Source: Rhodococcus sp. HNM0563 (GTDB taxonomy: Bacteria; Actinomycetota; Actinomycetes; Mycobacteriales; Mycobacteriaceae). From it: 64,000 nt of DNA. Below, one piece after another: positions 1 to 64,000 of the stretch. Numbering within the stretch: position 1 is the stretch's first letter; every line of letters starts with the position of its first letter. Position numbers and translations under genes: made by a program. The DNA lies in assembly GCF_012726195.1 (NCBI RefSeq), contig NZ_JAASAF010000003.1, positions 496,001-560,000 on the forward strand, written 5' to 3'. The notes beneath the pieces are model-generated. The model searched no databases. It saw only the letters and a program-made list of their open reading frames with translations, and was not told the DNA's origin.

Positions 1-646
1 CGACGACAGCCTGCCCCACCTGAAGGTTCTCGGAGTTGCCCATCTCGATCGGGGTGAGATCGTTGCGACCCTCTACCCGAATCACCGCGATGTCCGTGAT
101 CGGGTCGGTCCCGACGACGCTCGCCTTGGCGGACGTTCCGTCGGCGAAGGCCACGGTGAGCTCGGCGCCCGGCCCGGCTCCCGCGACGACGTGATTGTTG
201 CTGAGGATGAGGCCGTCGGACGAGAGAACGACACCGGATCCTTCACCCGCACCCGAACGCCCGACCACCTCGATACGGACGACGCTGGGCACGACCCGCT
301 GCGCGACCGCCTGCACGGTGCCCTCGGGAGCGTTCGCCACCGTGGTGGTCTCCGGCCGCGGAGAGTCGAGTGCATTGGTCACCCCGACGCCCGACCCGGA
401 ATCACGGACCGACAATGCACCCACCGCCCCACCGATACCGCCGCTGACGATCGCCAACGCGATGGCACCCACGACGAGTGCGGTACGCCCGGACTTGCGC
501 GGCTGCGCGGGCGCAGGCGCCTGCTGATAGGGGGCCGTCGGCGGGGTTCCGTACTGGTGGGGCTGCTGCGGCTGCGCGGGACCGGGTTGTCCGGGCACAG
601 GTTGTCCAGGCGCAGGTTGTCCGGAACCGTGGGTGGGGTCGGTCAT
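1..646 (-). CDS. pepD: HtrA-family membrane serine protease, PepD-like (3' part beyond window)
   Basis: The N-terminal 215 residues of an HtrA/DegP-type protease are visible. They comprise a Pro/Gln/Gly-rich cytoplasmic segment (residues 1-50), one membrane segment (about 55-80), and the start of the trypsin-like domain, with the catalytic His in SNNHVV (His152) and the catalytic Asp in TDIAV (Asp185). The catalytic Ser and the PDZ domain lie outside the window. The gene follows mprA-mprB on the same strand, as pepD (Rv0983) does in M. tuberculosis, where MprAB controls it. The family degrades or chaperones misfolded extracytoplasmic proteins. The ATG at 646 follows a 114-bp gap holding a putative MprA box. 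The family assignment is sure; PepD orthology rests on synteny. Confidence 0.93.
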   Translation of the reverse strand, partial: MTDPTHGSGQPAPGQPVPGQPGPAQPQQPHQYGTPPTAPYQQAPAPAQPRKSGRTALVVGAIALAIVSGGIGGAVGALSVRDSGSGVGVTNALDSPRPETTTVANAPEGTVQAVAQRVVPSVVRIEVVGRSGAGEGSGVVLSSDGLILSNNHVVAGAGPGAELTVAFADGTSAKASVVGTDPITDIAVIRVEGRNDLTPIEMGNSENLQVGQAVV

Positions 647-719
647 CTCGTTCGTCGCCTTCGTCCTTCGAGTCGATCCGGGTGGAGGGTTCGTACTCCA
701 TCCAATATGGACCTGTCGG

Positions 720-737
720 CTGAGAAGCTCCTGAAGA
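720..737 (-). promoter_or_regulatory. Putative MprA box upstream of pepD
   Basis: On the plus strand CTGAGA (720-725) is followed 11 bp later by CTGAAGA (731-737). On the coding strand this reads as two TTCAGG/TTCTCAG-like direct repeats about 75-90 nt before the pepD start. The spacing is identical to the repeat in front of mprA. MprA is known to bind loosely conserved tandem octamers, so regulation of pepD is an inference. Confidence 0.5.
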
Positions 738-760
738 ATCGGCTCACAGTTTCCTGGCAA

Positions 761-2155
761 TCAGTCGGCGTCGAGCTGCGGTGTGCCCGGAAGCACGATT
801 CGGATGAGCGCACCACCGCGCTCCGATCGGTCCACCGCGATGGTCCCGCCGTGCTTCATCACGACCTGTCGCACGATTGCCAGCCCCAACCCCGAACCGG
901 GCATCGACCGTGCGGTGGTCGCACGATAAAACCGTTCGAACACCAGCTCCCGTTCTTCCTCGGGGATACCCGGCCCGGCGTCGTCGACGGTCAGTTCCAT
1001 CAGTCCGGTGCCGATCTGATGCATCTTCACCACCACGTCCTCACCCGCCGGGCTCCACTTCGCCGCGTTGTCGAGGACATTGACCACCGCACGGGTGAGG
1101 GTCGCGTGGTCGCCGAACACGAACCACGGTTCGGTGACGGCGGTGAAATCGATCTCAGTACGACGTCGTCGTGCTCGTTCGAGGCTGCGATCGACAACCT
1201 CTGCGATGTCGACGGCCTCGAACACCGTCTCCGGCGCCTCCTCCCGGGCCAGATCGACGAGGTCGCCCACCAGTGTCGACAATTCCGCGATCTGTCCCAC
1301 GACGTCCTCGCGGAGTTCGGCCATGTCGTCGTCGGGCAGGCTCGGCGCCCCGGGGCGACTCGCGGCGATGAGCAGTTCCATGTTGGTCCGCAGCGAGGTC
1401 AGCGGTGTGCGCAATTCGTGGCCGGCATCGGCCACGAGCCGGGCCTGCCGCTCCCTCGATTCGGCCAGCGCCCGCAACATCATGTTGAAGCTCTCGGTGA
1501 GTCGCGCCAGCTCGTCGTGCCCCGTCACACGAATTGGTCGCAGGTCGTCGGTCCTCGCGACACGTTCGGCGGCGGCGGTAAGCCGCGCCACCGGCCGCAG
1601 ACCGGTCCGGCCCACCGTCGCACCGACGGCCGCGGCGAGCACGACCCCGCATCCGCCGACGATGAACAGCACGCTGGCGAGGCGGTTGAGCACCTCACCC
1701 GTTGGCCGTAAGCGTTGCGCGATGACGATGGTGCTGCCGTCGGGGATCTGTTGCGCCAGCACCCGCTGTTGCTCGACGGTCCGCAACGACGATGTCTGCT
1801 CGCCTTCCGCGACGGCGAGCTCCGGTGCGCCGATCGGTACCGACGATCCGGGCGGCACATAGCGTCCGAGATCGGGATAGATGAGAGCGACGCTGATGTC
1901 GGAACTGTAGAGCTGGGCCCCGCCGATATAGCGGGGGTCGTAGGTGATCAGCGTGCTCGATTCGACGAGCGCAGAAGCACGAGCCTGCAGTTGCTTGTCG
2001 ATGTCGGAGTAGAGAGCCCGCGAGACCACCATGTAGGCGGCAATGGAGGTCACCGCGACCGCGAGGGCAACCGCTCCCGCAGCGAGCAACGTGACCCGGG
2101 TGCGCAACGGCACCGACCGGGTCAACAGCATGGGGGGTCTCATCTGACCGCTCAC
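761..2155 (-). CDS. mprB: Two-component sensor histidine kinase MprB
   Basis: This is a 464-aa membrane kinase. It has a first transmembrane segment (about 20-45), an extracytoplasmic sensor loop (about 46-155), a second transmembrane segment (about 160-180), a HAMP linker, a HisKA domain with phospho-acceptor His246 in AGHELRTPL, and an HATPase domain with the N-box [11 protein letters not shown] and G-box DDAGPGIP. It starts with GTG at 2155, overlapping the mprA stop by 4 nt, so the pair is translationally coupled. The order mprA-mprB-pepD matches M. tuberculosis, where MprB senses envelope stress and DnaK competition. I infer the same role here. Confidence 0.95.
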
Positions 2156-2850
2156 GGAGGGGTCTCGCGCAGCACGTAGCCGACACCGCGCACCGTGTGA
2201 ATGAGCCGTGGTTCGCCGCCCGCCTCGGTCTTGCGGCGAAGATAGCCGACGTAGACCTCCAGGGCGTTACCCGACGTCGGGAAGTCGTAGCCCCACACCT
2301 CCTCGAGGATCCGGCTACGCGTGAGCACCCGCCGCGGGTTCGCCAAGAGCATCTCCATGAGCGCGAACTCGGTACGGGTGAAGCTGATCTGCCGCTCGCC
2401 GCGGGTGACCTCGCGTGTCGCGGGGTTGAGAGTGAGGTCCTCGAAGCGCATCGTGTCCTCGAGTCCACCGTCCGGATCGGGGGCGGCTCGGCGCAGCAGT
2501 GCCCGCAGCCGGGCGAGGAGTTCTTCGAGTGCGAACGGTTTGGGCAGATAGTCGTCGGCACCCGCATCGAGCCCGGACACCCGCTCCGAGACCGAGTCGC
2601 GGGCGGTGAGCACGAGGATGGGCAGGTCGTCGCCCGTGCTCCGCAGCCGACGGCACACTTCCAGGCCGTCGACGCGGGGCATCATCACGTCGAGCACCAT
2701 CGCGTCGGGCCGGGCGGCGGCGACCTTCTCCAGCGCGTCCTGCCCATCCGTCGCGAGTTCGACCGTGTAGCCGTTGAAGCTGAGTGACCGGCGCAGGGAT
2801 TCCCGCACCGCCCGGTCGTCGTCGACCACCAAGATGCGCATGCGCACCAT
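2152..2850 (-). CDS. mprA: Response regulator MprA (OmpR/PhoB family)
   Basis: This 232-aa regulator has a receiver domain (acidic pocket VVDDD near residue 9, phospho-acceptor Asp54 in VLDVMMPR, and the switch segment LTARD) and a C-terminal winged-helix DNA-binding domain ending [18 protein letters not shown]. The sequence is very close to mycobacterial MprA as I recall it. The start could be the ATG at 2850 or the ATG at 2841 (MRILVVDDD). It partners MprB and probably activates itself and pepD through the repeats at 2865-2881 and 720-737. It lies 36 bp beyond rpmF, as in M. tuberculosis. Confidence 0.96.
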
Positions 2851-2864
2851 TTTGGCCCCGACCG

Positions 2865-2881
2865 CTGAGAGGTGCCTGAGA
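2865..2881 (-). promoter_or_regulatory. Putative MprA autoregulatory box
   Basis: CTGAGA occurs at 2865-2870 and again at 2876-2881, an exact 11-bp period. On the coding strand this reads TCTCAGGC-ACC-TCTCAGCG. It lies 15-31 nt upstream of mprA in the 36-bp gap after rpmF. Tandem TCTCAG-type octamers are the described MprA recognition motif in mycobacteria. Confidence 0.6.
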
Positions 2882-2886
2882 ACGGG

Positions 2887-3060
2887 TCAGAGTGTGTCGG
2901 GGTCGACCATTCCGAGCCGGACCGCCTTGACGAGCCGGCGTGGCACGCGGTGGGTCACGCCGCCCACGGTCACCGGCACCAGATCCGGCGCTTTCGTGTG
3001 CCATCGGGACCTACGGCTGCGCGTGTTCGCGCGGGACATGCGGCGCTTGGGAACTGCCAT
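2887..3060 (-). CDS. rpmF: 50S ribosomal protein L32, cysteine-free form
   Basis: This 57-aa basic protein begins [20 protein letters not shown] and ends at TGA 2887. The CxxC zinc-binding pairs found in many L32 proteins are absent, so it is a zinc-independent form, like mycobacterial L32. It is the last gene of the arm COG0523-rpmE2-rpmF, only 28 bp after rpmE2, so it is probably co-transcribed from the Zur-controlled promoter. A second, constitutive rpmF may exist elsewhere; this window cannot show that. It sits immediately before mprA, as in M. tuberculosis. Confidence 0.93.
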
Positions 3061-3088
3061 GTGATACCTCGTTTCCGTTGATGCGGGA

Positions 3089-3346
3089 TCAGCCGCGGGG
3101 ACGCCGGGTGCCGTACTTGCGTTCGAACTTCTCGACGCGTCCGGCGGCGTCGAGAACGCGGGCGGTGCCCGTCCAGAAGGGGTGCGATTCGCTGGTGACG
3201 TCGACGACGACGAGCGGATAGACGTTGCCGTCCGACCACTCGACCGTGCGGTCGGAGGTGATCGTCGAACGCGTCAGGAACGTCGACCCGGTGTTCGCAT
3301 CCTGGAACACGACCGGGTGGTAGTCGGGGTGGAGACCGGATTTCAT
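3089..3346 (-). CDS. rpmE2: 50S ribosomal protein L31 type B
   Basis: This 85-aa protein starts [20 protein letters not shown] and has no cysteines, so it is the type-B, zinc-independent L31. Under zinc starvation such proteins replace the zinc-binding type-A L31 on the ribosome and release its zinc. The ATG at 3346 overlaps the stop of the COG0523 gene (ATGA), which indicates tight coupling. Its place behind a Zur-type operator supports zinc control. Confidence 0.96.
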
Positions 3347-4611
3347 GCGTGACCTCTCTTTTCGAAGCTTGATTCCGTGCGTTCTGCGGCCTGCTCGCCG
3401 CGAGTCCCGTCGGTCGGCATATCTGCGCACGGGTCCTGGTGGTAGTGGCCGAACGGGTCGTCCCACGTCGGCCACAGCTCGGGGTGGACGAATTCGTCGT
3501 CGGTGAGGAGGGCGTCCCGCAGTGCACCGAGCACGGTGTCGGGATCGGCATCGTGGATGAGCACGACGAGAGAGCTGTCGCGGTCTCCGTACGTGTCGCT
3601 CCAGCGCAGGGCGGCCATCGCGCGGCGACCATCGGAGACGCGCTGCTGCTGTTCGGGTGTCATCGACGCGAGCCACGGACCGCCATGTGCCACTCGCAGG
3701 CCACATCCCGCCGACTCGATGATCAGCGCGGTGTCGGGCTGGGTCGCGACCCAGGCGCGACCACGAGTGCGCACGACTCCGTCGAGCAGGACGTCGATCG
3801 CCTCGTGGAGTCGCTGGGGATGGAAGGGTCGCTGCGCGCCGAATTCGAGCAGCCGGATTCCGCAGTCCTCGTCGAGTGGCGGTTGGCCACGCAGCAGCGG
3901 TGAGTGTGCATCGGAGATCTCTCCGCGCCGCGCGCCGGCCGGGATGCGTCGCAGCAGTGCCTCGACGTCGGGGCTGTTGCTCCACACGATCGGTGCGTCG
4001 GGCGCGAGCCTGGCCAGTACGGCGTGGAGCCGGGCCTGTGCCCAGCCGTCGGCTCCGGGCCGGACGACGAGTGCGTCTGCGAACTCGACCTGGCCCACCA
4101 CCACCTGGGCGACGGTGCGTTCGTCGTCAGGCGTGGTCGCAATGTCCTCGTCGCCGGTGGCATCGGTCATCCATGAGGCGGCGTCCACGCACGTGACGAC
4201 TCCCTCGATGCGTACGTCACGGGAGGCGGGGCCGTCGATCTGCCCGACGACGTCGGCGACGACGACGTGCTCGATCGCCCAGCACAGCGCCTCGGGTTCG
4301 AGTTGCGGGTCGAGGTGGAGCACGATCCGATCGACGTCGGAACGCCTGTGCAGCCGGCGCAGCAGCGGCAGGAGATCTTCCCGCAGGGTGCAGGACACGC
4401 ACGCGTGCGCGAGTTCGAGAGCTTCGTGTCGCCGATCGCCCGGTGTGGTGACGGTGCGGTGCACGATGCCGTCCCCGACGTGCGCGAGGTCGTGATGAAC
4501 GACGATCGTGCCCGCCCGGATGAACCCGTGGGCCACCTGCGCGGCACCGGCGTCGCGGGTGGCGGTTCCGCCCCGTCCCGCGACGAGAATCAGCGGTGTC
4601 CTGGTATCCAC
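3343..4611 (-). CDS. COG0523/CobW-like protein, Zur-type, with degenerate P-loop
   Basis: The protein is 422 aa, starting at GTG 4611 behind a good Shine-Dalgarno (AAAGGAG). A more upstream ATG at 4638 would lie inside the operator and is less likely. The family motif CVSCTLRED is at residues 71-79, and the C-terminal CobW_C-like domain carries [16 protein letters not shown]0523 proteins are GTP-driven metallochaperones, and Zur-controlled members are thought to deliver zinc. Here the Walker A position reads [14 protein letters not shown] with no GKT/S, as in the M. tuberculosis homologue Rv0106, so normal GTP hydrolysis is doubtful. It is the first gene of the arm COG0523-rpmE2-rpmF. The family call is firm; the biochemical role is open. 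Confidence 0.9.
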
Positions 4612-4623
4612 CTCACTCCTTTC

Positions 4624-4636
4624 GACAATGATTGTC
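4624..4636. promoter_or_regulatory. Zur-type operator, left box
   Basis: GACAAT-G-ATTGTC is a perfect 13-bp palindrome and fits the actinobacterial Zur box (AT-rich arms around a central base). It lies 13-25 nt upstream of the GTG start of the COG0523 gene, so Zur-Zn binding would repress the leftward arm. Confidence 0.75.
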
Positions 4637-4676
4637 ATTAGCTAATCGGCAGCGTACAGTCGGCCCAGCCATTTGT

Positions 4677-4691
4677 CGAAAATGATTGTCG
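4677..4691. promoter_or_regulatory. Zur-type operator, right box
   Basis: CGAAAATGATTGTCG is an imperfect palindrome with the same ATGATT core as the left box. It lies 38-52 nt upstream of rpmB2, so the rightward ribosomal-protein arm has its own operator. The two boxes are about 54 bp apart centre to centre, roughly five helical turns. Confidence 0.75.
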
Positions 4692-4728
4692 TTACGCTCT
4701 ACGGGGCGGCCGACAGGAAGGACACACC

Positions 4729-4965
4729 GTGTCGGCGCACTGCCAGGTCACCGGACGCTCTCCCGGATTCGGGAAAGCCGTCTCGCACTCCCACGTCCGC
4801 AGCAACCGGCGCTGGAACCCCAACATCCAGCGCAAGACGTACTTCGTCCCGTCCGAGAGGCGACGCGTCACGCTCACCGTCTCCGCCAAGGGCATCAAGA
4901 CCATCGACCGCGACGGCATCGACGCCGTGATTGCCCGACTGCGCGCGAGAGGAGAAAAGTTCTGA
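4729..4965 (+). CDS. rpmB2: 50S ribosomal protein L28, zinc-starvation paralogue
   Basis: This 78-aa L28 contains the family signature [18 protein letters not shown]. Only one Cys remains, so it cannot form the four-Cys site of zinc-binding L28. It starts at GTG 4729 behind AGGAAGGA. It is the first gene of the rightward operon rpmB2-rpmG2-rpsN2-rpsR2 and lies just downstream of the right Zur box. The same four-gene set is Zur-controlled in mycobacteria and Streptomyces. Confidence 0.95.
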
Positions 4966-5129
4966 TGGCACGAAACGAGATCCGGCCGATCGTGAAACTC
5001 CGGTCGACGGCAGGGACCGGATACACCTTTGTCACCCGCAAGAACCGCCGCAACGACCCCGACCGCCTGGTTCTGCGCAAATACGATCCGACGCTTCGCA
5101 GGCACGTCGACTTCCGAGAGGAGAAGTAA
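4965..5129 (+). CDS. rpmG2: 50S ribosomal protein L33, cysteine-free
   Basis: This 54-aa L33 ([20 protein letters not shown]...) lacks the two CxxC pairs. Its ATG overlaps the rpmB2 stop (TGATG), so it is coupled to L28, and it is preceded by GAGAGGAG. It is a zinc-independent replacement protein in the Zur-controlled operon. Confidence 0.95.
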
Positions 5130-5131
5130 CT

Positions 5132-5437
5132 GTGGCCAAGAAGTCCAAGATCGCCCGCAACGAACAACGCAAGCAGGTAGTGGAACGCTACGCCGAGCGT
5201 CGCGCAGCACTGAAGGACACGATCCGCAGACCGACGAGCACCGACGAGGAGCGCGCCGCAGCACAGGCCGCCCTCCAGCGCCTGCCCCGCAACGCCAGTC
5301 CGGTACGATTGCGCAATCGAGACGCTGCCGACGGTCGCCCACGCGGCCACCTGCGTAAGTTCGGGCTCTCGCGAGTACGTGTACGCGAGATGGCCCACCG
5401 CGGGGAGTTGCCCGGCGTCCACAAGTCGAGCTGGTGA
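5132..5437 (+). CDS. rpsN2: 30S ribosomal protein S14, long cysteine-free form
   Basis: This 101-aa protein starts at GTG 5132, two nucleotides after the rpmG2 stop, behind GAGGAG. It is the long form (about 101 aa) without the CxxC zinc ribbon of the 61-aa zinc-binding S14. It carries the conserved C-terminal block [20 protein letters not shown]. It allows assembly of the 30S head without zinc. Confidence 0.96.
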
Positions 5438-5448
5438 GGAGCGAGAAC

Positions 5449-5706
5449 ATGGCAGTCAAACGAGGGCCGTCGAAGAAGTCGCGGGCCGTCGAGGGCCGCA
5501 AGCCGAAGAAGAATCCCCTCTTCGCGGCGAAGATCAACCACGTCGACTACAAGGATGTGAACCTGCTCCGCACCTTCATCTCCGATCGTGGCAAGATCCG
5601 CAGCCGCCGCGTCACGGGCCTGACCCCGCAGCAGCAGCGCGAGGTCGCCATCGCCGTCAAGAACGCGCGCGAGATGGCTCTGCTGCCCTACGTCAGCAGC
5701 AAGTAG
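5449..5706 (+). CDS. rpsR2: 30S ribosomal protein S18, cysteine-free
   Basis: This 85-aa S18 starts at ATG 5449 ([12 protein letters not shown]), behind GAGGAG. An in-frame ATG at 5434 lies inside the rpsN2 end and has no ribosome site. The core [21 protein letters not shown] is typical S18. There are no cysteines. It is the last gene of the zinc-starvation operon and is followed by a hairpin. Confidence 0.95.
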
Positions 5707-5720
5707 ATTTTCCGCGCAAC

Positions 5721-5746
5721 GCCCCTTCCGATTCGTCGGGAGGGGC
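5721..5746 (+). terminator. Terminator-like hairpin after rpsR2
   Basis: GCCCCTTCC and GGGAGGGGC (5721-5746) form a GC-rich stem with one mismatch, 15 bp after the rpsR2 stop. There is no clear T-run. Confidence 0.45.
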
Positions 5747-5810
5747 ACCTTCGTGTCGGGCGTGCAGTTGTTGTCGCCGGTACTCGATATGCGCGCCGAG
5801 TTGTGCACGC

Positions 5811-6674
5811 TCAAACCGGCGCTCCGGACGCGCGAAGCCGCTGCCGGACCCTGGCCACGATCGACGCGGGCCTTCGCCGAAGCTGCTCCGAGTTGACACG
5901 CACCACCGACCACCCGAGCGACGCGAACGCCTCATAACGCTCGATGTCGTACGTGCGCTGACGTTCGTCGGTCCAATGATGGGTTCCGTCGTACTCGACG
6001 GCCGTGCGCCAGTGTCGCCATCCCATGTCGGCGTGCCCGATCACCCGTGAGCCGTCGACGATCGGTACCTGTGTCTCGGGAGCCGGAAGCCCGCTACGGA
6101 CCAGCAGCAGCCGAACCTTGGTCTCGGGTATCGACTCGGCACCCGGGTCGACCAACGCCACTACCTCGGTCAACTGCTTCAGGCCACGCACACCGGGATG
6201 ACGCGCAGCGATGTCGAGGACTCCGCGGGGGTGTATGCGGGTCGCTCGGCACAGTGCGTCCAGCGTGGCGATCGCGTCGTCACGCTCGAGCCGTCGTCCC
6301 ACGTCGAATGCCGTGCGGGCCGGTGTCGTGACTCGCATTCCGTCGACGACACATACCTCGTCGTCGTTCAAGGCGGTGCTGTGGATCATCACTCCGGCGG
6401 ACCCGCGGTGGCTGCCGGTGCGCACGAGCTCGGCCGGAGCAGTCGTGTCGATCCAGCGGCAGCCGTGCAGAGCGGCAGCGGACAATCCCGCCGCCACACC
6501 CGTCCGAGCGGACCACAGCCACGCCGCGCGCGCCCGCAGTACCGGAGTCACCTCCACGTCCGGATGGATGTAGACGTTGCGGTGCACCCGTCGGAAGCGG
6601 CGGAGCTGTCGCAGCGACACTCTGCCCGCGGCCACCGCTTCGGTGCCGATGAACGGTTCGTCGAATTCCCCCAT
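5811..6674 (-). CDS. DUF559/Vsr-like nuclease-fold protein
   Basis: This is a 287-aa protein. The N-terminal half (PFIGTEAVAAGRVSLRQLRRFRRVHRNVY) looks like the AbiEi-type helix-turn-helix found in many actinobacterial orphans. The C-terminal half (from about residue 175) holds ETKVRLLLVRSGLP, AVEYDGTHHW and SLGWSVVRV, typical of DUF559, which has a Vsr-like restriction-nuclease fold. These genes are multicopy in Rhodococcus and Mycobacterium and their function is not established. The ATG at 6674 is chosen because family members start close to the PFIG motif; the open frame extends further upstream. No toxin partner gene is adjacent. Confidence 0.75.
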   Translation of the reverse strand: MGEFDEPFIGTEAVAAGRVSLRQLRRFRRVHRNVYIHPDVEVTPVLRARAAWLWSARTGVAAGLSAAALHGCRWIDTTAPAELVRTGSHRGSAGVMIHSTALNDDEVCVVDGMRVTTPARTAFDVGRRLERDDAIATLDALCRATRIHPRGVLDIAARHPGVRGLKQLTEVVALVDPGAESIPETKVRLLLVRSGLPAPETQVPIVDGSRVIGHADMGWRHWRTAVEYDGTHHWTDERQRTYDIERYEAFASLGWSVVRVNSEQLRRRPASIVARVRQRLRASGAPV

Positions 6675-6834
6675 GAGCACCGACGATGCCCGGAGCCGCA
6701 CCGACAGGGAAGGCGCGGGAAGCGATTGTGGACAACTTCTTGGTTGTGCACAAGTGGGCAGTTTTTCATGACATGTGAGACCAGATGTGCACGGCCAATC
6801 GGGCGCCGTCCGGAGATCGTTAGACTGAGCAACC

Positions 6835-7761
6835 GTGTCTGGTGTGATCTCGGGGTTCACTGTGATCTTCGTGATCATCGCAATCGGCTTCGTTCTGGGC
6901 CGGCGCGGCACCCTCGGCGCCGAAGCGCAGACCGTGCTCAGCCGCATCGTGTTCGTCGTCGCCACGCCCGCATTGTTGTTCGACGCCCTCGCGACCTCCG
7001 ACCTGTCGACGATCTTCTCCGAACATCTCTACGTCGGCGCGGCCACCGCACTCGCCGTCGCCGTCGCCTATCTCCTGATCGCGCGACTGTGGCTGAAGCG
7101 TGCGGTACCGGAGTTGACGGTCGGTGCGCTCTCTGCCGGGTACGTCAACTCCGCCAACCTCGGGATCCCCATCGCGGTGTTCGTTCTCGGTGACGCGTCG
7201 TTCGTCGCGCCGCTGATGCTCTTCCAGATCATCGTGCTCTCCCCCATCGCTCTCACCGCACTCGATCTGTCCACCGCGCGACCGGGCGCATCGCGACTCG
7301 AAACGCTCATCACACCGTTCAAGAACCCCATCGTCGTCGCCGGCGCCGCGGGACTCGTCGTCGCGGGAACGGGCTGGCATGTGCCCGACGCGCTGCTGCA
7401 GCCGATCCAACTGCTCGGCGGGGCGTCGGTGCCCGGCGCACTTCTCGCGTTCGGGTTGTCGCTGCAGGGTGTGCGCGTACTCCAGAAGGGCACCAGTCCC
7501 CGTCGGGACGTTGCGCTCGCATCGGTACTCAAGATCGTCGTCCAACCGCTGCTCGCCTGGGCGATGGGTCGCTACCTGCTCGGTCTCGACGGAACCGAAC
7601 TGTTCGCGGTGGTCGTCGTCGCGATGCTACCGACCGCCCAAAGTGTGTTCGTCTACGCGAGCGCCTACGGCCGCGGCATGGTCCTGGCCCGCGACGCCGC
7701 GCTCGTCACGACGCTCGCAGCGATCCCCGGCCTCGGCGTGGTCGCGGCACTACTAGCCTGA
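6835..7761 (+). CDS. AEC-family (auxin efflux carrier) membrane transporter
   Basis: This 308-aa hydrophobic protein has about ten membrane segments in two halves. The pattern GYVNSANLGIPIAVFVLGD in the first half and MLPTAQSVFVYASAYG in the second is typical of AEC/BASS-fold carriers. Its substrate is unknown; bacterial members export or import small organic acids. It starts at GTG 6835. Its 3' end overlaps the convergent ABC exporter gene by 9 bp, so the two mRNAs are antisense at their tails. Confidence 0.85.
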   Translation: MSGVISGFTVIFVIIAIGFVLGRRGTLGAEAQTVLSRIVFVVATPALLFDALATSDLSTIFSEHLYVGAATALAVAVAYLLIARLWLKRAVPELTVGALSAGYVNSANLGIPIAVFVLGDASFVAPLMLFQIIVLSPIALTALDLSTARPGASRLETLITPFKNPIVVAGAAGLVVAGTGWHVPDALLQPIQLLGGASVPGALLAFGLSLQGVRVLQKGTSPRRDVALASVLKIVVQPLLAWAMGRYLLGLDGTELFAVVVVAMLPTAQSVFVYASAYGRGMVLARDAALVTTLAAIPGLGVVAALLA

Positions 7762-9540
7762 CCGGCCCACCGACCACGCCGCCCACAACCGCGCATACCG
7801 GCCGCCCCGAGCAACCAGGTCGTCGTGTGAGCCCTGTTCGACGATCCGCCCGTCGTCCATCAGGACGATGCGGTCGGCACGCGCCGCCTGACTCAGCCGA
7901 TGCGCGACGATCAGCGCGCTTCGTCCGCGCAGCGCCTCCTCGGCCGACGCCTCGAGTTCGTCGGCACCGGCCGACCCCGCATCCGCGGTGGCCTCGTCGA
8001 GAATCACCAACGCCGGATCGAGCAGGATCAGACGCGCCAACGCAAGCTGCTGTTCCTGCATCGGAGTGAGGACGTGGCCACCCGAGCCCACCTCGGTGTC
8101 CAGGCCCGAGGGCAGCCGCGACACCCAGCCGTGCGCACCGACCCTCTCGAGCACCTCGACGAGCTCGCCGTCCGATGCGCCGGGCGCTGCCATCCGCAGA
8201 TCGTTGCGCACCGGTCCGGAGAACACGTGCACTTCCTGGGTGACGAGAGCGATCTCGCGCGTGCGACGCTCGTCGCCCAGTTCGCCGATGGGGACCCCGC
8301 CGAAAGTGACGGTTCCGGCGCTCGCCGGGTGCACACCCGCGAGCACCGCGGCGAACGTGGTCTTTCCTGCCCCGGAGGCACCGACGAGCGCGACGTGTTC
8401 GCCGTCGCCGATCGTCAGGTCCACTCCGTGGACGATCTCCGGCCCGGTGTCGTATCCGAAATGCACGTCGCGCGCAACGAGTTCACGCCCCACCGGCTGC
8501 GTTGCAACCCGAGGCTCACGGTCGGCGCCCTCGAATTCCTCGCATTCCTCGATCAGACCCGCGATCCGCGACAAGGACGCAAGACCGCTCTGCAGCGAGT
8601 CCATCACCATCAGCAACTGACCCAGCGGACCGAACAGGCGCAAGAAGAACAGCATCGCGGTAGTCGTGACGCCGACGGTGATCGCGTCGTTGTCCACAAG
8701 CAGGAAGCCGACGAACAGGATCGAGGCCATTCCCAGGAACTCGGCGAGATTGACTCGCCCGAACAGACGGTTGACGACGATGCGGGCCCGCAACTCCCAG
8801 CGCGCAACCCACCACGAATGCTCGTCGATCGGGCCTGCCAGGCTCGGGCCGAGATCGAACGCGTGCACCGTCGGAAGGCCGCGGATCCCGCCGAGCACGT
8901 GGTGAGCGCGCTCCCCCATTGCCACCCGCGACTGCTGGTAGATCGGCGGCGCATCCCGCGTGTACATGCGGGCACCCAGATAGTGGACCGGCAACACCAC
9001 GATCAGCACGATCAGGAACCGCCAGTCCAGTACCGCGAGACCGAACATCGTGAGGACGACGGTGAACAACGCGCCGGAGATCGCCGGCGCGGCCTCGCGG
9101 ATCGCGGAACTGACCTGGGCCACATCGTCGGTCGCCCGCGACACGAGGTCGCCGCTGCCCGCCGATTCGATCCTGGCCAGCGGCAGCCGCATCGCGGCCG
9201 CCAGCATACGTTCGCGCAGGCGCGCCAGGCCTGTCTCGAAGAGCTGCGAGGTGAGCATGAGCCCGAGACCGCTCAATGCTGCGAACACGATGACTCCGGC
9301 GACCATTGTCCCCGCAAGCCACGCGATGTCGGTGAGATCGCCGCCTTCGAGCACGACGTCGACGGATCGCCCCATCGCCCACGGCGTCACCAGACCCGCC
9401 GCTGCACCGATCACCAGCACGACGAATACACCGCAGGCCATACGACCCTTACCGGCGAACACGGACCGTGCAACACGCACGGTGCCGCGCGCATCCGCGG
9501 TCCGGAACCGCTCGCCCGCACGAATAGCTGTCGTACTCAT
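7753..9540 (-). CDS. ABC exporter half-transporter, catalytic-site Walker subunit
   Basis: This 595-aa type-I exporter has six membrane segments (about 40-320) followed by a nucleotide-binding domain. Walker A (GASGAGKTT) and Walker B with its catalytic Glu (ALVILDEATAD) are intact. The ABC signature is not: where LSGGQ is expected the protein has LTPMQEQQ. The ATG at 9540 overlaps the stop of the upstream partner gene by 4 nt, so the two form a heterodimer operon. Paired with its partner, the subunit supplies the Walker motifs of the only complete ATP site. The substrate is unknown; related pairs export drugs, peptides or lipids. Confidence 0.92.
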   Translation of the reverse strand: MSTTAIRAGERFRTADARGTVRVARSVFAGKGRMACGVFVVLVIGAAAGLVTPWAMGRSVDVVLEGGDLTDIAWLAGTMVAGVIVFAALSGLGLMLTSQLFETGLARLRERMLAAAMRLPLARIESAGSGDLVSRATDDVAQVSSAIREAAPAISGALFTVVLTMFGLAVLDWRFLIVLIVVLPVHYLGARMYTRDAPPIYQQSRVAMGERAHHVLGGIRGLPTVHAFDLGPSLAGPIDEHSWWVARWELRARIVVNRLFGRVNLAEFLGMASILFVGFLLVDNDAITVGVTTTAMLFFLRLFGPLGQLLMVMDSLQSGLASLSRIAGLIEECEEFEGADREPRVATQPVGRELVARDVHFGYDTGPEIVHGVDLTIGDGEHVALVGASGAGKTTFAAVLAGVHPASAGTVTFGGVPIGELGDERRTREIALVTQEVHVFSGPVRNDLRMAAPGASDGELVEVLERVGAHGWVSRLPSGLDTEVGSGGHVLTPMQEQQLALARLILLDPALVILDEATADAGSAGADELEASAEEALRGRSALIVAHRLSQAARADRIVLMDDGRIVEQGSHDDLVARGGRYARLWAAWSVGRSG

Positions 9541-11252
9541 CGATCATCTCCGGAAATTGCGAAGGAAAGGTCGCTCAGCTCGAGCACATCGTCGGCCGCC
9601 GCCGTGAACGCGGGCGACCGCGTGAACACCACAGTGGTCCGTCCGCGCCGGAGTTCGGGTACGCGCTCGGCGATCGCGGCCTCGGTGACGGAATCGACGG
9701 CCGTCGTGGGATCGACCAGCACCAGCACTTCCGCGGGCGCGGCGAGAGCGCGTGCAAGCGAGACACGTTGACGCTGTCCACCGGAGAGCAACCTGCCCGC
9801 TTCGCCGACCGGTGTGTCGAGGCCGGCGGGAAGCACCCGCGCGACGTCATCGCACGCCGCGGCGAACACCGCGCGAGTGACCCGGGCATCGGCGTCGGGT
9901 GCGTCGTCCGGGACACCCGCAGCGATGTTGTCCACGACAGTGCCCTCGAACAGGTGCGACGCGTGGGGCACCACCCGCACGCTGCGTCGCGCCGCGTCGT
10001 TCCCCAGATCGAACAGGTCGACGCCGCCCACCAGGACTCGTCCGTGTTCCGGGTGACGCGACCGCGCGAGCACAGCCACCAGATCAGCGGTGGTCTCGGC
10101 GTCGGTATGGACGACGGTGAACTTGCCGGCTGCGATCGTCAGATTCAGATCACGTAGTCGCCCGGCCGTGAACGCCTCGAATTCGAGGGTGCCCTCGTCC
10201 GGGGCGTCACGATCACCGGTGTCGACTGCGGGGGGTGCTTGCAGAACACTCAGGACCCGCTCCGCGGAAGCGACCGCTGCCGCCCACACAGCGCCCATGT
10301 TGGATCCGAGCGCGGCGAGTGGCCCCATGATCACCTGTGTCACGCCGACGACGGTGATGAGCTGCCCGACGGTGAGCGACCCGGTGACCGCCATCGCGCC
10401 TGCGGCCACCGCGACACCGACGATGAGCAGGCCCGACGCGAATTCCATGGAGGCGATGTAGGCGCCTTCGGCGCGCGCCGAACGGAGCACACCGTCGAGC
10501 GCTCGACGACTCGCGCCGACGTATCGCCGCGACGCCTCCACGTCGGCGCCGATGCCCTTGACCACGCGGATGCCGGTAACGAGGTCGGTGGCGGTACCTG
10601 CTGCCGCTCCCGCCACCTTCTGCTCCTCGAAGCTGCGCCGCCGCAGCGGACCGGAACCTTTGTCGAGCAACCACAGGATCACGGGCGCTCCGACGAGGAT
10701 CGCCAGGCCGAGCGGCCACGACACGCTCAGCAGCACGACGGCGCCGAACACCACCGCGACGACATGCCCGATCGGGTACACCATGACGGCGATACCGCGC
10801 GCAAGCTGTTCGACGTCCGAGGTCGCGATATTCAGCATGTCGCCCGGGGTGCGCTGCGGGCCGCCGACGCCACGCACGTCGAGGATCCGGTCGGTCACAC
10901 GCGTGCGCATCCGATGCTGGACCGCAAGCATGCCTGCCTGCCCGATACGTCCACCGAAGCGCGCCGAAACCGTCAGGACCGCGAATACGAGGGCGAGGAC
11001 GAGCAACCATCGCCACAGGGCATCGAAATCCCTGGTCGCGACCGCCCGGTCGATGGCATGCCCCATGACGACGGGCACCAGCGTCTCGCACACCTGATGG
11101 ACCGCAACGAGAAACGCAGCCGGGGTCGTCCACTTCTTCGCCGCCAGCATCGTCCGCACGGTGAAACGGCGGGGCGTCAGGGTGTCGTCGACGACGACCT
11201 CGGGTGTCGGCATCGCCTGGGGCGGCGGGTCGAAAAAGACTGGCAGCTTCAT
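9537..11252 (-). CDS. ABC exporter half-transporter, degenerate-site subunit
   Basis: The protein is 571 aa from the ATG at 11252 (MKLPVFFDPPPQ), a membrane domain plus a nucleotide-binding domain. Its signature motif LLSGGQRQRVSLARAL is canonical. Walker A is destroyed (VVHTDAETTADL in place of GxxGxGKS/T), and the Walker B catalytic Glu is replaced by Pro (VLVDPTTAVD). It is therefore the mirror image of the downstream subunit. One composite site should hydrolyse ATP and the other should not even bind it normally. The open frame continues upstream of 11252, but that part overlaps the divergent lipoprotein gene and looks non-coding. Confidence 0.9.
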   Translation of the reverse strand: MKLPVFFDPPPQAMPTPEVVVDDTLTPRRFTVRTMLAAKKWTTPAAFLVAVHQVCETLVPVVMGHAIDRAVATRDFDALWRWLLVLALVFAVLTVSARFGGRIGQAGMLAVQHRMRTRVTDRILDVRGVGGPQRTPGDMLNIATSDVEQLARGIAVMVYPIGHVVAVVFGAVVLLSVSWPLGLAILVGAPVILWLLDKGSGPLRRRSFEEQKVAGAAAGTATDLVTGIRVVKGIGADVEASRRYVGASRRALDGVLRSARAEGAYIASMEFASGLLIVGVAVAAGAMAVTGSLTVGQLITVVGVTQVIMGPLAALGSNMGAVWAAAVASAERVLSVLQAPPAVDTGDRDAPDEGTLEFEAFTAGRLRDLNLTIAAGKFTVVHTDAETTADLVAVLARSRHPEHGRVLVGGVDLFDLGNDAARRSVRVVPHASHLFEGTVVDNIAAGVPDDAPDADARVTRAVFAAACDDVARVLPAGLDTPVGEAGRLLSGGQRQRVSLARALAAPAEVLVLVDPTTAVDSVTEAAIAERVPELRRGRTTVVFTRSPAFTAAADDVLELSDLSFAISGDDR

Positions 11253-11313
11253 GGTCCTCCGTTGTGGTGCGCGGGTACACACATTGCCACGTGGCACGCC
11301 TACGGTGGAACGC

Positions 11314-11706
11314 ATGCGTCTCGTCATGCTCTTCGCCTGCTGCCTTCTCGCCGCCGCGTGCGGTTCGACGCCCCCGGATGTCGACCCGCTGCCGGAGAAC
11401 CCCGAACCGGCAGGCGCCACGGTGTTCTCGGCCCGACCGGACATCGTCGACGCGCATCCGCTCACCATCACGTCGTACTCACGCATCGACGACAACCGGC
11501 TGTCTCTGCATTTCGAGACCGGAACCCCGGAGTGTTTCGGCGTCGCCCCCGCCGTGATCGAGACCGAGGACGTCGTCACGGTGTCACTCGAGGGTGGCAC
11601 CCTGCCGGAGGCGCAGGACAGCATGTGCATCATGGTCGCGGTGTTCGGAACCATCGAGGTGCCGTTGCAGTCGCCTCTCGGGGATCGAGTGGTCACCGCC
11701 TCCTGA
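11314..11706 (+). CDS. Small lipoprotein
   Basis: This 130-aa protein has a classic lipoprotein signal: MRLVMLFACC, then lipobox LAAAC with the modified Cys near residue 16. The mature part is short, mostly predicted beta, and contains two further cysteines (TPECFG and DSMCIM) that could form a disulfide. I do not recognise the family. Three nucleotides separate it from the downstream MFS gene, so the two are probably one operon. It is divergent from the ABC exporter. Confidence 0.8.
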   Translation: MRLVMLFACCLLAAACGSTPPDVDPLPENPEPAGATVFSARPDIVDAHPLTITSYSRIDDNRLSLHFETGTPECFGVAPAVIETEDVVTVSLEGGTLPEAQDSMCIMVAVFGTIEVPLQSPLGDRVVTAS

Positions 11707-11709
11707 TCG

Positions 11710-12879
11710 ATGCATTCCCCGCCCCGGCACTGGCTGCTCTATCTCTGCGTCTCCACCGCGTTGCTGCACGCAGCATTCCAGTCGGTGCGTGTGCTGGTGT
11801 CGTACCGGATCCTCGCTCTCGGTGGCGACGCCGCGACGATCGGCATCATCACCGCCCTGTATGCGATCGTGCCGCTGCTCGCGGCGGTGCGGATGGGTCG
11901 CGCCGTCGACCGCGGCCACGCGACCGTGATCCTGCGCGCCGGGATCGTCGTGTCCACCGTGGGGGTCGGATCGATCGCGCTCAGTTCCGGTCTGCTGGTG
12001 CTCGGACTCGGCAATATCGTGCTCGGGCTCGGTCAACTGCTCGTCACCGTCTCCGGTCAGGCGTTCGTGTCGATCCTGTCGCCGCGCGGCGAACTCGACC
12101 GCGGGTTCGCCGGCATCACCCTCGGTGTGTCGGTCGGGCAGGCCGTGGGAGTTCCGGTCGCGGGGGCGATCGCCGCGACCCACAGCACGAGCGACGGCAC
12201 CGTCGAGACCACCGGCGCACTCATCGCGATGACAGTGCTTGCGGCGCTCGCCCTGGCGTTCGTCATCGGCCTGCGGGAGCCACCCGGTTCCGGGCGCACC
12301 GCAGACGACGGCCCACCCCAGTCGGTGCGCTCGATGCTCGCCACACCCGGAATGAAGCCGGCGATGCTGTCGAGCCTGATCGTGCTGGCCTCCGTCGACC
12401 TCGTCGTCGTGTACCTGCCGCTGCTCGGAGAGCAGTTCGGTTTCGGGGTTCTGCTCGTATCGGTGCTGCTCACCGCACGGACGGTCGCATCGATCGTCTC
12501 CCGGGCGCTGCTGCCGTGGGCGCTGCGCCGTATCCCGCGACGCCGACTGCTGTTGTCCGCGACCGCGGGCACGATCGTGCCGGTCGCGCTGATTCCCGTG
12601 GTGCCGAACCCGTGGGTGATCGGTCTGCTGCTCGCGGTATGCGGGGTGTTCTGGGGCGTGGGTCAACCACTGACGATGACATGGGTGGTCGAACTGGTGG
12701 AACCGTCGGATCGGGCATCGGCGCTCGCGGTGCGGTTGACGGGAAACCGCCTCGGGCAGGTCGTGGTGCCGCTCGCGGCGGGCGCGGTCGCCGGGGTTGC
12801 GGGGGTGGCGTCGGTGTTCTGGGTGACGGCCGCGTTGTTGTCCACAGCAGCCACCTCCACGTGGCGGGCGCTGCGCTGA
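11710..12879 (+). CDS. MFS transporter
   Basis: This 389-aa protein has about 12 membrane segments. A motif-A-like loop (AVRMGRAVDRGHATVILRAG) follows the second helix, and the fold is symmetric with a central loop near residue 200 (REPPGSGRTADDGPPQSV). It belongs to the drug/sugar-efflux type of major facilitator; the substrate cannot be told. It starts at ATG 11710 right behind the lipoprotein gene. It is convergent with the vWA gene, with an 11-bp gap. Confidence 0.88.
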   Translation: MHSPPRHWLLYLCVSTALLHAAFQSVRVLVSYRILALGGDAATIGIITALYAIVPLLAAVRMGRAVDRGHATVILRAGIVVSTVGVGSIALSSGLLVLGLGNIVLGLGQLLVTVSGQAFVSILSPRGELDRGFAGITLGVSVGQAVGVPVAGAIAATHSTSDGTVETTGALIAMTVLAALALAFVIGLREPPGSGRTADDGPPQSVRSMLATPGMKPAMLSSLIVLASVDLVVVYLPLLGEQFGFGVLLVSVLLTARTVASIVSRALLPWALRRIPRRRLLLSATAGTIVPVALIPVVPNPWVIGLLLAVCGVFWGVGQPLTMTWVVELVEPSDRASALAVRLTGNRLGQVVVPLAAGAVAGVAGVASVFWVTAALLSTAATSTWRALR

Positions 12880-12889
12880 CAGCCCGCAC

Positions 12890-14824
12890 CTACCTGCGAC
12901 GCATCCGTACGTAGTTGCCCACCACCGCAGCACCGAGACCGTCGAGATCCGGGGCGACCACCCGGCCCGCCACGCGACGGGCCATCCGGTCGACGATCCG
13001 GGCGAGCCCGGGATCGTCGCCGAGCCGGAAGATCGTCACCTGCGCACCGATTTTTGCGAGATGGTCGAGCTCGCGCACGGTCAGCCCGAGGGTCCGCGCG
13101 CTGGGCGGATAGTCGAACGCCGCATACCCATCCGGTTCCAGGTGCGCGGTCGGTTCGCCGTCGGTGACCACGAGCACCACCGGCTGCGCGTTCGGATGAC
13201 GTCGCAGATGCCGTCCGGCGAGCAACAGTGCGTGATGCAGATTGGTGCCCTGTTCGTAGACGCCGTCCAATCCTGCGAGTTCGGGGGCTGTGACCACGCG
13301 CGCGTGCCGACCGAACGCGATGAGCTGCAGTGCATCACCGCGAAAACGGGTCGACACGAGATGATTCAGCGCGAGGGCGGTGCGCTTCATCGGCACCCAC
13401 CGCCCGTCCATGACCATGGAGAACGAGGTGTCGACGAGAAGCGCAACCGCTGCCTGTGCCCGCTGTTCCGTCTCGACCACTTCGACGTCCGACACCGTCA
13501 TCCGGACGGGCACGCCCGGGTCGCGCAGCGTCGCATTGGTCAACGTGCGCACGACATCCCACGGTTCGGTGTCGCCGAATTCCCACGACCGCGCCGCTCC
13601 GGTCGGTTCCCCCATCGCCCCCGCGCGCCGCGTCTCGCGTTGTCCGCCCCGCGACGAGAGACGGTTCATCACATCGCGTAGCGCGTGCTGCCCGAGTTGC
13701 CGCATGGCCTTGGGCGACAGACGCCACTGCCCATCGGCGGCACGATCGAAGTACCCCTGCTTCTGCAGTTCCTTTTCGAGTTCGGCGAGCGTCCGCGCAT
13801 CTGCGGCAGCTTCCGGGCCGAGATGACGTTCGAGGGCATCGAGATCGATGTCGTCCAGCGACGCACCCGCATACTGCTGCGACAACTGCTCGGCGAGCTG
13901 GTCGAGTTCCGAGATCTCCTGCAGCGCACCGGTGCCTTCCCCGAGACCCATGCCCTCGTCGCCGCGGAATCGCTGCGAACCCGTCCAGTCCTCACCGGGC
14001 CGGGCCGCACGCAGATTACCGTCGAGACGATCGAGTTGCTGCATGAGATCGGGGGAACCGAACGCCTGTTGAGCCAGTGCGTCGAGTTCGTCGCGCTGTT
14101 CCTGTGTCAACGAATTGCGCAGTCGCTGCGCCGCAGCGGCACGTTGCGCCAGCGAGTCGAGCAGTTCCTCGACGTTCTGCGGATTCTCCGGGAAGAAGTC
14201 GCCGTGCTCGGCCATGAACTGTTCGAAGTCCTCCGGTGTGTCCTCGCCACGGGAGTGCTTGTCGAGCAGGTCGTTGAGGTCTGCGAGCATCTCGGCGATG
14301 CGCTGCCGGTCTTCGTCGGTCGCGCCTTCGAGCGCTTGTTTCATGCCCGCGAACCGCTGGTCGAGCATCTCCCGGCCCAGCAGATCGCGGATCTTCTCGT
14401 AGTCCTCGCGCGCCTGGGTGCTCCGCCAGTCGTAGTCGGCCAGTTCCTGTACGGCCTGCGCGGTCGAGCCCGGGAGTTCCTCCATGCGCATCTCCGAGAA
14501 GCGCGCATCGTCGTCGAGGGCGCGTGCGAGCGTCTTCCGCTCTTCGAGGACAGCCTTGTCCAGCAGCTCACGCACTTCCCGCAGAGTTCCGTCGAGATTG
14601 TTGCGGTCGAGCAGCTCACGCCTACGCCGGTTCGCCTGCGCTGCAAGTTTGTCCAGGCCCCGCATCGGGCCCTGCCCGCGGCGGAGCAGTTCACGCAGCG
14701 CCTGTCGCGGCGAACTACCGGCGAGGACATCGTCGCCGATCGAAGCGAGCGCGTCGCGCAGATCCACGGGCGGGGCGAGTGGATCACCGCCGTGGTACGG
14801 ACCGTAGCGAGCCGCCCGACTCAT
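12890..14824 (-). CDS. vWA-domain protein, CoxE/magnesium-chelatase-D-like partner of MoxR
   Basis: The protein is 644 aa. The first roughly 400 residues are charged and helical, rich in Glu, Arg and Gln with long coiled-coil-like stretches. The C-terminal von Willebrand A domain carries an intact metal site (MIDAS) in LLVDTSFSMVMDGRW plus a downstream Thr/Asp (VVTDGEPTAH). It overlaps the upstream AAA gene (ATGA). The pair matches Rv0959-Rv0958 of M. tuberculosis. MoxR/vWA pairs act as chaperone machines for cofactor insertion or complex maturation. The target here is unknown. Confidence 0.9.
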   Translation of the reverse strand: MSRAARYGPYHGGDPLAPPVDLRDALASIGDDVLAGSSPRQALRELLRRGQGPMRGLDKLAAQANRRRRELLDRNNLDGTLREVRELLDKAVLEERKTLARALDDDARFSEMRMEELPGSTAQAVQELADYDWRSTQAREDYEKIRDLLGREMLDQRFAGMKQALEGATDEDRQRIAEMLADLNDLLDKHSRGEDTPEDFEQFMAEHGDFFPENPQNVEELLDSLAQRAAAAQRLRNSLTQEQRDELDALAQQAFGSPDLMQQLDRLDGNLRAARPGEDWTGSQRFRGDEGMGLGEGTGALQEISELDQLAEQLSQQYAGASLDDIDLDALERHLGPEAAADARTLAELEKELQKQGYFDRAADGQWRLSPKAMRQLGQHALRDVMNRLSSRGGQRETRRAGAMGEPTGAARSWEFGDTEPWDVVRTLTNATLRDPGVPVRMTVSDVEVVETEQRAQAAVALLVDTSFSMVMDGRWVPMKRTALALNHLVSTRFRGDALQLIAFGRHARVVTAPELAGLDGVYEQGTNLHHALLLAGRHLRRHPNAQPVVLVVTDGEPTAHLEPDGYAAFDYPPSARTLGLTVRELDHLAKIGAQVTIFRLGDDPGLARIVDRMARRVAGRVVAPDLDGLGAAVVGNYVRMRRR

Positions 14825-16209
14825 CAGGAGTACACCGCCGCGCCGTCGTCGCCGGTGTCCTTTGCGATCCGGCGCGCAAGATAGAGCCCCTCGAGTGCGA
14901 GTTCGATCGCGGACGCACGCGTTCCCGGGTCGCTCGCACCGAGACGATCGGCGACGTCGTCGAGCACCGGCAGTTCGGGTAGTTCGTCGAGCAGCACCTT
15001 CGCCGTGATCCGTTCCCCCGTCACGACGGGCTCACCCTGTTCGACGGCAGAGACGAGCGGGGCTAGGTCGATACCGGCCAGGCGTGCGCGGGCGGTCTCG
15101 GCGGTCGCGCGGCGCAGTAGGTGGTCGAGTACCTCGAATTCGCGCCCTTCCTCGCCGGACTCGAATTCGACCTTGCCGCGCAGTACCTCGACGACGGTGC
15201 CGAGATCGACGGGGCGCGCGACCGGGTCGTCCTCTCCGAGAACAGCACCGCGACGCACGGCCGCGGCAGCAACGGTCTCGGCTCCCGCGACCGCGAACCG
15301 CGCGGACACTCCGGACCTCTGGTCGACGGACGTCGACTCGCGCAGCAGCCGGGTGAAGCGAGCCAGAATCTCGAGGAGGAAACCGGGAACACGGGCCTGT
15401 AGTTCGGCTTCCTGTCGGATGACCGCGACCTCGTCGTCGAGTTCCATCGGGTAGTGGGTGCGGATCTCTGCGCCGAAGCGGTCCTTGAGCGGTGTGATGA
15501 TGCGTCCGCGGTTCGTGTAGTCCTCCGGGTTGGCGCTCGCGACGAGCAGTACGTCGAGCGGGAGCCTGATGGTGTAGCCGCGCACTTGGATGTCGCGTTC
15601 CTCCATCACGTTCAGCAACGACACCTGGATGCGTTCGGCAAGATCGGGCAGCTCGTTGACGGCGACGATGCCGCGGTGCGACCGCGGTACCAGACCGAAA
15701 TGGATGGTCTCGGGATCGCCGAGGCTGCGCCCCTCGGCGACCTTGACGGGATCGACATCGCCCACGAGGTCGGCAACGGATGTGTCCGGGGTCGCCAGCT
15801 TTTCTGCGTACCGTTCGCTGCGGTGCCGCCACGCGACGGGAAGGTCGTCACCGAGTTCGGCGGCGCGCCGGATGGAGGCAGGCGTGATCGGCTCGTAGGG
15901 GTGCTCGCCGAGCTCCGAGCCGGCAATCACGGGTGTCCATTCATCGAGGAGCAGCGGGAGGGTGCGCAGCAGGCGGGTCTTGCCCTGGCCTCGTTCACCG
16001 AGCAGCACCACATCGTGGCCTGCGAGCAGTGCCCGCTCGAGCTGCGGGACCACGGTGTCGTCGAACCCGACGATGCCGGGCCACGGGTCGGTGCCGTCGC
16101 GCAGCGCAGTGAGCAGGTTCTGTCTGATCTCGTCCTTGACGGAACGCTGCACGTGTCCGGACGCGCGCAGCTCACCGAGAGTGGACGGGCGGGATGTGGG
16201 AGAGGTCAC
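14824..16209 (-). CDS. MoxR/magnesium-chelatase-I-like AAA+ ATPase
   Basis: The protein is 461 aa from the GTG at 16209 (MTSPTSRPSTLGELRASGH). Walker A is GERGQGKTRLLRTL, Walker B is GIVAVNELPDL, and sensor-1 sits in LLVASANPEDYTNRGRIITPLKDRF. The open frame runs about 1.2 kb further upstream, but that part lies antisense to the DUF4126 and hydrolase genes and has no family sequence. It is translationally coupled to the vWA gene. In M. tuberculosis the homologous pair lies directly after purH; here about 2.3 kb of other genes is inserted between them. Confidence 0.92.
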   Translation of the reverse strand: MTSPTSRPSTLGELRASGHVQRSVKDEIRQNLLTALRDGTDPWPGIVGFDDTVVPQLERALLAGHDVVLLGERGQGKTRLLRTLPLLLDEWTPVIAGSELGEHPYEPITPASIRRAAELGDDLPVAWRHRSERYAEKLATPDTSVADLVGDVDPVKVAEGRSLGDPETIHFGLVPRSHRGIVAVNELPDLAERIQVSLLNVMEERDIQVRGYTIRLPLDVLLVASANPEDYTNRGRIITPLKDRFGAEIRTHYPMELDDEVAVIRQEAELQARVPGFLLEILARFTRLLRESTSVDQRSGVSARFAVAGAETVAAAAVRRGAVLGEDDPVARPVDLGTVVEVLRGKVEFESGEEGREFEVLDHLLRRATAETARARLAGIDLAPLVSAVEQGEPVVTGERITAKVLLDELPELPVLDDVADRLGASDPGTRASAIELALEGLYLARRIAKDTGDDGAAVYS

Positions 16210-16309
16210 CCCACCCAAGGTACGACCGTCGCGTCGTTTCGGCACCCCCTCCCGTATCGAGCGAACGAAACGACAGGCAACGTGTGGCCTCGCGCATACA
16301 CTGCCGCTC

Positions 16310-16891
16310 ATGGACACCTGGCTCCTGGCGGTGCTGCTCGGACTCGGCCTTGCCGCCGCGACCGGGTTGCGCACATTCCTCCCGCTGCTGATGTTGAGCG
16401 CTGCGGTGCACTTCGAACTCTTCGGCATCGTCGTGGGCGACTCGATGTCGTGGGTCGGTTCTACCGCTGCACTGACGGCGCTCACGATCGCGACGGTCAC
16501 AGAAGTGCTCGCCGATCTGATCCCGTTCGTCGACAATGCGTTGTCTCTGGCCGGTACGGTCACCCGCCCGATTGCGGGAGCACTCGTGGCATGGGCAGCG
16601 CTCAGCAACCTCGATCCGGCGTGGGCGGCGATCGCCGGGATCGTCGTCGGCGCGCCCACTGCGCTCGCGGTGAGCACGGCACAGACCGGAACGCGCGCCG
16701 TGAGTACCGCCACAACTGCGGGCGTCGGTAATCCGGTGTTGTCGGTAATCGACAGCGTGGCGTCGTTCGTGACGTCACTGATCTCGCTGGTCCTGCCGCT
16801 GCTGGTGATCCCTTTGTTGATCTTGTTCGGCTGGCTCGGATTCAAAGGATACGGCCGGATGCGACGCGCGCGGTCCGCCGGAACGGCCTGA
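16310..16891 (+). CDS. DUF4126 membrane protein
   Basis: This 193-aa protein has about five membrane segments. The opening LLGLGLAAATGLRTFLPLLML and the Gly/Ala-rich central helices are typical of DUF4126, a family with no assigned function. The ATG at 16310 follows a 100-bp gap from the divergent MoxR gene. The protein ends in a short basic tail (GYGRMRRARSAGTA). Confidence 0.8.
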   Translation: MDTWLLAVLLGLGLAAATGLRTFLPLLMLSAAVHFELFGIVVGDSMSWVGSTAALTALTIATVTEVLADLIPFVDNALSLAGTVTRPIAGALVAWAALSNLDPAWAAIAGIVVGAPTALAVSTAQTGTRAVSTATTAGVGNPVLSVIDSVASFVTSLISLVLPLLVIPLLILFGWLGFKGYGRMRRARSAGTA

Positions 16892-16929
16892 GTGTCCACC
16901 AAGGGGTGCCCTTCTGATAGACAAATGAC

Positions 16930-17901
16930 ATGTCGGACACCGAGATCACCTTTTCCAGCGGCGATGTGACCCTGCACGGCAGCATGCGCATCCCCGTCTC
17001 GATCAAGGGAGCGGTGCCGGCGGTGCTGTTGCTCGCGGGCAGCGGCCCCACCGATCGCAACGGCGACAGTGCCCTGCTCCCGGGGAAGATCGGCACTCTC
17101 CGGCACCTCGCCGACGTCCTCGAAGACAACGGATTCGCAAGCTTGCGCTACGACAAGCTCGGCAGCGGCACCACGGGCCTCGGCCCCTACGACGTCGAGG
17201 ACGTCGCCGATCTCGGGTTCTCGACATTCATCGATGCCGCTTCCGATGCCCTGGCTTTCCTCGCAGGACAACGCGGTGTGGATTCCTCGCGGATGTACGT
17301 CATCGGGCACAGCGAGGGAGCGCTGATCGCCCTGTCGCTCGCGCAGAACAACGCTCGCACCGACATCGACATCAAGGGCCTCGGCCTCCTCGAGCCGCTG
17401 GCCGTGCGCCTGCTCGACCTGCTCACCGCCCAAATCGATGCCCAGCTCGACGCGGTGGTGTCGGCGCGGCAGCTACCCGTTCAGGTCGCCGATCAACTGC
17501 GTCTCGCGCTGGCCGGTGCGGTCGAGTCGCTCCGCGCCGACGGCACCTTGAGCGACGACCTGCCCGAACCGCTCCGCAACGCCGGTCTCGTCTCGGCCAA
17601 CGCGAAGGCCCTCGCAGAGGAGGACGCACTCGATCCCCGGATGCTCGCCGCGCAGATCGACGGCAATCTTCCCGTCCTCACGACCGTCTCCTCGAAAGAC
17701 ATCCAGGTCCGTATCGAGGATGTCGACGCACTCGATTCCGCGCTGGTGCACACGCGCTTGACGTCGCTGCGCATGCAGCGCACCAACCACGTTCTCAAGG
17801 ACATCGGCGAGCAGCAGTCCACCGGCTCCGACTACGTCGCCGATCTGCCCTACTCCGAGGAATTCACCAGCGGTTTCGAGAAGTGGATCAAGTCGCTCTG
17901 A
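16930..17901 (+). CDS. Alpha/beta-hydrolase (serine hydrolase)
   Basis: This 323-aa hydrolase has an oxyanion-region motif LLLAGSGPTDRNGDS near residue 35 and the nucleophile elbow IGHSEGAL (Ser near residue 125). There is a helical lid region in the middle, and a C-terminal His in QRTNHVLKD. No signal peptide is present, so it is probably cytoplasmic. The opening resembles dienelactone-hydrolase/S9-like peptidase hydrolases, but the substrate cannot be inferred. It lies 38 bp behind the DUF4126 gene on the same strand. Confidence 0.82.
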   Translation: MSDTEITFSSGDVTLHGSMRIPVSIKGAVPAVLLLAGSGPTDRNGDSALLPGKIGTLRHLADVLEDNGFASLRYDKLGSGTTGLGPYDVEDVADLGFSTFIDAASDALAFLAGQRGVDSSRMYVIGHSEGALIALSLAQNNARTDIDIKGLGLLEPLAVRLLDLLTAQIDAQLDAVVSARQLPVQVADQLRLALAGAVESLRADGTLSDDLPEPLRNAGLVSANAKALAEEDALDPRMLAAQIDGNLPVLTTVSSKDIQVRIEDVDALDSALVHTRLTSLRMQRTNHVLKDIGEQQSTGSDYVADLPYSEEFTSGFEKWIKSL

Positions 17902-18004
17902 CCAAAGCCCCCGGACCGCGCGGGGAATTTTGGATGTCGCTTACGCGTAATTCGTGTATGGTTTGCCGTTAACCCGATGGAACACACAAGAAAGGTACGG
18001 TCCG

Positions 18005-18094
18005 ATGCAACGTCAGTATCAGTTCTGCAAGCGCCGCTCCGTACCGTTCGCCTACTTCCACTTCCACGTAGCCCCGCGGAAACCCCGAGAATAG
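18005..18094 (+). CDS. Putative 29-codon leader peptide rich in aromatic residues and His
   Basis: ATG at 18005 is preceded by AAAGG nine nt upstream. The frame reads MQRQYQFCKRRSVPFAYF, then HFHVAPRKPRE, and stops at TAG 18092. Within ten codons it has Phe, Tyr, Phe, His, Phe, His. Its stop lies inside a hairpin (18085-18118) that abuts a strong intrinsic terminator (18117-18144). Upstream, 17930-17990 is AT-richer than its surroundings and could hold the promoter. The layout of short peptide, pairing RNA and terminator suggests transcription attenuation of the gene at 18175. It could instead be a free-standing small protein. Confidence 0.5.
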   Translation: MQRQYQFCKRRSVPFAYFHFHVAPRKPRE

Positions 18095-18118
18095 AGTCCT
18101 CGACGACTCCGCTCTCGG
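18085..18118 (+). other. Hairpin over the leader-peptide stop codon
   Basis: CCGAGA (18085-18090) pairs with TCTCGG (18113-18118), and inside it GAGTC (18094-18098) pairs with GACTC (18105-18109). The last two bases are also the first two of the terminator stem. A ribosome stopped at TAG 18092 would cover the left arm. Confidence 0.5.
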
Positions 18119-18150
18119 CACCCGGGCACATCGCCCCGGGTGCCTTTTTC
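18117..18150 (+). terminator. Strong intrinsic terminator between leader peptide and small gene
   Basis: GGCACCCGGG (18117-18126) and CCCGGGTGCC (18135-18144) form a perfect 10-bp stem with an 8-nt loop, followed directly by TTTTTC. It stands 31 bp before the start of the next gene on the same strand, so it must either end the leader transcript or be read through. Confidence 0.85.
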
Positions 18151-18174
18151 TTTCCCTTCCAACAGGAGAACACC

Positions 18175-18411
18175 ATGAAATTCCGACTCAGCCCTACCGG
18201 CGAGATCCCGAAGACACTGCCCGACGATCTGACAGGCCACGCCATCACGATCGATCTCAGCCACGTCGATGCAGAAAAAGCTGCAGAAGCTGCCGATCTC
18301 ATCCGCAAGCTGCTCGATCGCGGTGCCGCCCGCCTCGTCATCGCCGACGATCGCGGCGTCCTCGCCGCAGAAGCTCCCGCACAGCACACCGCCCACCCGC
18401 ACGCTGCCTGA
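18175..18411 (+). CDS. Small protein of unknown function (78 aa)
   Basis: ATG 18175 follows a good ribosome site (AACAGGAGAA). The sequence begins MKFRLSPTGEIPKTLPDD and has one predicted amphipathic helix (DAEKAAEAADLIRKLLDRGA) followed by a strand-like LVIADDRGVL and a His/Ala-rich tail. There is no signal peptide or membrane segment. I do not recognise a family. Its position right after the leader peptide and terminator suggests it is the regulated gene. It is convergent with purH. Confidence 0.65.
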   Translation: MKFRLSPTGEIPKTLPDDLTGHAITIDLSHVDAEKAAEAADLIRKLLDRGAARLVIADDRGVLAAEAPAQHTAHPHAA

Positions 18412-18466
18412 GACGGCAACTGCGAGTGGGCGGTAGCCCTGCGAGAACGACTCCGTCAACGCGACA

Positions 18467-20038
18467 TCAGTGCGCGAAGTGGCGGGCGCCCGTCAAGTAC
18501 AGGGTGATACCTGCTTCGCGAGCAGCCTCGATGACATCGTTGTCGCGCACCGAACCGCCCGGCTGCACCACAGCCTTGACGCCCGCCTCGGTCAGCACCT
18601 GAAGACCGTCCGCGAACGGGAAGAACGCGTCGGATGCTGCGACGGAACCGACGACACGGTCCCCGGCACGAGCCACCGCGAGGCGAGACGAATCGACCCG
18701 GTTGACCTGGCCCATTCCGACACCGACGGTCGCCCCGCCGGACACCAGCAGGATCGCGTTGGACTTGACGGCACGAACCGTGCGCCACGCGAATACGAGA
18801 TCGCGCAGTGTCGCCTCGTCGGCCGGATCTCCGCACGCGAGCTGCCAGTTGGCCGGCGCATCTCCGTCAGCGGTGAGCGCGTCGCGCTCCTGCAGAAGCA
18901 AACCACCGGAGATCTGACGCATCTCGATCTGCGCGGTCTTCGGCGAATCCGCGCGCAGGATGCGGATGTTCTTCTTTCGGGAGAGCACCTCGACGGCACC
19001 GTCCGCGTAGGCGGGGGCGATGATCACCTCGGTGAAGATCTCGGCGACCTGCTCGGCCATCTTCACGCTCACCTCACGGTTCGCGGCGATCACGCCACCG
19101 TACGCCGACACCGGATCGCACTCGTGCGCATTGAGGTGGGCGGCGGCGATATCGTCGGCGATCGCGATGCCACACGGATTGGCATGCTTGATGATCGCGA
19201 CGCACGGCTCGCTGTGGTCGTGCGCAGCGCGCCACGCAGCGTCGGCGTCCTGGTAGTTGTTGTACGACATTTCCTTGCCGTGGAACTGCTCGGCCTGCGC
19301 CAGACCCGGCTCGCCGTCCTCGGACACATACAGCGCAGCGGCCTGGTGCGGGTTCTCGCCGTAGCGCAAGACATTCGCGCGGACCCACGTCGCACCTGTC
19401 CACGCGGGGAACTGCGAGTCGCCCTCTGCGATGACCTCACCGTTCGCGTAGCCGGCGTTCATCCAGCTCGCAACCGCGACATCGTATGCAGCGGTGTGCT
19501 GGAAGGCTTGCGCCGCAAGACGCTTGCGCTGGGCCAGCGTGAACCCACCGCCCTTGACGGACTCGAGGACGTCACCGTAGCCGGCAGGATCGACGACCAC
19601 CGCGACCGACGGGTGGTTCTTGGCAGCAGCACGCACCATGGACGGGCCGCCGATATCGATCTGCTCGACGCACTCGTCGGGGGTCGCGCCCGAGGCAACG
19701 GTCTGCGTGAACGGATACAGGTTGACGATCACCAGCTCGAACGCCTCGATCCCGAGATCGGCGATCTGGTCGAGGTGGTCCTGCTTGCGGGTGTCCGCGA
19801 GGATGCCTGCGTGTACGCGCGGGTGCAGCGTCTTGACGCGGCCTTCGAGGCATTCGGGGAACCCGGTGAGCTCCTCGACCCGGGTCACGGGCACGCCTGC
19901 ACCGGCGATCGTCGCGGCGGTGGAGCCGGTGGACACCAGTTCGACGCCCGCGTCGTGCAGCCCACTCGCCAGCTCGACCAGTCCGCTCTTGTCGTAGACG
20001 CTGACCAGTGCGCGGCGCACAGTCTTACGTTCGGTCAC
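18467..20038 (-). CDS. purH: Bifunctional AICAR transformylase / IMP cyclohydrolase
   Basis: The protein is 523 aa. The N-terminal IMP cyclohydrolase (MGS-like) domain carries [15 protein letters not shown] and [13 protein letters not shown]. The C-terminal transformylase domain carries [11 protein letters not shown] and ends near [16 protein letters not shown]. It catalyses the last two steps of purine biosynthesis, AICAR to FAICAR to IMP. Its start overlaps the purN stop by 14 nt, so the two are coupled. Length and motifs are those of full-length PurH. Confidence 0.98.
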
Positions 20039-20672
20039 TGGGGATCACGGCCTTTCGTCCATCGGATACAACTCCACGGGTCGCGACGGCGGCGACAACG
20101 TCGACCAGCAAGCGTCGTTCCACAACCTTGATGCGTTCGTGCAGGGCAGCCTCGTCGTCGTCGTCGAGGACCGGCACGGTTTCCTGCGCGAGAATCGGCC
20201 CGGTGTCGACGCCACCGTCGACGAGGTGCACGGTCGACCCCGAGACCTTCACGCCGTAGGCCAGCGCGTCGGGGACGGCGTGCGCACCGGGGAACGACGG
20301 CAGCAGAGCGGGATGCGTGTTGATGATGCGCCCACCGAATCGTTCGAGGAACGCGGCGCCGAGGATCTTCATGAAGCCCGCGGTGACGATGAGATCGGGT
20401 TCGTGTTTCGCGACGGCCTCGGTGAGGGCGCGATCCCACTCGCCGCGGTCGGCGTAGTCACGCAGGGTCGCTTTGAAGTGCGGGATGTCGGCAGCAGCGG
20501 CATGCTCTTGCGCGGCGCACTCGCGGTCTACTCCGACGGCAACGATCCGCGCGGGGTAGTCGGCGGTGAGAGTCGCGTCGATGAGCGAGCGCAGAAGACT
20601 TCCCGTGCCCGAAGCGAGGACGACGATCCGCGCGGGCGCGGTGGGCGGCAGCTGGTCACGCGAGGCAGTCAG
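20025..20672 (-). CDS. purN: Phosphoribosylglycinamide formyltransferase, apparent CTG start
   Basis: The frame encodes the full PurN fold: [19 protein letters not shown] near the N terminus, then [13 protein letters not shown], catalytic [12 protein letters not shown] with Asn/His, and Asp in [13 protein letters not shown]. Upstream of the internal Met at 20372 the homology continues for 100 codons, yet there is no ATG, GTG or TTG before the in-frame stop at 20727-20729. A CTG at 20672 sits seven nt behind a clear AGGAG and gives 215 aa, the length I recall for mycobacterial PurN. It forms FGAR from GAR with formyl-tetrahydrofolate. It is coupled to purH. Confidence 0.93.
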
Positions 20673-20726
20673 CGCTCTACTCCTGGAACTCGAGGGGGCA
20701 GGCCGGAAAGGCGGCCGCCTCAGAGA

Positions 20727-22304
20727 CTAGTCGCCGTCCTTCCCACGCTTTTCTTCGACCTCCTCGTGCCCGTCCGACTCGCCGTCCTCGAGGTCGACGA
20801 CTTCTGCGTCGATGACGTTCGGGTCGTCGGAGTCCTCGGCTTCGCCGTCGGTATCCCGAGCTTCGAGGACTTCGTCTTCGGGGGCCTCGTCATCGGGGAT
20901 CTCATCGTCGGTGGCCGGGTCCTGGGCATCTTCGGGATCGGCGGTCTCCTCGCCGTCATCCGCAGTATCCGAGCCGGGGCCCTCGATCGCCTTGACCTCG
21001 TCGTCCCAGTCGTCCCCGTCGTCGCCATCGAGGTCGTCGAACTCGCCTTCGTTGTCGTCGTACTCCTCCTCGGCGGCCTGCGCTGCCGCGAACTTGCCTT
21101 CGCGCCACATCAGCAACTGCGCGGTGATCAGCCCGAGCAGCCCGACCCACGCGAAGACCAGGACACCCGTGAGCCACCAATTGCTCCCCACGATCCCGAA
21201 GATCCCGAGCGGACCACCTGCCGCCCAGGTCAGCAGCGCGATCGCGACACCGGTCTGCGCGGCGGCCGCGAGAAGCGTCAGCGACGCGTCGGAGCTGCGC
21301 ACCAGGAGGCCATCGGCCTGTGCCTGCAGGACACGGTGCGCGACGAACCGGCCCGCGAGAGCCCCGACGGTCGCGGGAACAGCAAGCATCACCGGCCAGA
21401 ACGCGAGTGCAGGACCGGCGGGAATCGCGGCGAGGACGGGCAGTGCAGGCAAGTCGCCGCCGCTCGCCTCGAACAGGCTCAATCGGACGTCACCGAACTG
21501 CACGGTGCTACCGGCAAGGATCGACGAGGCACCCAAGAACACGTTGGGGAGGTAGAGAACCGACAGCACCGTCAGACCGAGGACACCGACGACACCCCCA
21601 CCGCGCTCGAGGAGGTCGCCCATGGTGGTCCACGACAACGCCATGCCCACCAGCGTGAGGACACCGCCCATCGCGAACATGCTCAGGAGCGCTCGCACCG
21701 CCGGGCGCACCGACAGGACGAGCCACTCGGGGACTTCGTACCTCCCGCACACCACACGCCACGTCCGGGAACCGATCCCCAACACGGCGGCCAGGAGATA
21801 CAGGCCGGTCACCCAGGCGAGGGCAGCGGCCGCGTTGGGGGTCGTCACCGGGAGCACGCCCGCGGCGTCCTGCATCACGACCAGGGCGATCACGGTCACG
21901 ATCATCGGGCCCGCGAGCGTCGCGACGACGATCCGCGCCGCGTCCTGCAGCGTCAGATTCTGTTCGGTGTGGTCGATGATCGAATCCACGGCCGTGGCAC
22001 TCGCCCGCGCCGCCTGCCACACGATCAGCCCTGTGGGCAGCAATGGGAGCACGCCGAGCGACGTGTCGTCGATCGTCAGGGTCACCTGGTGCAGCGCCAG
22101 CCACGTACCGGCGATCGCCGCGTAGATCCCGGTGAGATCGCTGTTCGCCACGACCATTGTGATCACCACGACGGTCGCGACGAAGGCGATCGTCACCGCA
22201 GGAACACGCGCCGCCGCTGCGATCAAGATCCGGAAGCGTTCCGAGTCGATCCCGTCGTCCTCGGAGGGTGTGTGCCGAACTGGCCTGCCTAGCGTCGAAG
22301 TCAT
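20727..22304 (-). CDS. DUF6350 polytopic membrane protein with long acidic tail
   Basis: The protein is 525 aa. About 390 residues form ten or so membrane helices. The remainder (from about residue 410) is an intrinsically disordered acidic tail, dominated by Asp and Glu and ending in a short basic patch (EEKRGKDGD). It corresponds to Rv0955 of M. tuberculosis, which likewise lies between the 34-kDa antigen homologue and purN. The function is unknown. ATG 22304 is preceded directly by an in-frame GTG (22307). The gene ends 55 bp before the purN CTG. Confidence 0.85.
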   Translation of the reverse strand: MTSTLGRPVRHTPSEDDGIDSERFRILIAAAARVPAVTIAFVATVVVITMVVANSDLTGIYAAIAGTWLALHQVTLTIDDTSLGVLPLLPTGLIVWQAARASATAVDSIIDHTEQNLTLQDAARIVVATLAGPMIVTVIALVVMQDAAGVLPVTTPNAAAALAWVTGLYLLAAVLGIGSRTWRVVCGRYEVPEWLVLSVRPAVRALLSMFAMGGVLTLVGMALSWTTMGDLLERGGGVVGVLGLTVLSVLYLPNVFLGASSILAGSTVQFGDVRLSLFEASGGDLPALPVLAAIPAGPALAFWPVMLAVPATVGALAGRFVAHRVLQAQADGLLVRSSDASLTLLAAAAQTGVAIALLTWAAGGPLGIFGIVGSNWWLTGVLVFAWVGLLGLITAQLLMWREGKFAAAQAAEEEYDDNEGEFDDLDGDDGDDWDDEVKAIEGPGSDTADDGEETADPEDAQDPATDDEIPDDEAPEDEVLEARDTDGEAEDSDDPNVIDAEVVDLEDGESDGHEEVEEKRGKDGD

Positions 22305-22353
22305 CACCTCGATCGTTGCACCGCCTGTCGGCCAACGGCGTCAGGCGCGCCGA

Positions 22354-23337
22354 TCACCGCTGGTCGTCGGGTGCTCGGAACACCTGAGTCGGCGCATCAG
22401 GGGTGTTCTCGGCCACAGGCGATGTACCGGACTCGGTATCGCGGGTCTGTTCGGGCCCGGTCTCCTGCGACCGGGTCGGGTCCTGCGACTGTCCGGCGCC
22501 GTGGGACTGTCCCGGATCGTGGGACTGCCCGGGATCGTGGGACTGCTCTGCCTCGCGCTGTGCCGCCACGTACGGCTGCAGGTACTCGCTGTAGGGGGCC
22601 TGCCCGGGTGTCTGTCCCGAAAAGGTGTCCTGCCGGCCCTGGTAATGCTGCATCCCCGGGTACTGGGCCTGGCCGGCCTGTTGCGCACCGAACTGTTGCT
22701 GGGCCGCGAACTGCTGAGCTCCGAACTGTTGAGTTCCAGTCCCCTGAGTCCCGATCCCCTGAGTTCCGATCCCCTGCGTGCCGAACCCCTGGGTGCCGTA
22801 TCCCTGCCCGGGAGTTTGCGCGCCGAACTGGCCGGCCGGAGATTGCTGGGGTGCACCCTGCTGGAAGGGTTGCGGCTGGAAGCCCTGCCCGTACACGCCC
22901 TGCGGGGCGGATCGCTGCCCCGGCACCAGCACTCCGATACCGAAGAGCAGCGCGAACACCGCAAGCGCCGTCTGCAGGAGACCGAGGACGAGAATCGTCA
23001 CGCCGCCCCAGGCGATGCCGGTGTCCTGAGGCAGGTGGAACAGCTGGAACAGCGACGTCACGAATCCGACCCCCGACGCGACGACCGCTGTAGCACGTAG
23101 ATCCTGGCCGGGCAGCAAGGACAGCGCCGCGCAACCACCGCCGAACAGCAGAAACGCCAGCGGCACGACCGCAAACCCGAAGTCGAACGACGACAACGAC
23201 ACGAACGAGCCGAACGTGATCCTCACGTACGGGGCGAGTCCGACGATGAAATTCACGAGGCCGAGCACCGCCACGCCGATCGGTAACAGCAACGGCACAA
23301 CCTTGCTCTGGACGGATGGGCCGCTGGGGTATGACAT
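22354..23337 (-). CDS. DUF5336 protein, 34-kDa antigen homologue with Gln/Gly repeat tail
   Basis: The protein is 327 aa. Four membrane helices (residues about 10-150) are followed by a disordered tail rich in Gln, Gly, Pro and Ser. The tail holds pentapeptide repeats of the type GTQG(I/F/T) and hexapeptide repeats of the type GQSHDP, mirrored as DNA repeats at 22741-22800 and 22483-22554. It matches Rv0954 in place and architecture; that protein has been linked to the mycobacterial divisome. It probably forms an operon with DUF6350, purN and purH. Confidence 0.85.
22483..22554. repeat. 18-bp imperfect direct repeats (coding)
   Basis: Two near-identical 18-bp units starting GTGGGACTG lie at 22501-22518 and 22519-22536, with degenerate copies on each side. 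They encode the GQSHDP hexapeptides in the DUF5336 protein tail. Confidence 0.8.
22741..22800. repeat. 15-bp direct repeats (coding)
   Basis: Four consecutive 15-bp units of the type CCCCTGAGTCCCGAT span 22741-22800 and encode GTQG-type pentapeptides. Such arrays readily change copy number by slippage. Confidence 0.85.
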
Positions 23338-23392
23338 CGATCCTCCTGCAGTAGTCGGTCGCTGATCACCACCCTATGCACCCGACGCCAGA

Positions 23393-24022
23393 ATGGTGGC
23401 CATGCCGCACACACTCGCGCTCGGATCCGACGTCGTCGTGGAAACGGAGGTGAAGCATTCGCGCTTCCTCGCCGCGCTACGGCGGGTCGACTCGACCGGC
23501 GACGCCGCCGGTTTCGTGGAGGAACAACGTCGTCTGTATCCGGATGCCCGTCACCACTGCTGGGCATTCGTCGTGGGCGACGACCAGGCCCAACGGGCGG
23601 AACGGTCGAGCGACGACGGCGAGCCCGGCGGCACAGCCGGCGTCCCGATGCTGCAGGTGCTGCACCACCGCGACCTCGTGAACATTGTCGTGGTGGTCAC
23701 GCGCTGGTTCGGCGGTATCAAACTCGGCGCTGGAGGTCTGGTGCGCGCTTACTCCGGGGCGGTGTCGACGGCGCTGGACACCGCCGCGCTCGTCGAACGA
23801 CAAAAACGTGAGCGGTTCACCTTCGATGTCGGGCATGCCGACGCCGGGCGACTCGAAGCAGAACTGCGGGGGCGCGGCGTGGCGGTGCTCGACGTCGTCT
23901 ACACCGACCGGGTGGAGTTCACGGTGGCGGGCGATGCGGCCGAGCTCGAAGGCCTGGTGGCCTCGCTGACCTCGGGTGCAGGCGAGCTCGAACCGGCGGG
24001 CACCGAGTGGATCGACCGGTAG
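23393..24022 (+). CDS. YigZ/IMPACT (UPF0029) family protein
   Basis: This protein is 209 aa from ATG 23393; a second ATG at 23402 is equally possible. The UPF0029 core is clear: VKHSRFLAALRRVD, DARHHCWAF, SSDDGEPGGTAGVPML, and VVVVTRWFGGIKLGAGGLVRAY. A C-terminal ferredoxin-like DUF1949 domain follows. IMPACT in eukaryotes modulates GCN2 signalling; the bacterial role is not settled, though ribosome binding has been suggested. It is transcribed divergently from the DUF5336 gene. Confidence 0.9.
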   Translation: MVAMPHTLALGSDVVVETEVKHSRFLAALRRVDSTGDAAGFVEEQRRLYPDARHHCWAFVVGDDQAQRAERSSDDGEPGGTAGVPMLQVLHHRDLVNIVVVVTRWFGGIKLGAGGLVRAYSGAVSTALDTAALVERQKRERFTFDVGHADAGRLEAELRGRGVAVLDVVYTDRVEFTVAGDAAELEGLVASLTSGAGELEPAGTEWIDR

Positions 24023-24050
24023 GAACGGCGAGTGGTCGAAACGAGCACGC

Positions 24051-24085
24051 GGCGCCCTCCCGGCCGTGTGGTCCGGGTGGGCGCC
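24051..24085. terminator. Bidirectional terminator-like hairpin between yigZ-like gene and sucD
   Basis: GGCGCCC-T-CCCGG at 24051-24063 pairs with CCGGG-T-GGGCGCC at 24073-24085. It lies between the two convergent genes. No T-run follows on either strand. Confidence 0.6.
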
Positions 24086-24113
24086 GCGGTGAATCTGCTC
24101 AGGCGCTACAAGC

Positions 24114-25016
24114 TCAGAGCGATGCGAGGATCTCGCGCGCGAGTGCAGCGGTCTCGGACGGCGTCTTGCCGACCTTGACGCCTGCAGCTTCGAGAGCGTC
24201 CTTCTTGGCCTGCGCCGTGCCCGACGAGCCGGAGACGATTGCGCCTGCGTGGCCCATCGTCTTGCCTTCGGGAGCGGTGAAGCCCGCAACGTAGCCGACG
24301 ACCGGCTTCGTGACGTTGGCCTTGATGTAGTCGGCTGCGCGCTCTTCGGCGTCGCCACCGATCTCGCCGATCATCACGATGACCTTGGTCTGGGGATCCT
24401 TCTCGAACGCCTCGATGGCGTCGATGTGGGTGGTGCCGATGACCGGGTCGCCGCCGATGCCGATGGCGGTCGAGAAGCCGTACTCACGGAGCTCGAACAT
24501 CATCTGGTAGGTCAGGGTGCCGGACTTCGAAACCAGGCCGACCGGGCCGCTGCCTGCGATGTTTGCCGGGGTGATGCCGACGAGCGCCTCACCGGGGGTG
24601 ATGATGCCGGGGCAGTTGGGGCCGATGATCCGGGTCTTGTTGCCCTTCTCGACGTTGTAGGCCCACGCGTACGCGGAGTCCTGCACCGGGATGCCCTCGG
24701 TGATGACGACGAGCAGCGGGATCTCGGCGTCGATGGCCTCGACGATGGCGTCCTTGGAGAAGGCTGGGGGAACGAACGCGATCGAGACGTCCGCGCCGGT
24801 CTCCTTCATGGCCTCCGCGACGGTGCCGAAGACGGGCAGCTCGACGGCGTTGCCGTCCTTGTCCGTGTGCGAGACCGTGGTGCCTGCCTTGCGGGCGTTC
24901 ACGCCACCGACGACCTGGGTGCCTGCCTTGAGCATCAACGCGGTGTGCTTGGTGCCCTCGCCGCCGGTGATGCCCTGGACGATGACCTTGGAATCCTTGG
25001 TCAGGAAGATTGCCAT
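24114..25016 (-). CDS. sucD: Succinate-CoA ligase alpha subunit
   Basis: This 300-aa protein has an N-terminal CoA-binding Rossmann domain ([19 protein letters not shown]) and the active-site His in [10 protein letters not shown]. It has the full family length. With SucC it converts succinyl-CoA to succinate with formation of ATP or GTP in the TCA cycle. It lies 15 bp after sucC in one operon. Confidence 0.98.
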
Positions 25017-25031
25017 TGTTCTGTGTGTCCC

Positions 25032-26201
25032 TTACTTCGCGGCGAAGGCGAGCTCGGCAGCCTTGTCGGCAGCCTCGTCCATTGTTGCGACGACCGTGAC
25101 CAGCGGGTGAGCGGCCTCGGCGAGGATGCGCCGACCCTCGTCGACGTTGTTGCCGTCCAGGCGCACGACGAGCGGCTTGTTGGCCTCGTCGCCCAGAGTC
25201 TTCAGCGCACCGACGATGCCGTTGGCGACCGCGTCACACGCGGTGATGCCACCGAAGACGTTCACGAACACGCTCTTGACCTGCGCGTCGTTCAGAATGA
25301 CGTCGAGTCCGGCAGCCATGACTGCAGCGGAGGCACCGCCACCGATGTCGAGGAAGTTGGCCGGCTTGACATTGCCGTGCTTCTCGCCTGCGTAGGCGAC
25401 GACGTCCAGGGTCGACATGACCAGGCCTGCGCCGTTGCCGATGATTCCGACCTCGCCGTCGAGCTTGACGTAGTTGAGGTCGTTCTCCTTGGCCTTGAGC
25501 TCGAGCGGATCCGTCGCGTCCTTGTCCTCGAACTCGGCGTGGCCGGGCTGACGGAAGTCGGCGTTCGCGTCCAGGGTGACCTTGCCGTCGAGGGCGAGGA
25601 TCTGGTCGTCGGGCGTACGGACGAGGGGGTTGACCTCGACGAGGAGAGCGTCTTCCTTGATGAAGACCTCCCACAGCTTCTGGATGGTCACAGCCGCGGC
25701 GTCGAGGACCTCGGCGGGCAGGTGGCCCTTCTCTGCGATCTCGCGCGCGAATGCGAGGTCGACGCCCTTGACGGCGTCGACGGCGATCTTCGCCAGGCGG
25801 TCGGGCTTCGTGGCGGCGACCTCTTCGATCTCCATGCCACCCTCGACCGAGCACATCGCCAGGTAGGTGCGGTTGGTGCGGTCGAGCAGGAAGGAGATGT
25901 AGTACTCCTCCGCAATCTCGCTCGCCTCTGCAACCAGCAGCTTCTTGACGATATGACCCTTGATGTCGAGGCCGAGAATGTTCTCGGCGTGGGTCTGCGC
26001 GTCGTCTGCGGTCGCGGAGTACTTCACGCCGCCGGCCTTACCACGGCCACCGACCTTGACCTGCGCCTTGACCATCACGGGCTTGCCGATTTCCTCGGCG
26101 ATCTCGCGGGCACCGGCGACGGTGTCGGTCACACGGCCGGCCGATGTCGGCACGTCATGCTTGGCGAAGAGTTCCTTCGCCTGGTATTCGAAGAGATCCA
26201 T
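25032..26201 (-). CDS. sucC: Succinate-CoA ligase beta subunit
   Basis: The protein is 389 aa and opens [18 protein letters not shown]. The ATP-grasp domain carries [19 protein letters not shown], and the C-terminal ligase domain carries [12 protein letters not shown] and FLDIGGGAS. It is the nucleotide-binding subunit and partner of SucD. The ATG at 26201 is followed upstream by a 488-bp control region shared with the divergent M23 peptidase. Confidence 0.98.
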
Positions 26202-26306
26202 CTGCTCACCGTCTCGTCTGCGTTCTCGCCCGCTCGGGGGTATTGAGCGGGCCGATTTCGGACTCTAGTTTCTCGGACGACCTACGAAACGACTGCGCCC
26301 GCACTC

Positions 26307-26321
26307 TGTGGCACACATCAC
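26307..26321. promoter_or_regulatory. Putative CRP/GlxR-like site
   Basis: TGTG-GCACACA-TCAC keeps the TGTG-N7-TCAC core of the consensus TGTGA-N6-TCACA. The inner A of the left arm and the outer A of the right arm are changed. It is placed between sucC and the M23 gene. Confidence 0.4.
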
Positions 26322-26456
26322 GGGTTCCGCAGGCCTCGCACTACCTCACGGGGGTTACCTCCGGGAAGGCAGTTGTACGACAACCGAGAGGACCACCCGA
26401 ACCAGAATGACAGGTGGCCGAGACCGCATGGCGACCGGCACCCGGAGCGGGTTCAG

Positions 26457-26586
26457 GTGATCGCGCGCACAGGCCTGAAGGACACCCGGCGATCACGTTC
26501 GCGATCTCCGCACCCGCCGAAGGTTTGAATTCGTGACCTGGGGGGAATGACCGGATCCGCCCAGGTCCAACCTGTGATGCCGGTCA
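26457..26586 (+). ncRNA. Candidate structured 5' leader of the M23 peptidase mRNA
   Basis: GTGATCGC (26457-26464) pairs perfectly with GCGATCAC (26489-26496). GACCTGGG (26535-26542) pairs perfectly with CCCAGGTC (26560-26567). TGACCGG (26548-26554), inside that loop, pairs perfectly with CCGGTCA (26580-26586), giving an H-type pseudoknot. Cell-wall peptidase genes of actinobacteria often carry the c-di-AMP (ydaO) riboswitch, but I do not find its conserved blocks here. Whether the segment is transcribed is unknown. Confidence 0.4.
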
Positions 26587-26634
26587 CATAAGCGCCCGCT
26601 TCGGGCCTACGGCTTGCCACCTACGCGACCGTTT

Positions 26635-26663
26635 CGTTACCGTCACCTCCAGCTCGAGTAACG
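26635..26663. promoter_or_regulatory. Inverted repeat before the M23 peptidase gene
   Basis: CGTTAC (26635-26640) and GTAACG (26658-26663) form an inverted repeat with a 17-bp spacer, ending 26 bp before the ATG. GTTAC/GTAAC half-sites resemble those reported for MtrA, which controls cell-wall hydrolases in actinobacteria. This is a weak match and only a suggestion. Confidence 0.35.
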
Positions 26664-26689
26664 ATGAGGTCACGACGAAGGAGGACGGC

Positions 26690-27646
26690 ATGCGTCCAGG
26701 CAGCCAGATCACCGGCAGCCCCGCTCGCCGCTCCACCACCCCCGACGACGCCTGGGACCCCTGGAGTTCGTCGGATACCCAGCACTTCGTCGATACCGAC
26801 TTCCGCAACACCGGTAAGGCACAACCCACCTACTACGGCAGCGAGCCGGTCGAGAACGTCAACTCCCCCGCGCCGCGTACGGGTGCCCACCGCATCCCCA
26901 CTCCCCCTACCGCACTCAAGGGTCGCGCAGCGGTCTTCGCGGTCGCCGCCGGTGCCGTCGTCGCCGCAGGACAGGCCGCGACCAGCACTTCCGGTTCGAG
27001 CCCCGAGACCTCCGAGATCGCACTCGCCGCCGACACCTCGAACGCGAACACCCTCACCGCGACGGCCGTGCCGCAGGCAGCCCAGTTCGCCTCCGATTCC
27101 GCGAGCAACGGCGCAGCGCCGTCACAGGCACCCCAGGTTCTCAACATCGCAGATCCCAACGATCTGTCTCAGTTCTCCAACCTGCTCGCCAAGGGCCAGC
27201 GTTTCAGCGAGGAACGGGCAGCGCGCGAAGAAGCCGCCCGCCGTCCCCTGTTCGCCCTGCCTGCCATCGGCGCGTTCACCTCGAATTTCGGAGCTCGCTG
27301 GGGCACCCTGCACGCGGGTGTCGACATCGCAGGCCCGATCGGCACCCCGATCCTCGCGGTCGCCGACGGCGAGGTCATCGACTCCGGTCCGGCTTCGGGC
27401 TTCGGCATGTGGATCCGCCTGCTCCACGCGGACGGCACCGTCACCGTGTACGGGCATATCAACGACTCGCTCGTCACCGTCGGCCAGAAAGTCATGGCGG
27501 GCGATCAGATCGCCACCATGGGCAACCGCGGATTCTCCACCGGCCCCCACCTGCACTTCGAGGTTCACCTGAACGGCGTCGACAAGATCGACCCCATTCC
27601 GTGGCTCGCGACACGAGGCATCGCCCTCGGCCAGAACGTCGACTGA
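26690..27646 (+). CDS. Membrane-anchored M23 peptidase (LytM-type)
   Basis: This 318-aa protein has a cytoplasmic N-terminal segment of about 78 residues, one membrane helix (about 79-97), an Ala/Ser-rich linker and a C-terminal M23 domain. The zinc and catalytic residues are intact: His208 and Asp212 in HAGVD, and His287 and His289 in HLHFEV. It should cut peptide bonds in peptidoglycan or act in its remodelling. It corresponds to Rv0950c next to sucCD. ATG 26690 is preceded by GAAGGAGG. Confidence 0.92.
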   Translation: MRPGSQITGSPARRSTTPDDAWDPWSSSDTQHFVDTDFRNTGKAQPTYYGSEPVENVNSPAPRTGAHRIPTPPTALKGRAAVFAVAAGAVVAAGQAATSTSGSSPETSEIALAADTSNANTLTATAVPQAAQFASDSASNGAAPSQAPQVLNIADPNDLSQFSNLLAKGQRFSEERAAREEAARRPLFALPAIGAFTSNFGARWGTLHAGVDIAGPIGTPILAVADGEVIDSGPASGFGMWIRLLHADGTVTVYGHINDSLVTVGQKVMAGDQIATMGNRGFSTGPHLHFEVHLNGVDKIDPIPWLATRGIALGQNVD

Positions 27647-27733
27647 GCAGAGCACTCTCCGGCGCTTTCGGACTGCGCCACGGCGTCGCCACTCCGCGTG
27701 AGTACCCCGCCGGCCGCGGCGCCGCAATTTTTC

Positions 27734-30100
27734 TCAGAGCTTGGTCATCGGCACACCGCCGACCAGCATCAGCCGCACCTTACCTGCGCTTCCGAAATCG
27801 ATGACCACCGTCGCGGTGGGCCCGGACCCCTTGGTTTCGAGCACCGTCCCCAGGCCGTACTTGTCGTGGGTAACGCGGTCGCCCACGGCAAGCACCAGAT
27901 GATTGTTGCGCCCGCGTGCCGCTCCGAAACTCGGAGTCGCCGAACGTGATTCGCCGGCGGAGAAGCGAGACCCGGTGCCCGACCCGATGGACTGTCCACG
28001 CGCCGGACCCGGATCGGCCCGACGCCAATCGATGAGCTCCTGCGGAACCTCTTGCAAGAAACGCGATTCCGGGTTGGTGACCGGCTGCCCCCATGCCGAG
28101 CGCAGTATCGCGCGCGACAGGTAGAGGCGACGCCGCGCGCGGGTGATACCCACGTACGCGAGGCGTCGCTCCTCGGACAGTTCGGCCGGGTCGCCGAGCG
28201 CACGCATGTGCGGGAATTGGCCGTCTTCCCAGCCGGTTACGAACACCACTGGGAACTCCAGCCCCTTCGCGGTGTGCAGTGTCATGAGCGTGACGACGCC
28301 GGCGTCGTTGTCGGGAAGCTGATCTGCATCCGCGACCAGCGACACCTTCTCGAGGAATGCGGCCAGCGAGCCGGGCGCGGGTTCGCCCTCCTCGAGTTCA
28401 GGATCGACCACCCCGGCGGCGTTGCGGGCATCCGAGCTGAACTCCCTTGCCACGCTGACAAGTTCATGCATGTTGTCGAGGCGAGTGCCGTCCTGGGGAT
28501 CATCGCTGGCGGTAAGTTCGGCGCGGTAACCGCTGCGTTCGATGATCGCCTCGACGACGTCGCCGATGTCGACCGCGTCATTTCCGTCGGCGTCGGTCTC
28601 GCTCAACATCGTTCGCAGGTCGTCGAGCATATCGACGAAGCCCGCAATTGCCTTCTGCGCGCGCGTGTTCAACAGCGCGACATTGCCCTCCGCGGCATCG
28701 AGCAGCGCCTGCCCGAAACTCACGCCGTACCGTTCTGCGTGCACGGCGACGCACGCCTCGGCACGATCGCCGATGCCGCGGCGCGGGGTGTTGAGGATAC
28801 GGCGCAGGCTCACCGTGTCGTGGGGGTTGTCGAGCGCCTTGAGGTACGCGACCGCGTCGCGCACTTCCTTGCGCTCGTAGAACCGCACTCCCCCGACCAC
28901 CTTGTAGGGCACACCGTGACGGATGAACACGTCTTCGAAAGGCCGGGAAGCATTGTTGGTGCGGTAGAACACGGCGATATCGGAGTACTTGACCTCGCCG
29001 GTGTCGACCAGCCGGTCGATCTCGGAGGCGACGAACCGGGCTTCGTCGTGCTCGTTGTCGGCCACGTAGCCGGTGATCGCCTCACCCGTTCCCGCGTCGG
29101 TCCACAGTCGCTTCTCCCGTCGGCCCGTGTTGCGGGAGATGACGGCGTTCGCGGCGGACAGGATGTTCTGTGTCGAGCGGTAGTTCTGCTCCAGAAGAAT
29201 GGTGCGAGCCTGGGGATAGTCGCGCTCGAACTCCTCGATGTTGCGGATCGTCGCGCCTCGGAACGCGTAGATCGACTGATCGGCGTCGCCCACCACGCAC
29301 AACTCGCTCGGTGCGACATCGCCCGGTTCGTCGGGGTCGCCGACCAAAGTACGCACGAGCACGTATTGCGCGTGGTTGGTGTCCTGGTATTCGTCTACGA
29401 GAACGTGACGGAAGCGACGGCGGTAATACTCGGTGACCTGCGGATGAGCTTGCAGAAGTGCGACCGTCTCACCGATGAGGTCGTCGAAGTCGAATGCGTT
29501 GGCCGCGCGCAACCGCCTCTGATACTGCGCGTACACACTCGCAACGATCTTCGGGAGCGGAGCGGGATCGGATCCTGCGGTCGCAGCGGCTTCCTCAGGA
29601 CCTATCAGCTCGTTCTTCAGGTTCGAGATCTGGGTGGCGAGCAGCCTGGCGGAGTACTTCTTGGTGTCGAGCTCGAGATCCTTGGCGATCATCGTCAGCA
29701 GACGACGGGAATCGTCGGAGTCGTAGATCGTGAAGTTGGAGTTCATGCCGGTCAGCAACGCGGATTGCGCGCGCAGGATCCGCACGCAGCTCGAATGGAA
29801 CGTCGAGACCCACATCGAATGCGCGCGCGGCCCGACGAGCCCCGCCACACGCTCGCGCATCTCGGCCGCGGCCTTGTTGGTGAAGGTGATGGCGAGCACC
29901 TGCCCGGGGGTGACACCGCGCTCGGCCAGCAGATATGCGATACGGCGGGTGAGCACAGCGGTTTTGCCCGAACCCGCTCCCGCGACGATGAGCAGCGGAG
30001 CCCCTTCGTGGGTGACCGCTTCCCGCTGTTGCGGGTTGAGGCCCTCGAGAAGGGCGTCGGAAGCGGGGAGCGAATGGGCGAGCGCTGCAGGAGTGTTCAT
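27734..30100 (-). CDS. pcrA: UvrD/PcrA-type DNA helicase (UvrD1)
   Basis: This 788-aa superfamily 1A helicase has motif I IVAGAGSGKTAVLTRR, motif II LVDEYQDTNHAQY, and motif III GDADQSIYAFRGA. Later motifs include LEQNYRSTQNIL, TLHTAKGLEFPVVF and VGITRARRRLYLSRA. It unwinds DNA in nucleotide-excision repair and replication-fork rescue, and in mycobacteria partners Ku. The C-terminal Tudor-like tail that binds RNA polymerase is present (GDRVTHDKYGLGTVLE). It is convergent with the M23 gene. Confidence 0.97.
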   Translation of the reverse strand: MNTPAALAHSLPASDALLEGLNPQQREAVTHEGAPLLIVAGAGSGKTAVLTRRIAYLLAERGVTPGQVLAITFTNKAAAEMRERVAGLVGPRAHSMWVSTFHSSCVRILRAQSALLTGMNSNFTIYDSDDSRRLLTMIAKDLELDTKKYSARLLATQISNLKNELIGPEEAAATAGSDPAPLPKIVASVYAQYQRRLRAANAFDFDDLIGETVALLQAHPQVTEYYRRRFRHVLVDEYQDTNHAQYVLVRTLVGDPDEPGDVAPSELCVVGDADQSIYAFRGATIRNIEEFERDYPQARTILLEQNYRSTQNILSAANAVISRNTGRREKRLWTDAGTGEAITGYVADNEHDEARFVASEIDRLVDTGEVKYSDIAVFYRTNNASRPFEDVFIRHGVPYKVVGGVRFYERKEVRDAVAYLKALDNPHDTVSLRRILNTPRRGIGDRAEACVAVHAERYGVSFGQALLDAAEGNVALLNTRAQKAIAGFVDMLDDLRTMLSETDADGNDAVDIGDVVEAIIERSGYRAELTASDDPQDGTRLDNMHELVSVAREFSSDARNAAGVVDPELEEGEPAPGSLAAFLEKVSLVADADQLPDNDAGVVTLMTLHTAKGLEFPVVFVTGWEDGQFPHMRALGDPAELSEERRLAYVGITRARRRLYLSRAILRSAWGQPVTNPESRFLQEVPQELIDWRRADPGPARGQSIGSGTGSRFSAGESRSATPSFGAARGRNNHLVLAVGDRVTHDKYGLGTVLETKGSGPTATVVIDFGSAGKVRLMLVGGVPMTKL

Positions 30101-30309
30101 CGTCTTCTAAAACTACCGGACGGGTCGGACATCGAATCCGACTTGGCCGCTCGGTGTACGGGTGGCAAACTGGACGCTATGTCATGTGTCCTTCGTTCGG
30201 CCGAGCTGCGCGCACACGGTCGGTTCCGCGTCTCGACCACCGACGTTTCCCGATCCGGGTAACAGACCCCGATTCTCGGACGATTTCAGAGCTGACTCGA
30301 GGAGACGAC

Positions 30310-30633
30310 ATGAGTACGAACATCGACGCTTCGCTGACCGGCGGTACCGCCACTCCGAACGGTGCCGCCGCCGACCCCGTGCCCACCTCCGAGGCCGAGA
30401 TCGACAAGCTCCGCCAGGAGATCGACCGCCTCGACGCGGAGATTCTGGCCGCAGTCAAGCGTCGCGCCGAGGTGTCCCGTCTGATCGGTCGCACTCGCAT
30501 GGCTTCCGGTGGCACCAGGCTCGTCCACAGCCGCGAGATGAAAGTACTCGAGCGTTTCAGCGAGCTGGGTCAGGAAGGCCACACGCTGGCGATGCTGCTG
30601 CTGCGCCTCGGCCGGGGACGCCTCGGCCACTAG
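30310..30633 (+). CDS. AroQ-type (class delta) intracellular chorismate mutase
   Basis: This 107-aa protein has a disordered N-terminal part of about 25 residues and an all-helical AroQ fold (EIDKLRQEIDRLDAEILAAV, then KRRAEVSRLIGRTRM). The C-terminal LLLRLGRGRLGH tail is shared with Rv0948c. The family converts chorismate to prephenate and gains high activity only in complex with DAHP synthase AroG, where the C-terminal tail is pre-organised. The ATG at 30310 is preceded by GAGGAGACGAC. It is divergent from pcrA, with a 209-bp gap. Confidence 0.95.
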   Translation: MSTNIDASLTGGTATPNGAAADPVPTSEAEIDKLRQEIDRLDAEILAAVKRRAEVSRLIGRTRMASGGTRLVHSREMKVLERFSELGQEGHTLAMLLLRLGRGRLGH

Positions 30634-30673
30634 CAGGCGCCCCGAGCCGTCGGTCACTTCAAGGCCCCGTCGG

Positions 30674-32125
30674 TCACTGCAGGGCGATGTACTTCGTGTC
30701 GAGGTACTCCTCGATCCCTTCACTGCCGCCTTCCCGACCGAGTCCTGAGTCCTTGACGCCACCGAACGGCGCCGCGACGTCGGAGACCACTCCCCGATTG
30801 ACGCCCAGGATGCCCGACTCGATCGCATCCGACAGGCGCAACGCTCGGTCGAGGTCGTTGGTGAAGACGTACGCCGCCAATCCGTACTCCGTGGCGTTCG
30901 CCGCGGCGATCGCTTCGTCCTCGGTGTCGAATCCGCTGATCGCGGCGACCGGCCCGAACACTTCCTCGCGCAGGATGCGGGCGCGCTGCGGTACGTCGTC
31001 GATCACCGTCGCGGGATAGAACCAACCCGGACCGTCCGGCACCTGTCCGCCGAGGCGTATGCGCGCGCCGGCCGAGATGGCATCGTCGACGAGTTCGACG
31101 ACGGTGTTCCGCTGGGCTTCGTTGATCAGGGGCCCGAGTGTCGTGTCCGGGTGGGTGCCCGGGCCCATGCGGTATGCCGACATCCGTTCGGCCAGCTTGG
31201 TGACGAATTCTTCCTTCACGGAGTTCGCGACGTGGAATCGGTTCGCTGCCGTGCAGGCCTCGCCGCCGTTGCGCAGTTTCGCGGCCACTGCGCCCTCGAC
31301 GGCGGCGTCGAGGTCGGCGTCGTCGAACACCAGGAACGGCGCGTTGCCGCCGAGTTCGAGTGATGTGCGAAGCAGTGAGCGGCCTGCGGTTTCGGCGAGC
31401 GCGCGACCCACCCCGGTCGATCCGGTGAAGGTGAGCTTCCTCAGCCGTGTGTCTTCCAGGAGCGGCCCGGTGACGGCGCTCGCGTGGGATGTCGGGAGCA
31501 CGGACAGCACGCCCTCGGGCAGTCCTGCTTCGGCGAAGATCTCTGCGAGCAGCAGCAGCGTCAGTGGGGTCTCGGAAGCGGGTTTGACGAGCATGGTGCA
31601 TCCGGCAGCGAAGGCGGGACCGATCTTGCGGGTGCCCATCGCGAGTGGGAAGTTCCACGGGGTGATCGCGAGGCACGGACCCACCGGCTGCTTGGTGACG
31701 AGGATGCGTCCGGTCCCGGCCGGCGCCTGGGTGTAGCGGCCGGGGATGCGGACGGCTTCCTCGGAGAACCACCGCAGGAACTCGGCGCCGTAGGCGACTT
31801 CGGATCGGCTCTCGGGTAGTGCTTTGCCCATCTCGAGCGACATGAGGTGCGCGAAGTCGTCGGCGCGGGCGGTGACCTTCTCGAACGCACTCCGCAGGAT
31901 CTCGCCGCGCTGCCGCGGAGGGGTCGCCGCCCAGTCGGGCCCTGCGGCCACCGCCGCATCGAGGGCTGCGGCGGCGTCGCCGGGCGAGGCATCCGCCACC
32001 CGGGTCAGTTCGTCTCCGGTGGCGGGGTCGCGGACGGCGAAGGTGTTGCCGCCCTCGGCGGGTATCCAACGGCCGCCGAGAAACAGGTCTGTGGGAACGG
32101 AACGGATCAACTCTGCGGTGTCCAT
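30674..32125 (-). CDS. gabD: NAD(P)-dependent succinate-semialdehyde dehydrogenase
   Basis: The protein is 483 aa from the ATG at 32125 (MDTAELIRSVPTDLFLGG); the longer open frame upstream is antisense to pgi and not coding. The catalytic Glu is in SLELGGNAPFLVFDDADLD and the catalytic Cys in NGGEACTAANRF. The cofactor loop is FTGSTGVGRAL, and ITPWNFPLAMGTRKIGPAF is typical of GabD. It oxidises succinate semialdehyde to succinate, feeding the TCA cycle. Related aldehydes cannot be excluded. It is divergent from pgi. Confidence 0.93.
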   Translation of the reverse strand: MDTAELIRSVPTDLFLGGRWIPAEGGNTFAVRDPATGDELTRVADASPGDAAAALDAAVAAGPDWAATPPRQRGEILRSAFEKVTARADDFAHLMSLEMGKALPESRSEVAYGAEFLRWFSEEAVRIPGRYTQAPAGTGRILVTKQPVGPCLAITPWNFPLAMGTRKIGPAFAAGCTMLVKPASETPLTLLLLAEIFAEAGLPEGVLSVLPTSHASAVTGPLLEDTRLRKLTFTGSTGVGRALAETAGRSLLRTSLELGGNAPFLVFDDADLDAAVEGAVAAKLRNGGEACTAANRFHVANSVKEEFVTKLAERMSAYRMGPGTHPDTTLGPLINEAQRNTVVELVDDAISAGARIRLGGQVPDGPGWFYPATVIDDVPQRARILREEVFGPVAAISGFDTEDEAIAAANATEYGLAAYVFTNDLDRALRLSDAIESGILGVNRGVVSDVAAPFGGVKDSGLGREGGSEGIEEYLDTKYIALQ

Positions 32126-32200
32126 TTCCTCATAATGCTTGATAGGACACGGCCCGTCAGCAACCCGGCAGTAACCGCTGGTGAGGGCTAGTCTTCTGAC

Positions 32201-33835
32201 ATGATCGACATCACCGCCACGGTCGAATGGCAGGAACTCGCTGCGCATCGGGCGGAGGTGGAGTCGATACACCTGCGGGACCTCTTCGAGCAGGACCCTC
32301 AGCGTGCCACGCGAATGTCCACCACCGCGGGCGATCTGTCGATCGACTACAGCAAGCACCGGATCACCGACCGGACCCTCGAGTTGTTGCTCGGGCTGGT
32401 GCGGGTAGCGCGGGTCGAAGACCGACGGGACGCGATGTTCGCCGGGGAGCGCATCAACGTCACCGAAGACCGCTCCGTCCTGCACACCGCCCTGCGACTC
32501 CCCCGCGATTCGTCGCTGGTCGTCGACGGTGAGGACGTGACCGCACAGGTCCACGAGGTACTGACCGCGATGGGTGAGTTCACCGATCGAGTGCGTTCGG
32601 GCGGGTGGCGTGGCGCGACGGGCGAAAAGATCGCGACGGTCGTCAACATCGGTATCGGCGGCTCCGACCTCGGGCCGGTGATGGTCACCCGCGCGATGCG
32701 CCACTACGCCGACGGCCCCGAGGTGCGGTTCGTGTCGAATGTGGACCCCGCTGATCTGACGGCGGTGCTCACCGGCCTCGATCCCGCATCGACGCTGTTC
32801 GTGGTGGCATCGAAGACCTTCTCGACACTCGAAACCCTGTCGAACGCCACGGCCGCGCGACGCTGGCTGGTCGCCGCGCTCGGAGACGAGGCGGTGGCGT
32901 CGCATTTCGTGGCCGTCTCGACGCATCGTGAACGGGTCGTCGAGTTCGGGATCGATCCCGCGAACATGTTCGGGTTCTGGGACTGGGTCGGGGGCCGATA
33001 CTCGGTGGATTCGGCGATCGGGCTGTGCGTGATGTGCGCGATCGGCCGCGATCGGTTCGCTGAGTTCCTCGCCGGCTTCCACACGATGGACACTCATTTC
33101 CGCACGGCGCCGCCACAGGAGAACGCTCCGATCCTGCTCGGGATTCTGGGGGTGTGGTACACGAGTTTCCTCGGCGCCCAGTCGCGGGCCGTGCTTCCGT
33201 ATGCCAATGACCTGGTGCGGTTTCCGGCATACCTACAGCAGCTGACGATGGAGTCGAACGGCAAGTCGGTGCGTATCGACGGGTCTGCCGTCGACTACGC
33301 GACCGGTGAGATCTTCTGGGGCGAACCGGGCACGAACGGGCAACACGCGTTCTATCAGCTACTTCATCAGGGCACCCACCTGGTGCCCGCCGACTTCATC
33401 GGGTTCGCGCGGGCACTGGTGGACCTCCCGGGCCGCGACGGCACCGGATCGATGCAGGCGACGCTGATGGCGAACATGCTTGCGCAATCGAAGGTGCTGG
33501 CGTTCGGGAAATCTGCCGAACAGATCCGCGCCGAAGGCACCGCGGACGAGCTGATAGCGCACAAGGTGATGCCCGGAAATCGGCCGTCCACGACGATCCT
33601 CGCACCGCAGTTGTCGCCGTCCACACTCGGCCAGCTCATCGCGCTGTACGAGCACCAGGTGTTCGTACAGGGGGTGGTGTGGGGTATCGATTCGTTCGAC
33701 CAGTGGGGCGTCGAGTTGGGGAAGGTACAGGCCACGGCACTACAACCTGCGTTGGAGAGCGAAGACACGATCTCCGCGGGCGACGCGTCCACCGACGCCC
33801 TGATCCGGACGTATCACCGCATGCGGAAGAGCTGA
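32201..33835 (+). CDS. pgi: Glucose-6-phosphate isomerase
   Basis: This 544-aa protein shows the family signatures [55 protein letters not shown] and, near the C terminus, DQWGVELGK. It interconverts glucose-6-phosphate and fructose-6-phosphate. The length is normal. Its stop is 6 bp from the convergent ApbE-like gene, which leaves no room for a separate terminator. Confidence 0.98.
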
Positions 33836-33841
33836 CCGAGC

Positions 33842-34630
33842 TCACGCCGCACGCGGATCCGACCACGTCGACGTCGTGTGGACCCGGCCTCTCGAATCGA
33901 TGAGGCGGCCCGCCAGTTCGTACTGCTCGAGCCACGATATCGCCCCGATCCCCCGATGCAGGGCCGTCGCCGCGGCAGCATCGGCCCACACTGCGTCCGC
34001 TGCGATGACGGTGATCGTGCCCCATCGTTGCTCGCCGGCGGCCGACGTCCGCGAACTCATCGCGGCTCCCGTCGGCAGCTCGACGATGCCGTGGCCGGGC
34101 AGCGACACCTGCCACCCGCCGGCGGGGCAGTGCCCCGCGGTCGCGATCGTGGCGCCCATCTGCACCAGCACCCCGCATTCGAGCACGGTCGCGACCGACG
34201 TTGCTGCCCTGTCGGTGACGTCGGCGTGCGCGGTGGCGGTGATGTCGAGGCTCGCACCCCACGGTGCGAGCACGGTCTCGTCGTCGAGCTGCACGTCGAG
34301 ATAGCGCGGGATCGGATGGATCGGAGGCACGGATTTCTCGTCGAGTATCGCGTCGTCGCCCGCGACAGGATCGACCGCGCCGTCGGTCATCCGCGCAGCC
34401 CACAGTGCAGACCTCAGGAGCGCCGCCAGCCTCGGGCTCACCCGCACCGGTGTGCCCTGCGCCAGGTTCACCGTATGAATCTCCGCGTCGCCGCGTCGGA
34501 GGTCGCATGCGGCCGCGGACTCTTCGATCACCGACCGCACGAGCTCTTCGGCTTCACCGAGTGCTGCGCATTCGGTCACCGCCACCGCGACGTCTTCCCC
34601 CCACCCCCGCCACTGTGTGCTGCTGATCAT
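33842..34630 (-). CDS. ApbE-like FAD:protein FMN transferase, divergent
   Basis: This 262-aa protein starts at ATG 34630; a TTG at 34648 would add six residues, and neither has a strong ribosome site. The ApbE pattern is recognisable: ACDLRRGDAEIHTVN, VSPRLAALLRSALWAARMTDGAVDP, and a C-terminal WADAAAATALHRG. The residues after the family motif DxGAxAKG are changed here to LDITATAHADV, so metal or FAD binding may be altered. No signal peptide is seen. ApbE proteins attach FMN to Thr of redox proteins, but no target is adjacent. Confidence 0.75.
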   Translation of the reverse strand: MISSTQWRGWGEDVAVAVTECAALGEAEELVRSVIEESAAACDLRRGDAEIHTVNLAQGTPVRVSPRLAALLRSALWAARMTDGAVDPVAGDDAILDEKSVPPIHPIPRYLDVQLDDETVLAPWGASLDITATAHADVTDRAATSVATVLECGVLVQMGATIATAGHCPAGGWQVSLPGHGIVELPTGAAMSSRTSAAGEQRWGTITVIAADAVWADAAAATALHRGIGAISWLEQYELAGRLIDSRGRVHTTSTWSDPRAA

Positions 34631-34725
34631 GACGGGCACCACCCGCAATCGTTTCTGGGACGTTGACCTCCAGTATGCCTTGAATATTCGCGCCGGTCAG
34701 GTGCCGAAACAGATCCCGGCCGTGG

Positions 34726-36348
34726 TCAGATTCGAGACAGAATGCCTTCGGTGTCGACCCCTGTGGGCAGAGTGCCCAGTGCGATTCCCCAATCGGAATC
34801 GAGCCGGCTCGCGCAGAACGCATCGGCCACCGCGGGGTGCCCGTGCCGCACCAGTTGAGCTGCCTGCAACACCAGCGCCATGAGTTCGACGATGCGTCGG
34901 GCCCGGTATTCGATGTTCTCGAAATCGGCGAGTTCTTTGCCGACGCGCGCGATCGCGTCGTCGAGCCGGCTGTCGGCGCCCTCGGCCAACCGGACTTCGG
35001 AGAAGAATGCTTCGACGCTGTCGGGTTGCTTGACCATCGCGCGGAGTGCGTCGAGGGCTGCGACGTTGCCCGAACCCTCCCAGATGGACATCAGCGGCGC
35101 CTCCCGGTAGAGCCGCGGCATGCCCGATTCCTCGGCGTAGCCGTTACCGCCGAGGCATTCGAGGGCTTCGGCGCTGTGCGCGGGGGCGCGCTTGCATACC
35201 CAGTACTTGGTGACCGCCAGCGCGATCCGGCGCAGCGCCGCTTCCTGTTCGTCACCACCCGCGCGGTCGGTCGCTCCGGCAAGCCGCATCATCATGGTGG
35301 TGGCCGCCTCGGATTCGACGACGAGATCGGCGAGGACGTTGCGCATGAGCGGCTGATCGATGAGCAACGCGCCGAACGCCTTACGATGACGGGCGTGGTG
35401 CACGGCGCGTAGCGTGGCCGCCCGCATTCCGGTCGACGAGCCGATGACGCAATCGAGCCTGGTCATGTTCACCATCTCGATGATCGTGTTGACGCCGCGA
35501 CCCTCCGGCCCCACGAGCCACCCGATCGCGCCCTGGTATTCGATCTCGGACGACGCGTTGGACTTGTTGCCGAGCTTGTCCTTCAGGCGCTGGATATGGA
35601 TGCGGTTGCGCGTGCCGTCGGGCAGCACCCGCGGCAGCAGAAAACACGACGAGCCGGTCTCCGTGTTGGCCAGGGTCAGGAACACGTCGGACATCGGAGC
35701 CGAGGTGAACCACTTGTGGCCGACGATCGTGTAGCTGCCGTCGGCGTTGGGTGTCGCCGTCGTGGTGTTGGCACGGACGTCGGAGCCGCCCTGTTTCTCG
35801 GTCATGGACATGCCTGCGATCAGGCCGCGCTTGGACGTCGGTTCGCGCAGGCCGAAGTCGTAGTGGGGTGCCGCGAGGAGCGGCTCGTAGATCGCTGCGA
35901 GCTCCGGGTTGTGCCGCAACGCGGGAATCGCGGCGTAGGTCATGGAGATCGGGCACATGTGCCCGGCGTCGGCCTGCCCCCACACATAGAATTTGGCGGC
36001 GCGGGCGACGTGCGCACCCGGGCGAGGATCCCTCCACGGTGCGCCGTGCAGGCCGTGCTCGACGGCGACGGTCATCAGGTCGTGCCAGTGCGGATGGAAT
36101 TCGACTTCGTCGATCCGGTTTCCGTAGCGGTCGTGAGTATGCAGAACGGGCGGATACTCATTGGCGAGCCTGCCCCATTCCTGTGCCTCGACACCACCGG
36201 CGAGCACGCCGAGTTCACGGACCTCGTCTTCGGCCCAGGATGCGCCCTCGCGGCGCAGCCCTTCCAGCAGCGCTCGGTCGTCGGCGGCGTGAAAGGGCAC
36301 GAGATCGGGTACCTGATTGAACACTTCGTGTGTGGCCGGGAATGTCAT
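34726..36348 (-). CDS. AidB-like acyl-CoA dehydrogenase
   Basis: This 540-aa flavoprotein starts at ATG 36348 behind AGGAGTTCCGTC. The N terminus (THEVFNQVPDLVPF) and the overall length fit the AidB branch rather than ordinary acyl-CoA dehydrogenases of about 390 aa. The flavin-binding block EKQGGSDVRANTTTA and the C-terminal CLGGNGYAEES are present. E. coli AidB is part of the alkylation response and binds DNA; many actinobacterial members are probable acyl-CoA dehydrogenases. It is coupled to the TetR gene by a 4-nt overlap, so it is likely the regulator's target. Confidence 0.88.
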   Translation of the reverse strand: MTFPATHEVFNQVPDLVPFHAADDRALLEGLRREGASWAEDEVRELGVLAGGVEAQEWGRLANEYPPVLHTHDRYGNRIDEVEFHPHWHDLMTVAVEHGLHGAPWRDPRPGAHVARAAKFYVWGQADAGHMCPISMTYAAIPALRHNPELAAIYEPLLAAPHYDFGLREPTSKRGLIAGMSMTEKQGGSDVRANTTTATPNADGSYTIVGHKWFTSAPMSDVFLTLANTETGSSCFLLPRVLPDGTRNRIHIQRLKDKLGNKSNASSEIEYQGAIGWLVGPEGRGVNTIIEMVNMTRLDCVIGSSTGMRAATLRAVHHARHRKAFGALLIDQPLMRNVLADLVVESEAATTMMMRLAGATDRAGGDEQEAALRRIALAVTKYWVCKRAPAHSAEALECLGGNGYAEESGMPRLYREAPLMSIWEGSGNVAALDALRAMVKQPDSVEAFFSEVRLAEGADSRLDDAIARVGKELADFENIEYRARRIVELMALVLQAAQLVRHGHPAVADAFCASRLDSDWGIALGTLPTGVDTEGILSRI

Positions 36349-36980
36349 GACGGAACTCCTTCGTGCCGGTCCAGGGCCGGGTCGCATCCTGCCGCGCGCA
36401 GACCGAGGGTGACGAGATCGGGAATGGTGGTGGCGGCCGCCTCACCGACGCTGAGGGGGCCGGTGAGGACTTCACCGACGGCCCCGACGAGGGCTGCGGC
36501 CACGAGCCCGGGGTTCTGCGGGGGTAGTTCGCCGGTGGTGACACCGAGTCGGATCGCGTCGGCGAACGCGGCGGCGAACGCACGACGGAAGAGGAGTCGC
36601 TCGGCGTCGACAGCTGCGTCGACGGGTTCGGCGAGCAGGGCGTATGCCAGGGTGGGTTTCCGCAATGCGCGGGAGGCGAACGTCTCGATGACTCGCGCGA
36701 TACGTTCGGCGGCCGTTCCGGTGGTGGCGACGGCGTTGACCGCGTCGACCTCGCGACCACACTGTTCGCGGAAGACGCGGACCATGAGATCGGATTTGTC
36801 CGTGAAATGCCGGTAGACGGTGCCGGTGGCGACTCCGGCTCGCTCGGCGACGGCCGCGATGGACAACCCCTGGTACCCGTGTTCGGTCAACAACGAAACC
36901 GCCGCGGACGCGATGGCGTCGCGTTGGGCGTCGAGTCGTTGCTGCACTGCTGGGGTACGCCGATAGGCCACACCAAGCAT
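36345..36980 (-). CDS. TetR-family repressor
   Basis: This 211-aa protein starts at ATG 36980 (MLGVAYRRTPAVQQRLDAQ). The N-terminal helix-turn-helix is AAVAERAGVATGTVYRHFTDKSDLM. The C-terminal ligand domain is helical. The AidB-like gene follows with overlapping stop and start. Three dyad elements directly upstream of the start are natural operators. The ligand could be an acyl-CoA, as for many TetR proteins next to acyl-CoA dehydrogenases; this is inference. Confidence 0.9.
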   Translation of the reverse strand: MLGVAYRRTPAVQQRLDAQRDAIASAAVSLLTEHGYQGLSIAAVAERAGVATGTVYRHFTDKSDLMVRVFREQCGREVDAVNAVATTGTAAERIARVIETFASRALRKPTLAYALLAEPVDAAVDAERLLFRRAFAAAFADAIRLGVTTGELPPQNPGLVAAALVGAVGEVLTGPLSVGEAAATTIPDLVTLGLRAAGCDPALDRHEGVPS

Positions 36981-37023
36981 TGAACTTGGGTTCACCCCTT
37001 GAGTCAAGGCCCTCGAGTCAAGG
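36981..37023. promoter_or_regulatory. Tandem operators upstream of the tetR-aidB operon
   Basis: CCTTGAGTCAAGG (36997-37009) is a perfect 13-bp palindrome. It is repeated 14 bp away as CCTCGAGTCAAGG (37011-37023) with one change. A third dyad, TGAAC-TTGG-GTTCA (36981-36994), touches the ATG. They lie between the sigma-factor gene end and the TetR start and are probably bound by the TetR protein. TTGACT inside the repeats on the minus strand could serve as a -35 element. Confidence 0.7.
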
Positions 37024-37044
37024 AGCATCGCGCATCGGCGACGG

Positions 37045-37563
37045 TCATGCCGTGGGAGCGAGTGCCTCCACGAGTCGGGTGCGCGCACGGTTGATCCGGC
37101 TCTTGACGGTCTGCACCCCGATCCCCTGATGCTCAGCGATTTCGGCATAGCTGAGCTGCGCGTATTCACGGAGCACGACCGCGGCGCGGTATTCGTCCGG
37201 CAGGTCTGCGAGCGCGCGGCGCACCGCGTCGACGTCGACGACGCGGTCGGCCACCGGCGACTCGGAACTCACACCCAGATCGATCTCGTCGACCATCACC
37301 TCGCGGCGACGACGCACGGTCGCCAGAGCCGCGTTCGCCGCTATGCGATGCAGCCACGTGCTGAACTTGGCGGTGCCCCGGAACTTGTCGAGGTTCTGCC
37401 ATGCCGCAGTCAATGCGTCCTGCAGCGCGTCTTCTGCGTCGTACCGGTTGCCGGTGATCTGGAGGCACACTGCCCAGGTGCGGGTTCGATAGGCACCCAC
37501 CAGCTCACCGAACGCTGCGGTGTCGCCGGCTCGGCACTGCGCGATCAGCTCGTCGTCGTCCAT
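37045..37563 (-). CDS. ECF-type RNA polymerase sigma factor
   Basis: This 172-aa sigma-70 family protein has only regions 2 and 4. Region 2 is AYRTRTWAVCLQITGNRYDAEDALQDALTAAW in pieces, with KFSTWLHRIAANAALATVRRRR. Region 4 is LPDEYRAAVVLREYAQLSYAEIAE with helix-turn-helix GIGVQTVKSRINRAR. It starts at ATG 37563 behind GGGGG; a second ATG lies at 37575. No anti-sigma gene follows. The genes upstream on the same strand are the dynamin/Hsp70 cluster, so control by, or of, that cluster is possible. Confidence 0.92.
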   Translation of the reverse strand: MDDDELIAQCRAGDTAAFGELVGAYRTRTWAVCLQITGNRYDAEDALQDALTAAWQNLDKFRGTAKFSTWLHRIAANAALATVRRRREVMVDEIDLGVSSESPVADRVVDVDAVRRALADLPDEYRAAVVLREYAQLSYAEIAEHQGIGVQTVKSRINRARTRLVEALAPTA

Positions 37564-37580
37564 ACATACCCCCATGTCGT

Positions 37581-37597
37581 GGCGGTAGATTACCGCC
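37581..37597. promoter_or_regulatory. Perfect hairpin between acidic-protein gene and sigma factor gene
   Basis: GGCGGTA and TACCGCC form a perfect 7-bp stem with a 3-nt loop, 18 bp upstream of the sigma-factor ATG and 19 bp after the preceding gene. There is no T-run, so it may be an operator or mRNA element rather than a terminator. Confidence 0.5.
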
Positions 37598-37615
37598 CCC
37601 GACTTCGGCCGAGGA

Positions 37616-37936
37616 TCACCATCCCAGGTCGAGCCCGTCGAGTCCACCGGAGACCGGCTCGTCCAGGTCGGTTCCGGAGTCGCTGTACACATCGGAGGTC
37701 TCGTCTTCCGGGCCGGAATCGGTGCCACCCAGAACGATGTCGTCATCGTCGAGAACGATGTCGTCGCCGGCCGCTACAGATGCGTCGTCGGGCACGAGCC
37801 CGGAGGGGGCGATCGCCGCATCGGGATCCACCGCCGCCCCCACCGCACCGTCCCACACGTCGTCGGGCACCGGCTCGAGGGCACTGTCAGGTGACAGTCC
37901 CAAAGCCTCCCACAGGGAAACATCCGAGTCGCTCAT
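37616..37936 (-). CDS. Small, very acidic protein of unknown function
   Basis: The protein is 106 aa, starting MSDSDVSLWEALGLSPDS. There are about 30 Asp or Glu and no Lys or Arg that I can see, so the calculated charge is near -30. No membrane segment or signal is present. The N-terminal SLWEALGLSPDSALEPVP could be a short helical module; the rest looks disordered. It follows the repeat protein by 22 bp in the dynamin/Hsp70 cluster. No family is recognised, and its role may be as a flexible partner or ion-binding peptide. Confidence 0.7.
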   Translation of the reverse strand: MSDSDVSLWEALGLSPDSALEPVPDDVWDGAVGAAVDPDAAIAPSGLVPDDASVAAGDDIVLDDDDIVLGGTDSGPEDETSDVYSDSGTDLDEPVSGGLDGLDLGW

Positions 37937-37958
37937 CGCGTCCCCTTCCCGGAGTCGG

Positions 37959-38333
37959 TCACATCAGGCCGGTCGAATCGGTGGACTCCGCCGATCCCGT
38001 GTCGGATTCGAGTGTGTATACCTCGTCGGCGTATCCGTCCTGGTCGTAGTCGACGCCCATCACGTCGGCCACACCATCGCCATCGACGTCGACCATCACG
38101 GTGTCGACGATACCGTCGCCGTCCATGTCGAAGTCACCTTCGTCGATCACTCCGTCCTCGTTGTGATCGAACAGTGCACCATCGATACGCCCGTCACCGT
38201 CGAGGTCGACGTACAGGGTGTCGGCAACTCCGTCGCCGTCACGGTCGACCGCGCCCTCGCCGAGTGCCGGGTTCGGGACCGGGCCCTGCTCCGAATTGGA
38301 TCCCGGTCCGACACCGTAAGGATTCTCTGCCAT
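37959..38333 (-). CDS. Acidic protein of calcium-loop-like repeats
   Basis: This 124-aa protein has about seven repeats of the type DxDGDGxxD (DRDGDGVADTLYVDLDGDGRID and following units, from residue 30 to 105). These resemble the calcium-binding loops of thrombospondin type-3, dockerin and EF-hand-like proteins. No signal peptide is visible. The ATG at 38333 follows GAGGACTAG. It sits between the Hsp70-like gene and the acidic-protein gene. Calcium binding is inferred from the repeat only. Confidence 0.8.
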   Translation of the reverse strand: MAENPYGVGPGSNSEQGPVPNPALGEGAVDRDGDGVADTLYVDLDGDGRIDGALFDHNEDGVIDEGDFDMDGDGIVDTVMVDVDGDGVADVMGVDYDQDGYADEVYTLESDTGSAESTDSTGLM

Positions 38334-38400
38334 CTAGTCCTCGATTCTCGCTGCTCATCTGCTTACGACAATGAGATGCAGCGACAACCACAAATGTTCC

Positions 38401-38420
38401 CGGCCGACGAACATCGGCCG
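38401..38420 (-). terminator. Hairpin downstream of the Hsp70-like gene
   Basis: CGGCCGA (38401-38407) and TCGGCCG (38414-38420) form a perfect 7-bp stem with a 6-nt loop, 10 bp after the Hsp70-like stop. No T-run follows, so attenuation or RNA processing is as likely as full termination. Confidence 0.45.
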
Positions 38421-38429
38421 AACCGGAAA

Positions 38430-39509
38430 CTACGACCAGCCCCCGTCGACGACCGTCGACTCCGTGCTCACCGGGGCAGTCCCGTCCCCGCGAGCCGAGG
38501 AATTCTCCGGCAGCCCCCGCACAGCGGCAACCGCGACTCCCGCCACGATCAGGGCGCTTGCCACCACGATCCCCACGGGCCGGATCCAGCCGATCGCGCG
38601 GGCGCGCAGGCTCTGCCTGCTGTTCTCGGCCAAGATCAGCGCCCCCTCCGCCACCACGGCGGGATCGCTCGGTGCCGCGAGAGGGCCGAGGTGCGCCAGC
38701 CTGTTACGTAACAGGGGTATTCGCGCAGACCCTCCGGTCACGCACAGAACGTCGAGATCTCCCACTCCGAACCCGGCATCGGTCAGGGTGCCCCACATGG
38801 TCTCGACCACACGGTCGATGTGCGGTGTGATCGCAGCGTCGAACTCTTCGCGAGTCAGAGTCGCGGCGTGTTCGCTACCGTCGAGCGTCACAGCGATCGT
38901 GGCCGTTTGCTCGGATGTCAATGCTTCCTTCGCGCGTCGCGCCTGCTCGTCGAACTCCCGATGCACACCCAGCGACGCCTGCTGTAGTTGCGCGGCGAAC
39001 CCCGGCTCGCGCGTGGTGAACACGCCTTCTGCCCACCTGCGTACGGCCGCGTCGAGGGTCCGGCCGCCGAGCGTGTCGTCGCCTCGGGCTGCCACCACCT
39101 CGAATCCCCCGGCCTCGGTCACGACAACCACGGCCGTATCCAGCGAGGTGCCACCGAAGTCGCAGACCGCGTACACCGACCCACCTCGTAGCGTCCGGCC
39201 CTGGGTGCAGTATTCGACGGTGGCCCGAGCCTCGGAGACCGTCATGATCGTGCGCGCATCGATGCCCGCTCGCGCCCCGGCGTCGGCGAGCGTCCGGATC
39301 TGCTGCTCCGACCAGGCGTCCGGATGCGTGAGAACCACGACTTTCGGACGTTGCCCGTGATGTGCGGCGAGGGTCCGCTCGTACACCACCTCGATGGGCC
39401 GGACCGCATCATCGACGACCATCGGCTCGACGGTACCGCGTATCGGATTGGTATGCGCAGCAACCGTATTCGACGCACCGAAGTCGATCGACAGCATCCA
39501 GCCGGACAA
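38430..39509 (-). CDS. Truncated Hsp70-type ATPase with C-terminal membrane anchor
   Basis: The protein is 359 aa, starting at TTG 39509 behind GAGGGGG; an ATG at 39497 would remove part of the first strand. The actin/Hsp70 ATPase signatures are present: phosphate-1 LSIDFGASNTVAA, phosphate-2 VCDFGGTSLDTAVV, and adenosine motif LCVTGGSARIPLLRNRL. The substrate-binding domain of DnaK is absent. Instead a single membrane helix (about residues 312-330) and a 29-residue Ser/Gly-rich tail follow. It lies downstream of two dynamin-like GTPase genes. It may be a membrane-tethered nucleotide switch rather than a chaperone. Confidence 0.88.
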   Translation of the reverse strand: MSGWMLSIDFGASNTVAAHTNPIRGTVEPMVVDDAVRPIEVVYERTLAAHHGQRPKVVVLTHPDAWSEQQIRTLADAGARAGIDARTIMTVSEARATVEYCTQGRTLRGGSVYAVCDFGGTSLDTAVVVVTEAGGFEVVAARGDDTLGGRTLDAAVRRWAEGVFTTREPGFAAQLQQASLGVHREFDEQARRAKEALTSEQTATIAVTLDGSEHAATLTREEFDAAITPHIDRVVETMWGTLTDAGFGVGDLDVLCVTGGSARIPLLRNRLAHLGPLAAPSDPAVVAEGALILAENSRQSLRARAIGWIRPVGIVVASALIVAGVAVAAVRGLPENSSARGDGTAPVSTESTVVDGGWS

Positions 39510-39568
39510 CGAACCCCCTCTACGAACACACCGTTTCGTCCGACATCATGCCCCATCCGATTCCGAAA

Positions 39569-41005
39569 TCAACTGTGGGTCCGCCAGATGGTGGTATAAG
39601 CCCGCGTGAGCACCGTCAGAGCTGCATCCTCGGCCGCGGTGGACGCGGTCAACGTGCGCTGCTGGACCGCTGCGAGCCGCTGCGCCGCTGCGTCACGGAT
39701 GGCGCCCGCAGGCGCCGAGGCAGGCAGACGCAACCGCTCGGCGAACGTCCGGCCGCGCAGCAGGTCTACCAGTTCCGCAACCAGCGCCGCGGACGGATCT
39801 GCCCGCAACAGTGCCCGAAGCGCTCGCAACAACAACACCGGCGTCAGCGCCGGATCGTTCTCCAGCGCGTACGCGATCGACCGAATGTGATCGCGAGCGG
39901 GATGACTGTACGCGAGCGAATCGATCTCCCGCAGGATCCGGCCCGCACGTTGCAGCACCGCATATTCACGCAGGGACGTGTGCAGTACCTCGCGGAGACG
40001 ACCGACACCGGATCGTTCGGACAGCCAGGTCCCCAACGCATGTGCACCCCCCGTCGCCACCTGACGTCCGTGCACGAGTCCGTACTCGCCCACCAGGTCG
40101 AGCAGTCGCTCGACGGTGGATGGGTCCACCGGCATGGGATCGCCCACGTCGATGATGTCGAACAGCTCCCGGCCGGGCGGCCCTGCCAGCGAACGCAACG
40201 CCCGCGCATCGGTCTCGGTGAGTCGGCCCGTATGGCTGGTCTCCGCAAGCAGACCCGCAACGGGGATCACCGAGCCGACCAGTCCGGGTAGTTGCGCCGC
40301 CAGCACGGCCGCGTGGTCCGCGGCGTGTGGGATCGGGTCACGTCGACCCAGCGCTCCCTCCCCGAAACCGTCAGCGCGAGAGAGCACACCGAGCGTCGTC
40401 AGCGGCGTGAACCCGAGCTGATGCAGGAAATCGACCTCGTCGGCACGCGGTGCGGAATCGAAGAGGAAGATCGCCGCATCTGCATCCACCGACGCCGTAC
40501 GGGTCTGCTCGTATCCGTCGATCAGCGCACGCCGGGTCGTGGCGGCATTGTCGACCGTCAGCGTCGCGAGCCCCGGAGTGTCGATCAGCGTGATGTCCGA
40601 CAACGACTGGGACGGGAGAAACCGCTGCACATAGGCGATTTCAGTGGGCGGGAAAGCGGGTTCGACCGTCCCCCCGAAACTCAACGGCTGCGGGACGACA
40701 CTGCCGTCGAGTTTGACCACCTCGGCCCGCGACGGCGCGCCGTTGCTGTAGACGGTGACGACGTTGGTCGCCTCGAGAGCCGCGGTCTCGGCCAGCGGGG
40801 CACCGATCAATGCATTGACCAGTGTCGACTTACCGGCCTTGAGGCGACCGACGACGACGATCCGCGGCGGTGAGAAGAGGATCGCACCGATTCGCGACGC
40901 GTGCGACGGCAGATCGCCGCCCAAATTCGCCAGAGAGTGCAGTGCCGATTCGATCCGAGCGTGCACCGGATCGACGGCTCGCTGGGGGCTCCCGCCCTGA
41001 GGCAT
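39569..41005 (-). CDS. Dynamin-like GTPase, IniC-like
   Basis: This 478-aa protein has a GTPase G1 motif GRLKAGKST (residues 53-61), G3 DTPGLA, and a G4-like SRAD. The C-terminal half is helical, with no clear long membrane paddle. It starts at ATG 41005, sharing one base with the stop of the upstream IniA-like gene. The order and sizes (about 610 and 480 aa) match iniA-iniC of M. tuberculosis, the isoniazid-inducible dynamin-like pair. Two-subunit bacterial dynamins remodel or fuse membranes. Confidence 0.87.
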   Translation of the reverse strand: MPQGGSPQRAVDPVHARIESALHSLANLGGDLPSHASRIGAILFSPPRIVVVGRLKAGKSTLVNALIGAPLAETAALEATNVVTVYSNGAPSRAEVVKLDGSVVPQPLSFGGTVEPAFPPTEIAYVQRFLPSQSLSDITLIDTPGLATLTVDNAATTRRALIDGYEQTRTASVDADAAIFLFDSAPRADEVDFLHQLGFTPLTTLGVLSRADGFGEGALGRRDPIPHAADHAAVLAAQLPGLVGSVIPVAGLLAETSHTGRLTETDARALRSLAGPPGRELFDIIDVGDPMPVDPSTVERLLDLVGEYGLVHGRQVATGGAHALGTWLSERSGVGRLREVLHTSLREYAVLQRAGRILREIDSLAYSHPARDHIRSIAYALENDPALTPVLLLRALRALLRADPSAALVAELVDLLRGRTFAERLRLPASAPAGAIRDAAAQRLAAVQQRTLTASTAAEDAALTVLTRAYTTIWRTHS

Positions 41006-42846
41006 CAACTCTGCACTCCCGAAGTCTGTGGTCCTGCCAGCAGTTTCTCGATCGCCTCGATCCGGTTGAGCACGATCTTCCGGTTCTTCTTCAACCGCTC
41101 CAAGGTCTTCTCACGTGTCGCGGCATCGAGCCTGGCAGTTTCCTGCGCTTCCTTCAATTGACTCTGCAGATCCTCGATACGACTCTTCAGGTCGTCGCGG
41201 TGGCGCAGCACGATCTCCGGCCGCCCCACCGACAACGCCGACTCGAGCATGCGGGAGGTGCCTGTCCGGGTTGCGGCCAACGTCTCCCGCAACCAGTTGA
41301 GGAGGTTGGTCTTTCCAGTGCGCATCGCCTTGTAACCGAGGTTGACGGCCACCCACACCACCCCGGCCACGGCACCCACACCGATGACCGCGCCGAGCAT
41401 CGACGTGCCGATCATGCCCATCGTCAGGACGCTCGGATCGAGCAGGCCCTGCCGTTTCGAACCGACCTCGGCCGAGCTGACGGTGCCGGTCTGCATGGCG
41501 GCCCACACAAGTTCGCGGATTTCCGACCACTGCGGTGAGTTCTGGCCGAACAGTTCCGCGACGATCACTTCGATGCGTTCGAGGAACACCTGCGCGGCCG
41601 ATTCCATCGCAGCGAGCAGATCGGTCTGCATGTCGGCGGTGAAACTCTGTGCGCTACGCCGCATCACCTCGAGCGACGACTTGTTGACCCGGGTAGTCCA
41701 CTGTTGCTTGATCCGGTCGAGTTCCTCATCGAGATGGGTGAGCGCGGCCTGGCGGGCCAGAGTCAGATCCCGGGCGAGGTATTGCTCCCACTGCTGCGAC
41801 CTGTTCTTCAGATCCTGCAGGCGGTCGCGTTCGGCGGTGAGATCAGCGGTTGCAGTGGCGCTGTCCTCGATCACCGCGATGTCCGAAGCGACCCGTTCCT
41901 CGACGCGACGAAGCCCTTCGAGGAGGGTGCGGAGCGCGTCGGCCTGGGGAAGTTCTGCCCTCGCGTCGAGCAAGGCATCGATCTGTGCGCGCAGTTCGAC
42001 GATCCCCGACGCCCGTTCGGCCCGATCTCGCGCGGGCCCGGGCGCCATCTGAGCGGCGAGTGCCGCACGCAGGCTCGACACGCCCAGCACCGGTATCTGC
42101 CGATTCAGGTGGCGTTCGATCAAGGCGCGGTTCTCGCCGACTATGGGGCGCCAGCGTCGCAGGTTCTTGTCGGTCTTGGTGACTACCACGACCACCGATT
42201 CGACGGACGCGGACGCATCGCGCAGGAAGGTCATCTCGGGTTCGGTCAGCGGGGTGGAGGCGTCGCAGACCATCACCAGCACCGACGCTTGTCGCGCCGA
42301 CTGGGTTGCGAGCGCAGTGTGGGAGGCGACGAGCCCGCCGGAGCCCGGGGTGTCCACGACGACGGCTCCGCCGAGGACGGGCCGGTGGGTCGCGACGACC
42401 GCGCCGGTCGGCAGGTCCTCGATCGTGGGGTCGGATACACGCGCACCATTGCTGGTGATCCAGTCCGGAAGTTCGGCCCGCGAGATCGGCACACTTCGAT
42501 CTGCGTAGAGAAGTTCAGCGGATCCCGGCGGGTACCGGTCGTCGGGCGGCACGAACCGCACCGCTGCGGACGTGGTGGTCTCGACGGCGGACGGTGACGC
42601 ATCGAGTTCCCCGACGAGAGCGTTGACCAGCGCGCTCTTACCGCGCTGCACCTCTCCCACCACCACCACGGTGCGGCGCTGCACGGGTGCCTTCGATTTG
42701 GCCAAGGCGAGCTCGGCCGTGGCATTGCGTCCGTACGCGCGCAGCACCTTCACCGACGCCTCGACCAGTACATCTACGTCGACAACCTCGGGACGAGTCG
42801 TCTCTGCAGCGGATTGCGCGGGCTGCGTGGTCTGGGTTCCGGTCAC
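41005..42846 (-). CDS. Dynamin-like GTPase, IniA-like
   Basis: The protein is 613 aa from GTG 42846, chosen because AGGAGGTGCTG stands directly in front; the frame is open further upstream without a ribosome site. G1 is GEVQRGKS (64-71), G3 is DTPGSGG and G4 is TKTDK. Long helices follow, then a hydrophobic paddle (about 474-505, LTMGMIGTSMLGAVIGVGAV) and a C-terminal coiled coil. M. tuberculosis IniA has this layout and causes membrane fission in vitro. It is the first gene of the cluster. Confidence 0.9.
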   Translation of the reverse strand: MTGTQTTQPAQSAAETTRPEVVDVDVLVEASVKVLRAYGRNATAELALAKSKAPVQRRTVVVVGEVQRGKSALVNALVGELDASPSAVETTTSAAVRFVPPDDRYPPGSAELLYADRSVPISRAELPDWITSNGARVSDPTIEDLPTGAVVATHRPVLGGAVVVDTPGSGGLVASHTALATQSARQASVLVMVCDASTPLTEPEMTFLRDASASVESVVVVVTKTDKNLRRWRPIVGENRALIERHLNRQIPVLGVSSLRAALAAQMAPGPARDRAERASGIVELRAQIDALLDARAELPQADALRTLLEGLRRVEERVASDIAVIEDSATATADLTAERDRLQDLKNRSQQWEQYLARDLTLARQAALTHLDEELDRIKQQWTTRVNKSSLEVMRRSAQSFTADMQTDLLAAMESAAQVFLERIEVIVAELFGQNSPQWSEIRELVWAAMQTGTVSSAEVGSKRQGLLDPSVLTMGMIGTSMLGAVIGVGAVAGVVWVAVNLGYKAMRTGKTNLLNWLRETLAATRTGTSRMLESALSVGRPEIVLRHRDDLKSRIEDLQSQLKEAQETARLDAATREKTLERLKKNRKIVLNRIEAIEKLLAGPQTSGVQS

Positions 42847-42965
42847 CAGCACCTCCTCTCCTGCACCGGGTGCGACAGTATCGGACACCGGAAAACCGGG
42901 CGTTACCGGACATAGAGGCACGACGCTCATACTGGTGTGACGGGCCGTCACGTACAGTGCGCACC

Positions 42966-44480
42966 ATGACGTCCGAGACACTCGTCACAATCCCGGACGG
43001 CGCGGTCCGCGGCATCCGCACCGGCGACCTCCTCGCCTGGCGGGGTATCCCCTACGCCGCGCCGCCGGTCGGCCCGTTGCGGTTGCGTGCGCCGCAGCCC
43101 GTCGAGCCGTGGTCGGGCGTCCTCGACGCGACTCGCTTCGGGAACGCCGCGAGTCAGCATCCGCGCGGCCTGGTCACCGGTGCAGGCACCCGGGTCGCCG
43201 CCGGCGAAGACTGTCTGACGCTCAACGTGCTCGCCCCGTCGGGCCGCGTCCACACGCCCCGGCCGGTGATGGTGTTCATCCACGGTGGCGCCTTCACCAT
43301 GGGCACCAGCGCGTTGTCCGTGTACAGCGGCGATTCCCTCGTGCGCGACGGCGACATCGTGTACGTCTCACTCAACTATCGTCTCGGCGCGCTCGGCTAT
43401 CTCGACTTCACCGAGTACTCCGACGCCTCTCGCCCCTTCGATTCCAATCTCGGTCTCCGCGACCAAGTGGCCGCGCTCGAATGGGTCCAACGCAACATCG
43501 CCGCGTTCGGTGGCGACCCGCAGAACGTGACCATCTTCGGTGAGTCCGCGGGCGGCACGTCGGTCACCACTTTGCTCGCGACCCCTGCCGCGCACGGACT
43601 GTTCGCCCGCGCGATCGCGCAGAGCCCCGCGCCGGGGCTGGTCAACACCGCCGATCGCACTCGCGAGTGGGGTCGGCGCTTCATCGAATTGCTCGGCGCC
43701 GACGCCGCCACCGCGGCGAAGGCACTGTCGGACGCATCCCCGGCAGAACTGGGGCGCGCCGGCTCACGCCTCGGGGCCTCGGTCATGCGTGCGACGCCGG
43801 GGTTGCACCCGTTCGGTCCGGTCGTCGACGGGAAGTACCTGCCGGTGGCACCACTCGAGGCGTACGAAGCGGGCACCGTGCACCCGGTCCCCTTGATCAT
43901 CGGAACGAACGACCGCGAGGGCGCGCTCTTCCCGCGGTTCCTCGATGCACTCCCCACCGATCCGCAACGGATCGAGCGGATGTTCGCGGGCACCGACCCC
44001 GACGCCCACGATCGCATCACCGCGGTGTATCCCGGGTATCCCTCCGAACGTGCCGCCATCGACCTCGGCGGCGACACCACCTTCTGGTATCCGTCGGTGC
44101 AGATCGCGCAGGCCCATGCACGACACGCACCGACGTTCGCCTACCGCTACGACTTCGCTCCCCGCCTGCTTCGATGGACGGGTTTCGACGCCACGCACGC
44201 CGTCGAACTGCTCGCCGTATTCGGACAAGCCGACGAACTGCTGGGCAGGCTGCTCACCTCGGTGGGTGGCCGTCGTGATCTGCGGACGGTCTCCGCCGCA
44301 GTACAGCGCCAGTGGCTGCAGTTCGCGCGACACGGCGAACCGTTGCCGTCGTGGCCTCGTTACGACGAGACCGACCGCGCGACCGTGGTGTTCGACGTGC
44401 CGACCCGCGTGGAGCATGACCCTCGCAGTGAGCGCAGACTCGCGTGGGAAGGCTATCGCGGTTATTCCCCTGCGCTGTAG
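42966..44480 (+). CDS. Type-B carboxylesterase
   Basis: This 504-aa alpha/beta hydrolase has the type-B signature: EDCLTLNVLAP, VMVFIHGGAFTMG (oxyanion hole) and the nucleophile elbow FGESAGGTSV. The N terminus IPDGAVRGIRTGDLLAWRGIPYA is typical, and there is no signal peptide. It hydrolyses carboxylic esters; the natural substrate is unknown. The start ATG 42966 is divergent from the dynamin cluster across a 119-bp gap. Confidence 0.93.
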   Translation: MTSETLVTIPDGAVRGIRTGDLLAWRGIPYAAPPVGPLRLRAPQPVEPWSGVLDATRFGNAASQHPRGLVTGAGTRVAAGEDCLTLNVLAPSGRVHTPRPVMVFIHGGAFTMGTSALSVYSGDSLVRDGDIVYVSLNYRLGALGYLDFTEYSDASRPFDSNLGLRDQVAALEWVQRNIAAFGGDPQNVTIFGESAGGTSVTTLLATPAAHGLFARAIAQSPAPGLVNTADRTREWGRRFIELLGADAATAAKALSDASPAELGRAGSRLGASVMRATPGLHPFGPVVDGKYLPVAPLEAYEAGTVHPVPLIIGTNDREGALFPRFLDALPTDPQRIERMFAGTDPDAHDRITAVYPGYPSERAAIDLGGDTTFWYPSVQIAQAHARHAPTFAYRYDFAPRLLRWTGFDATHAVELLAVFGQADELLGRLLTSVGGRRDLRTVSAAVQRQWLQFARHGEPLPSWPRYDETDRATVVFDVPTRVEHDPRSERRLAWEGYRGYSPAL

Positions 44481-44504
44481 GCACTTCTGCGCTGTAGGCA
44501 CTTC
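44471..44504. repeat. Perfect 17-bp tandem duplication over the esterase stop codon
   Basis: TGCGCTGTAGGCACTTC occurs at 44471-44487 and immediately again at 44488-44504. The first copy contains the esterase stop TAG (44478-44480). Confidence 0.95.
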
Positions 44505-44522
44505 GCTCGTCTCGAGCGTGGC

Positions 44523-44849
44523 TCACATGGACACGGTGAGCAGGAACGCAACGTCTTCGAGCGCTTCGACGCTGTGCCGCTCCGGCGGGATGATCAGCAG
44601 ATCCCCCGGCGAGCCCTTCCACGAATTCTCCCCTGCGATCAACTGCAACTGACCGGTGAGGATCTGCAGGGTCGCCTCGCCGGGACTGTCGTGCTCGCGC
44701 AGTTCCCGTCCGGCCTGAAGCGCGACGACGGTCTGCCGCAGGCTCCTTGCGTGTCCGCCGAACACGGTGTGCGAGCTGCGTCCGCTACTCGAGGTAGCGG
44801 CAAGTTTCAGTTGCTGTCGGGCCAGCGCGGTGAGCGAGAGCTTGTCCAT
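44523..44849 (-). CDS. Single-domain cupin protein
   Basis: This 108-aa protein has a beta-barrel cupin pattern: LQAGRELREHDSPGEATLQILTG in the first motif and PGDLLIIPPERHSVEAL in the second. It keeps His in ELREHDS and His in PPERHSV, so it may bind a metal. Stand-alone cupins of this kind include small-molecule sensors and isomerases; no function can be assigned. It is convergent with the esterase. Confidence 0.8.
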   Translation of the reverse strand: MDKLSLTALARQQLKLAATSSSGRSSHTVFGGHARSLRQTVVALQAGRELREHDSPGEATLQILTGQLQLIAGENSWKGSPGDLLIIPPERHSVEALEDVAFLLTVSM

Positions 44850-44883
44850 GGTTCGCAGTATGGCGCACCGGAAGACGCGACAC

Positions 44884-45375
44884 TCAGCTTCGGATGTACC
44901 TGATCCAGCGGAATCGCGTTCCGGAGGTGGACGTCGTCCATTCGCCGATGTCGGCGGGGGTCCACTCCGGTCCGATCGCCGGCGCGACCGCGTCGCCGTC
45001 GACTTCGAGATCGACCTCCGTGACGAGCAGATGCGTCGCGTGATCCATCGCCTGCGCGTAGATCTGACCGCCGCCCATCACGACGATCTCGCCGTCACCG
45101 GCCAGTTCCAGTGCGTCCTCGACACTCGACGCGGTGAGGGCACCGTCGACCGACCACTCGGGGTTGCGCGTGACCACCACATTGCGGCGGCCGGGCAATG
45201 GCCGGAACCGTTCCGGCAGCGAATCCCAGGTGAGCCGGCCCATCACGACGGGCTTGCCCATCGTCGCCTTCCTGAAGAACGCCATGTCCTCCGGTACGTG
45301 CCACGGGATGGCGCCGTCGCGGCCGATCACACCGCCGGGGGTCTGCGCCCAGATCAGCGTGACATGGTCGCTCAC
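44884..45375 (-). CDS. folA: Dihydrofolate reductase
   Basis: This 163-aa protein starts at GTG 45375 ([20 protein letters not shown]). DHFR motifs are [36 protein letters not shown] and [10 protein letters not shown]. It reduces dihydrofolate to tetrahydrofolate with NADPH and is the trimethoprim target. The start overlaps the thyA stop (GTGA), pairing the enzyme that makes dihydrofolate with the one that recycles it. Confidence 0.97.
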
Positions 45376-46172
45376 ACCGCCACCGGCGCCTTGATCGCGG
45401 GGTGGTGCCGGTAGCCGACGATCTCGACGTCTTCGAAGCGGTAGTCGAAGATCGAATCGCGCGGTGCCAGCCTCAGCGTCGGGTACCCGTACGCCTCGCG
45501 GGTGAGCTGTTCGGTGACCTGCTCGATGTGGTTGTCGTAGATGTGGCAGTCGCCGCCGGTCCAGATGAACTCGCCGACGTCGAGTCCGGTCTGCTGCGCC
45601 ACCATGTGGGTGAGCAGTGCATAGCTGGCGATGTTGAACGGCACACCGAGGAACATGTCGGCGCTGCGCTGGTACAGCTGACAGCTGAGCTTGCCATCGG
45701 CGACGTAGAACTGGAAGAACGCGTGGCACGGCATCAGCGCCATGTCGTCGAGATCCGCGACGTTCCACGCCGACACGATCATGCGACGCGAATCGGGGTT
45801 GTTCCGGATCGTGTCGATCACACCGGAGATCTGGTCGATGTGCCTGCCGTCGGGTGTCGGCCACGACCGCCACTGGACCCCGTAGACAGGCCCGAGCTCG
45901 CCCTCGTCGGTCGCCCATTCATCCCAGATGGTGACCCCGTGTTCCTGCAGCCACTTCACGTTCGAGTCGCCGCGCAAGAACCACAGCAACTCGTAGACGA
46001 TCGATTTGAGGTGGACCTTCTTCGTCGTGATCAGCGGAAAGCCCTGCGCGAGATCGAAGCGCATCTGATGCCCGAACAGGCTGCGTGTGCCGGTGCCCGT
46101 GCGGTCGGACTTCGGCGTCCCGGTGTCCAGGACGAGGCGCAGCAGATCTTCATACTGAGTCGGGGCAGTCAC
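45372..46172 (-). CDS. thyA: Thymidylate synthase
   Basis: The protein is 266 aa from GTG 46172 ([18 protein letters not shown]), 264-267 aa being usual. Motifs are the dUMP-phosphate site [13 protein letters not shown], the catalytic Cys in [12 protein letters not shown], and [15 protein letters not shown]. It methylates dUMP to dTMP with methylene-tetrahydrofolate. The open frame extends upstream antisense to the glycosylase gene, but that part is non-coding. It is coupled to folA. Confidence 0.98.
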
Positions 46173-46260
46173 GGTTGGCAGTCTAGGCGGCTGCGCCACC
46201 CGTGCGCGTTGCTGGTCGTCGGAGCCACCAAGACCGCGCACGAGCCGTAGCCTGAGAGGC

Positions 46261-47127
46261 ATGCCGGAGCTCCCCGAAGTGGAAGCACTCGCCGTGTTCC
46301 TGCGTGAACACGCTGTCGGGTCCGTGGTCGGTCGCATCGACATCGCGGCACTCAGCGTGCTGCAGACCGCCGACCCCCCGATCACCGCGCTGCAAGGCCG
46401 CGACATCACCGGGGCCCGTCGCTTCGGCAAGTTCCTCGTCGTCGACTGCGGCGACCTGTCGCTGATCACGCACCTGTCACGCGCCGGATGGATGCGGTGG
46501 CTCGACGAGCCGTCGCAGACACCGCCGAAGCTCGGCAAGGGGCCGCTGGCGTTGCGCGTGCACCTGTTCCGCCCCGACGCCTCCACCCCCGCGTTCGATC
46601 TCACCGAGGCAGGCACCAAGAAACGCCTCGCGGTGTGGGTCGTCCGCGACCCCGCCCAGGTCCGGGGTATCGCACGACTCGGACCGGACGCCCTCGACGT
46701 GACCGCCGACGAGTTCGGCGAACTCCTCGGGGGCAGTACCGCGCGGCTGAAAACGCTCCTCGTCGACCAGTCGGTGCTCGCGGGGATCGGCAATGCATAT
46801 TCCGACGAGATCCTGCATGTAGCCCGGTTGTCTCCGTTCGCCACCGCGTCGCGTCTCACCGACGAACAGGTCGCCGCGCTCTACGACGCTGTGCGCACGG
46901 TCCTCACCGACGCTGTCGACCGGTCGGTGGGTCAGGACGCCGCCCGCCTCAAAGGAGAGAAGCGCTCGGGTCTGCGTGTGCACGCCCGGGCGGGGTTGCC
47001 GTGCGCGGTGTGCGGCGACACCGTGCGCGAGGTGTCGTATTCCGAACGGTCCTTCCAGTACTGCCCTACGTGTCAGACCGGGGGGAAGGTCCTCGCTGAT
47101 CGCAGGATGTCCAGGCTGCTGAAGTAA
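46261..47127 (+). CDS. Fpg/Nei-family DNA glycosylase
   Basis: The protein is 288 aa. The catalytic N terminus is MPELPEVE (Pro1 nucleophile after Met removal, Glu2). A helix-two-turn-helix carries [17 protein letters not shown], and an intact C-terminal zinc finger C-x2-C-x16-C-x2-C (CAVC ... CPTC) follows. It removes oxidised bases and cuts the strand by beta,delta-elimination. Which of Fpg or Nei it is cannot be settled here; the LKTLLVDQ segment fits the actinobacterial Fpg-like Nei group. It is followed 11 bp later by the TDT gene. Confidence 0.92.
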
Positions 47128-47138
47128 GGTTTGCCGAC

Positions 47139-48215
47139 GTGGATCTCTCGACCCGGTCGAGCGCGGCGGTCCGGTCGCTCGCACCCGGCTACTTCGCACT
47201 CGTCATGTCCAGCGGCATCATCTCGATCGGACTCCACCTCAGAGGATTCGACGTCTTGTCGTTGACGTTGCTGATCATCGCGGCAGTGACGTACGTAGCG
47301 CTGGTCGTGCTCTCCACCTGGCGACTCGTGTCGTTCCGGAGTTCCCTGCGCTCGGACATGGCAGATTCCTCCCGCGCATTCGGGTTCTTCACCTTCATCG
47401 CAGGTAGCAACGTGCTGGGTGTGCGCCTGATATTGCAGGGCTGGCATTCGACCGCGGCGATCCTGCTCCTCGTGGCCGCTGTGACCTGGCTCGTCCTCGG
47501 ATACGTCATTCCGTGGACCGCCGTCCTCGGCACCACGGAACGTCCAGTGCTCGCCAAGGCGAACGGCACCTGGTTCATTTGGGTGGTGGCGAGCGAATCG
47601 GTCGCCATCGCCGCCGCCGCATTGCAACCGGTCTACGCGGATCTGGACCGCCTGTTGGCCGCGGTCGCGGTGTTCGCGTGGGCGGTGGGCCTGTTCCTGT
47701 ATGCCGCGGCCGGGATCTTCGTGGCCGCGCGGATGCTGCAATATCCGCTGCGACCCACCGACCTGACCGCACCGTACTGGGTGGCGATGGGGGCGTGCTC
47801 GATCACGGTCGTGGCCGGAGCGCAGATCGTCGAGATGGCCGATGCGCCCATGGTCGATGCCACCCGGGGCCTGATCGCGGGCCTTGCCGTGGTGATCTGG
47901 GCATTCGCCACGTGGTTGTTCCCGCCGCTGATCGCAGCGGGTTGGTGGCGGCACCGCGTCCACAAGGTGCCACTGAGGTACGACTCGTCGCTGTGGTCGA
48001 TCGTGTTCCCACTCGGCATGTATGCCGTCGCGGGGATCTACCTCGGCCGTGCCGACGAATTGCCGCTCGTCGGCGCCGTCGGTGCGGCCGAACTGTGGGT
48101 CGCGATGGCGGCGTGGTTGCTCGTGTTCACGGCCATGCTGCGCCACCTGTGGACCACTCTCGCGCGCCCGCGCGGCATCCCCGCACCGGTTCCTTCCGAT
48201 CGGAATGCGCCATGA
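47139..48215 (+). CDS. TDT-family (TehA/SLAC1-like) membrane transporter
   Basis: This 358-aa protein has about ten membrane helices and opens with SLAPGYFALVMSSGIISIG, the typical start of the tellurite-resistance/dicarboxylate (TDT) family. Members conduct anions or export C4-dicarboxylates, sulfite or tellurite; the substrate is not predictable. GTG 47139 is used; no better start is seen. It is probably co-transcribed with the genes on both sides. Confidence 0.85.
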   Translation: MDLSTRSSAAVRSLAPGYFALVMSSGIISIGLHLRGFDVLSLTLLIIAAVTYVALVVLSTWRLVSFRSSLRSDMADSSRAFGFFTFIAGSNVLGVRLILQGWHSTAAILLLVAAVTWLVLGYVIPWTAVLGTTERPVLAKANGTWFIWVVASESVAIAAAALQPVYADLDRLLAAVAVFAWAVGLFLYAAAGIFVAARMLQYPLRPTDLTAPYWVAMGACSITVVAGAQIVEMADAPMVDATRGLIAGLAVVIWAFATWLFPPLIAAGWWRHRVHKVPLRYDSSLWSIVFPLGMYAVAGIYLGRADELPLVGAVGAAELWVAMAAWLLVFTAMLRHLWTTLARPRGIPAPVPSDRNAP

Positions 48216-48234
48216 GCCCGGTTACGGTGGTCTG

Positions 48235-48879
48235 GTGAGCGTCGAACTCCTTGACACCGGCACCGTGCACGGCTGCCTGCATCTCCCCGATGGGGAGCCG
48301 CGTGGCGCGATAGCTCTCACCCACGGCGCAGGCAGTAACCGCGACGCGAAGATCCTGCAGGTGATGTGCGACCGATTCGCCGAGCAGGGCCTCCTCGCGC
48401 TGCGCTACGACCTGCCGTTCCGGCGACGCAAACCGAAGGGTCCTCCACAACCGGCCCGCGCCGCGGAGGACCGGTCCGGCGTCGCCGACGCCGCCGCTGC
48501 GCTACGCGAACGGCACACCGGACCGATCTTGATCGGCGGTGTCTCCTATGGGGGCCGGCAGACATCCATGCTCCTGGCCGACCAACCCGAGGTCGCCGAC
48601 GCACTCGTACTGTTGTCCTACCCGTTGCATCCCCCGGGCAAGCCCGAGAAAGCCCGAACCGAGCATCTACCCGGCATCACGGTGCCGACGGTGTTCGTGC
48701 ACGGCGCCCGCGACCCGTTCGGCGCCCTCGACGAGATACGCGCCGCCGCAGCACTGGTGACCGGACCGACGGCGCTTCTCGAGGTGCCTGCCGCCGGTCA
48801 CGATCTGAGCCGTGCGAAGACGGACCCGTCCGACGCGGCGGTCACCGCGGTACTCGACCTACTGAGAGACTCCCTGTGA
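48235..48879 (+). CDS. KANL3/Tex30-like alpha/beta-hydrolase
   Basis: The protein is 214 aa from GTG 48235. The opening block AIALTHGAGSNRDAKILQVM and the short nucleophile motif GGVSYGGRQ are typical of the bacterial Tex30/KANL3-like hydrolases. The C-terminal VHGARDPFG (Asp) and AAGHDLS (His) complete a triad. It is cytoplasmic with unknown substrate. Its stop overlaps the devS start (GTGA). Confidence 0.85.
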   Translation: MSVELLDTGTVHGCLHLPDGEPRGAIALTHGAGSNRDAKILQVMCDRFAEQGLLALRYDLPFRRRKPKGPPQPARAAEDRSGVADAAAALRERHTGPILIGGVSYGGRQTSMLLADQPEVADALVLLSYPLHPPGKPEKARTEHLPGITVPTVFVHGARDPFGALDEIRAAAALVTGPTALLEVPAAGHDLSRAKTDPSDAAVTAVLDLLRDSL

Positions 48880-50546
48880 ATGACATGCCGGATGCGGTCA
48901 CCGAAGCGCCGATCGACACCCTCCTGACCGAACTGCGTGACCGTCTCGACGACACCGCCACAGCACCGGAGATTCTGCGCAGCCTGCTCGAGGCGGTGCT
49001 CGTGGTCGGGTCGGGGCTCGAACTCGACTCCATGTTGCAACGCATCGTCCAGTCCGCGGTGTCGCTGCTCGATGCCCGGTACGGCGCACTCGGTGTGCGC
49101 GCCGCCGACGGTGGCCTGTCGGAGTTCGTCTACGAAGGCATCAGCACCGCGCAGCGCAGCAGAATGGGCCACCTGCCGGAGGGCCGCGGCATCCTCGGTT
49201 TGCTGATCAACGATCCTCGCCCGGTACGGCTGGCCGACCTGTCGAAGCATCCGGCGTCGATCGGGTTCCCGCCCAACCACCCACCGATGAAGTCCTTCCT
49301 GGGCACTCCGATCATGATCCGCGGCAAAGTGTTCGGCAGCATCTACCTGACCGAGAAGCTGGGCGAGCCGGAGTTCACCGAAGAAGATGCGGTGATCCTG
49401 AAAGTGCTGGCGACGTCCGCCGGTATAGCCGTCGACAACGCGCGGCTGTTCGAAGATTCACTGACCCGCGAACGGTGGCTCGCGGCAATGGCCTCGATCA
49501 ACGCTCGGCTACTCGTGGGCGGCTCGGTCGACGAAACGCTCGGTCTACTCACCGGACAGGTCCGCGAACTGGCCCGCGGCGCAGGAGCTTTCGTCGTCCT
49601 CGTCGACGGCTCACGCGGAACCCTTCGCGCTGCGTCACCGACCGCACCCGCGGCCGACACGGTGCGCATCGACCTGACCGACACACCGGTGTTGCATGCA
49701 CTCAAAACCCGGCAGGCGGTCCTCACTGATTCACTGGCCGGACTGCCGTCCGCCGGACACGGCAACGAGGGCAACGCGATCGTGTTCCCGCTGTCGGCGA
49801 CCTCCACCATCACCGGCGTGCTGATCGTCACCCAGGAGGCCGGATCGGATCCGTGGGACGACGAAGAGATCGCACAACTGGACTCGATGGCGAATCTTGC
49901 AGCAGTGGCACTGGAATTCGCCGAGCAGCAACGCAAGAAGCGATTGCTCGACGTCCTCGCAGATCGCGACCGAATCGCGCAAGACCTACACGACAACGTG
50001 ATTCAGCGACTCTTCGCCACCGGAATGAGCCTGCAGAGCGTCATGACCCCCGGCGCGGACCCCGGCCGGGTCACCGACGTGATCCACCACGCCGTCGAAC
50101 AACTCGACCGGACGGTGCGCGAGATCCGCACGACCATCTTCGATCTGCATACGACGGGGGCTGCGGTCGGCACGAGCCTTCGCCGGAGGCTGCTCGACGT
50201 CGTCGGTGATCTCAGCATTCACTCGGCAGTTGCGCCCAATGTCCAATTCATCGGCCCGATAGACACTTTGGTGCCCGACCGCATCCACCCCCACGCCGAA
50301 GCCGTGCTGCGGGAGGGACTGAGCAATGCACTGCGACACTCCCAATCGGAGAACATCACGGTGTCGGTGACCGCCGACGACGACTTCCGGATCGAGATCG
50401 TCGACGATGGCACCGGCCTCCCCGACGCACCGCGGCGAAGCGGCCTGGCCAACCTCGAACGCCGGGCCACACAATGCGGCGGGAAGTGCATCATCGGACC
50501 CGGCGACGTCAGCGGAACGCGGGTGTTGTGGAGCGCGCCGCTCTGA
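48876..50546 (+). CDS. devS: DevS/DosS-type heme-GAF sensor histidine kinase
   Basis: The protein is 556 aa from GTG 48876. Two tandem GAF domains (about 38-185 and 205-350) are followed by a HisKA_3 domain with His372 in AQDLHDNVIQRLF and an HATPase domain (ALRHSQSENITV, DDGTGLPD). In GAF-A, His135 in GFPPNHPPM and Tyr157 in GSIYLT align with the heme ligand His149 and Tyr171 of M. tuberculosis DevS, so heme binding and O2/NO/CO or redox sensing are expected. The cognate regulator is probably the convergent devR, only 22 bp away. Confidence 0.93.
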   Translation: MNDMPDAVTEAPIDTLLTELRDRLDDTATAPEILRSLLEAVLVVGSGLELDSMLQRIVQSAVSLLDARYGALGVRAADGGLSEFVYEGISTAQRSRMGHLPEGRGILGLLINDPRPVRLADLSKHPASIGFPPNHPPMKSFLGTPIMIRGKVFGSIYLTEKLGEPEFTEEDAVILKVLATSAGIAVDNARLFEDSLTRERWLAAMASINARLLVGGSVDETLGLLTGQVRELARGAGAFVVLVDGSRGTLRAASPTAPAADTVRIDLTDTPVLHALKTRQAVLTDSLAGLPSAGHGNEGNAIVFPLSATSTITGVLIVTQEAGSDPWDDEEIAQLDSMANLAAVALEFAEQQRKKRLLDVLADRDRIAQDLHDNVIQRLFATGMSLQSVMTPGADPGRVTDVIHHAVEQLDRTVREIRTTIFDLHTTGAAVGTSLRRRLLDVVGDLSIHSAVAPNVQFIGPIDTLVPDRIHPHAEAVLREGLSNALRHSQSENITVSVTADDDFRIEIVDDGTGLPDAPRRSGLANLERRATQCGGKCIIGPGDVSGTRVLWSAPL

Positions 50547-50568
50547 ATCGCACTGCACCCGAGCAGGT

Positions 50569-51216
50569 TCAGGACTTTCCCTGCTCCTTGCCCTTGCGCA
50601 ATTCGGTTGCCAGGACCGCGGCCTGCGTGCGGCGCTGCATCCCGAGCTTCGCGAGCAACCGCGACACGTAGTTCTTCACCGTCTTCTCAGCGAGGAACAA
50701 CCGTTCGGCGATCTCACGGTTCGTCATGCCTTCGCCGATCAGCTCGAAGACAGCCTTCTCCTGATCGGACAACTCCGCCAGCGGGTCGGCGTTCCGCGAA
50801 GCGCGAATCCGATTCATCAGCGCGGCGGTGGCGCGACTGTCGAGCAGAGAGCCGCCCTCCCCCACCGTTCGGACCGCCGATACGAGGTCGGTGCCGAGGA
50901 TCTGCTTGAGCACGAATCCCGACGCACCGGCCATGATCGCGTCGAACAGCGCCTCGTCGTCGGAGTACGAGGTGAGCATCAATGCGCGTAGCTCGGGCAT
51001 CCGGGTACGCAACTCCCGGCACAGTTCGACACCGTTGCCGTCGGGAAGGCGAACGTCCAGCACTGCGACGTCGGCGCCGCTCCCCGGGATCCGGGCCAGC
51101 GCCTCACCCACGGACGCGGCCTCACCCACGACAGTGAAGTCGGGGACGCTGCTGAGCAGATCCACCAGTCCACGCCTGACGATCTCGTGGTCGTCGACGA
51201 GAAATATGCGGGGCAT
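50569..51216 (-). CDS. devR: DevR/DosR-type response regulator (NarL/FixJ family)
   Basis: This 215-aa regulator starts at ATG 51216 ([16 protein letters not shown]). The receiver phospho-acceptor is Asp54 in [11 protein letters not shown], and Lys is in FVLKQILG. The LuxR-type C-terminal domain has [30 protein letters not shown] cut by normal family spacing. This is the DevR pattern, the master regulator of the mycobacterial dormancy regulon. Here it is convergent with devS, unlike the co-directional devRS operon of M. tuberculosis. Confidence 0.94.
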
Positions 51217-51300
51217 CGCACGCACCTTTCGTTCAGCTCGATGGTGCCATGGTTGCAGCCTTCCACGACGGTGTTCTTCCCAGGGCCGTTCGACGTCACT

Positions 51301-51320
51301 TTCGGGACCTTCGCCCCGTG
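51301..51320. promoter_or_regulatory. DevR-type box between devR and the acg-like gene
   Basis: TTCGGGACCTTCGCCCCGTG matches the dormancy-box consensus TTSGGGACTWWAGTCCCSAA at about 15 of 20 positions, with a full left GGGAC. It lies about 84-103 nt upstream of both divergent genes, so it could serve either. Confidence 0.55.
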
Positions 51321-51403
51321 CATCGTCCCGCACTCGTGGGAGACGCTCGTAGTACACCGGGACATGTGTCGCGCTCGGTGACGACCGGATGAGGAGGGTA
51401 GCG

Positions 51404-52327
51404 ATGACCGTCGACTCCGAAACCTGGTCGCAGAGTGACACTGAGATCATTGCGCGAGCCGTCATCGAAGCGCCGTCGGTGCACGACACCCAACCGTGGA
51501 ACCTGACGCTTCCCGGCTCCGCCGCGGAGCTGGAGGAACGTCTCGAGTTCGCGGAGCCCGGTGCGGACCCCCTCCGGCCCGACCGGCTCATCTCGTGCGG
51601 CACCGCCGTGGCCCATCTCGAGCTCGCAATGCGCGTCCTCGGCAGGCAGGTCCGCACAGACCTCTGTCCCTTCCCCGATCGGCCGGCCATCATCGCGCGG
51701 ATCGAGACGCTCCGGAGTGCCGTTCCGGACAGCTCCGACCTCCGGCTGTATGCGGCAATCTCCCGGCGCAAGAGTCACCGTGACGCTTTCGCCGACATCC
51801 CGGTGCCCGCCGAGACCATCGGCGACATCGTCGCCGCAGGCACCCAGGTACCCGGTGTCGGGATCCGCCTGTTGGCGTCCGATGAGGCCCCGGCTCTCGC
51901 CGACATGCTCACCTACTCGGCCGAGGCCAAGCGACGCAATCCCCACTATCAACGCGAGATGTTCTCGTGGACGTCGCATTGGCAGCCGGAAGGCAACGCC
52001 GAGGTCGTCGAGGACTGGGACGCCACGCTGGACGAGCACGGCGCCGCGGGCAAAGCCATGATCACCACCGAGGTGCCCGAGACGTCGGCCCTGGCAGCGG
52101 CAATCGATCGCGAAACCGTATTGCTGTTCAACGCCGCGTCCGCCGACCCGATCGACCTGGTCCGGATCGGGATGGCCACCGAACGCGCGTGGCTGGCGGC
52201 CGTCGACAGCCGGCTCTCGGCGTCGGTTCTCACTCATCCGCTCCGAATCGAAGACTCGGCCGAGCGACTCCGTGCACGATTGGGAATGGCCACACCGCCT
52301 CAGCTGATCATGCGGATCGGCTACTGA
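51404..52327 (+). CDS. Acg-family nitroreductase-like protein
   Basis: This 307-aa protein has the Acg (Rv2032) family layout, a split nitroreductase fold. The N-terminal [18 protein letters not shown] and [18 protein letters not shown], central [13 protein letters not shown], and C-terminal [11 protein letters not shown] are recognisable. Acg proteins bind FMN but lack typical nitroreductase activity and are among the strongest DevR-dependent genes. ATG 51404 follows GAGGAGGGTAGCG. The upstream DevR-type box and the devRS neighbours fit a dormancy gene. Confidence 0.88.
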
Positions 52328-52353
52328 CAGCCCGCGAGGAAGGATCCCCGAAG

Positions 52354-52623
52354 GTGACTCGAGAACTCACCGCCGTCGAACTCGAAGTGCCGTCGAACGC
52401 CGAGTTGTTCCAGACCGTACTGGACATGGCGCAGGCAGCGAAAGCCGGCAACACCTCGGGGTGGCTGGCTGCCCGCTACGGCGGTCTTCCACTCGAGGAT
52501 CTCGCCTACACCTGTACAGAGATGCTGGGCATCCTCATCGAGAACAACGCGATCCGGGAGGGTGTGCACCCGGCCGACATGTGGCGACGCCTGCGCGCAG
52601 ATGGCGTCGACGAGTTCGGCTGA
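52354..52623 (+). CDS. Small protein of unknown function, co-transcribed with acg-like gene
   Basis: The protein is 89 aa from GTG 52354, preceded by GAGGAAGG at some distance. The sequence (MTRELTAVELEVPSNAELFQ ...) is predicted mostly helical: NAELFQTVLDMAQAAKAGN, LEDLAYTCTEMLGILIENNA, MWRRLRADGVDEFG. It has no signal or membrane segment and one Cys. It lies 26 bp after the acg-like gene on the same strand, so it should share the DevR-dependent transcript. I do not recognise a family. Confidence 0.65.
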   Translation: MTRELTAVELEVPSNAELFQTVLDMAQAAKAGNTSGWLAARYGGLPLEDLAYTCTEMLGILIENNAIREGVHPADMWRRLRADGVDEFG

Positions 52624-52667
52624 TCAGGCTGATCACACTGCCGCTTCACACTCACGTGGTCGGCGTT

Positions 52668-54821
52668 TCACGCTTCTCCCGGGCCGACCACCCGCATCCC
52701 CTCCGGTGGCACCTCCTGAACGATGAACTCGTCATCAGCATCGGCCACGATCGACACATAGAACACCGGCCGACCATCGATATGCACGTAGCAGCCGATA
52801 TTGAAACCCACGAGACGTGGGATCCGCTCGAGGGTAGGTACGCCGCCGGTGATTTCGCTGTCGGGATGCAGCCGTGCCGCTTCGGCAAGAACAGCTCGCT
52901 GCACGACGTCTCGGTCGATCAGGTCGTCGTCATCGGTGAGCGTCGAGAACGAGACCGGTTCAGTGCAGACGAACGGCACCTCGAACCTCATCGGTTGCCG
53001 CACACCGTCCTGGGGTGCCGGGGGCACGTAGGGTGCGTTCGTGATCCGGTATGCCGCGATCGGGCGATGTGAGACGCGGTCGATCACGAATTTCCAGTAG
53101 CCGTTGTGCGTCGGCACGGTGCCGCGCAGTGCCGGCCCCCCAGCCGAAGTCGCCTCCAGAAACTCGTCGTACCCGAGAACTTCGGCGCGCTCTCCGTGTT
53201 CGGTGTCGCGGGTGTGAGCATGCACCTCCGCCAGGTCGGCTTCGAACAATGCCACCGGATAGCGGTATTTCCGACCGGCGATCTGGGCATGGAACTCGCG
53301 GAGCACGTCGGTTTCGAGATCGTCCGCAATCCACTGCGAGAGCTCGCGGGTGGTCACCTCCTCGACGGGACGCGGCGGTTCCGGGAAACCACGAAACACC
53401 CCGTCCTCGTCGACACTGTCCGCGAAGGATTCGAAGTCCAGGTTCGCAATCGACAGGTTGTTCTCCACACCCCACATCTCCGAGGGGATGACGCGGAAGG
53501 TTCTTCCGCGAGGCCGGTCCGGTTCGTCGGGTCCGGTGTAGACGGCGACGATAGGCATCTCCGGGCTCCTCACCGTCTCGGTGTCGGCGAGAAACGCGTA
53601 GTACGTCGGCGACTCGCCTATTGCTTCGAGAAGCCCGTCGACGGTCAACCCGTCGTATTCCGGGTTGTCGATGCACGTGAGGTAGGCGGCGAATTCGGTG
53701 CCGTCTCCCTGCGGCATCGGAGCCATGGCAGCGACGGCAATGTCGCGCCAGGCGGCGTCGTCGGTGAAGTCGGTACGGATGAGCAGTGACTCGTCTTCGA
53801 GATGTTCGGTGAGAACCCGTCCTGCACCGAGGGTGGCGAGCACCTCCGCTTCGCGGCGATCGTGCTCCTCGGTGGCGAGTTCGGCGGTGATCTCAGCGGG
53901 GTCGCGATCCGGTGGATCGACCGGCACGATCGAATCCACGATCCGAGCACAGTCGTCCCGGCTGATGTCCTGGTGGCTGCGAATCTCGTACGTCCAGTCG
54001 CCGATGGAATGACGGTAGCGTTCCGGCGTCGAATCGTTCGGCCATTCGACCTTCGGTTCGCCGATCGCGCTCACCCATCGACGCAACGTGAACTGTGGTG
54101 CGTGCCCGCTGATCGACACGCTCAATTCGCCGGTGCGGGCATCACCGGATCGAGACTGTGCGTTTATTGTCATCGGCAGCCACGTCGGAAGCGCCTGAGG
54201 AATACCCGCCAGCGCGCGCTGACGTTCCTCCTGCTCCCTGTTCGATCTCGCGAAGTCATCCTCGGCTGGGCGTGACGGCCCTGCCCACGAGAACAATGTG
54301 GTCTCGAATACGTCGTCGAGACTGGGTTTTTCGAGTTCCATCCAATCATCACCACACTGCCATCGCAGTGCGACACCGAGTTCTGCGTCGAACACGTAGG
54401 TGACCGTTTCGTTCGCGTGCTGGTCGAAGGCGCTCACCTCCCAGCCGTCACGGCCACGAACCCGGACCGCCTTGGGCGCACTCGGTCCGACAAATCGTTG
54501 ATTGTCGAACCCTCGAGTTGCCAGAGGAGGAAACACGCCGTAGGCGCGTAGCAGAAGAGCCGGCGACGCACCCATGATTGCGTAGCCAGTGGTGGGAGAC
54601 TTGACGGTGTGCACCATAGTGCCGTCTCCGTCACTGGACCACCTGTCGGTGTCGTTCTCGATGAAAGTGGGCTCACCGGACTCGTTCTCGTAACGCCACG
54701 TGTTCTCAGGCGCGTGCCACACGCGGCTCCACGATCCGTCGGGCCGGTGGACAGTTCCGTGAACGGTGCGTCCCATCGTGCCGTAGTTCGAGCCTCGGAC
54801 CTGTTCCCACGTCGGCGTCAT
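52668..54821 (-). CDS. Large multidomain protein, LolA-like N-terminus plus DUF6924
   Basis: This 717-aa protein starts at ATG 54821 (MTPTWEQVRGSNYGTMGRTV). The first 300 residues contain two stretches that look like LolA-type lipoprotein-carrier folds (HGTVHRPDGSWSRVWHAPE; GYAIMGASPALLLRAYGVF). Residues about 345-465 (LLIRTDFTDDAAWRDIAVAA to VIPSEMWGVENNLSIANLDF) fit DUF6924. The last 240 residues are a separate acidic alpha/beta region. There is no signal peptide or membrane helix, so it is probably cytoplasmic. Domain calls come from memory of sequence patterns; the function is unknown. Confidence 0.7.
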   Translation of the reverse strand: MTPTWEQVRGSNYGTMGRTVHGTVHRPDGSWSRVWHAPENTWRYENESGEPTFIENDTDRWSSDGDGTMVHTVKSPTTGYAIMGASPALLLRAYGVFPPLATRGFDNQRFVGPSAPKAVRVRGRDGWEVSAFDQHANETVTYVFDAELGVALRWQCGDDWMELEKPSLDDVFETTLFSWAGPSRPAEDDFARSNREQEERQRALAGIPQALPTWLPMTINAQSRSGDARTGELSVSISGHAPQFTLRRWVSAIGEPKVEWPNDSTPERYRHSIGDWTYEIRSHQDISRDDCARIVDSIVPVDPPDRDPAEITAELATEEHDRREAEVLATLGAGRVLTEHLEDESLLIRTDFTDDAAWRDIAVAAMAPMPQGDGTEFAAYLTCIDNPEYDGLTVDGLLEAIGESPTYYAFLADTETVRSPEMPIVAVYTGPDEPDRPRGRTFRVIPSEMWGVENNLSIANLDFESFADSVDEDGVFRGFPEPPRPVEEVTTRELSQWIADDLETDVLREFHAQIAGRKYRYPVALFEADLAEVHAHTRDTEHGERAEVLGYDEFLEATSAGGPALRGTVPTHNGYWKFVIDRVSHRPIAAYRITNAPYVPPAPQDGVRQPMRFEVPFVCTEPVSFSTLTDDDDLIDRDVVQRAVLAEAARLHPDSEITGGVPTLERIPRLVGFNIGCYVHIDGRPVFYVSIVADADDEFIVQEVPPEGMRVVGPGEA

Positions 54822-55005
54822 GATCGGAACGTACCCGACGGTTCCGACTCCGGTTGAAGTCTGAGCTGTGCTCGATCGGCATGCGACTCTCAACGGTGGG
54901 CGGCGCAGCGGTCATATCGACAGTGGCGGTCCCTGCGCAGGGGTTGTTTGTGGTGGCTCTGGGCGTCACCATCGACCGCAACTGTTGTCCTCGCTGAGGC
55001 CCCAA

Positions 55006-55431
55006 CTACGGGTAGCCGGACACACGGCGCTGGCGGAGGGTGATCGCCTGACCTCGAATTGCCAAGAGAACAGCGAGAAACGCGATCGGCAGGTAGAAAC
55101 CGTATACACCCAGCAACGACGGTATGGACGACATCGCCTCTGAAAAGCCGAGCACCGACGCCACCACCAGCAATCCGGCGACCGTCCACGCCGCAGAGAT
55201 GCGCGGCACCGCTACCGGAAGCAAGCACGCCATTGCCGGCAAAACCAAAACGATCACCATGCTGTTACCGAAATAGCTCCAGATCGATTCGTTGCACTCA
55301 GAAGGACTGATGGCGGACAGCCCAATCTCGCAGTCGGTGATCTGGAGTATCGGATTCGACGCCGCAAAGGCGCCCCAAGCAGCCGTAATCATGGCCAGCA
55401 GTACCCACGCCCAGCGCGGCACGGTCGTCAT
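55006..55431 (-). CDS. Small four-helix membrane protein
   Basis: The protein is 141 aa, starting MTTVPRWAWVLLAMITAAWG, with four predicted membrane helices. Two cysteines lie in the first extracytoplasmic loop (ITDCEIGLSAISPSECNESI), likely a disulfide. The base composition is less GC-rich than the neighbours, which hints at transfer or relaxed selection. No family is recognised. It is the only credible gene between 54.8 and 56.3 kb. Confidence 0.65.
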   Translation of the reverse strand: MTTVPRWAWVLLAMITAAWGAFAASNPILQITDCEIGLSAISPSECNESIWSYFGNSMVIVLVLPAMACLLPVAVPRISAAWTVAGLLVVASVLGFSEAMSSIPSLLGVYGFYLPIAFLAVLLAIRGQAITLRQRRVSGYP

Positions 55432-55830
55432 GAGTCGATCATGTCATTGCTGCTTCGGCGTACTCAGCGGAAGCGATGAGTAGACGGCTTCATCTCGCCC
55501 TGTTCGCGACACCGCGATCCAGAAGACACAACGCTGCGTCCGGAACCGCCCGGCAAGACTCCGAGCGAACCGAACAATCGTTCGAGGTTGACCCCGATCA
55601 CGCCACGTGAGATCATCCCTCCACCGGCCTGAATACAGGTCGACCCCGGCAGGTGCGCTAACACCGAACCGGGGTCTGGGCACACGACAGATTGGACTGT
55701 CATGCACCGTACGGTGGATTCTATCCACACGCCCTTCGGAGGCGTAAATCAGCAACGAGCCGCGAGCGCATTCCTTCGCGCCGGCCGACACATCACCTGG
55801 TCACCAGGTTCTTCACTGACGTCGTAATCT

Positions 55831-55880
55831 TCGAGCCCCTCGATCACTGCCGATTCGGCAGTGGCTATCGAGGGGCTCGA
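55831..55880. repeat. Large nested palindrome
   Basis: CGAGCCCCTCGAT (55832-55844) and ATCGAGGGGCTCG (55867-55879) form a perfect 13-bp stem, extended to 14 by T831-A880. Inside it ACTGCCG (55846-55852) pairs with CGGCAGT (55856-55862). No T-run follows on either strand. It may be a structured RNA, a bidirectional terminator or a protein-binding site. Confidence 0.8.
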
Positions 55881-56247
55881 GGTGTTCGTCTGCTTCCGCG
55901 TGCGCAAGGGCCGCTTCGGTAACCACGGCACGTCGAGAGGCATCGTCGCTCATCTCCCAGAGTCCGACGTCAGTGCATCGACGCTGCGTACCGGGGTGCC
56001 ATTCCCCGGCACGAAACCGACTGGGCGCCAGTACCCTTCGTCTCCACAGCTGGCGGTGGAGCACCCGATCGCGCGGGTCGACACAACCGACCGGGTCCAG
56101 TACACGCCACACGTCACCTCCGACGTGGGGCCAGAAGTGCTGGCCGAGACGGTCTATCGGGGTATGGCGACCGGGCAGCGTTGGGGAAGGGGCCGAAGGC
56201 AAGCTCAGGGACCCGTAGGGTCTCCGATCGGTTCGGCAGAGCCGCCC

Positions 56248-56276
56248 GCAGGGCGTCCGATTCCCGGACGCCCTGC
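56248..56276 (-). terminator. Hairpin downstream of the first universal stress gene
   Basis: GCAGGGCGTCCG (56248-56259) and CGGACGCCCTGC (56265-56276) form a perfect 12-bp stem with a 5-nt loop, 6 bp after the stop of the universal stress gene. No T-run. Confidence 0.65.
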
Positions 56277-56281
56277 CGCGT

Positions 56282-57190
56282 CTACTCCTCGCCCGTCTCC
56301 GACCTCGCCACCAACACCGGACAATCCGCGGTCTGGATCAACGCGTTGCTCGTAGATCCCAGCAGCAGGCCCTTGAACCCACCCCGCCCGCGCGACCCCA
56401 CCACGAGAAGCTGTGCGCTCTCGGCGTATTCACTGAGCACCCGCACGGGACGATCGCGCGCGACCACCCGCTCGACTACGACGTCGGGATAGCGTTCCTG
56501 GTATCCGGCGAGGCGTTCGGCAAGCACGATCTCCTCGCCTGTCTGGATGCGACTCCAATGCGGATCCTCGGGCACTGCGCCCAGCGACGGCTGCACACTG
56601 ACATCGCTCCACACATTGACCGCGACGAGGGTCGTCTGCCGCGCGACGGCCTCCTCGAACGCACACTCGACGGCGGCCCGGCACGACTCCGACCCGTCCA
56701 CACCGACCACGACGGGACCTTCGACCGGGGGCGCCCCATCGAGAGTGCGGCCGCGCACGATCACCACGGGAGCATGGGAGTGGGCGGCGACGGATGTCGA
56801 CACCGAGCCCGCGAGCAGACCTTTGACCTCGCCGAGCCCACGCGATCCGACGACGAGTCGGTCGGCGTGTGACGACAGTTCGACCAGCGTGGGCGCGACC
56901 TTGCCCTCGATCTGCTCGGTGCTGATCTCCACCGAGCCGTTGCTGTCGTCGACGACCTTCCGCGCGAGCACCCCCGCATTGGCGAGGCGGTCGCGGGCAG
57001 TGGTCTTCATCTCCTCGTGGAAACTTTGCGCGAGGTAGGGCTCCGAGTAGTAGAAAGCCGGAACGTGGACGACCGTGACGATGCGCAGTGGCACCGATCG
57101 GGCACTTGCCGCGCGGGCAGCCCAGATCACCGCACCCGAGGCTGCGTCGGACCCGTCGACCGCAACTATGATCGGCTTGATCTCGCTCAT
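56282..57190 (-). CDS. Universal stress protein, tandem-domain
   Basis: This 302-aa protein has two UspA domains. Each has the ATP-binding loop G-x2-G-x9-G-S/T: VVGSRGLGEVKGLLAGSVS in the first half and VVGSRGRGGFKGLLLGSTS in the second. It starts MSEIKPIIVAVDGSDAAS at ATG 57190. In mycobacteria many tandem USPs are in the DevR regulon. It is the last gene of the run USP-LLM-USP on the minus strand. Confidence 0.93.
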   Translation of the reverse strand: MSEIKPIIVAVDGSDAASGAVIWAARAASARSVPLRIVTVVHVPAFYYSEPYLAQSFHEEMKTTARDRLANAGVLARKVVDDSNGSVEISTEQIEGKVAPTLVELSSHADRLVVGSRGLGEVKGLLAGSVSTSVAAHSHAPVVIVRGRTLDGAPPVEGPVVVGVDGSESCRAAVECAFEEAVARQTTLVAVNVWSDVSVQPSLGAVPEDPHWSRIQTGEEIVLAERLAGYQERYPDVVVERVVARDRPVRVLSEYAESAQLLVVGSRGRGGFKGLLLGSTSNALIQTADCPVLVARSETGEE

Positions 57191-57218
57191 ATCCGGAACC
57201 TTTCTCCGTGATGGTGAC

Positions 57219-57240
57219 GCTGACCCGCCGGCGGGTCAGC
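57219..57240. repeat. Perfect 22-bp palindrome at the LLM gene end
   Basis: GCTGACCCGCC followed directly by its complement GGCGGGTCAGC spans the LLM stop codon (57236-57238). With no loop it cannot fold as a tight hairpin, but a 4-nt loop is possible. It lies between LLM and the next USP gene and may act in mRNA processing or as a binding site. Confidence 0.7.
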
Positions 57241-58276
57241 TGCAGATATTCCGCATCTGTTCGATCAGACGGACCCGCCCTGCGGTGTCGCCGGCGAGCG
57301 GGGTGACGTTCAGTGTCGTCGCGCCGGCTTCTTCGAACGCTGCGACACGCTCACGCACATAACCTTCGGGACCGATCAGCGAGACGGCGCGCACAAGATC
57401 CTCGGGCACGGCCGCCGCTGCCTGCTCCTTCTTGCCGTCGAGGTAGAGGTTCTGAATGAGCGCGGCTTCCTTCTCGAAGCCGTAGCGGACGGCGAGATCG
57501 TTGTAGAAGTTCTTGCCCTTGGCTCCCATACCGCCGATGTAGAGGGCGAGCATCGGCCGGACCCAGTCGATCATGTGGTCGACGTCGTCGCCGATCGCGA
57601 GCGCGACCTGGACGTAGGTCTGCAGTTCACCCAGTGCGGGATCGCGTTTTGCCTTGCCCTTGGCCAGCGCATCGCCCCACACTTCGGAGACCTTCTCCGG
57701 GTAGTAGAAGATGGGCTCCCACCCCTCGGCGATCTCGGCGGTCAGCTCGACGTTCTTCGGGCCGATCGACGCGATGACAACCGGGATTCGTTCGCGCACA
57801 GGCTGGTTGATGATCTTCAGTGGCTTGCCGAGGCCGGTTCCCTTGTCTTCGGGAAGCGGGAGCTGATAGTACTTGCCCTGGTACTCGACCTTCTCGCGCC
57901 GCCAGACCTTGCGGCAGATCTCGACGATCTCACGGGTGCGGCCCAGCGGCGCGTGATACGGCACACCGTGGAATCCTTCGATGACCTGCGGACCCGATGC
58001 CCCGATGCCCATGACGAAGCGACCGTCGGACACGTAGTCGAGGCCGGCTGCGGTCATCGCGGTCAGCGTGGGCGTGCGCGTGTAGAGCTGGAAGATGCCG
58101 GACGCGAGCTCGACGCGCGACGTCTTCGCCGCGATGTAACCGATCTGGCTCACTGCGTCGAACGAATAGGCTTCCGGGACGAAGACGATGTCGAGGCCGG
58201 CCCGCTCGAGGTCGGCGACCTCGGCGACGGTCTCGGCGAATCCGCCGCTGTAGTTCAAACCCATTCCGATTCGCAT
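57236..58276 (-). CDS. LLM-class F420-dependent oxidoreductase
   Basis: This 346-aa protein starts at ATG 58276 (MRIGMGLNYSGGFAETV) behind GAGGTG; a GTG at 58282 is also in frame. It has the luciferase-like barrel pattern: FVPEAYSFDAVSQIGYIAA, ASGIFQLYTRTPTLTAMTA, FVMGIGASGPQVIEGFHGV. Such enzymes use the deazaflavin F420. The substrate is unknown. It lies between two universal stress genes, probably in one operon. Confidence 0.9.
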   Translation of the reverse strand: MRIGMGLNYSGGFAETVAEVADLERAGLDIVFVPEAYSFDAVSQIGYIAAKTSRVELASGIFQLYTRTPTLTAMTAAGLDYVSDGRFVMGIGASGPQVIEGFHGVPYHAPLGRTREIVEICRKVWRREKVEYQGKYYQLPLPEDKGTGLGKPLKIINQPVRERIPVVIASIGPKNVELTAEIAEGWEPIFYYPEKVSEVWGDALAKGKAKRDPALGELQTYVQVALAIGDDVDHMIDWVRPMLALYIGGMGAKGKNFYNDLAVRYGFEKEAALIQNLYLDGKKEQAAAAVPEDLVRAVSLIGPEGYVRERVAAFEEAGATTLNVTPLAGDTAGRVRLIEQMRNICS

Positions 58277-58302
58277 GTACACACCTCAACTCTGCAGCGT
58301 GC

Positions 58303-58327
58303 GGGGCACGCCTGTGGACCGTGCCCC
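58303..58327 (-). terminator. Hairpin between second USP gene and LLM gene
   Basis: GGGGCAC (58303-58309) and GTGCCCC (58321-58327) form a perfect 7-bp stem with an 11-nt loop in the 65-bp gap. There is no T-run, so partial termination or processing is likely. Confidence 0.45.
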
Positions 58328-58341
58328 GAACACTACCGCCG

Positions 58342-59253
58342 TCAGTCTTCGTCCGGACGGACGACCATGACCGGGCAGTGCGCCGCACGCAGAAGTGAGT
58401 TGCTGGTGGAACCGAGGACGAGTCCTTTGAATCCGCCGCGACCCCGGCTGCCGACCACGACGAGTTGCGCATGCTCGCTCCACGCCTGCAGATGGGTGCG
58501 TGGTCCGTCGACGTAGATCTTGCGGACGACGGTGACGTCGGGATAACGCTCGCCGTAGCCCGCCAGGCGCTCACCGAGCAGCACACGCTCGACGTCCTCG
58601 AGCGCCTCGGGCTCGAATTCGAGCGGCATGGTCTCGAGGGCTCCGACCTTCAGATCGCTCCAGATGTGCACAGCAACCAGGTCGACGTCGCGGAACGAGG
58701 CCTCCTCGAACGCGGCGGCGAGCGCATTCTCGCTCAGCGGACTTCCGTCGATTCCGACCACGACGGGACGGTAGTCGGGTTCGGATGGTGCGTCCTCACC
58801 GCGCACGACGACGACAGGGCAGGTGGCGTGGCCGATGACCGCAACGGGTGTCGAACCGAGAAACATTTCGCCGAGGCGTCCGCCGCCGGATTCCCCGAGC
58901 ACGAGCATCCGGGTTTCCCGCGACAATCGGACCAGCCATTTCGCGGTGCCCGTGAGGGCCACCGCGGCGGTGATCTCGAGGCCGGGAGCGCTCTGGCGCG
59001 CAATCCGCTCGGCCTCGCCGAGCACAGCCTTGGCGTCCTCCTCCGCCCACTCGAAGACGCGTGATGTCTGAACGAAGGGGGTCGCTGCCCAGCCGGTGGT
59101 GGCGAAATCGACCGCATGAACGAGGTGCAGAGACAGTCCTCGTTGCGCCGCGGTGGCCGCGGCCCAGCGGACCGCTCGAGTGGACGCGGGCGATCCGTCC
59201 ACACCGACAGTCACATTGTTGTGGTCCCGAGGTGTTTCACCGTGAGGTTTCAC
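58342..59253 (-). CDS. Universal stress protein, tandem-domain (first of operon)
   Basis: This 303-aa protein starts at GTG 59253 (MKPHGETPRDHNNVTVGVDG). The second UspA domain has a full ATP loop, VVGSRGRGGFKGLVLGSTS. In the first the loop is LVLGESGGGRLGEMFLGSTP, which still keeps the pattern. It is the promoter-proximal gene of USP-LLM-USP. A DevR-type box stands 34-53 nt before the start, so induction by hypoxia or NO is predicted. Confidence 0.93.
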   Translation of the reverse strand: MKPHGETPRDHNNVTVGVDGSPASTRAVRWAAATAAQRGLSLHLVHAVDFATTGWAATPFVQTSRVFEWAEEDAKAVLGEAERIARQSAPGLEITAAVALTGTAKWLVRLSRETRMLVLGESGGGRLGEMFLGSTPVAVIGHATCPVVVVRGEDAPSEPDYRPVVVGIDGSPLSENALAAAFEEASFRDVDLVAVHIWSDLKVGALETMPLEFEPEALEDVERVLLGERLAGYGERYPDVTVVRKIYVDGPRTHLQAWSEHAQLVVVGSRGRGGFKGLVLGSTSNSLLRAAHCPVMVVRPDED

Positions 59254-59286
59254 AAGATCGAGACTAGCTCCTAAGGATGTGGTGTG

Positions 59287-59306
59287 GAATGGACTTTCGT
59301 CCCTGC
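59287..59306 (-). promoter_or_regulatory. DevR-type box upstream of the USP-LLM-USP genes
   Basis: On the minus strand GGGACGAAAGTCCA matches the core GGGACTWWAGTCCC at 12 of 14 positions. It is placed as expected just upstream of the USP start at 59253. Confidence 0.6.
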
Positions 59307-59360
59307 AACCGGAGAAGTAAGTGAGACAACGCGACTCCCCACGCGATCTGCGTCACACTA

Positions 59361-59383
59361 AATTGTCATTCTGGATGCAAATT
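59361..59383. promoter_or_regulatory. Rrf2/NsrR-type operator dyad
   Basis: AATTGTCAT-N5-ATGCAAATT is a 23-bp dyad with 7 of 9 arm positions matching. It ends 16 bp before the nsrR start. NsrR sites are AT-rich palindromes with ATGCA-type half-sites, so autoregulation of nsrR-hmp is likely. Confidence 0.6.
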
Positions 59384-59398
59384 AACTAGCGTGAGGGC

Positions 59399-59839
59399 AT
59401 GCAACTCACCCAGTTCACCGATCTCGGACTGAGAGTTGTCATGCACCTGGCCGCGTCCTCCGCGGACAGCGTGCCGAGAACGAAACTCGTTGCCGAACAA
59501 CTGCATCTGTCGTACGCACATACGACGAAAGTGGTCGCCAGACTGAATGAGCTCGGCGTCGTCACCACCCGCCGCGGACGTGGCGGAGGGCTGGCCATCA
59601 CCGAACTCGGTCGCACCGCCAGTATCGGATGGCTGGCGCGGCAACTCGAAGGAGACGAGGAAGTGGTCGACTGCGAGGGAGCGAACCCGTGCCCCCTCCG
59701 TCACGGCTGCAAACTCAGGAAGGCACTGCGCGACGCGCAGGAGGCCTTCTACGCCACGCTCGACGACGTCACCGTCGCCGACCTGGCGACATCGAAGATC
59801 GAACCGATTCTGTTGACCCTCACTCAGCCCACCCCCTGA
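59399..59839 (+). CDS. nsrR: Rrf2-family NO-sensing repressor NsrR
   Basis: This 146-aa protein opens MQLTQFTDLGLRVVMHLA, with a winged helix (LVAEQLHLSYAHTTKVVARL) and a wing RRGRGGGL. Three cysteines (Cys92, Cys98, Cys104; C-x5-C-x5-C in DCEGANPCPLRHGC) are exactly the NsrR cluster ligands, so an NO-sensitive Fe-S cluster is expected. It lies 18 bp before hmp in the same operon, the classical NsrR target. Confidence 0.94.
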   Translation: MQLTQFTDLGLRVVMHLAASSADSVPRTKLVAEQLHLSYAHTTKVVARLNELGVVTTRRGRGGGLAITELGRTASIGWLARQLEGDEEVVDCEGANPCPLRHGCKLRKALRDAQEAFYATLDDVTVADLATSKIEPILLTLTQPTP

Positions 59840-59857
59840 CAGGAAATGGAGTTCACC

Positions 59858-61084
59858 ATGACTCTCTCGCCCGAATCCAAGGAAGTCATCGCCGCTACGT
59901 TGCCGGCCGTCGGTGCCGCCATCGGCGATATCACTCCCCTCTTCTACAAGAAGATGTTCGCGGCGCACCCCGAACTCGAGCGCAACCTGTTCAACCGGGG
60001 CAACCAGAAGCAGGGTGAGCAGCAGAAGGCACTCGCCGGATCGATCGCAGCCTTCGCCACCCTTCAGCTCGATCCCGACCCCGCACGCGTCGAGTCCATC
60101 CTCTCCCGTATCGCGCACAAGCACGCCTCTCTCGGCATCAAGCCCGACGAATACTGGATCGTGCACAAGCACCTGTTCGAAGCGATCGTCGAAGTCCTCG
60201 GTGCCGCAGTCACTCCCGAGGTCGCGCAGGCGTGGGACGAGTTGTACTGGCTGATGGCGAACACCCTCATCGCACTCGAGGCCGACCTCTACAAGGCCGC
60301 GGGCGTCGAGGTCGGGGAGGTGTGGCGCACCGTGCGTGTCGCCGAGCGCGTCTACCAGTCCGCCGACACCGTCTCGTTCGTCCTCACCTCACTCGACGGC
60401 GCCGCCCTGCCCACCTTCCGCCCGGGACAGTATCTTTCGGTCGGCGTCGAGCTGCCCGACGGTGCTCGCCAGATTCGCCAGTACAGCCTGTCCAACGCGC
60501 CGTCTCGCGGCGACTGGCGGATCACCGTCAAGCGCGTCGCCGCATCCACCGCGCCCGACGGCACCGCCATCCCCGCCGGTGAGGTCTCCAACTTCCTGTT
60601 CGAGAACTGCTTCGAAGGCGACGAACTCCAGGTGACCACGCCGTTCGGCGACCTCGTGCTCACCGATGAAGACGCCCCCCTGTTCCTCGCCTCCGCGGGC
60701 ATCGGCTGCACCCCGATGATCGGCATGCTCTCGCACCTCGCCGAGGTCGGCGACCAGCGCCCGATCTCGGTACTCCACGCCGACCGCTCGGCAGCCAACC
60801 ACGCACATCGGCACGAACTCTCGACCCTCGTCGAGAAGATCCCGTCGGCCGGTGTCTACCGCTGGTACGAGGACCTCGGTGCGCGTCAACCGATCGAGAC
60901 GATCCGCGTGGGACGGGCCGACATCACGGATCTCCCCCTCGACCCGAAGACCCACGCCTACCTGTGTGGACCGCTCCCGTTCATGCTGTCGCTGCGCGAG
61001 GCCCTCATCGAGCGCAACGTGCCTGCCGAGAACATCCACTACGAGGTATTCGGACCTGACAGCTGGGCGCCCGCAGGAGCCTGA
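59858..61084 (+). CDS. hmp: Flavohemoglobin, NO dioxygenase
   Basis: The protein is 408 aa from ATG 59858 behind GGAG; an ATG at 59846 is less likely. The N-terminal globin domain has Phe near FYKKMF and proximal-His region IAHKHASLGI. The FAD domain has FRPGQYLSVGVEL and RQYSLSNAP, and the NAD domain has FLASAGIGCTPMIGML and AYLCGPLPFM. It converts NO and O2 to nitrate. It is repressed by NsrR, so NO induces its own removal. Confidence 0.97.
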   Translation: MTLSPESKEVIAATLPAVGAAIGDITPLFYKKMFAAHPELERNLFNRGNQKQGEQQKALAGSIAAFATLQLDPDPARVESILSRIAHKHASLGIKPDEYWIVHKHLFEAIVEVLGAAVTPEVAQAWDELYWLMANTLIALEADLYKAAGVEVGEVWRTVRVAERVYQSADTVSFVLTSLDGAALPTFRPGQYLSVGVELPDGARQIRQYSLSNAPSRGDWRITVKRVAASTAPDGTAIPAGEVSNFLFENCFEGDELQVTTPFGDLVLTDEDAPLFLASAGIGCTPMIGMLSHLAEVGDQRPISVLHADRSAANHAHRHELSTLVEKIPSAGVYRWYEDLGARQPIETIRVGRADITDLPLDPKTHAYLCGPLPFMLSLREALIERNVPAENIHYEVFGPDSWAPAGA

Positions 61085-61100
61085 CGACAGCTGATCGATC

Positions 61101-61145
61101 AACGGGCAGCGCTCCGGCTTGTCGGCCGGGGCTCTGCCCGTTTTG
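61101..61145 (+). terminator. Intrinsic terminator after hmp
   Basis: AACGGGCAG (61101-61109) pairs with CTGCCCGTT (61134-61142), with an inner CCGGC/GCCGG stem. The run TTTT is at 61141-61144. It lies 17 bp after the hmp stop. Confidence 0.8.
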
Positions 61146-61162
61146 ACCGCTACGCTCGATCC

Positions 61163-63469
61163 ATGGACACCGCCTCGCCCGAGGCTGCTCGGGCACTACC
61201 CCGACGGTCGAGCGTGCTCGCGCTTCTTGCGCTACTCGTCGTCGGGCTCGCGGCGGTGCTGCTGACTTCTTCCCCGACGCCGCTCACCACCGACGCGCCC
61301 GCCGATGTGTTCAGCGCTGGACGCGCGACCACCCACATCGAGGCGGTCGCCGCCGAGCCCCGAACTCTGGGCTCTCCCGCACACAGCGCGGCGCGCGAGT
61401 ACCTCGTCGGGGAACTCGAGGCGCTCGGCTGGCGCACCTCCGTCAAGAGCGGCGTGGGCTGGTATTCACCCACCGACGGAGCAACGCAGCGCGGCGCCCG
61501 AGTACACAACATCGTCGCGCTCTTCCCAGGAACCGACCCCACCGGGACGGTGGTGCTCGCCGCCCACTACGACACCGTGCGTGGTTCACCCGGCGCCGCC
61601 GATGACGGTATCGGTATCGGTACCGTCCTCGAATCCGCGCGCGCGATCACGGCCGGTCCCGCACCGCGTAACGACGTCATCGTCCTGCTCACCGACGGCG
61701 AGGAAGACGGTCTCCTCGGCTCCCAGATGTTCACGCAGACGCGCTCACCGTCGCTCGGCCCCACCGTCGTTCTCAACCATGAGGCACGCGGCAACGCAGG
61801 GATACCCGTCACCTTCCGCATCACGGACCCCAACGGAACCCTCGTCGAGACACTGGCCCATGCACCCGGCGCCAACGCCGATTCGTTCACCCAATTCGGG
61901 TTCGAAGTGCTCCCCAACGACACTGATTTCAAGCATTTCGCCGCGGCCGGCTTCCACGCCTACGACACCGCGATCGCGAGGGGCTCGGCGTATTACCACA
62001 GCCCCCTCGACACCCCGGACCGGCTGAGTCACGAGTCGCTGCAACAGATGGGTGATGCCACCCTCACTGTCGCCCGCGAACTCGTCGAGTCCGACCTCAC
62101 CGCGCTCGACTCCGGGGGCGAGGACGTCGTGACCGCGGCGCCCTGGGGATTGATCCACTATCCACGCTGGGTGGAGTTCGTGCTGACGGGACTCCTCGTC
62201 GCCGCGGTCGGTTGGCTGGTCGCTGCGCGGATTCGACGGGGTGAAGCCACGTACTGGACTGTCGCCGCCGCCACCGGAGTCTCGGCAGTCGCGGTGGGGG
62301 TCGCGGCACTCGCCGCCTGGCTTCCGTGGTTCATCGCGATGCGCCTCGCCCCCGGGATGGCCTCCCCCGTGACGAGCGAACCCTATCGTCCTGACGTCTA
62401 CCAACTTGCCGCCGTGGTCGCGGCAGCGGGCGTGCTCGTGACGACCTATCTGTGGGCCCGAACGCGCCTACCGGCCGCATCCCTCGTTGTGGGGGCGTTC
62501 GTCCTGATCGCCTTCACCTCGGTGATCGCATTGCCGTATGTCGGTGTCGCATCGGTGCTGGTTCTGCCCGCACTGCCCGCACTCGCAGGAATACAGATCG
62601 CTCGCTTTCTCACCGATCGTCCACCGCTTCCGACCCTCTCGGTGGCGGTCGGGGCCGTCCCTGCCGCGCTGCTCCTCGTCCCTGCCGTGGTGGTGTCGTT
62701 CGATGCGGGCCTCATGTTCGGAGCGCCGCTCGCAGGCGTCTTCGTCGCGGTGTTGTTCTCCCTGACCCTCGTGCTCTGGGAAGCGGTGCTCCCGTCGTCC
62801 GCGACACGGGTCGGGCGCATCTCCGTGACGCAGACGGCCGGAACCGCAGCCATCGCGTCGGTACTCGTGTGTGTACTCGTCGCGGGCTATCTCAACCGCG
62901 ACGGCGCGACCGATCCGCGACAGGAACACCTGTGGTACGCACTCGACAGCGACCGCGACACCGCAATCTGGGCGTCTCCGGACTCCCCACGCTCGGAGTG
63001 GAGCCGGGAACTGCTCGTCGACCCGGCGAGCCCCCTGACCGCGGAATTTCCCTGGCGGGACGAGCCGATGGCGCATGGTCCGGCGCCCGTAGCACCTCTT
63101 CAGGCACCCGAGATGGAGGTCCTCGACGACACTGCTGCAGGCGGTGCCCGGGAGCTTCGGCTTCGCCTGTCGTCCCCCAGGGGCGCGAACGCCGTCGGAC
63201 TGTGGGTCGACAGCACAACGGCCACTGTCCACGGCGCAACCGTCGACGGGCACCGAGCGGAACCGGCCGACGACTTCGGATTCCGATTCTGGGCTGCGGG
63301 GCCGGAAGGGGTCGAGGTCACCCTCACCCTGAGCGTCCTCGAAGATCGAGTGGGACTGCGCCTGATCGATCTGTCGGACGATCTGAGCGTCGTCCCCGGC
63401 TACGAACCACCGACGGATCGAGTGGTGATGGCGCCGACGGTCGTCGTCAGCCGGTCGTTGCGGATCTGA
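61163..63469 (+). CDS. M28-family membrane zinc peptidase
   Basis: The protein is 768 aa. A membrane anchor (about 16-36) is followed by an extracytoplasmic M28 aminopeptidase domain with zinc ligands in VLAAHYDTV (His), GAADDGIG (Asp), LTDGEEDGLLGSQ (Glu) and YYHSPLDTPD (His). About seven to eight further membrane helices (330-560) and a C-terminal extracytoplasmic domain follow. This layout resembles the ER-type Fxna peptidases. The substrate is unknown. It starts at ATG 61163 directly after the hmp terminator. Confidence 0.9.
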   Translation: MDTASPEAARALPRRSSVLALLALLVVGLAAVLLTSSPTPLTTDAPADVFSAGRATTHIEAVAAEPRTLGSPAHSAAREYLVGELEALGWRTSVKSGVGWYSPTDGATQRGARVHNIVALFPGTDPTGTVVLAAHYDTVRGSPGAADDGIGIGTVLESARAITAGPAPRNDVIVLLTDGEEDGLLGSQMFTQTRSPSLGPTVVLNHEARGNAGIPVTFRITDPNGTLVETLAHAPGANADSFTQFGFEVLPNDTDFKHFAAAGFHAYDTAIARGSAYYHSPLDTPDRLSHESLQQMGDATLTVARELVESDLTALDSGGEDVVTAAPWGLIHYPRWVEFVLTGLLVAAVGWLVAARIRRGEATYWTVAAATGVSAVAVGVAALAAWLPWFIAMRLAPGMASPVTSEPYRPDVYQLAAVVAAAGVLVTTYLWARTRLPAASLVVGAFVLIAFTSVIALPYVGVASVLVLPALPALAGIQIARFLTDRPPLPTLSVAVGAVPAALLLVPAVVVSFDAGLMFGAPLAGVFVAVLFSLTLVLWEAVLPSSATRVGRISVTQTAGTAAIASVLVCVLVAGYLNRDGATDPRQEHLWYALDSDRDTAIWASPDSPRSEWSRELLVDPASPLTAEFPWRDEPMAHGPAPVAPLQAPEMEVLDDTAAGGARELRLRLSSPRGANAVGLWVDSTTATVHGATVDGHRAEPADDFGFRFWAAGPEGVEVTLTLSVLEDRVGLRLIDLSDDLSVVPGYEPPTDRVVMAPTVVVSRSLRI

Positions 63470-63547
63470 TCGACTCGCGACGCCACGAGATGACGATCGG
63501 CACACCGACGATCGACACACCACGGCCGGACGCGCTAAAGCCCGCGC

Positions 63548-64000
63548 CTACGCATCCCACTCGTGTACGGGTCTGCCGTCGGTCATCGCCGCGACGTAAT
63601 CGCGGAGCATCCCCGACAACGCGATGCGACGATCTTCGCCCGCCGCTTCACGTCGCGCGACATGCTCACGTTGCCATGCCGCCCCAGTTTGCCGATTCAA
63701 GCACCGGCCCTCGATGATCCCGAGGTAGCGGTCGCGCGCGCGGGCGGAGAGCCCGAACGATTCCAGCCCACGATCCGCCAGCGGCAGCAACCGGCGCAGG
63801 ACGAGCTCGTCGGCACCGACCCAGCCCAGTTTCGGCCAGTACAGGCGAGATTCGAGTCCGAATTTGGCACCGATGATCAGGTTTTCCTCGGCCGCGTCGA
63901 ATGTCATCCGCCGCCACAGCGGGTCCTCGTCCTCGACGAGCGCTCGCAGCAATCCGTAGTAGAACGCCGCGTTCGCCATCGTGTCGAGGACGGTCGGCCC
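63548..64000 (-). CDS. Glutamate-cysteine ligase family protein (N-terminal part beyond window)
   Basis: The last 151 residues of a protein are visible, beginning GPTVLDTMANAAFYYGLLRA at the window end and finishing PVHEWDA. The blocks DEDPLWRRMTFDAAEENLI, KFGLESRLYWPKLGWV, ELVLRRLLPLADRGL and IIEGRCLNRQTGAAWQ are those I recall from the C terminus of actinobacterial GCS2-type glutamate-cysteine ligase proteins. The catalytic ATP-binding part is outside, so activity cannot be judged. Confidence 0.75.
   Translation of the reverse strand, partial: GPTVLDTMANAAFYYGLLRALVEDEDPLWRRMTFDAAEENLIIGAKFGLESRLYWPKLGWVGADELVLRRLLPLADRGLESFGLSARARDRYLGIIEGRCLNRQTGAAWQREHVARREAAGEDRRIALSGMLRDYVAAMTDGRPVHEWDA

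Follow-up and report, generated by a model that had tools for sequence, protein, structure and literature searches.

We found that six minus-strand genes at positions 37045..42846 of the window, the whole 64,000-nucleotide stretch of Rhodococcus sp. HNM0563 DNA analysed here, may form a module that remodels membrane in the cell envelope under the control of an ECF sigma factor, as a parallel to iniBAC; judging from sequence, we give this reading a probability of about 55%. Its role is probably the repair or reshaping of a damaged envelope. The gene set is apparently undescribed so far, and no description of the module was found in the open-licence literature. By its predicted gene and domain content, the window copy is a reduced branch of the module.

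All six genes are co-directional and follow the order of the original prediction: DynA, DynC, Hsp70-like protein, repeat protein, acidic protein and ECF sigma factor. DynA, an IniA-like bacterial dynamin of 613 aa (41005..42846, minus strand), and DynC, an IniC-like bacterial dynamin of 478 aa (39569..41005, minus strand), overlap by exactly the one base predicted, given the ATG start of DynC. They are followed on the same strand by the Hsp70-like protein (38430..39509; 359 aa, TTG start), the DxDGDGxxD repeat protein (37959..38333; 124 aa), the small acidic protein (37616..37936; 106 aa), which adjoins the sigma gene, and the ECF sigma factor (37045..37563; 172 aa). The intergenic gaps from DynA to sigma are -1, 59, 96, 22 and 52 bp. 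A motif search placed an ECF-type promoter, GGGAAC-N16-GCATCTCA (38372..38401, minus strand), in the 96-bp gap between the Hsp70 and repeat genes, 38 bp ahead of the repeat-protein start codon. The single run proposed earlier therefore stands as a co-directional gene order but is unlikely to be one transcript, and it probably consists of two transcription units. Upstream of DynA lies a divergent gene (42966-44480, plus strand), which we take to be carboxylesterase-like. No structured-RNA family reached the gathering score in an Rfam search of 36000-44000, and a hairpin overlapping the promoter -35 was no more stable than its shuffled versions (z of -0.87 for the window and -0.42 for locus L007).

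Both dynamins match Pfam Dynamin_N (5e-14 for DynA and 2e-9 for DynC). DynA contains the motifs G1 GEVQRGKS, G3 DTPG and G4 TKTD and a hydrophobic segment at residues 473-501; its GTG start is uncertain, with longer upstream starts possible. DynC contains G1 GRLKAGKS, G3 DTPG and a degenerate G4 (SRAD). IniA 6j72 is the only PDB relative of DynA at E <= 0.01 (1e-15), and the available part of one study describes GTP-dependent membrane fission by IniA in vitro (PMC6715688). Of the 50 loci with both genes, 48 have them side by side on one strand. The DynA tree was used only to place the window among module dynamins, with caution because four of six rows labelled canonical IniA (L073, L076, L082 and L084) resemble mispicked ORFs with very long branches.

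The window pair is not the iniBAC of this genome: a canonical iniBAC lies separately on contig C12, so a single iniBAC orthology is rejected. M. smegmatis IniA matches the window DynA at 60 bits (1e-15) and the genome's own separate IniA at 607 bits (5e-181); no iniB lies directly upstream of the window dynamins, and an iniB-like gene is found at the canonical locus (L010). The dynamin pair is of the Ini type, as proposed, but the accompanying claim that the ATPase is foreign to ini loci is weakened, because an Hsp70-like gene stands divergent from the iniB-like gene at L010 and, in the part of the report available, a dnaK-like gene lies downstream of iniR in M. smegmatis (PMC5760070).

Module-type DynA occurs in 51 of the 201 family genomes and 17 of the 31 genera, with a patchy distribution between species. 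All five core families lie within <=20 kb of the module DynA in 37 of 53 neighbourhoods, counted among related species with profiles seeded from the window and 16 loci that partly belong to those counted; for this reason the count without seeds is also given, 26 of 40 later-fetched neighbourhoods. The 53 are the 54 DynA places found less G032 (later locus L157); for L046, the G146 neighbourhood, the L007 results were used, the two being judged one contig by length (267413) and equal matches. All five core families together were found in none of 20 random 20-kb stretches from the same genomes, which rules out a chance neighbourhood; these stretches gave no match for DynA, DynC, Hsp70, repeat, acidic, C39, GrpE-like or DUF7373 families, two weak sigma matches (56 and 76 bits, against a cut-off of 180) and a few matches to ABC genes. 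The neighbours are thus conserved together across genomes, the outcome on which the original prediction had staked itself beforehand. At least one core family is missing from 16 of the 53 neighbourhoods, not all of them at contig ends. Outside the family, DynA, DynC and Hsp70 occur together in five of seven outgroup loci (L150, L151, L152, L154 and L155), the remaining L149 and L153 lying at contig ends, and L149-L153 give weak GrpE-like matches (37-58 bits). Some relatives possess extra partners, namely a GrpE-like protein, a DUF7373 lipoprotein and a C39-like peptidase, the genes of which are absent from the window locus.

The acidic partners have the repeats and composition noted for them, and they may, as suggested, bind ions or serve as scaffolds. 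The repeat protein, whose family is present in 46 of the 53 neighbourhoods, contains six DxDGDGxxD loops with an exact 13-residue spacing; it has a pI of about 4.05 and no hydrophobic segment, and its match to DUF6802 (4e-4) is under the Pfam cut-off. The small acidic protein contains 29 D/E among 106 residues, with a pI of about 4.05, no hydrophobic segment and no Pfam match at E <= 0.01. No mention of DUF7373 or DUF6802 was found in the open-licence literature. The acidic and sigma genes are <= 800 bp apart in 24 of the 25 loci where both were found; they lie 3.4 kb from each other in L093 and on opposite strands in L095. The sigma factor was likewise correctly assigned to the ECF type, with Sigma70 regions 2 and 4 only (PF04542 and PF08281, about 1e-16 each, scanned on a longer 233-aa frame); its best NCBIfam match is SigM at 126 bits, under the 190-bit cut-off of that family, and its dN/dS against L007 is 0.07. 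No known anti-sigma family was matched, and the acidic protein is a candidate for such a factor.

A de novo dyad search, compared with one shuffle per set, recovered GGGAAC-GCATC. Of 54 loci, 28 carry the resulting motif, GGGAAC-N16/17-GCATCnnA, ahead of module genes; the other 26 have no strict match ahead of any module gene. The 54 loci (1.01 Mb) hold 71 strict matches with spacings of 16 or 17 only, and 53 of these are within 420 bp upstream of a module gene, most commonly the repeat gene (20 of 53); the other 18 are without an assigned module gene, some being ahead of acidic-like, CD225 or unknown genes. The reversed motif was absent from the 54 loci, and the strict motif from 398 kb of random stretches. 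Seven known ECF patterns (e.g. GGAAC-CGTC) reached at most about 1.6 times expectation (10 versus 6.2; 13 versus 8.2). Dyads ahead of the DynA, sigma and Hsp70 genes also rose above the shuffle and were ascribed to near-identical loci and coding repeats. At the genome level, 188 motif matches were found in 51 module genomes versus 155 in 150 others (p = 2e-12). The 5.54-Mb genome of the window itself has three, versus one for the reversed pattern: the window copy, one ahead of an unlinked CD225/dispanin gene (PF04505, about 1e-15) and a third without an assigned target. Among CD225-bearing genomes, the strict promoter stands ahead of a CD225 gene in 10 of 17 with the module versus 2 of 17 without it. 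No strict promoter was found upstream of DynA in the window, so the promoter gives no support for dynamin induction there.

The sigma factor also tracks the module in large part. Five of the six module genomes whose first neighbourhood was without sigma contain one elsewhere with 58-66% identity, whereas no sigma above 39% was found in module genome G028. In four non-module genomes (G084, G019, G130 and G142) with typical motif copies, one of them ahead of CD225 in G084 and one ahead of a C39-like gene in G019, the closest sigma matches reach only 42%. G068 retains only the DUF7373, sigma and acidic genes, which indicates that the sigma unit is separable from the dynamins. By sequence prediction, several of the neighbours would be joined in one regulon through the sigma factor and a common ECF-type promoter.

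The truncated Hsp70 ATPase with a C-terminal helix was correctly recognised: the window protein has an Hsp70-type nucleotide-binding domain (Pfam HSP70, 6e-25), one transmembrane helix at residues 312-330 and then about 29 residues. The HSP70 profile aligned only to position 349 of 599, and the substrate-binding domain is absent, as is the ectodomain of relatives. The spacing from DFGxS to THPxxW is 46 aa, versus 102-110 aa in 60 other entries, corresponding to the loss of most of subdomain IB. A search for a P[KR][RTSL] segment found PK in 54 of those 60 entries and gave no match in the window protein. We assume the limits of subdomain IB and a catalytic role for the lysine (K70 of DnaK); the PDB titles of the relatives listed include K71 mutants of Hsc70. 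With most of subdomain IB and the K70-equivalent lost, ATP-driven gating by the window copy looks doubtful. A full-length Hsp70 shortened by a frameshift or start error is ruled out by the identical 46-residue spacing in three orthologues with open frames. All 50 VIA-align matches listed for the reduced protein appear by title to be of the Hsp70 family; FtsA and PilM are not among these 50, which excludes neither. To our knowledge, an IB-less form of Hsp70 is known nowhere else. For the R. ruber Hsp70-like protein, predicted at full length, pLDDT is < 50 beyond residue 356, so nothing is claimed about the fold of the ectodomain. A GrpE-like gene (PF01025, 2e-9 and 5e-6; PDB GrpE, 0.002) is near the module in 9 of the 53 neighbourhoods and absent at the window locus; in the same genome, it adjoins an Hsp70-like gene in a repeat-GrpE-Hsp70-DUF7373 locus on contig C5.

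These features suggest a mechanism in which envelope damage would free or activate the sigma factor; the sensing side would be formed by the acidic partner, joined in relatives by the DUF7373 lipoprotein. The sigma factor would induce the repeat-acidic-sigma unit and the CD225 protein, and its targets in other species would extend to the lipoprotein, Hsp70 and dynamins; the DynA/DynC pair could then bend, cut or seal membrane with GTP. In relatives, the Hsp70-type protein, whose ectodomain would lie outside the cell, may act as an ATP/ADP switch that links the dynamins to the state of the envelope, in some of them together with a GrpE-like exchange factor; a switch rather than a client-folding chaperone is proposed because the substrate-binding domain is absent. 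In the window lineage, this switch would be a reduced one that lacks most of IB and the K70-equivalent as well as the ectodomain and a GrpE-like gene nearby. In a nucleotide-locked state, the protein may serve the dynamin pair as a membrane anchor or regulator, with possible help in trans from the C5 locus. The original prediction of an envelope or membrane device thus fits the families, the conserved neighbourhood and the sigma-linked regulon, but its ATPase gating does not carry over readily to the window copy. A broader, more tentative possibility, which we consider somewhat less probable than its opposite, is an actinobacterial dynamin-control machine in which a membrane-anchored, client-less Hsp70, a GrpE-like factor and an outside sensor switch a heteromeric dynamin pair within a private ECF regulon that includes a CD225/dispanin fusion-control protein, the window ATPase being an IB-less, FtsA-like locked switch.

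Other functions would account for parts of these data. The module might export or assemble acidic proteins, the repeat, C39-like and acidic proteins being cargo and the membrane Hsp70 and dynamins powering the release, vesicle-like or gated, of Ca-loop proteins whose folding takes place outside. The window repeat and acidic proteins are without a hydrophobic segment, no signal sequence is evident by eye at the start of the repeat, C39-like and acidic proteins, the repeat gene tops the promoter targets, and FHA-ABC genes join three loci; however, the repeat and acidic proteins may be cytoplasmic and the FHA-ABC genes are above the cut-off in just those 3 of 53 loci, and we regard export as unlikely. 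Somewhat less probable still is anti-phage defence by membrane collapse or repair, resembling the dynamin-based Eleos (LeoA/LeoBC). DynA matches the PADLOC profiles LeoBC (50 bits, 5e-14) and LeoA (40 bits, 7e-11), and DynC does so more weakly (LeoA 22 bits, 2e-5; LeoBC 17 bits, 5e-4), in a library that gives no cut-off. The patchy distribution would suit defence, as would the restriction of viruses by animal CD225/IFITM proteins described in the available part of PMC4488726. In our judgement, however, such weak matches are to be expected from any bacterial dynamin, none of the seven other module proteins scanned (window Hsp70, repeat, acidic and sigma; R. ruber C39-like, DUF7373 and Hsp70) matched PADLOC at E <= 0.01, and a promoter common to lipoprotein, repeat and CD225 genes suits an envelope response.

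About as improbable as defence is decay, a reading in which the full module is breaking down at the window locus and what is left of it has survived by chance. The loss of IB, the ectodomain and the GrpE-like, DUF7373 and C39 genes is compatible with decay, and in L008 the phosphate-2 motif of Hsp70 has also decayed and the gene evolves faster (dN/dS 0.49). Against this, all reading frames are open in three species (the window locus and the orthologous loci), dN/dS against L007 is 0.04-0.28 across all six window genes, and the promoter motif is invariant in the three species inside a diverged spacer; the window Hsp70-like protein is, on these sequence comparisons, kept under purifying selection despite its lost parts. 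Least probable is a cell-division or septum device with the IB-poor Hsp70 as an FtsA/PilM-type adaptor holding the dynamins at the division site. It has a precedent in Streptomyces DynA/DynB, dynamins at the division site, and would agree with an actin-superfamily fold that has a membrane helix and no substrate domain, but a division core would hardly be under ECF-type control, limited to 51 of 201 genomes and accompanied by Ca-loop, lipoprotein and peptidase partners.

The roles and control of bacterial dynamins are largely open, and the envelope-remodelling module would offer a genetic handle on them, comprising a private promoter, a sigma factor, a conserved Hsp70-type partner, a GrpE-like factor in some species and an unlinked CD225/dispanin target. 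It makes testable both the regulation of dynamins by an Hsp70 fold and the participation of bacterial CD225 proteins in a membrane-repair response, and the window case suggests that an Hsp70 nucleotide-binding domain can lose subdomain IB yet be retained.

Among known systems, iniBAC resembles the module in its adjacent IniA/IniC-type dynamin pair, but we read no iniB-like or iniR-like gene beside the window pair, and the window dynamins are distant paralogues of the IniA/IniC type. Furthermore, the module has its own ECF sigma factor, promoter, and Ca-loop and acidic partners, to which relatives add GrpE-like, DUF7373 and C39 partners. With DnaK/Hsp70 it shares the nucleotide-binding fold, the ATP motifs and, in some loci, a nearby GrpE-like gene; in contrast, the module protein has no substrate-binding domain, has one transmembrane helix, extends into an ectodomain in relatives, and in the window lineage is without most of subdomain IB and the K70-equivalent. 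Eleos likewise has paired bacterial dynamins, to which the window pair shows the weak profile matches given above. CD225/dispanin (IFITM-like) proteins, described as regulators of membrane fusion in animals in the available part of PMC11730294, are connected with the module by promoter, as an unlinked candidate regulon member outside the window. FtsA and PilM are actin-superfamily adaptors without IB, membrane-tied beside a self-assembling partner. The window Hsp70-like protein would work similarly, as a membrane-tied actin-superfamily domain without most of IB, but its sequence and fold matches are to Hsp70.

The original prediction of a six-gene run was borne out in the window: all six are real genes and all lie on the minus strand. 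The two dynamins, DynA (42846-41005, minus strand) and DynC (41005-39569, minus strand), have intact P-loop and DTPG motifs; the G4 motif of DynC reads SRAD and is degenerate. Residues 473-501 of DynA form a hydrophobic segment close in position to residues 463-485 of IniA, which a published study of IniA gives as a possible membrane segment (PMC6715688). The gaps further along the run are 59 bp from DynC to the Hsp70-like gene, 96 bp from there to the repeat gene, 22 bp from the repeat gene to the acidic gene, and 52 bp from the acidic gene to the ECF sigma factor gene. The repeat protein contains six DxDGDGxxD-type loops at a spacing of exactly 13 residues. By our gene call, 64 bp separate the sigma factor gene from a TetR gene; in the two nearest orthologous loci, an additional reversed gene (L007:10480-11766 and L047:9392-10663) that is absent from the window occupies this interval. 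The labels carboxylesterase, IniR-like, IniB-like, and dnaK-grpE-dnaJ for flanking genes were read from translations.

The neighbors are also conserved together across genomes, a point on which the original prediction was to be checked. At a threshold of E <= 1e-40, 51 of the 201 genomes from the GTDB family carry module-type DynA, at 54 places in total and across 17 of 31 genera. A profile survey of 53 neighborhoods detected DynC in 51, the repeat family in 46, the Hsp70-like protein in 44, the sigma factor in 43, a DUF7373 lipoprotein in 27, the acidic protein in 26, a C39-like peptidase in 10, a GrpE-like protein in nine, and an FHA-ABC protein in three. The five core families occur together in 37 of the 53, and in 26 of the 40 neighborhoods fetched later than the seed loci, whereas 20 random stretches of 20 kb from the same genomes contained no module family except two sub-cut-off sigma matches and ABC matches. 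The genome around the window is Rhodococcus-like: the window Hsp70-like protein matched three named relatives, R. sp. SMB37 (88%), R. yananensis (53%), and R. ruber (43%), the last of which has a fuller version of the module. In three loci (L054, L057, and L099), a large FHA-ABC transporter gene sits within the module, close to the repeat gene. Outside the family, DynA at the same threshold is rare: the order sample of 298 genomes yielded 10 with it, of which five belong to the family itself, and the class sample of 345 genomes yielded four, of which two belong to the family. Five outgroup loci (L150, L151, L152, L154, and L155) have DynA, DynC, and Hsp70-like matches together, and GrpE-like matches, taken there at a looser threshold, are weak in L149-L153; the dynamins and Hsp70, perhaps with the GrpE-like protein, thus look like an older core.

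A de novo dyad search upstream of the module genes returned pairs of the GGAAC-N16/18-CATC type, well over shuffles and mainly ahead of the repeat and DUF7373 genes. Module loci (1.10 Mb) contain 138 copies of a loose form of this motif, and random stretches (0.40 Mb) contain 16. The strict form, GGGAAC-N15..18-GCATCnnA, had 71 matches in 54 loci (1.01 Mb), with a spacer of 16 or 17 in every case, versus zero in 398 kb of random stretches and zero for the reversed pattern in the same 54 loci. Of the 71, 53 lie within 420 bp ahead of a module gene, in 28 of the 54 loci (repeat, 20; DUF7373, 14; DynA, seven; acidic, seven; Hsp70, four; GrpE-like, one). The window has one such site at 38401-38372 (minus strand), 38 bp ahead of the repeat gene ATG, and no strict site ahead of DynA; CGGGAACATT and GCATC are invariant in three species and the spacer between them has diverged. 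An inverted repeat, CGGCCGA/TCGGCCG, overlaps the -35 element of this promoter downstream of the Hsp70 gene (38370-38420, minus strand), with a stability not above shuffles. The strict motif occurs three times in the whole genome of this strain and the reversed control once. Among the 201 genomes, those with the module carry 3.7 copies on average and the others 1.0 (188 copies in 51 genomes versus 155 in 150, p = 2e-12, a value to be taken only as a guide, the species being related), and the reversed control gave at most two per strand and genome. We infer that the module's sigma factor probably uses this motif as its ECF promoter and thereby positively autoregulates the repeat-acidic-sigma unit.

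The same promoter is found at an unlinked gene. On contig C7 of this genome, a motif copy starts 83 bp ahead of the start codon of a CD225/dispanin (IFITM-like) gene (L162:4539-4966); a second CD225 gene, on C50, is without a strict site. Among 25 module genomes searched, 17 have CD225 genes, and in 10 of these, nine besides our own, a strict site lies no more than 420 bp from the CD225 domain (nine seen in the 30 loci fetched out of 33 matches, and one from coordinates); CD225 genes are present in 17 of 25 non-module genomes, and the promoter in two. One of these two, G068, lacks the module DynA and encodes a sigma factor 64% identical to that of the window in a DUF7373 lipoprotein-sigma-acidic group (L257) with no dynamin or Hsp70 matches, so this unit is separable. 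The other, G084, has a motif copy ahead of CD225 (L258), and typical copies also occur in the non-module genomes G019 (L164, C29, ahead of a C39-like gene), G130, and G142. No sigma factor closer than 42% was found in any of these four genomes, which does not fit a one-to-one link between motif and sigma factor; such sites possibly serve another ECF factor or are relics.

The acidic and sigma factor genes lie within 800 bp of each other in 24 of the 25 loci having both, a count made with an incomplete acidic profile (by eye, L120 and L123 have acidic-like genes behind the promoter and ahead of the sigma factor gene). The acidic gene precedes the sigma factor gene in 17 loci and follows it in eight, and in L095 the two are on opposite strands. 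Of six module genomes without a sigma factor in the first neighborhood, five (G165, G045, G081, G116, and G044) have one 58-66% identical elsewhere or just beyond the stretch; in the sixth, G028, the closest is no better than 39% identical. Because the two genes mostly remain neighbors even in loci whose other module genes are missing or displaced (L054, L057, and L257), our first guess is that the acidic protein may partner with or inhibit the sigma factor.

The direct observations are which genes make up the set, how they are conserved, the promoter that they share, and the reduction of the Hsp70; every functional step proposed from these is drawn from sequence. Envelope damage would release or activate the sigma factor, which would induce the Ca-loop, acidic, lipoprotein, and CD225 proteins; the dynamin pair would remodel the membrane, and the membrane-bound Hsp70-type protein would act as the switch for this pair. 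The window copy of this protein would be expected to bind nucleotide but to hydrolyze little of it, which makes a role as static anchor or regulator likelier than one as ATP-driven gate.

Other dynamin and Hsp70-like loci exist in this genome. Two further places have single, weak Dynamin_N matches (L005/L011, C1:455220; L006/L012, C44:383288). No dynamin matches were found in L044 (C5:105000-121000; repeat, GrpE-like, Hsp70, and DUF7373), L045 (C3:158000-174000; Hsp70, repeat, and DUF7373), or L043 (C1:712000-730000), which has two tandem Hsp70s by a nuo operon, apparent by reading. The canonical iniBAC locus, L010 (C12:232000-250000), encodes a 610 aa IniB-like protein, IniA, and IniC, labels that come partly from reading translations, and its IniA scores 607 bits against M. 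smegmatis IniA. The window DynA scores 60 bits against IniA and is a distant paralogue outside iniBAC. L010 adjoins an apparent dnaK-grpE-dnaJ group, labeled by reading, and contains an 816-aa ATPase, IniR-like by position and start, and a divergent 590 aa Hsp70-like gene with a TM segment; in M. smegmatis, a dnaK-like gene is reported to lie downstream of iniR (PMC5760070). A dynamin pair with a nearby membrane Hsp70 therefore occurs twice in this genome.
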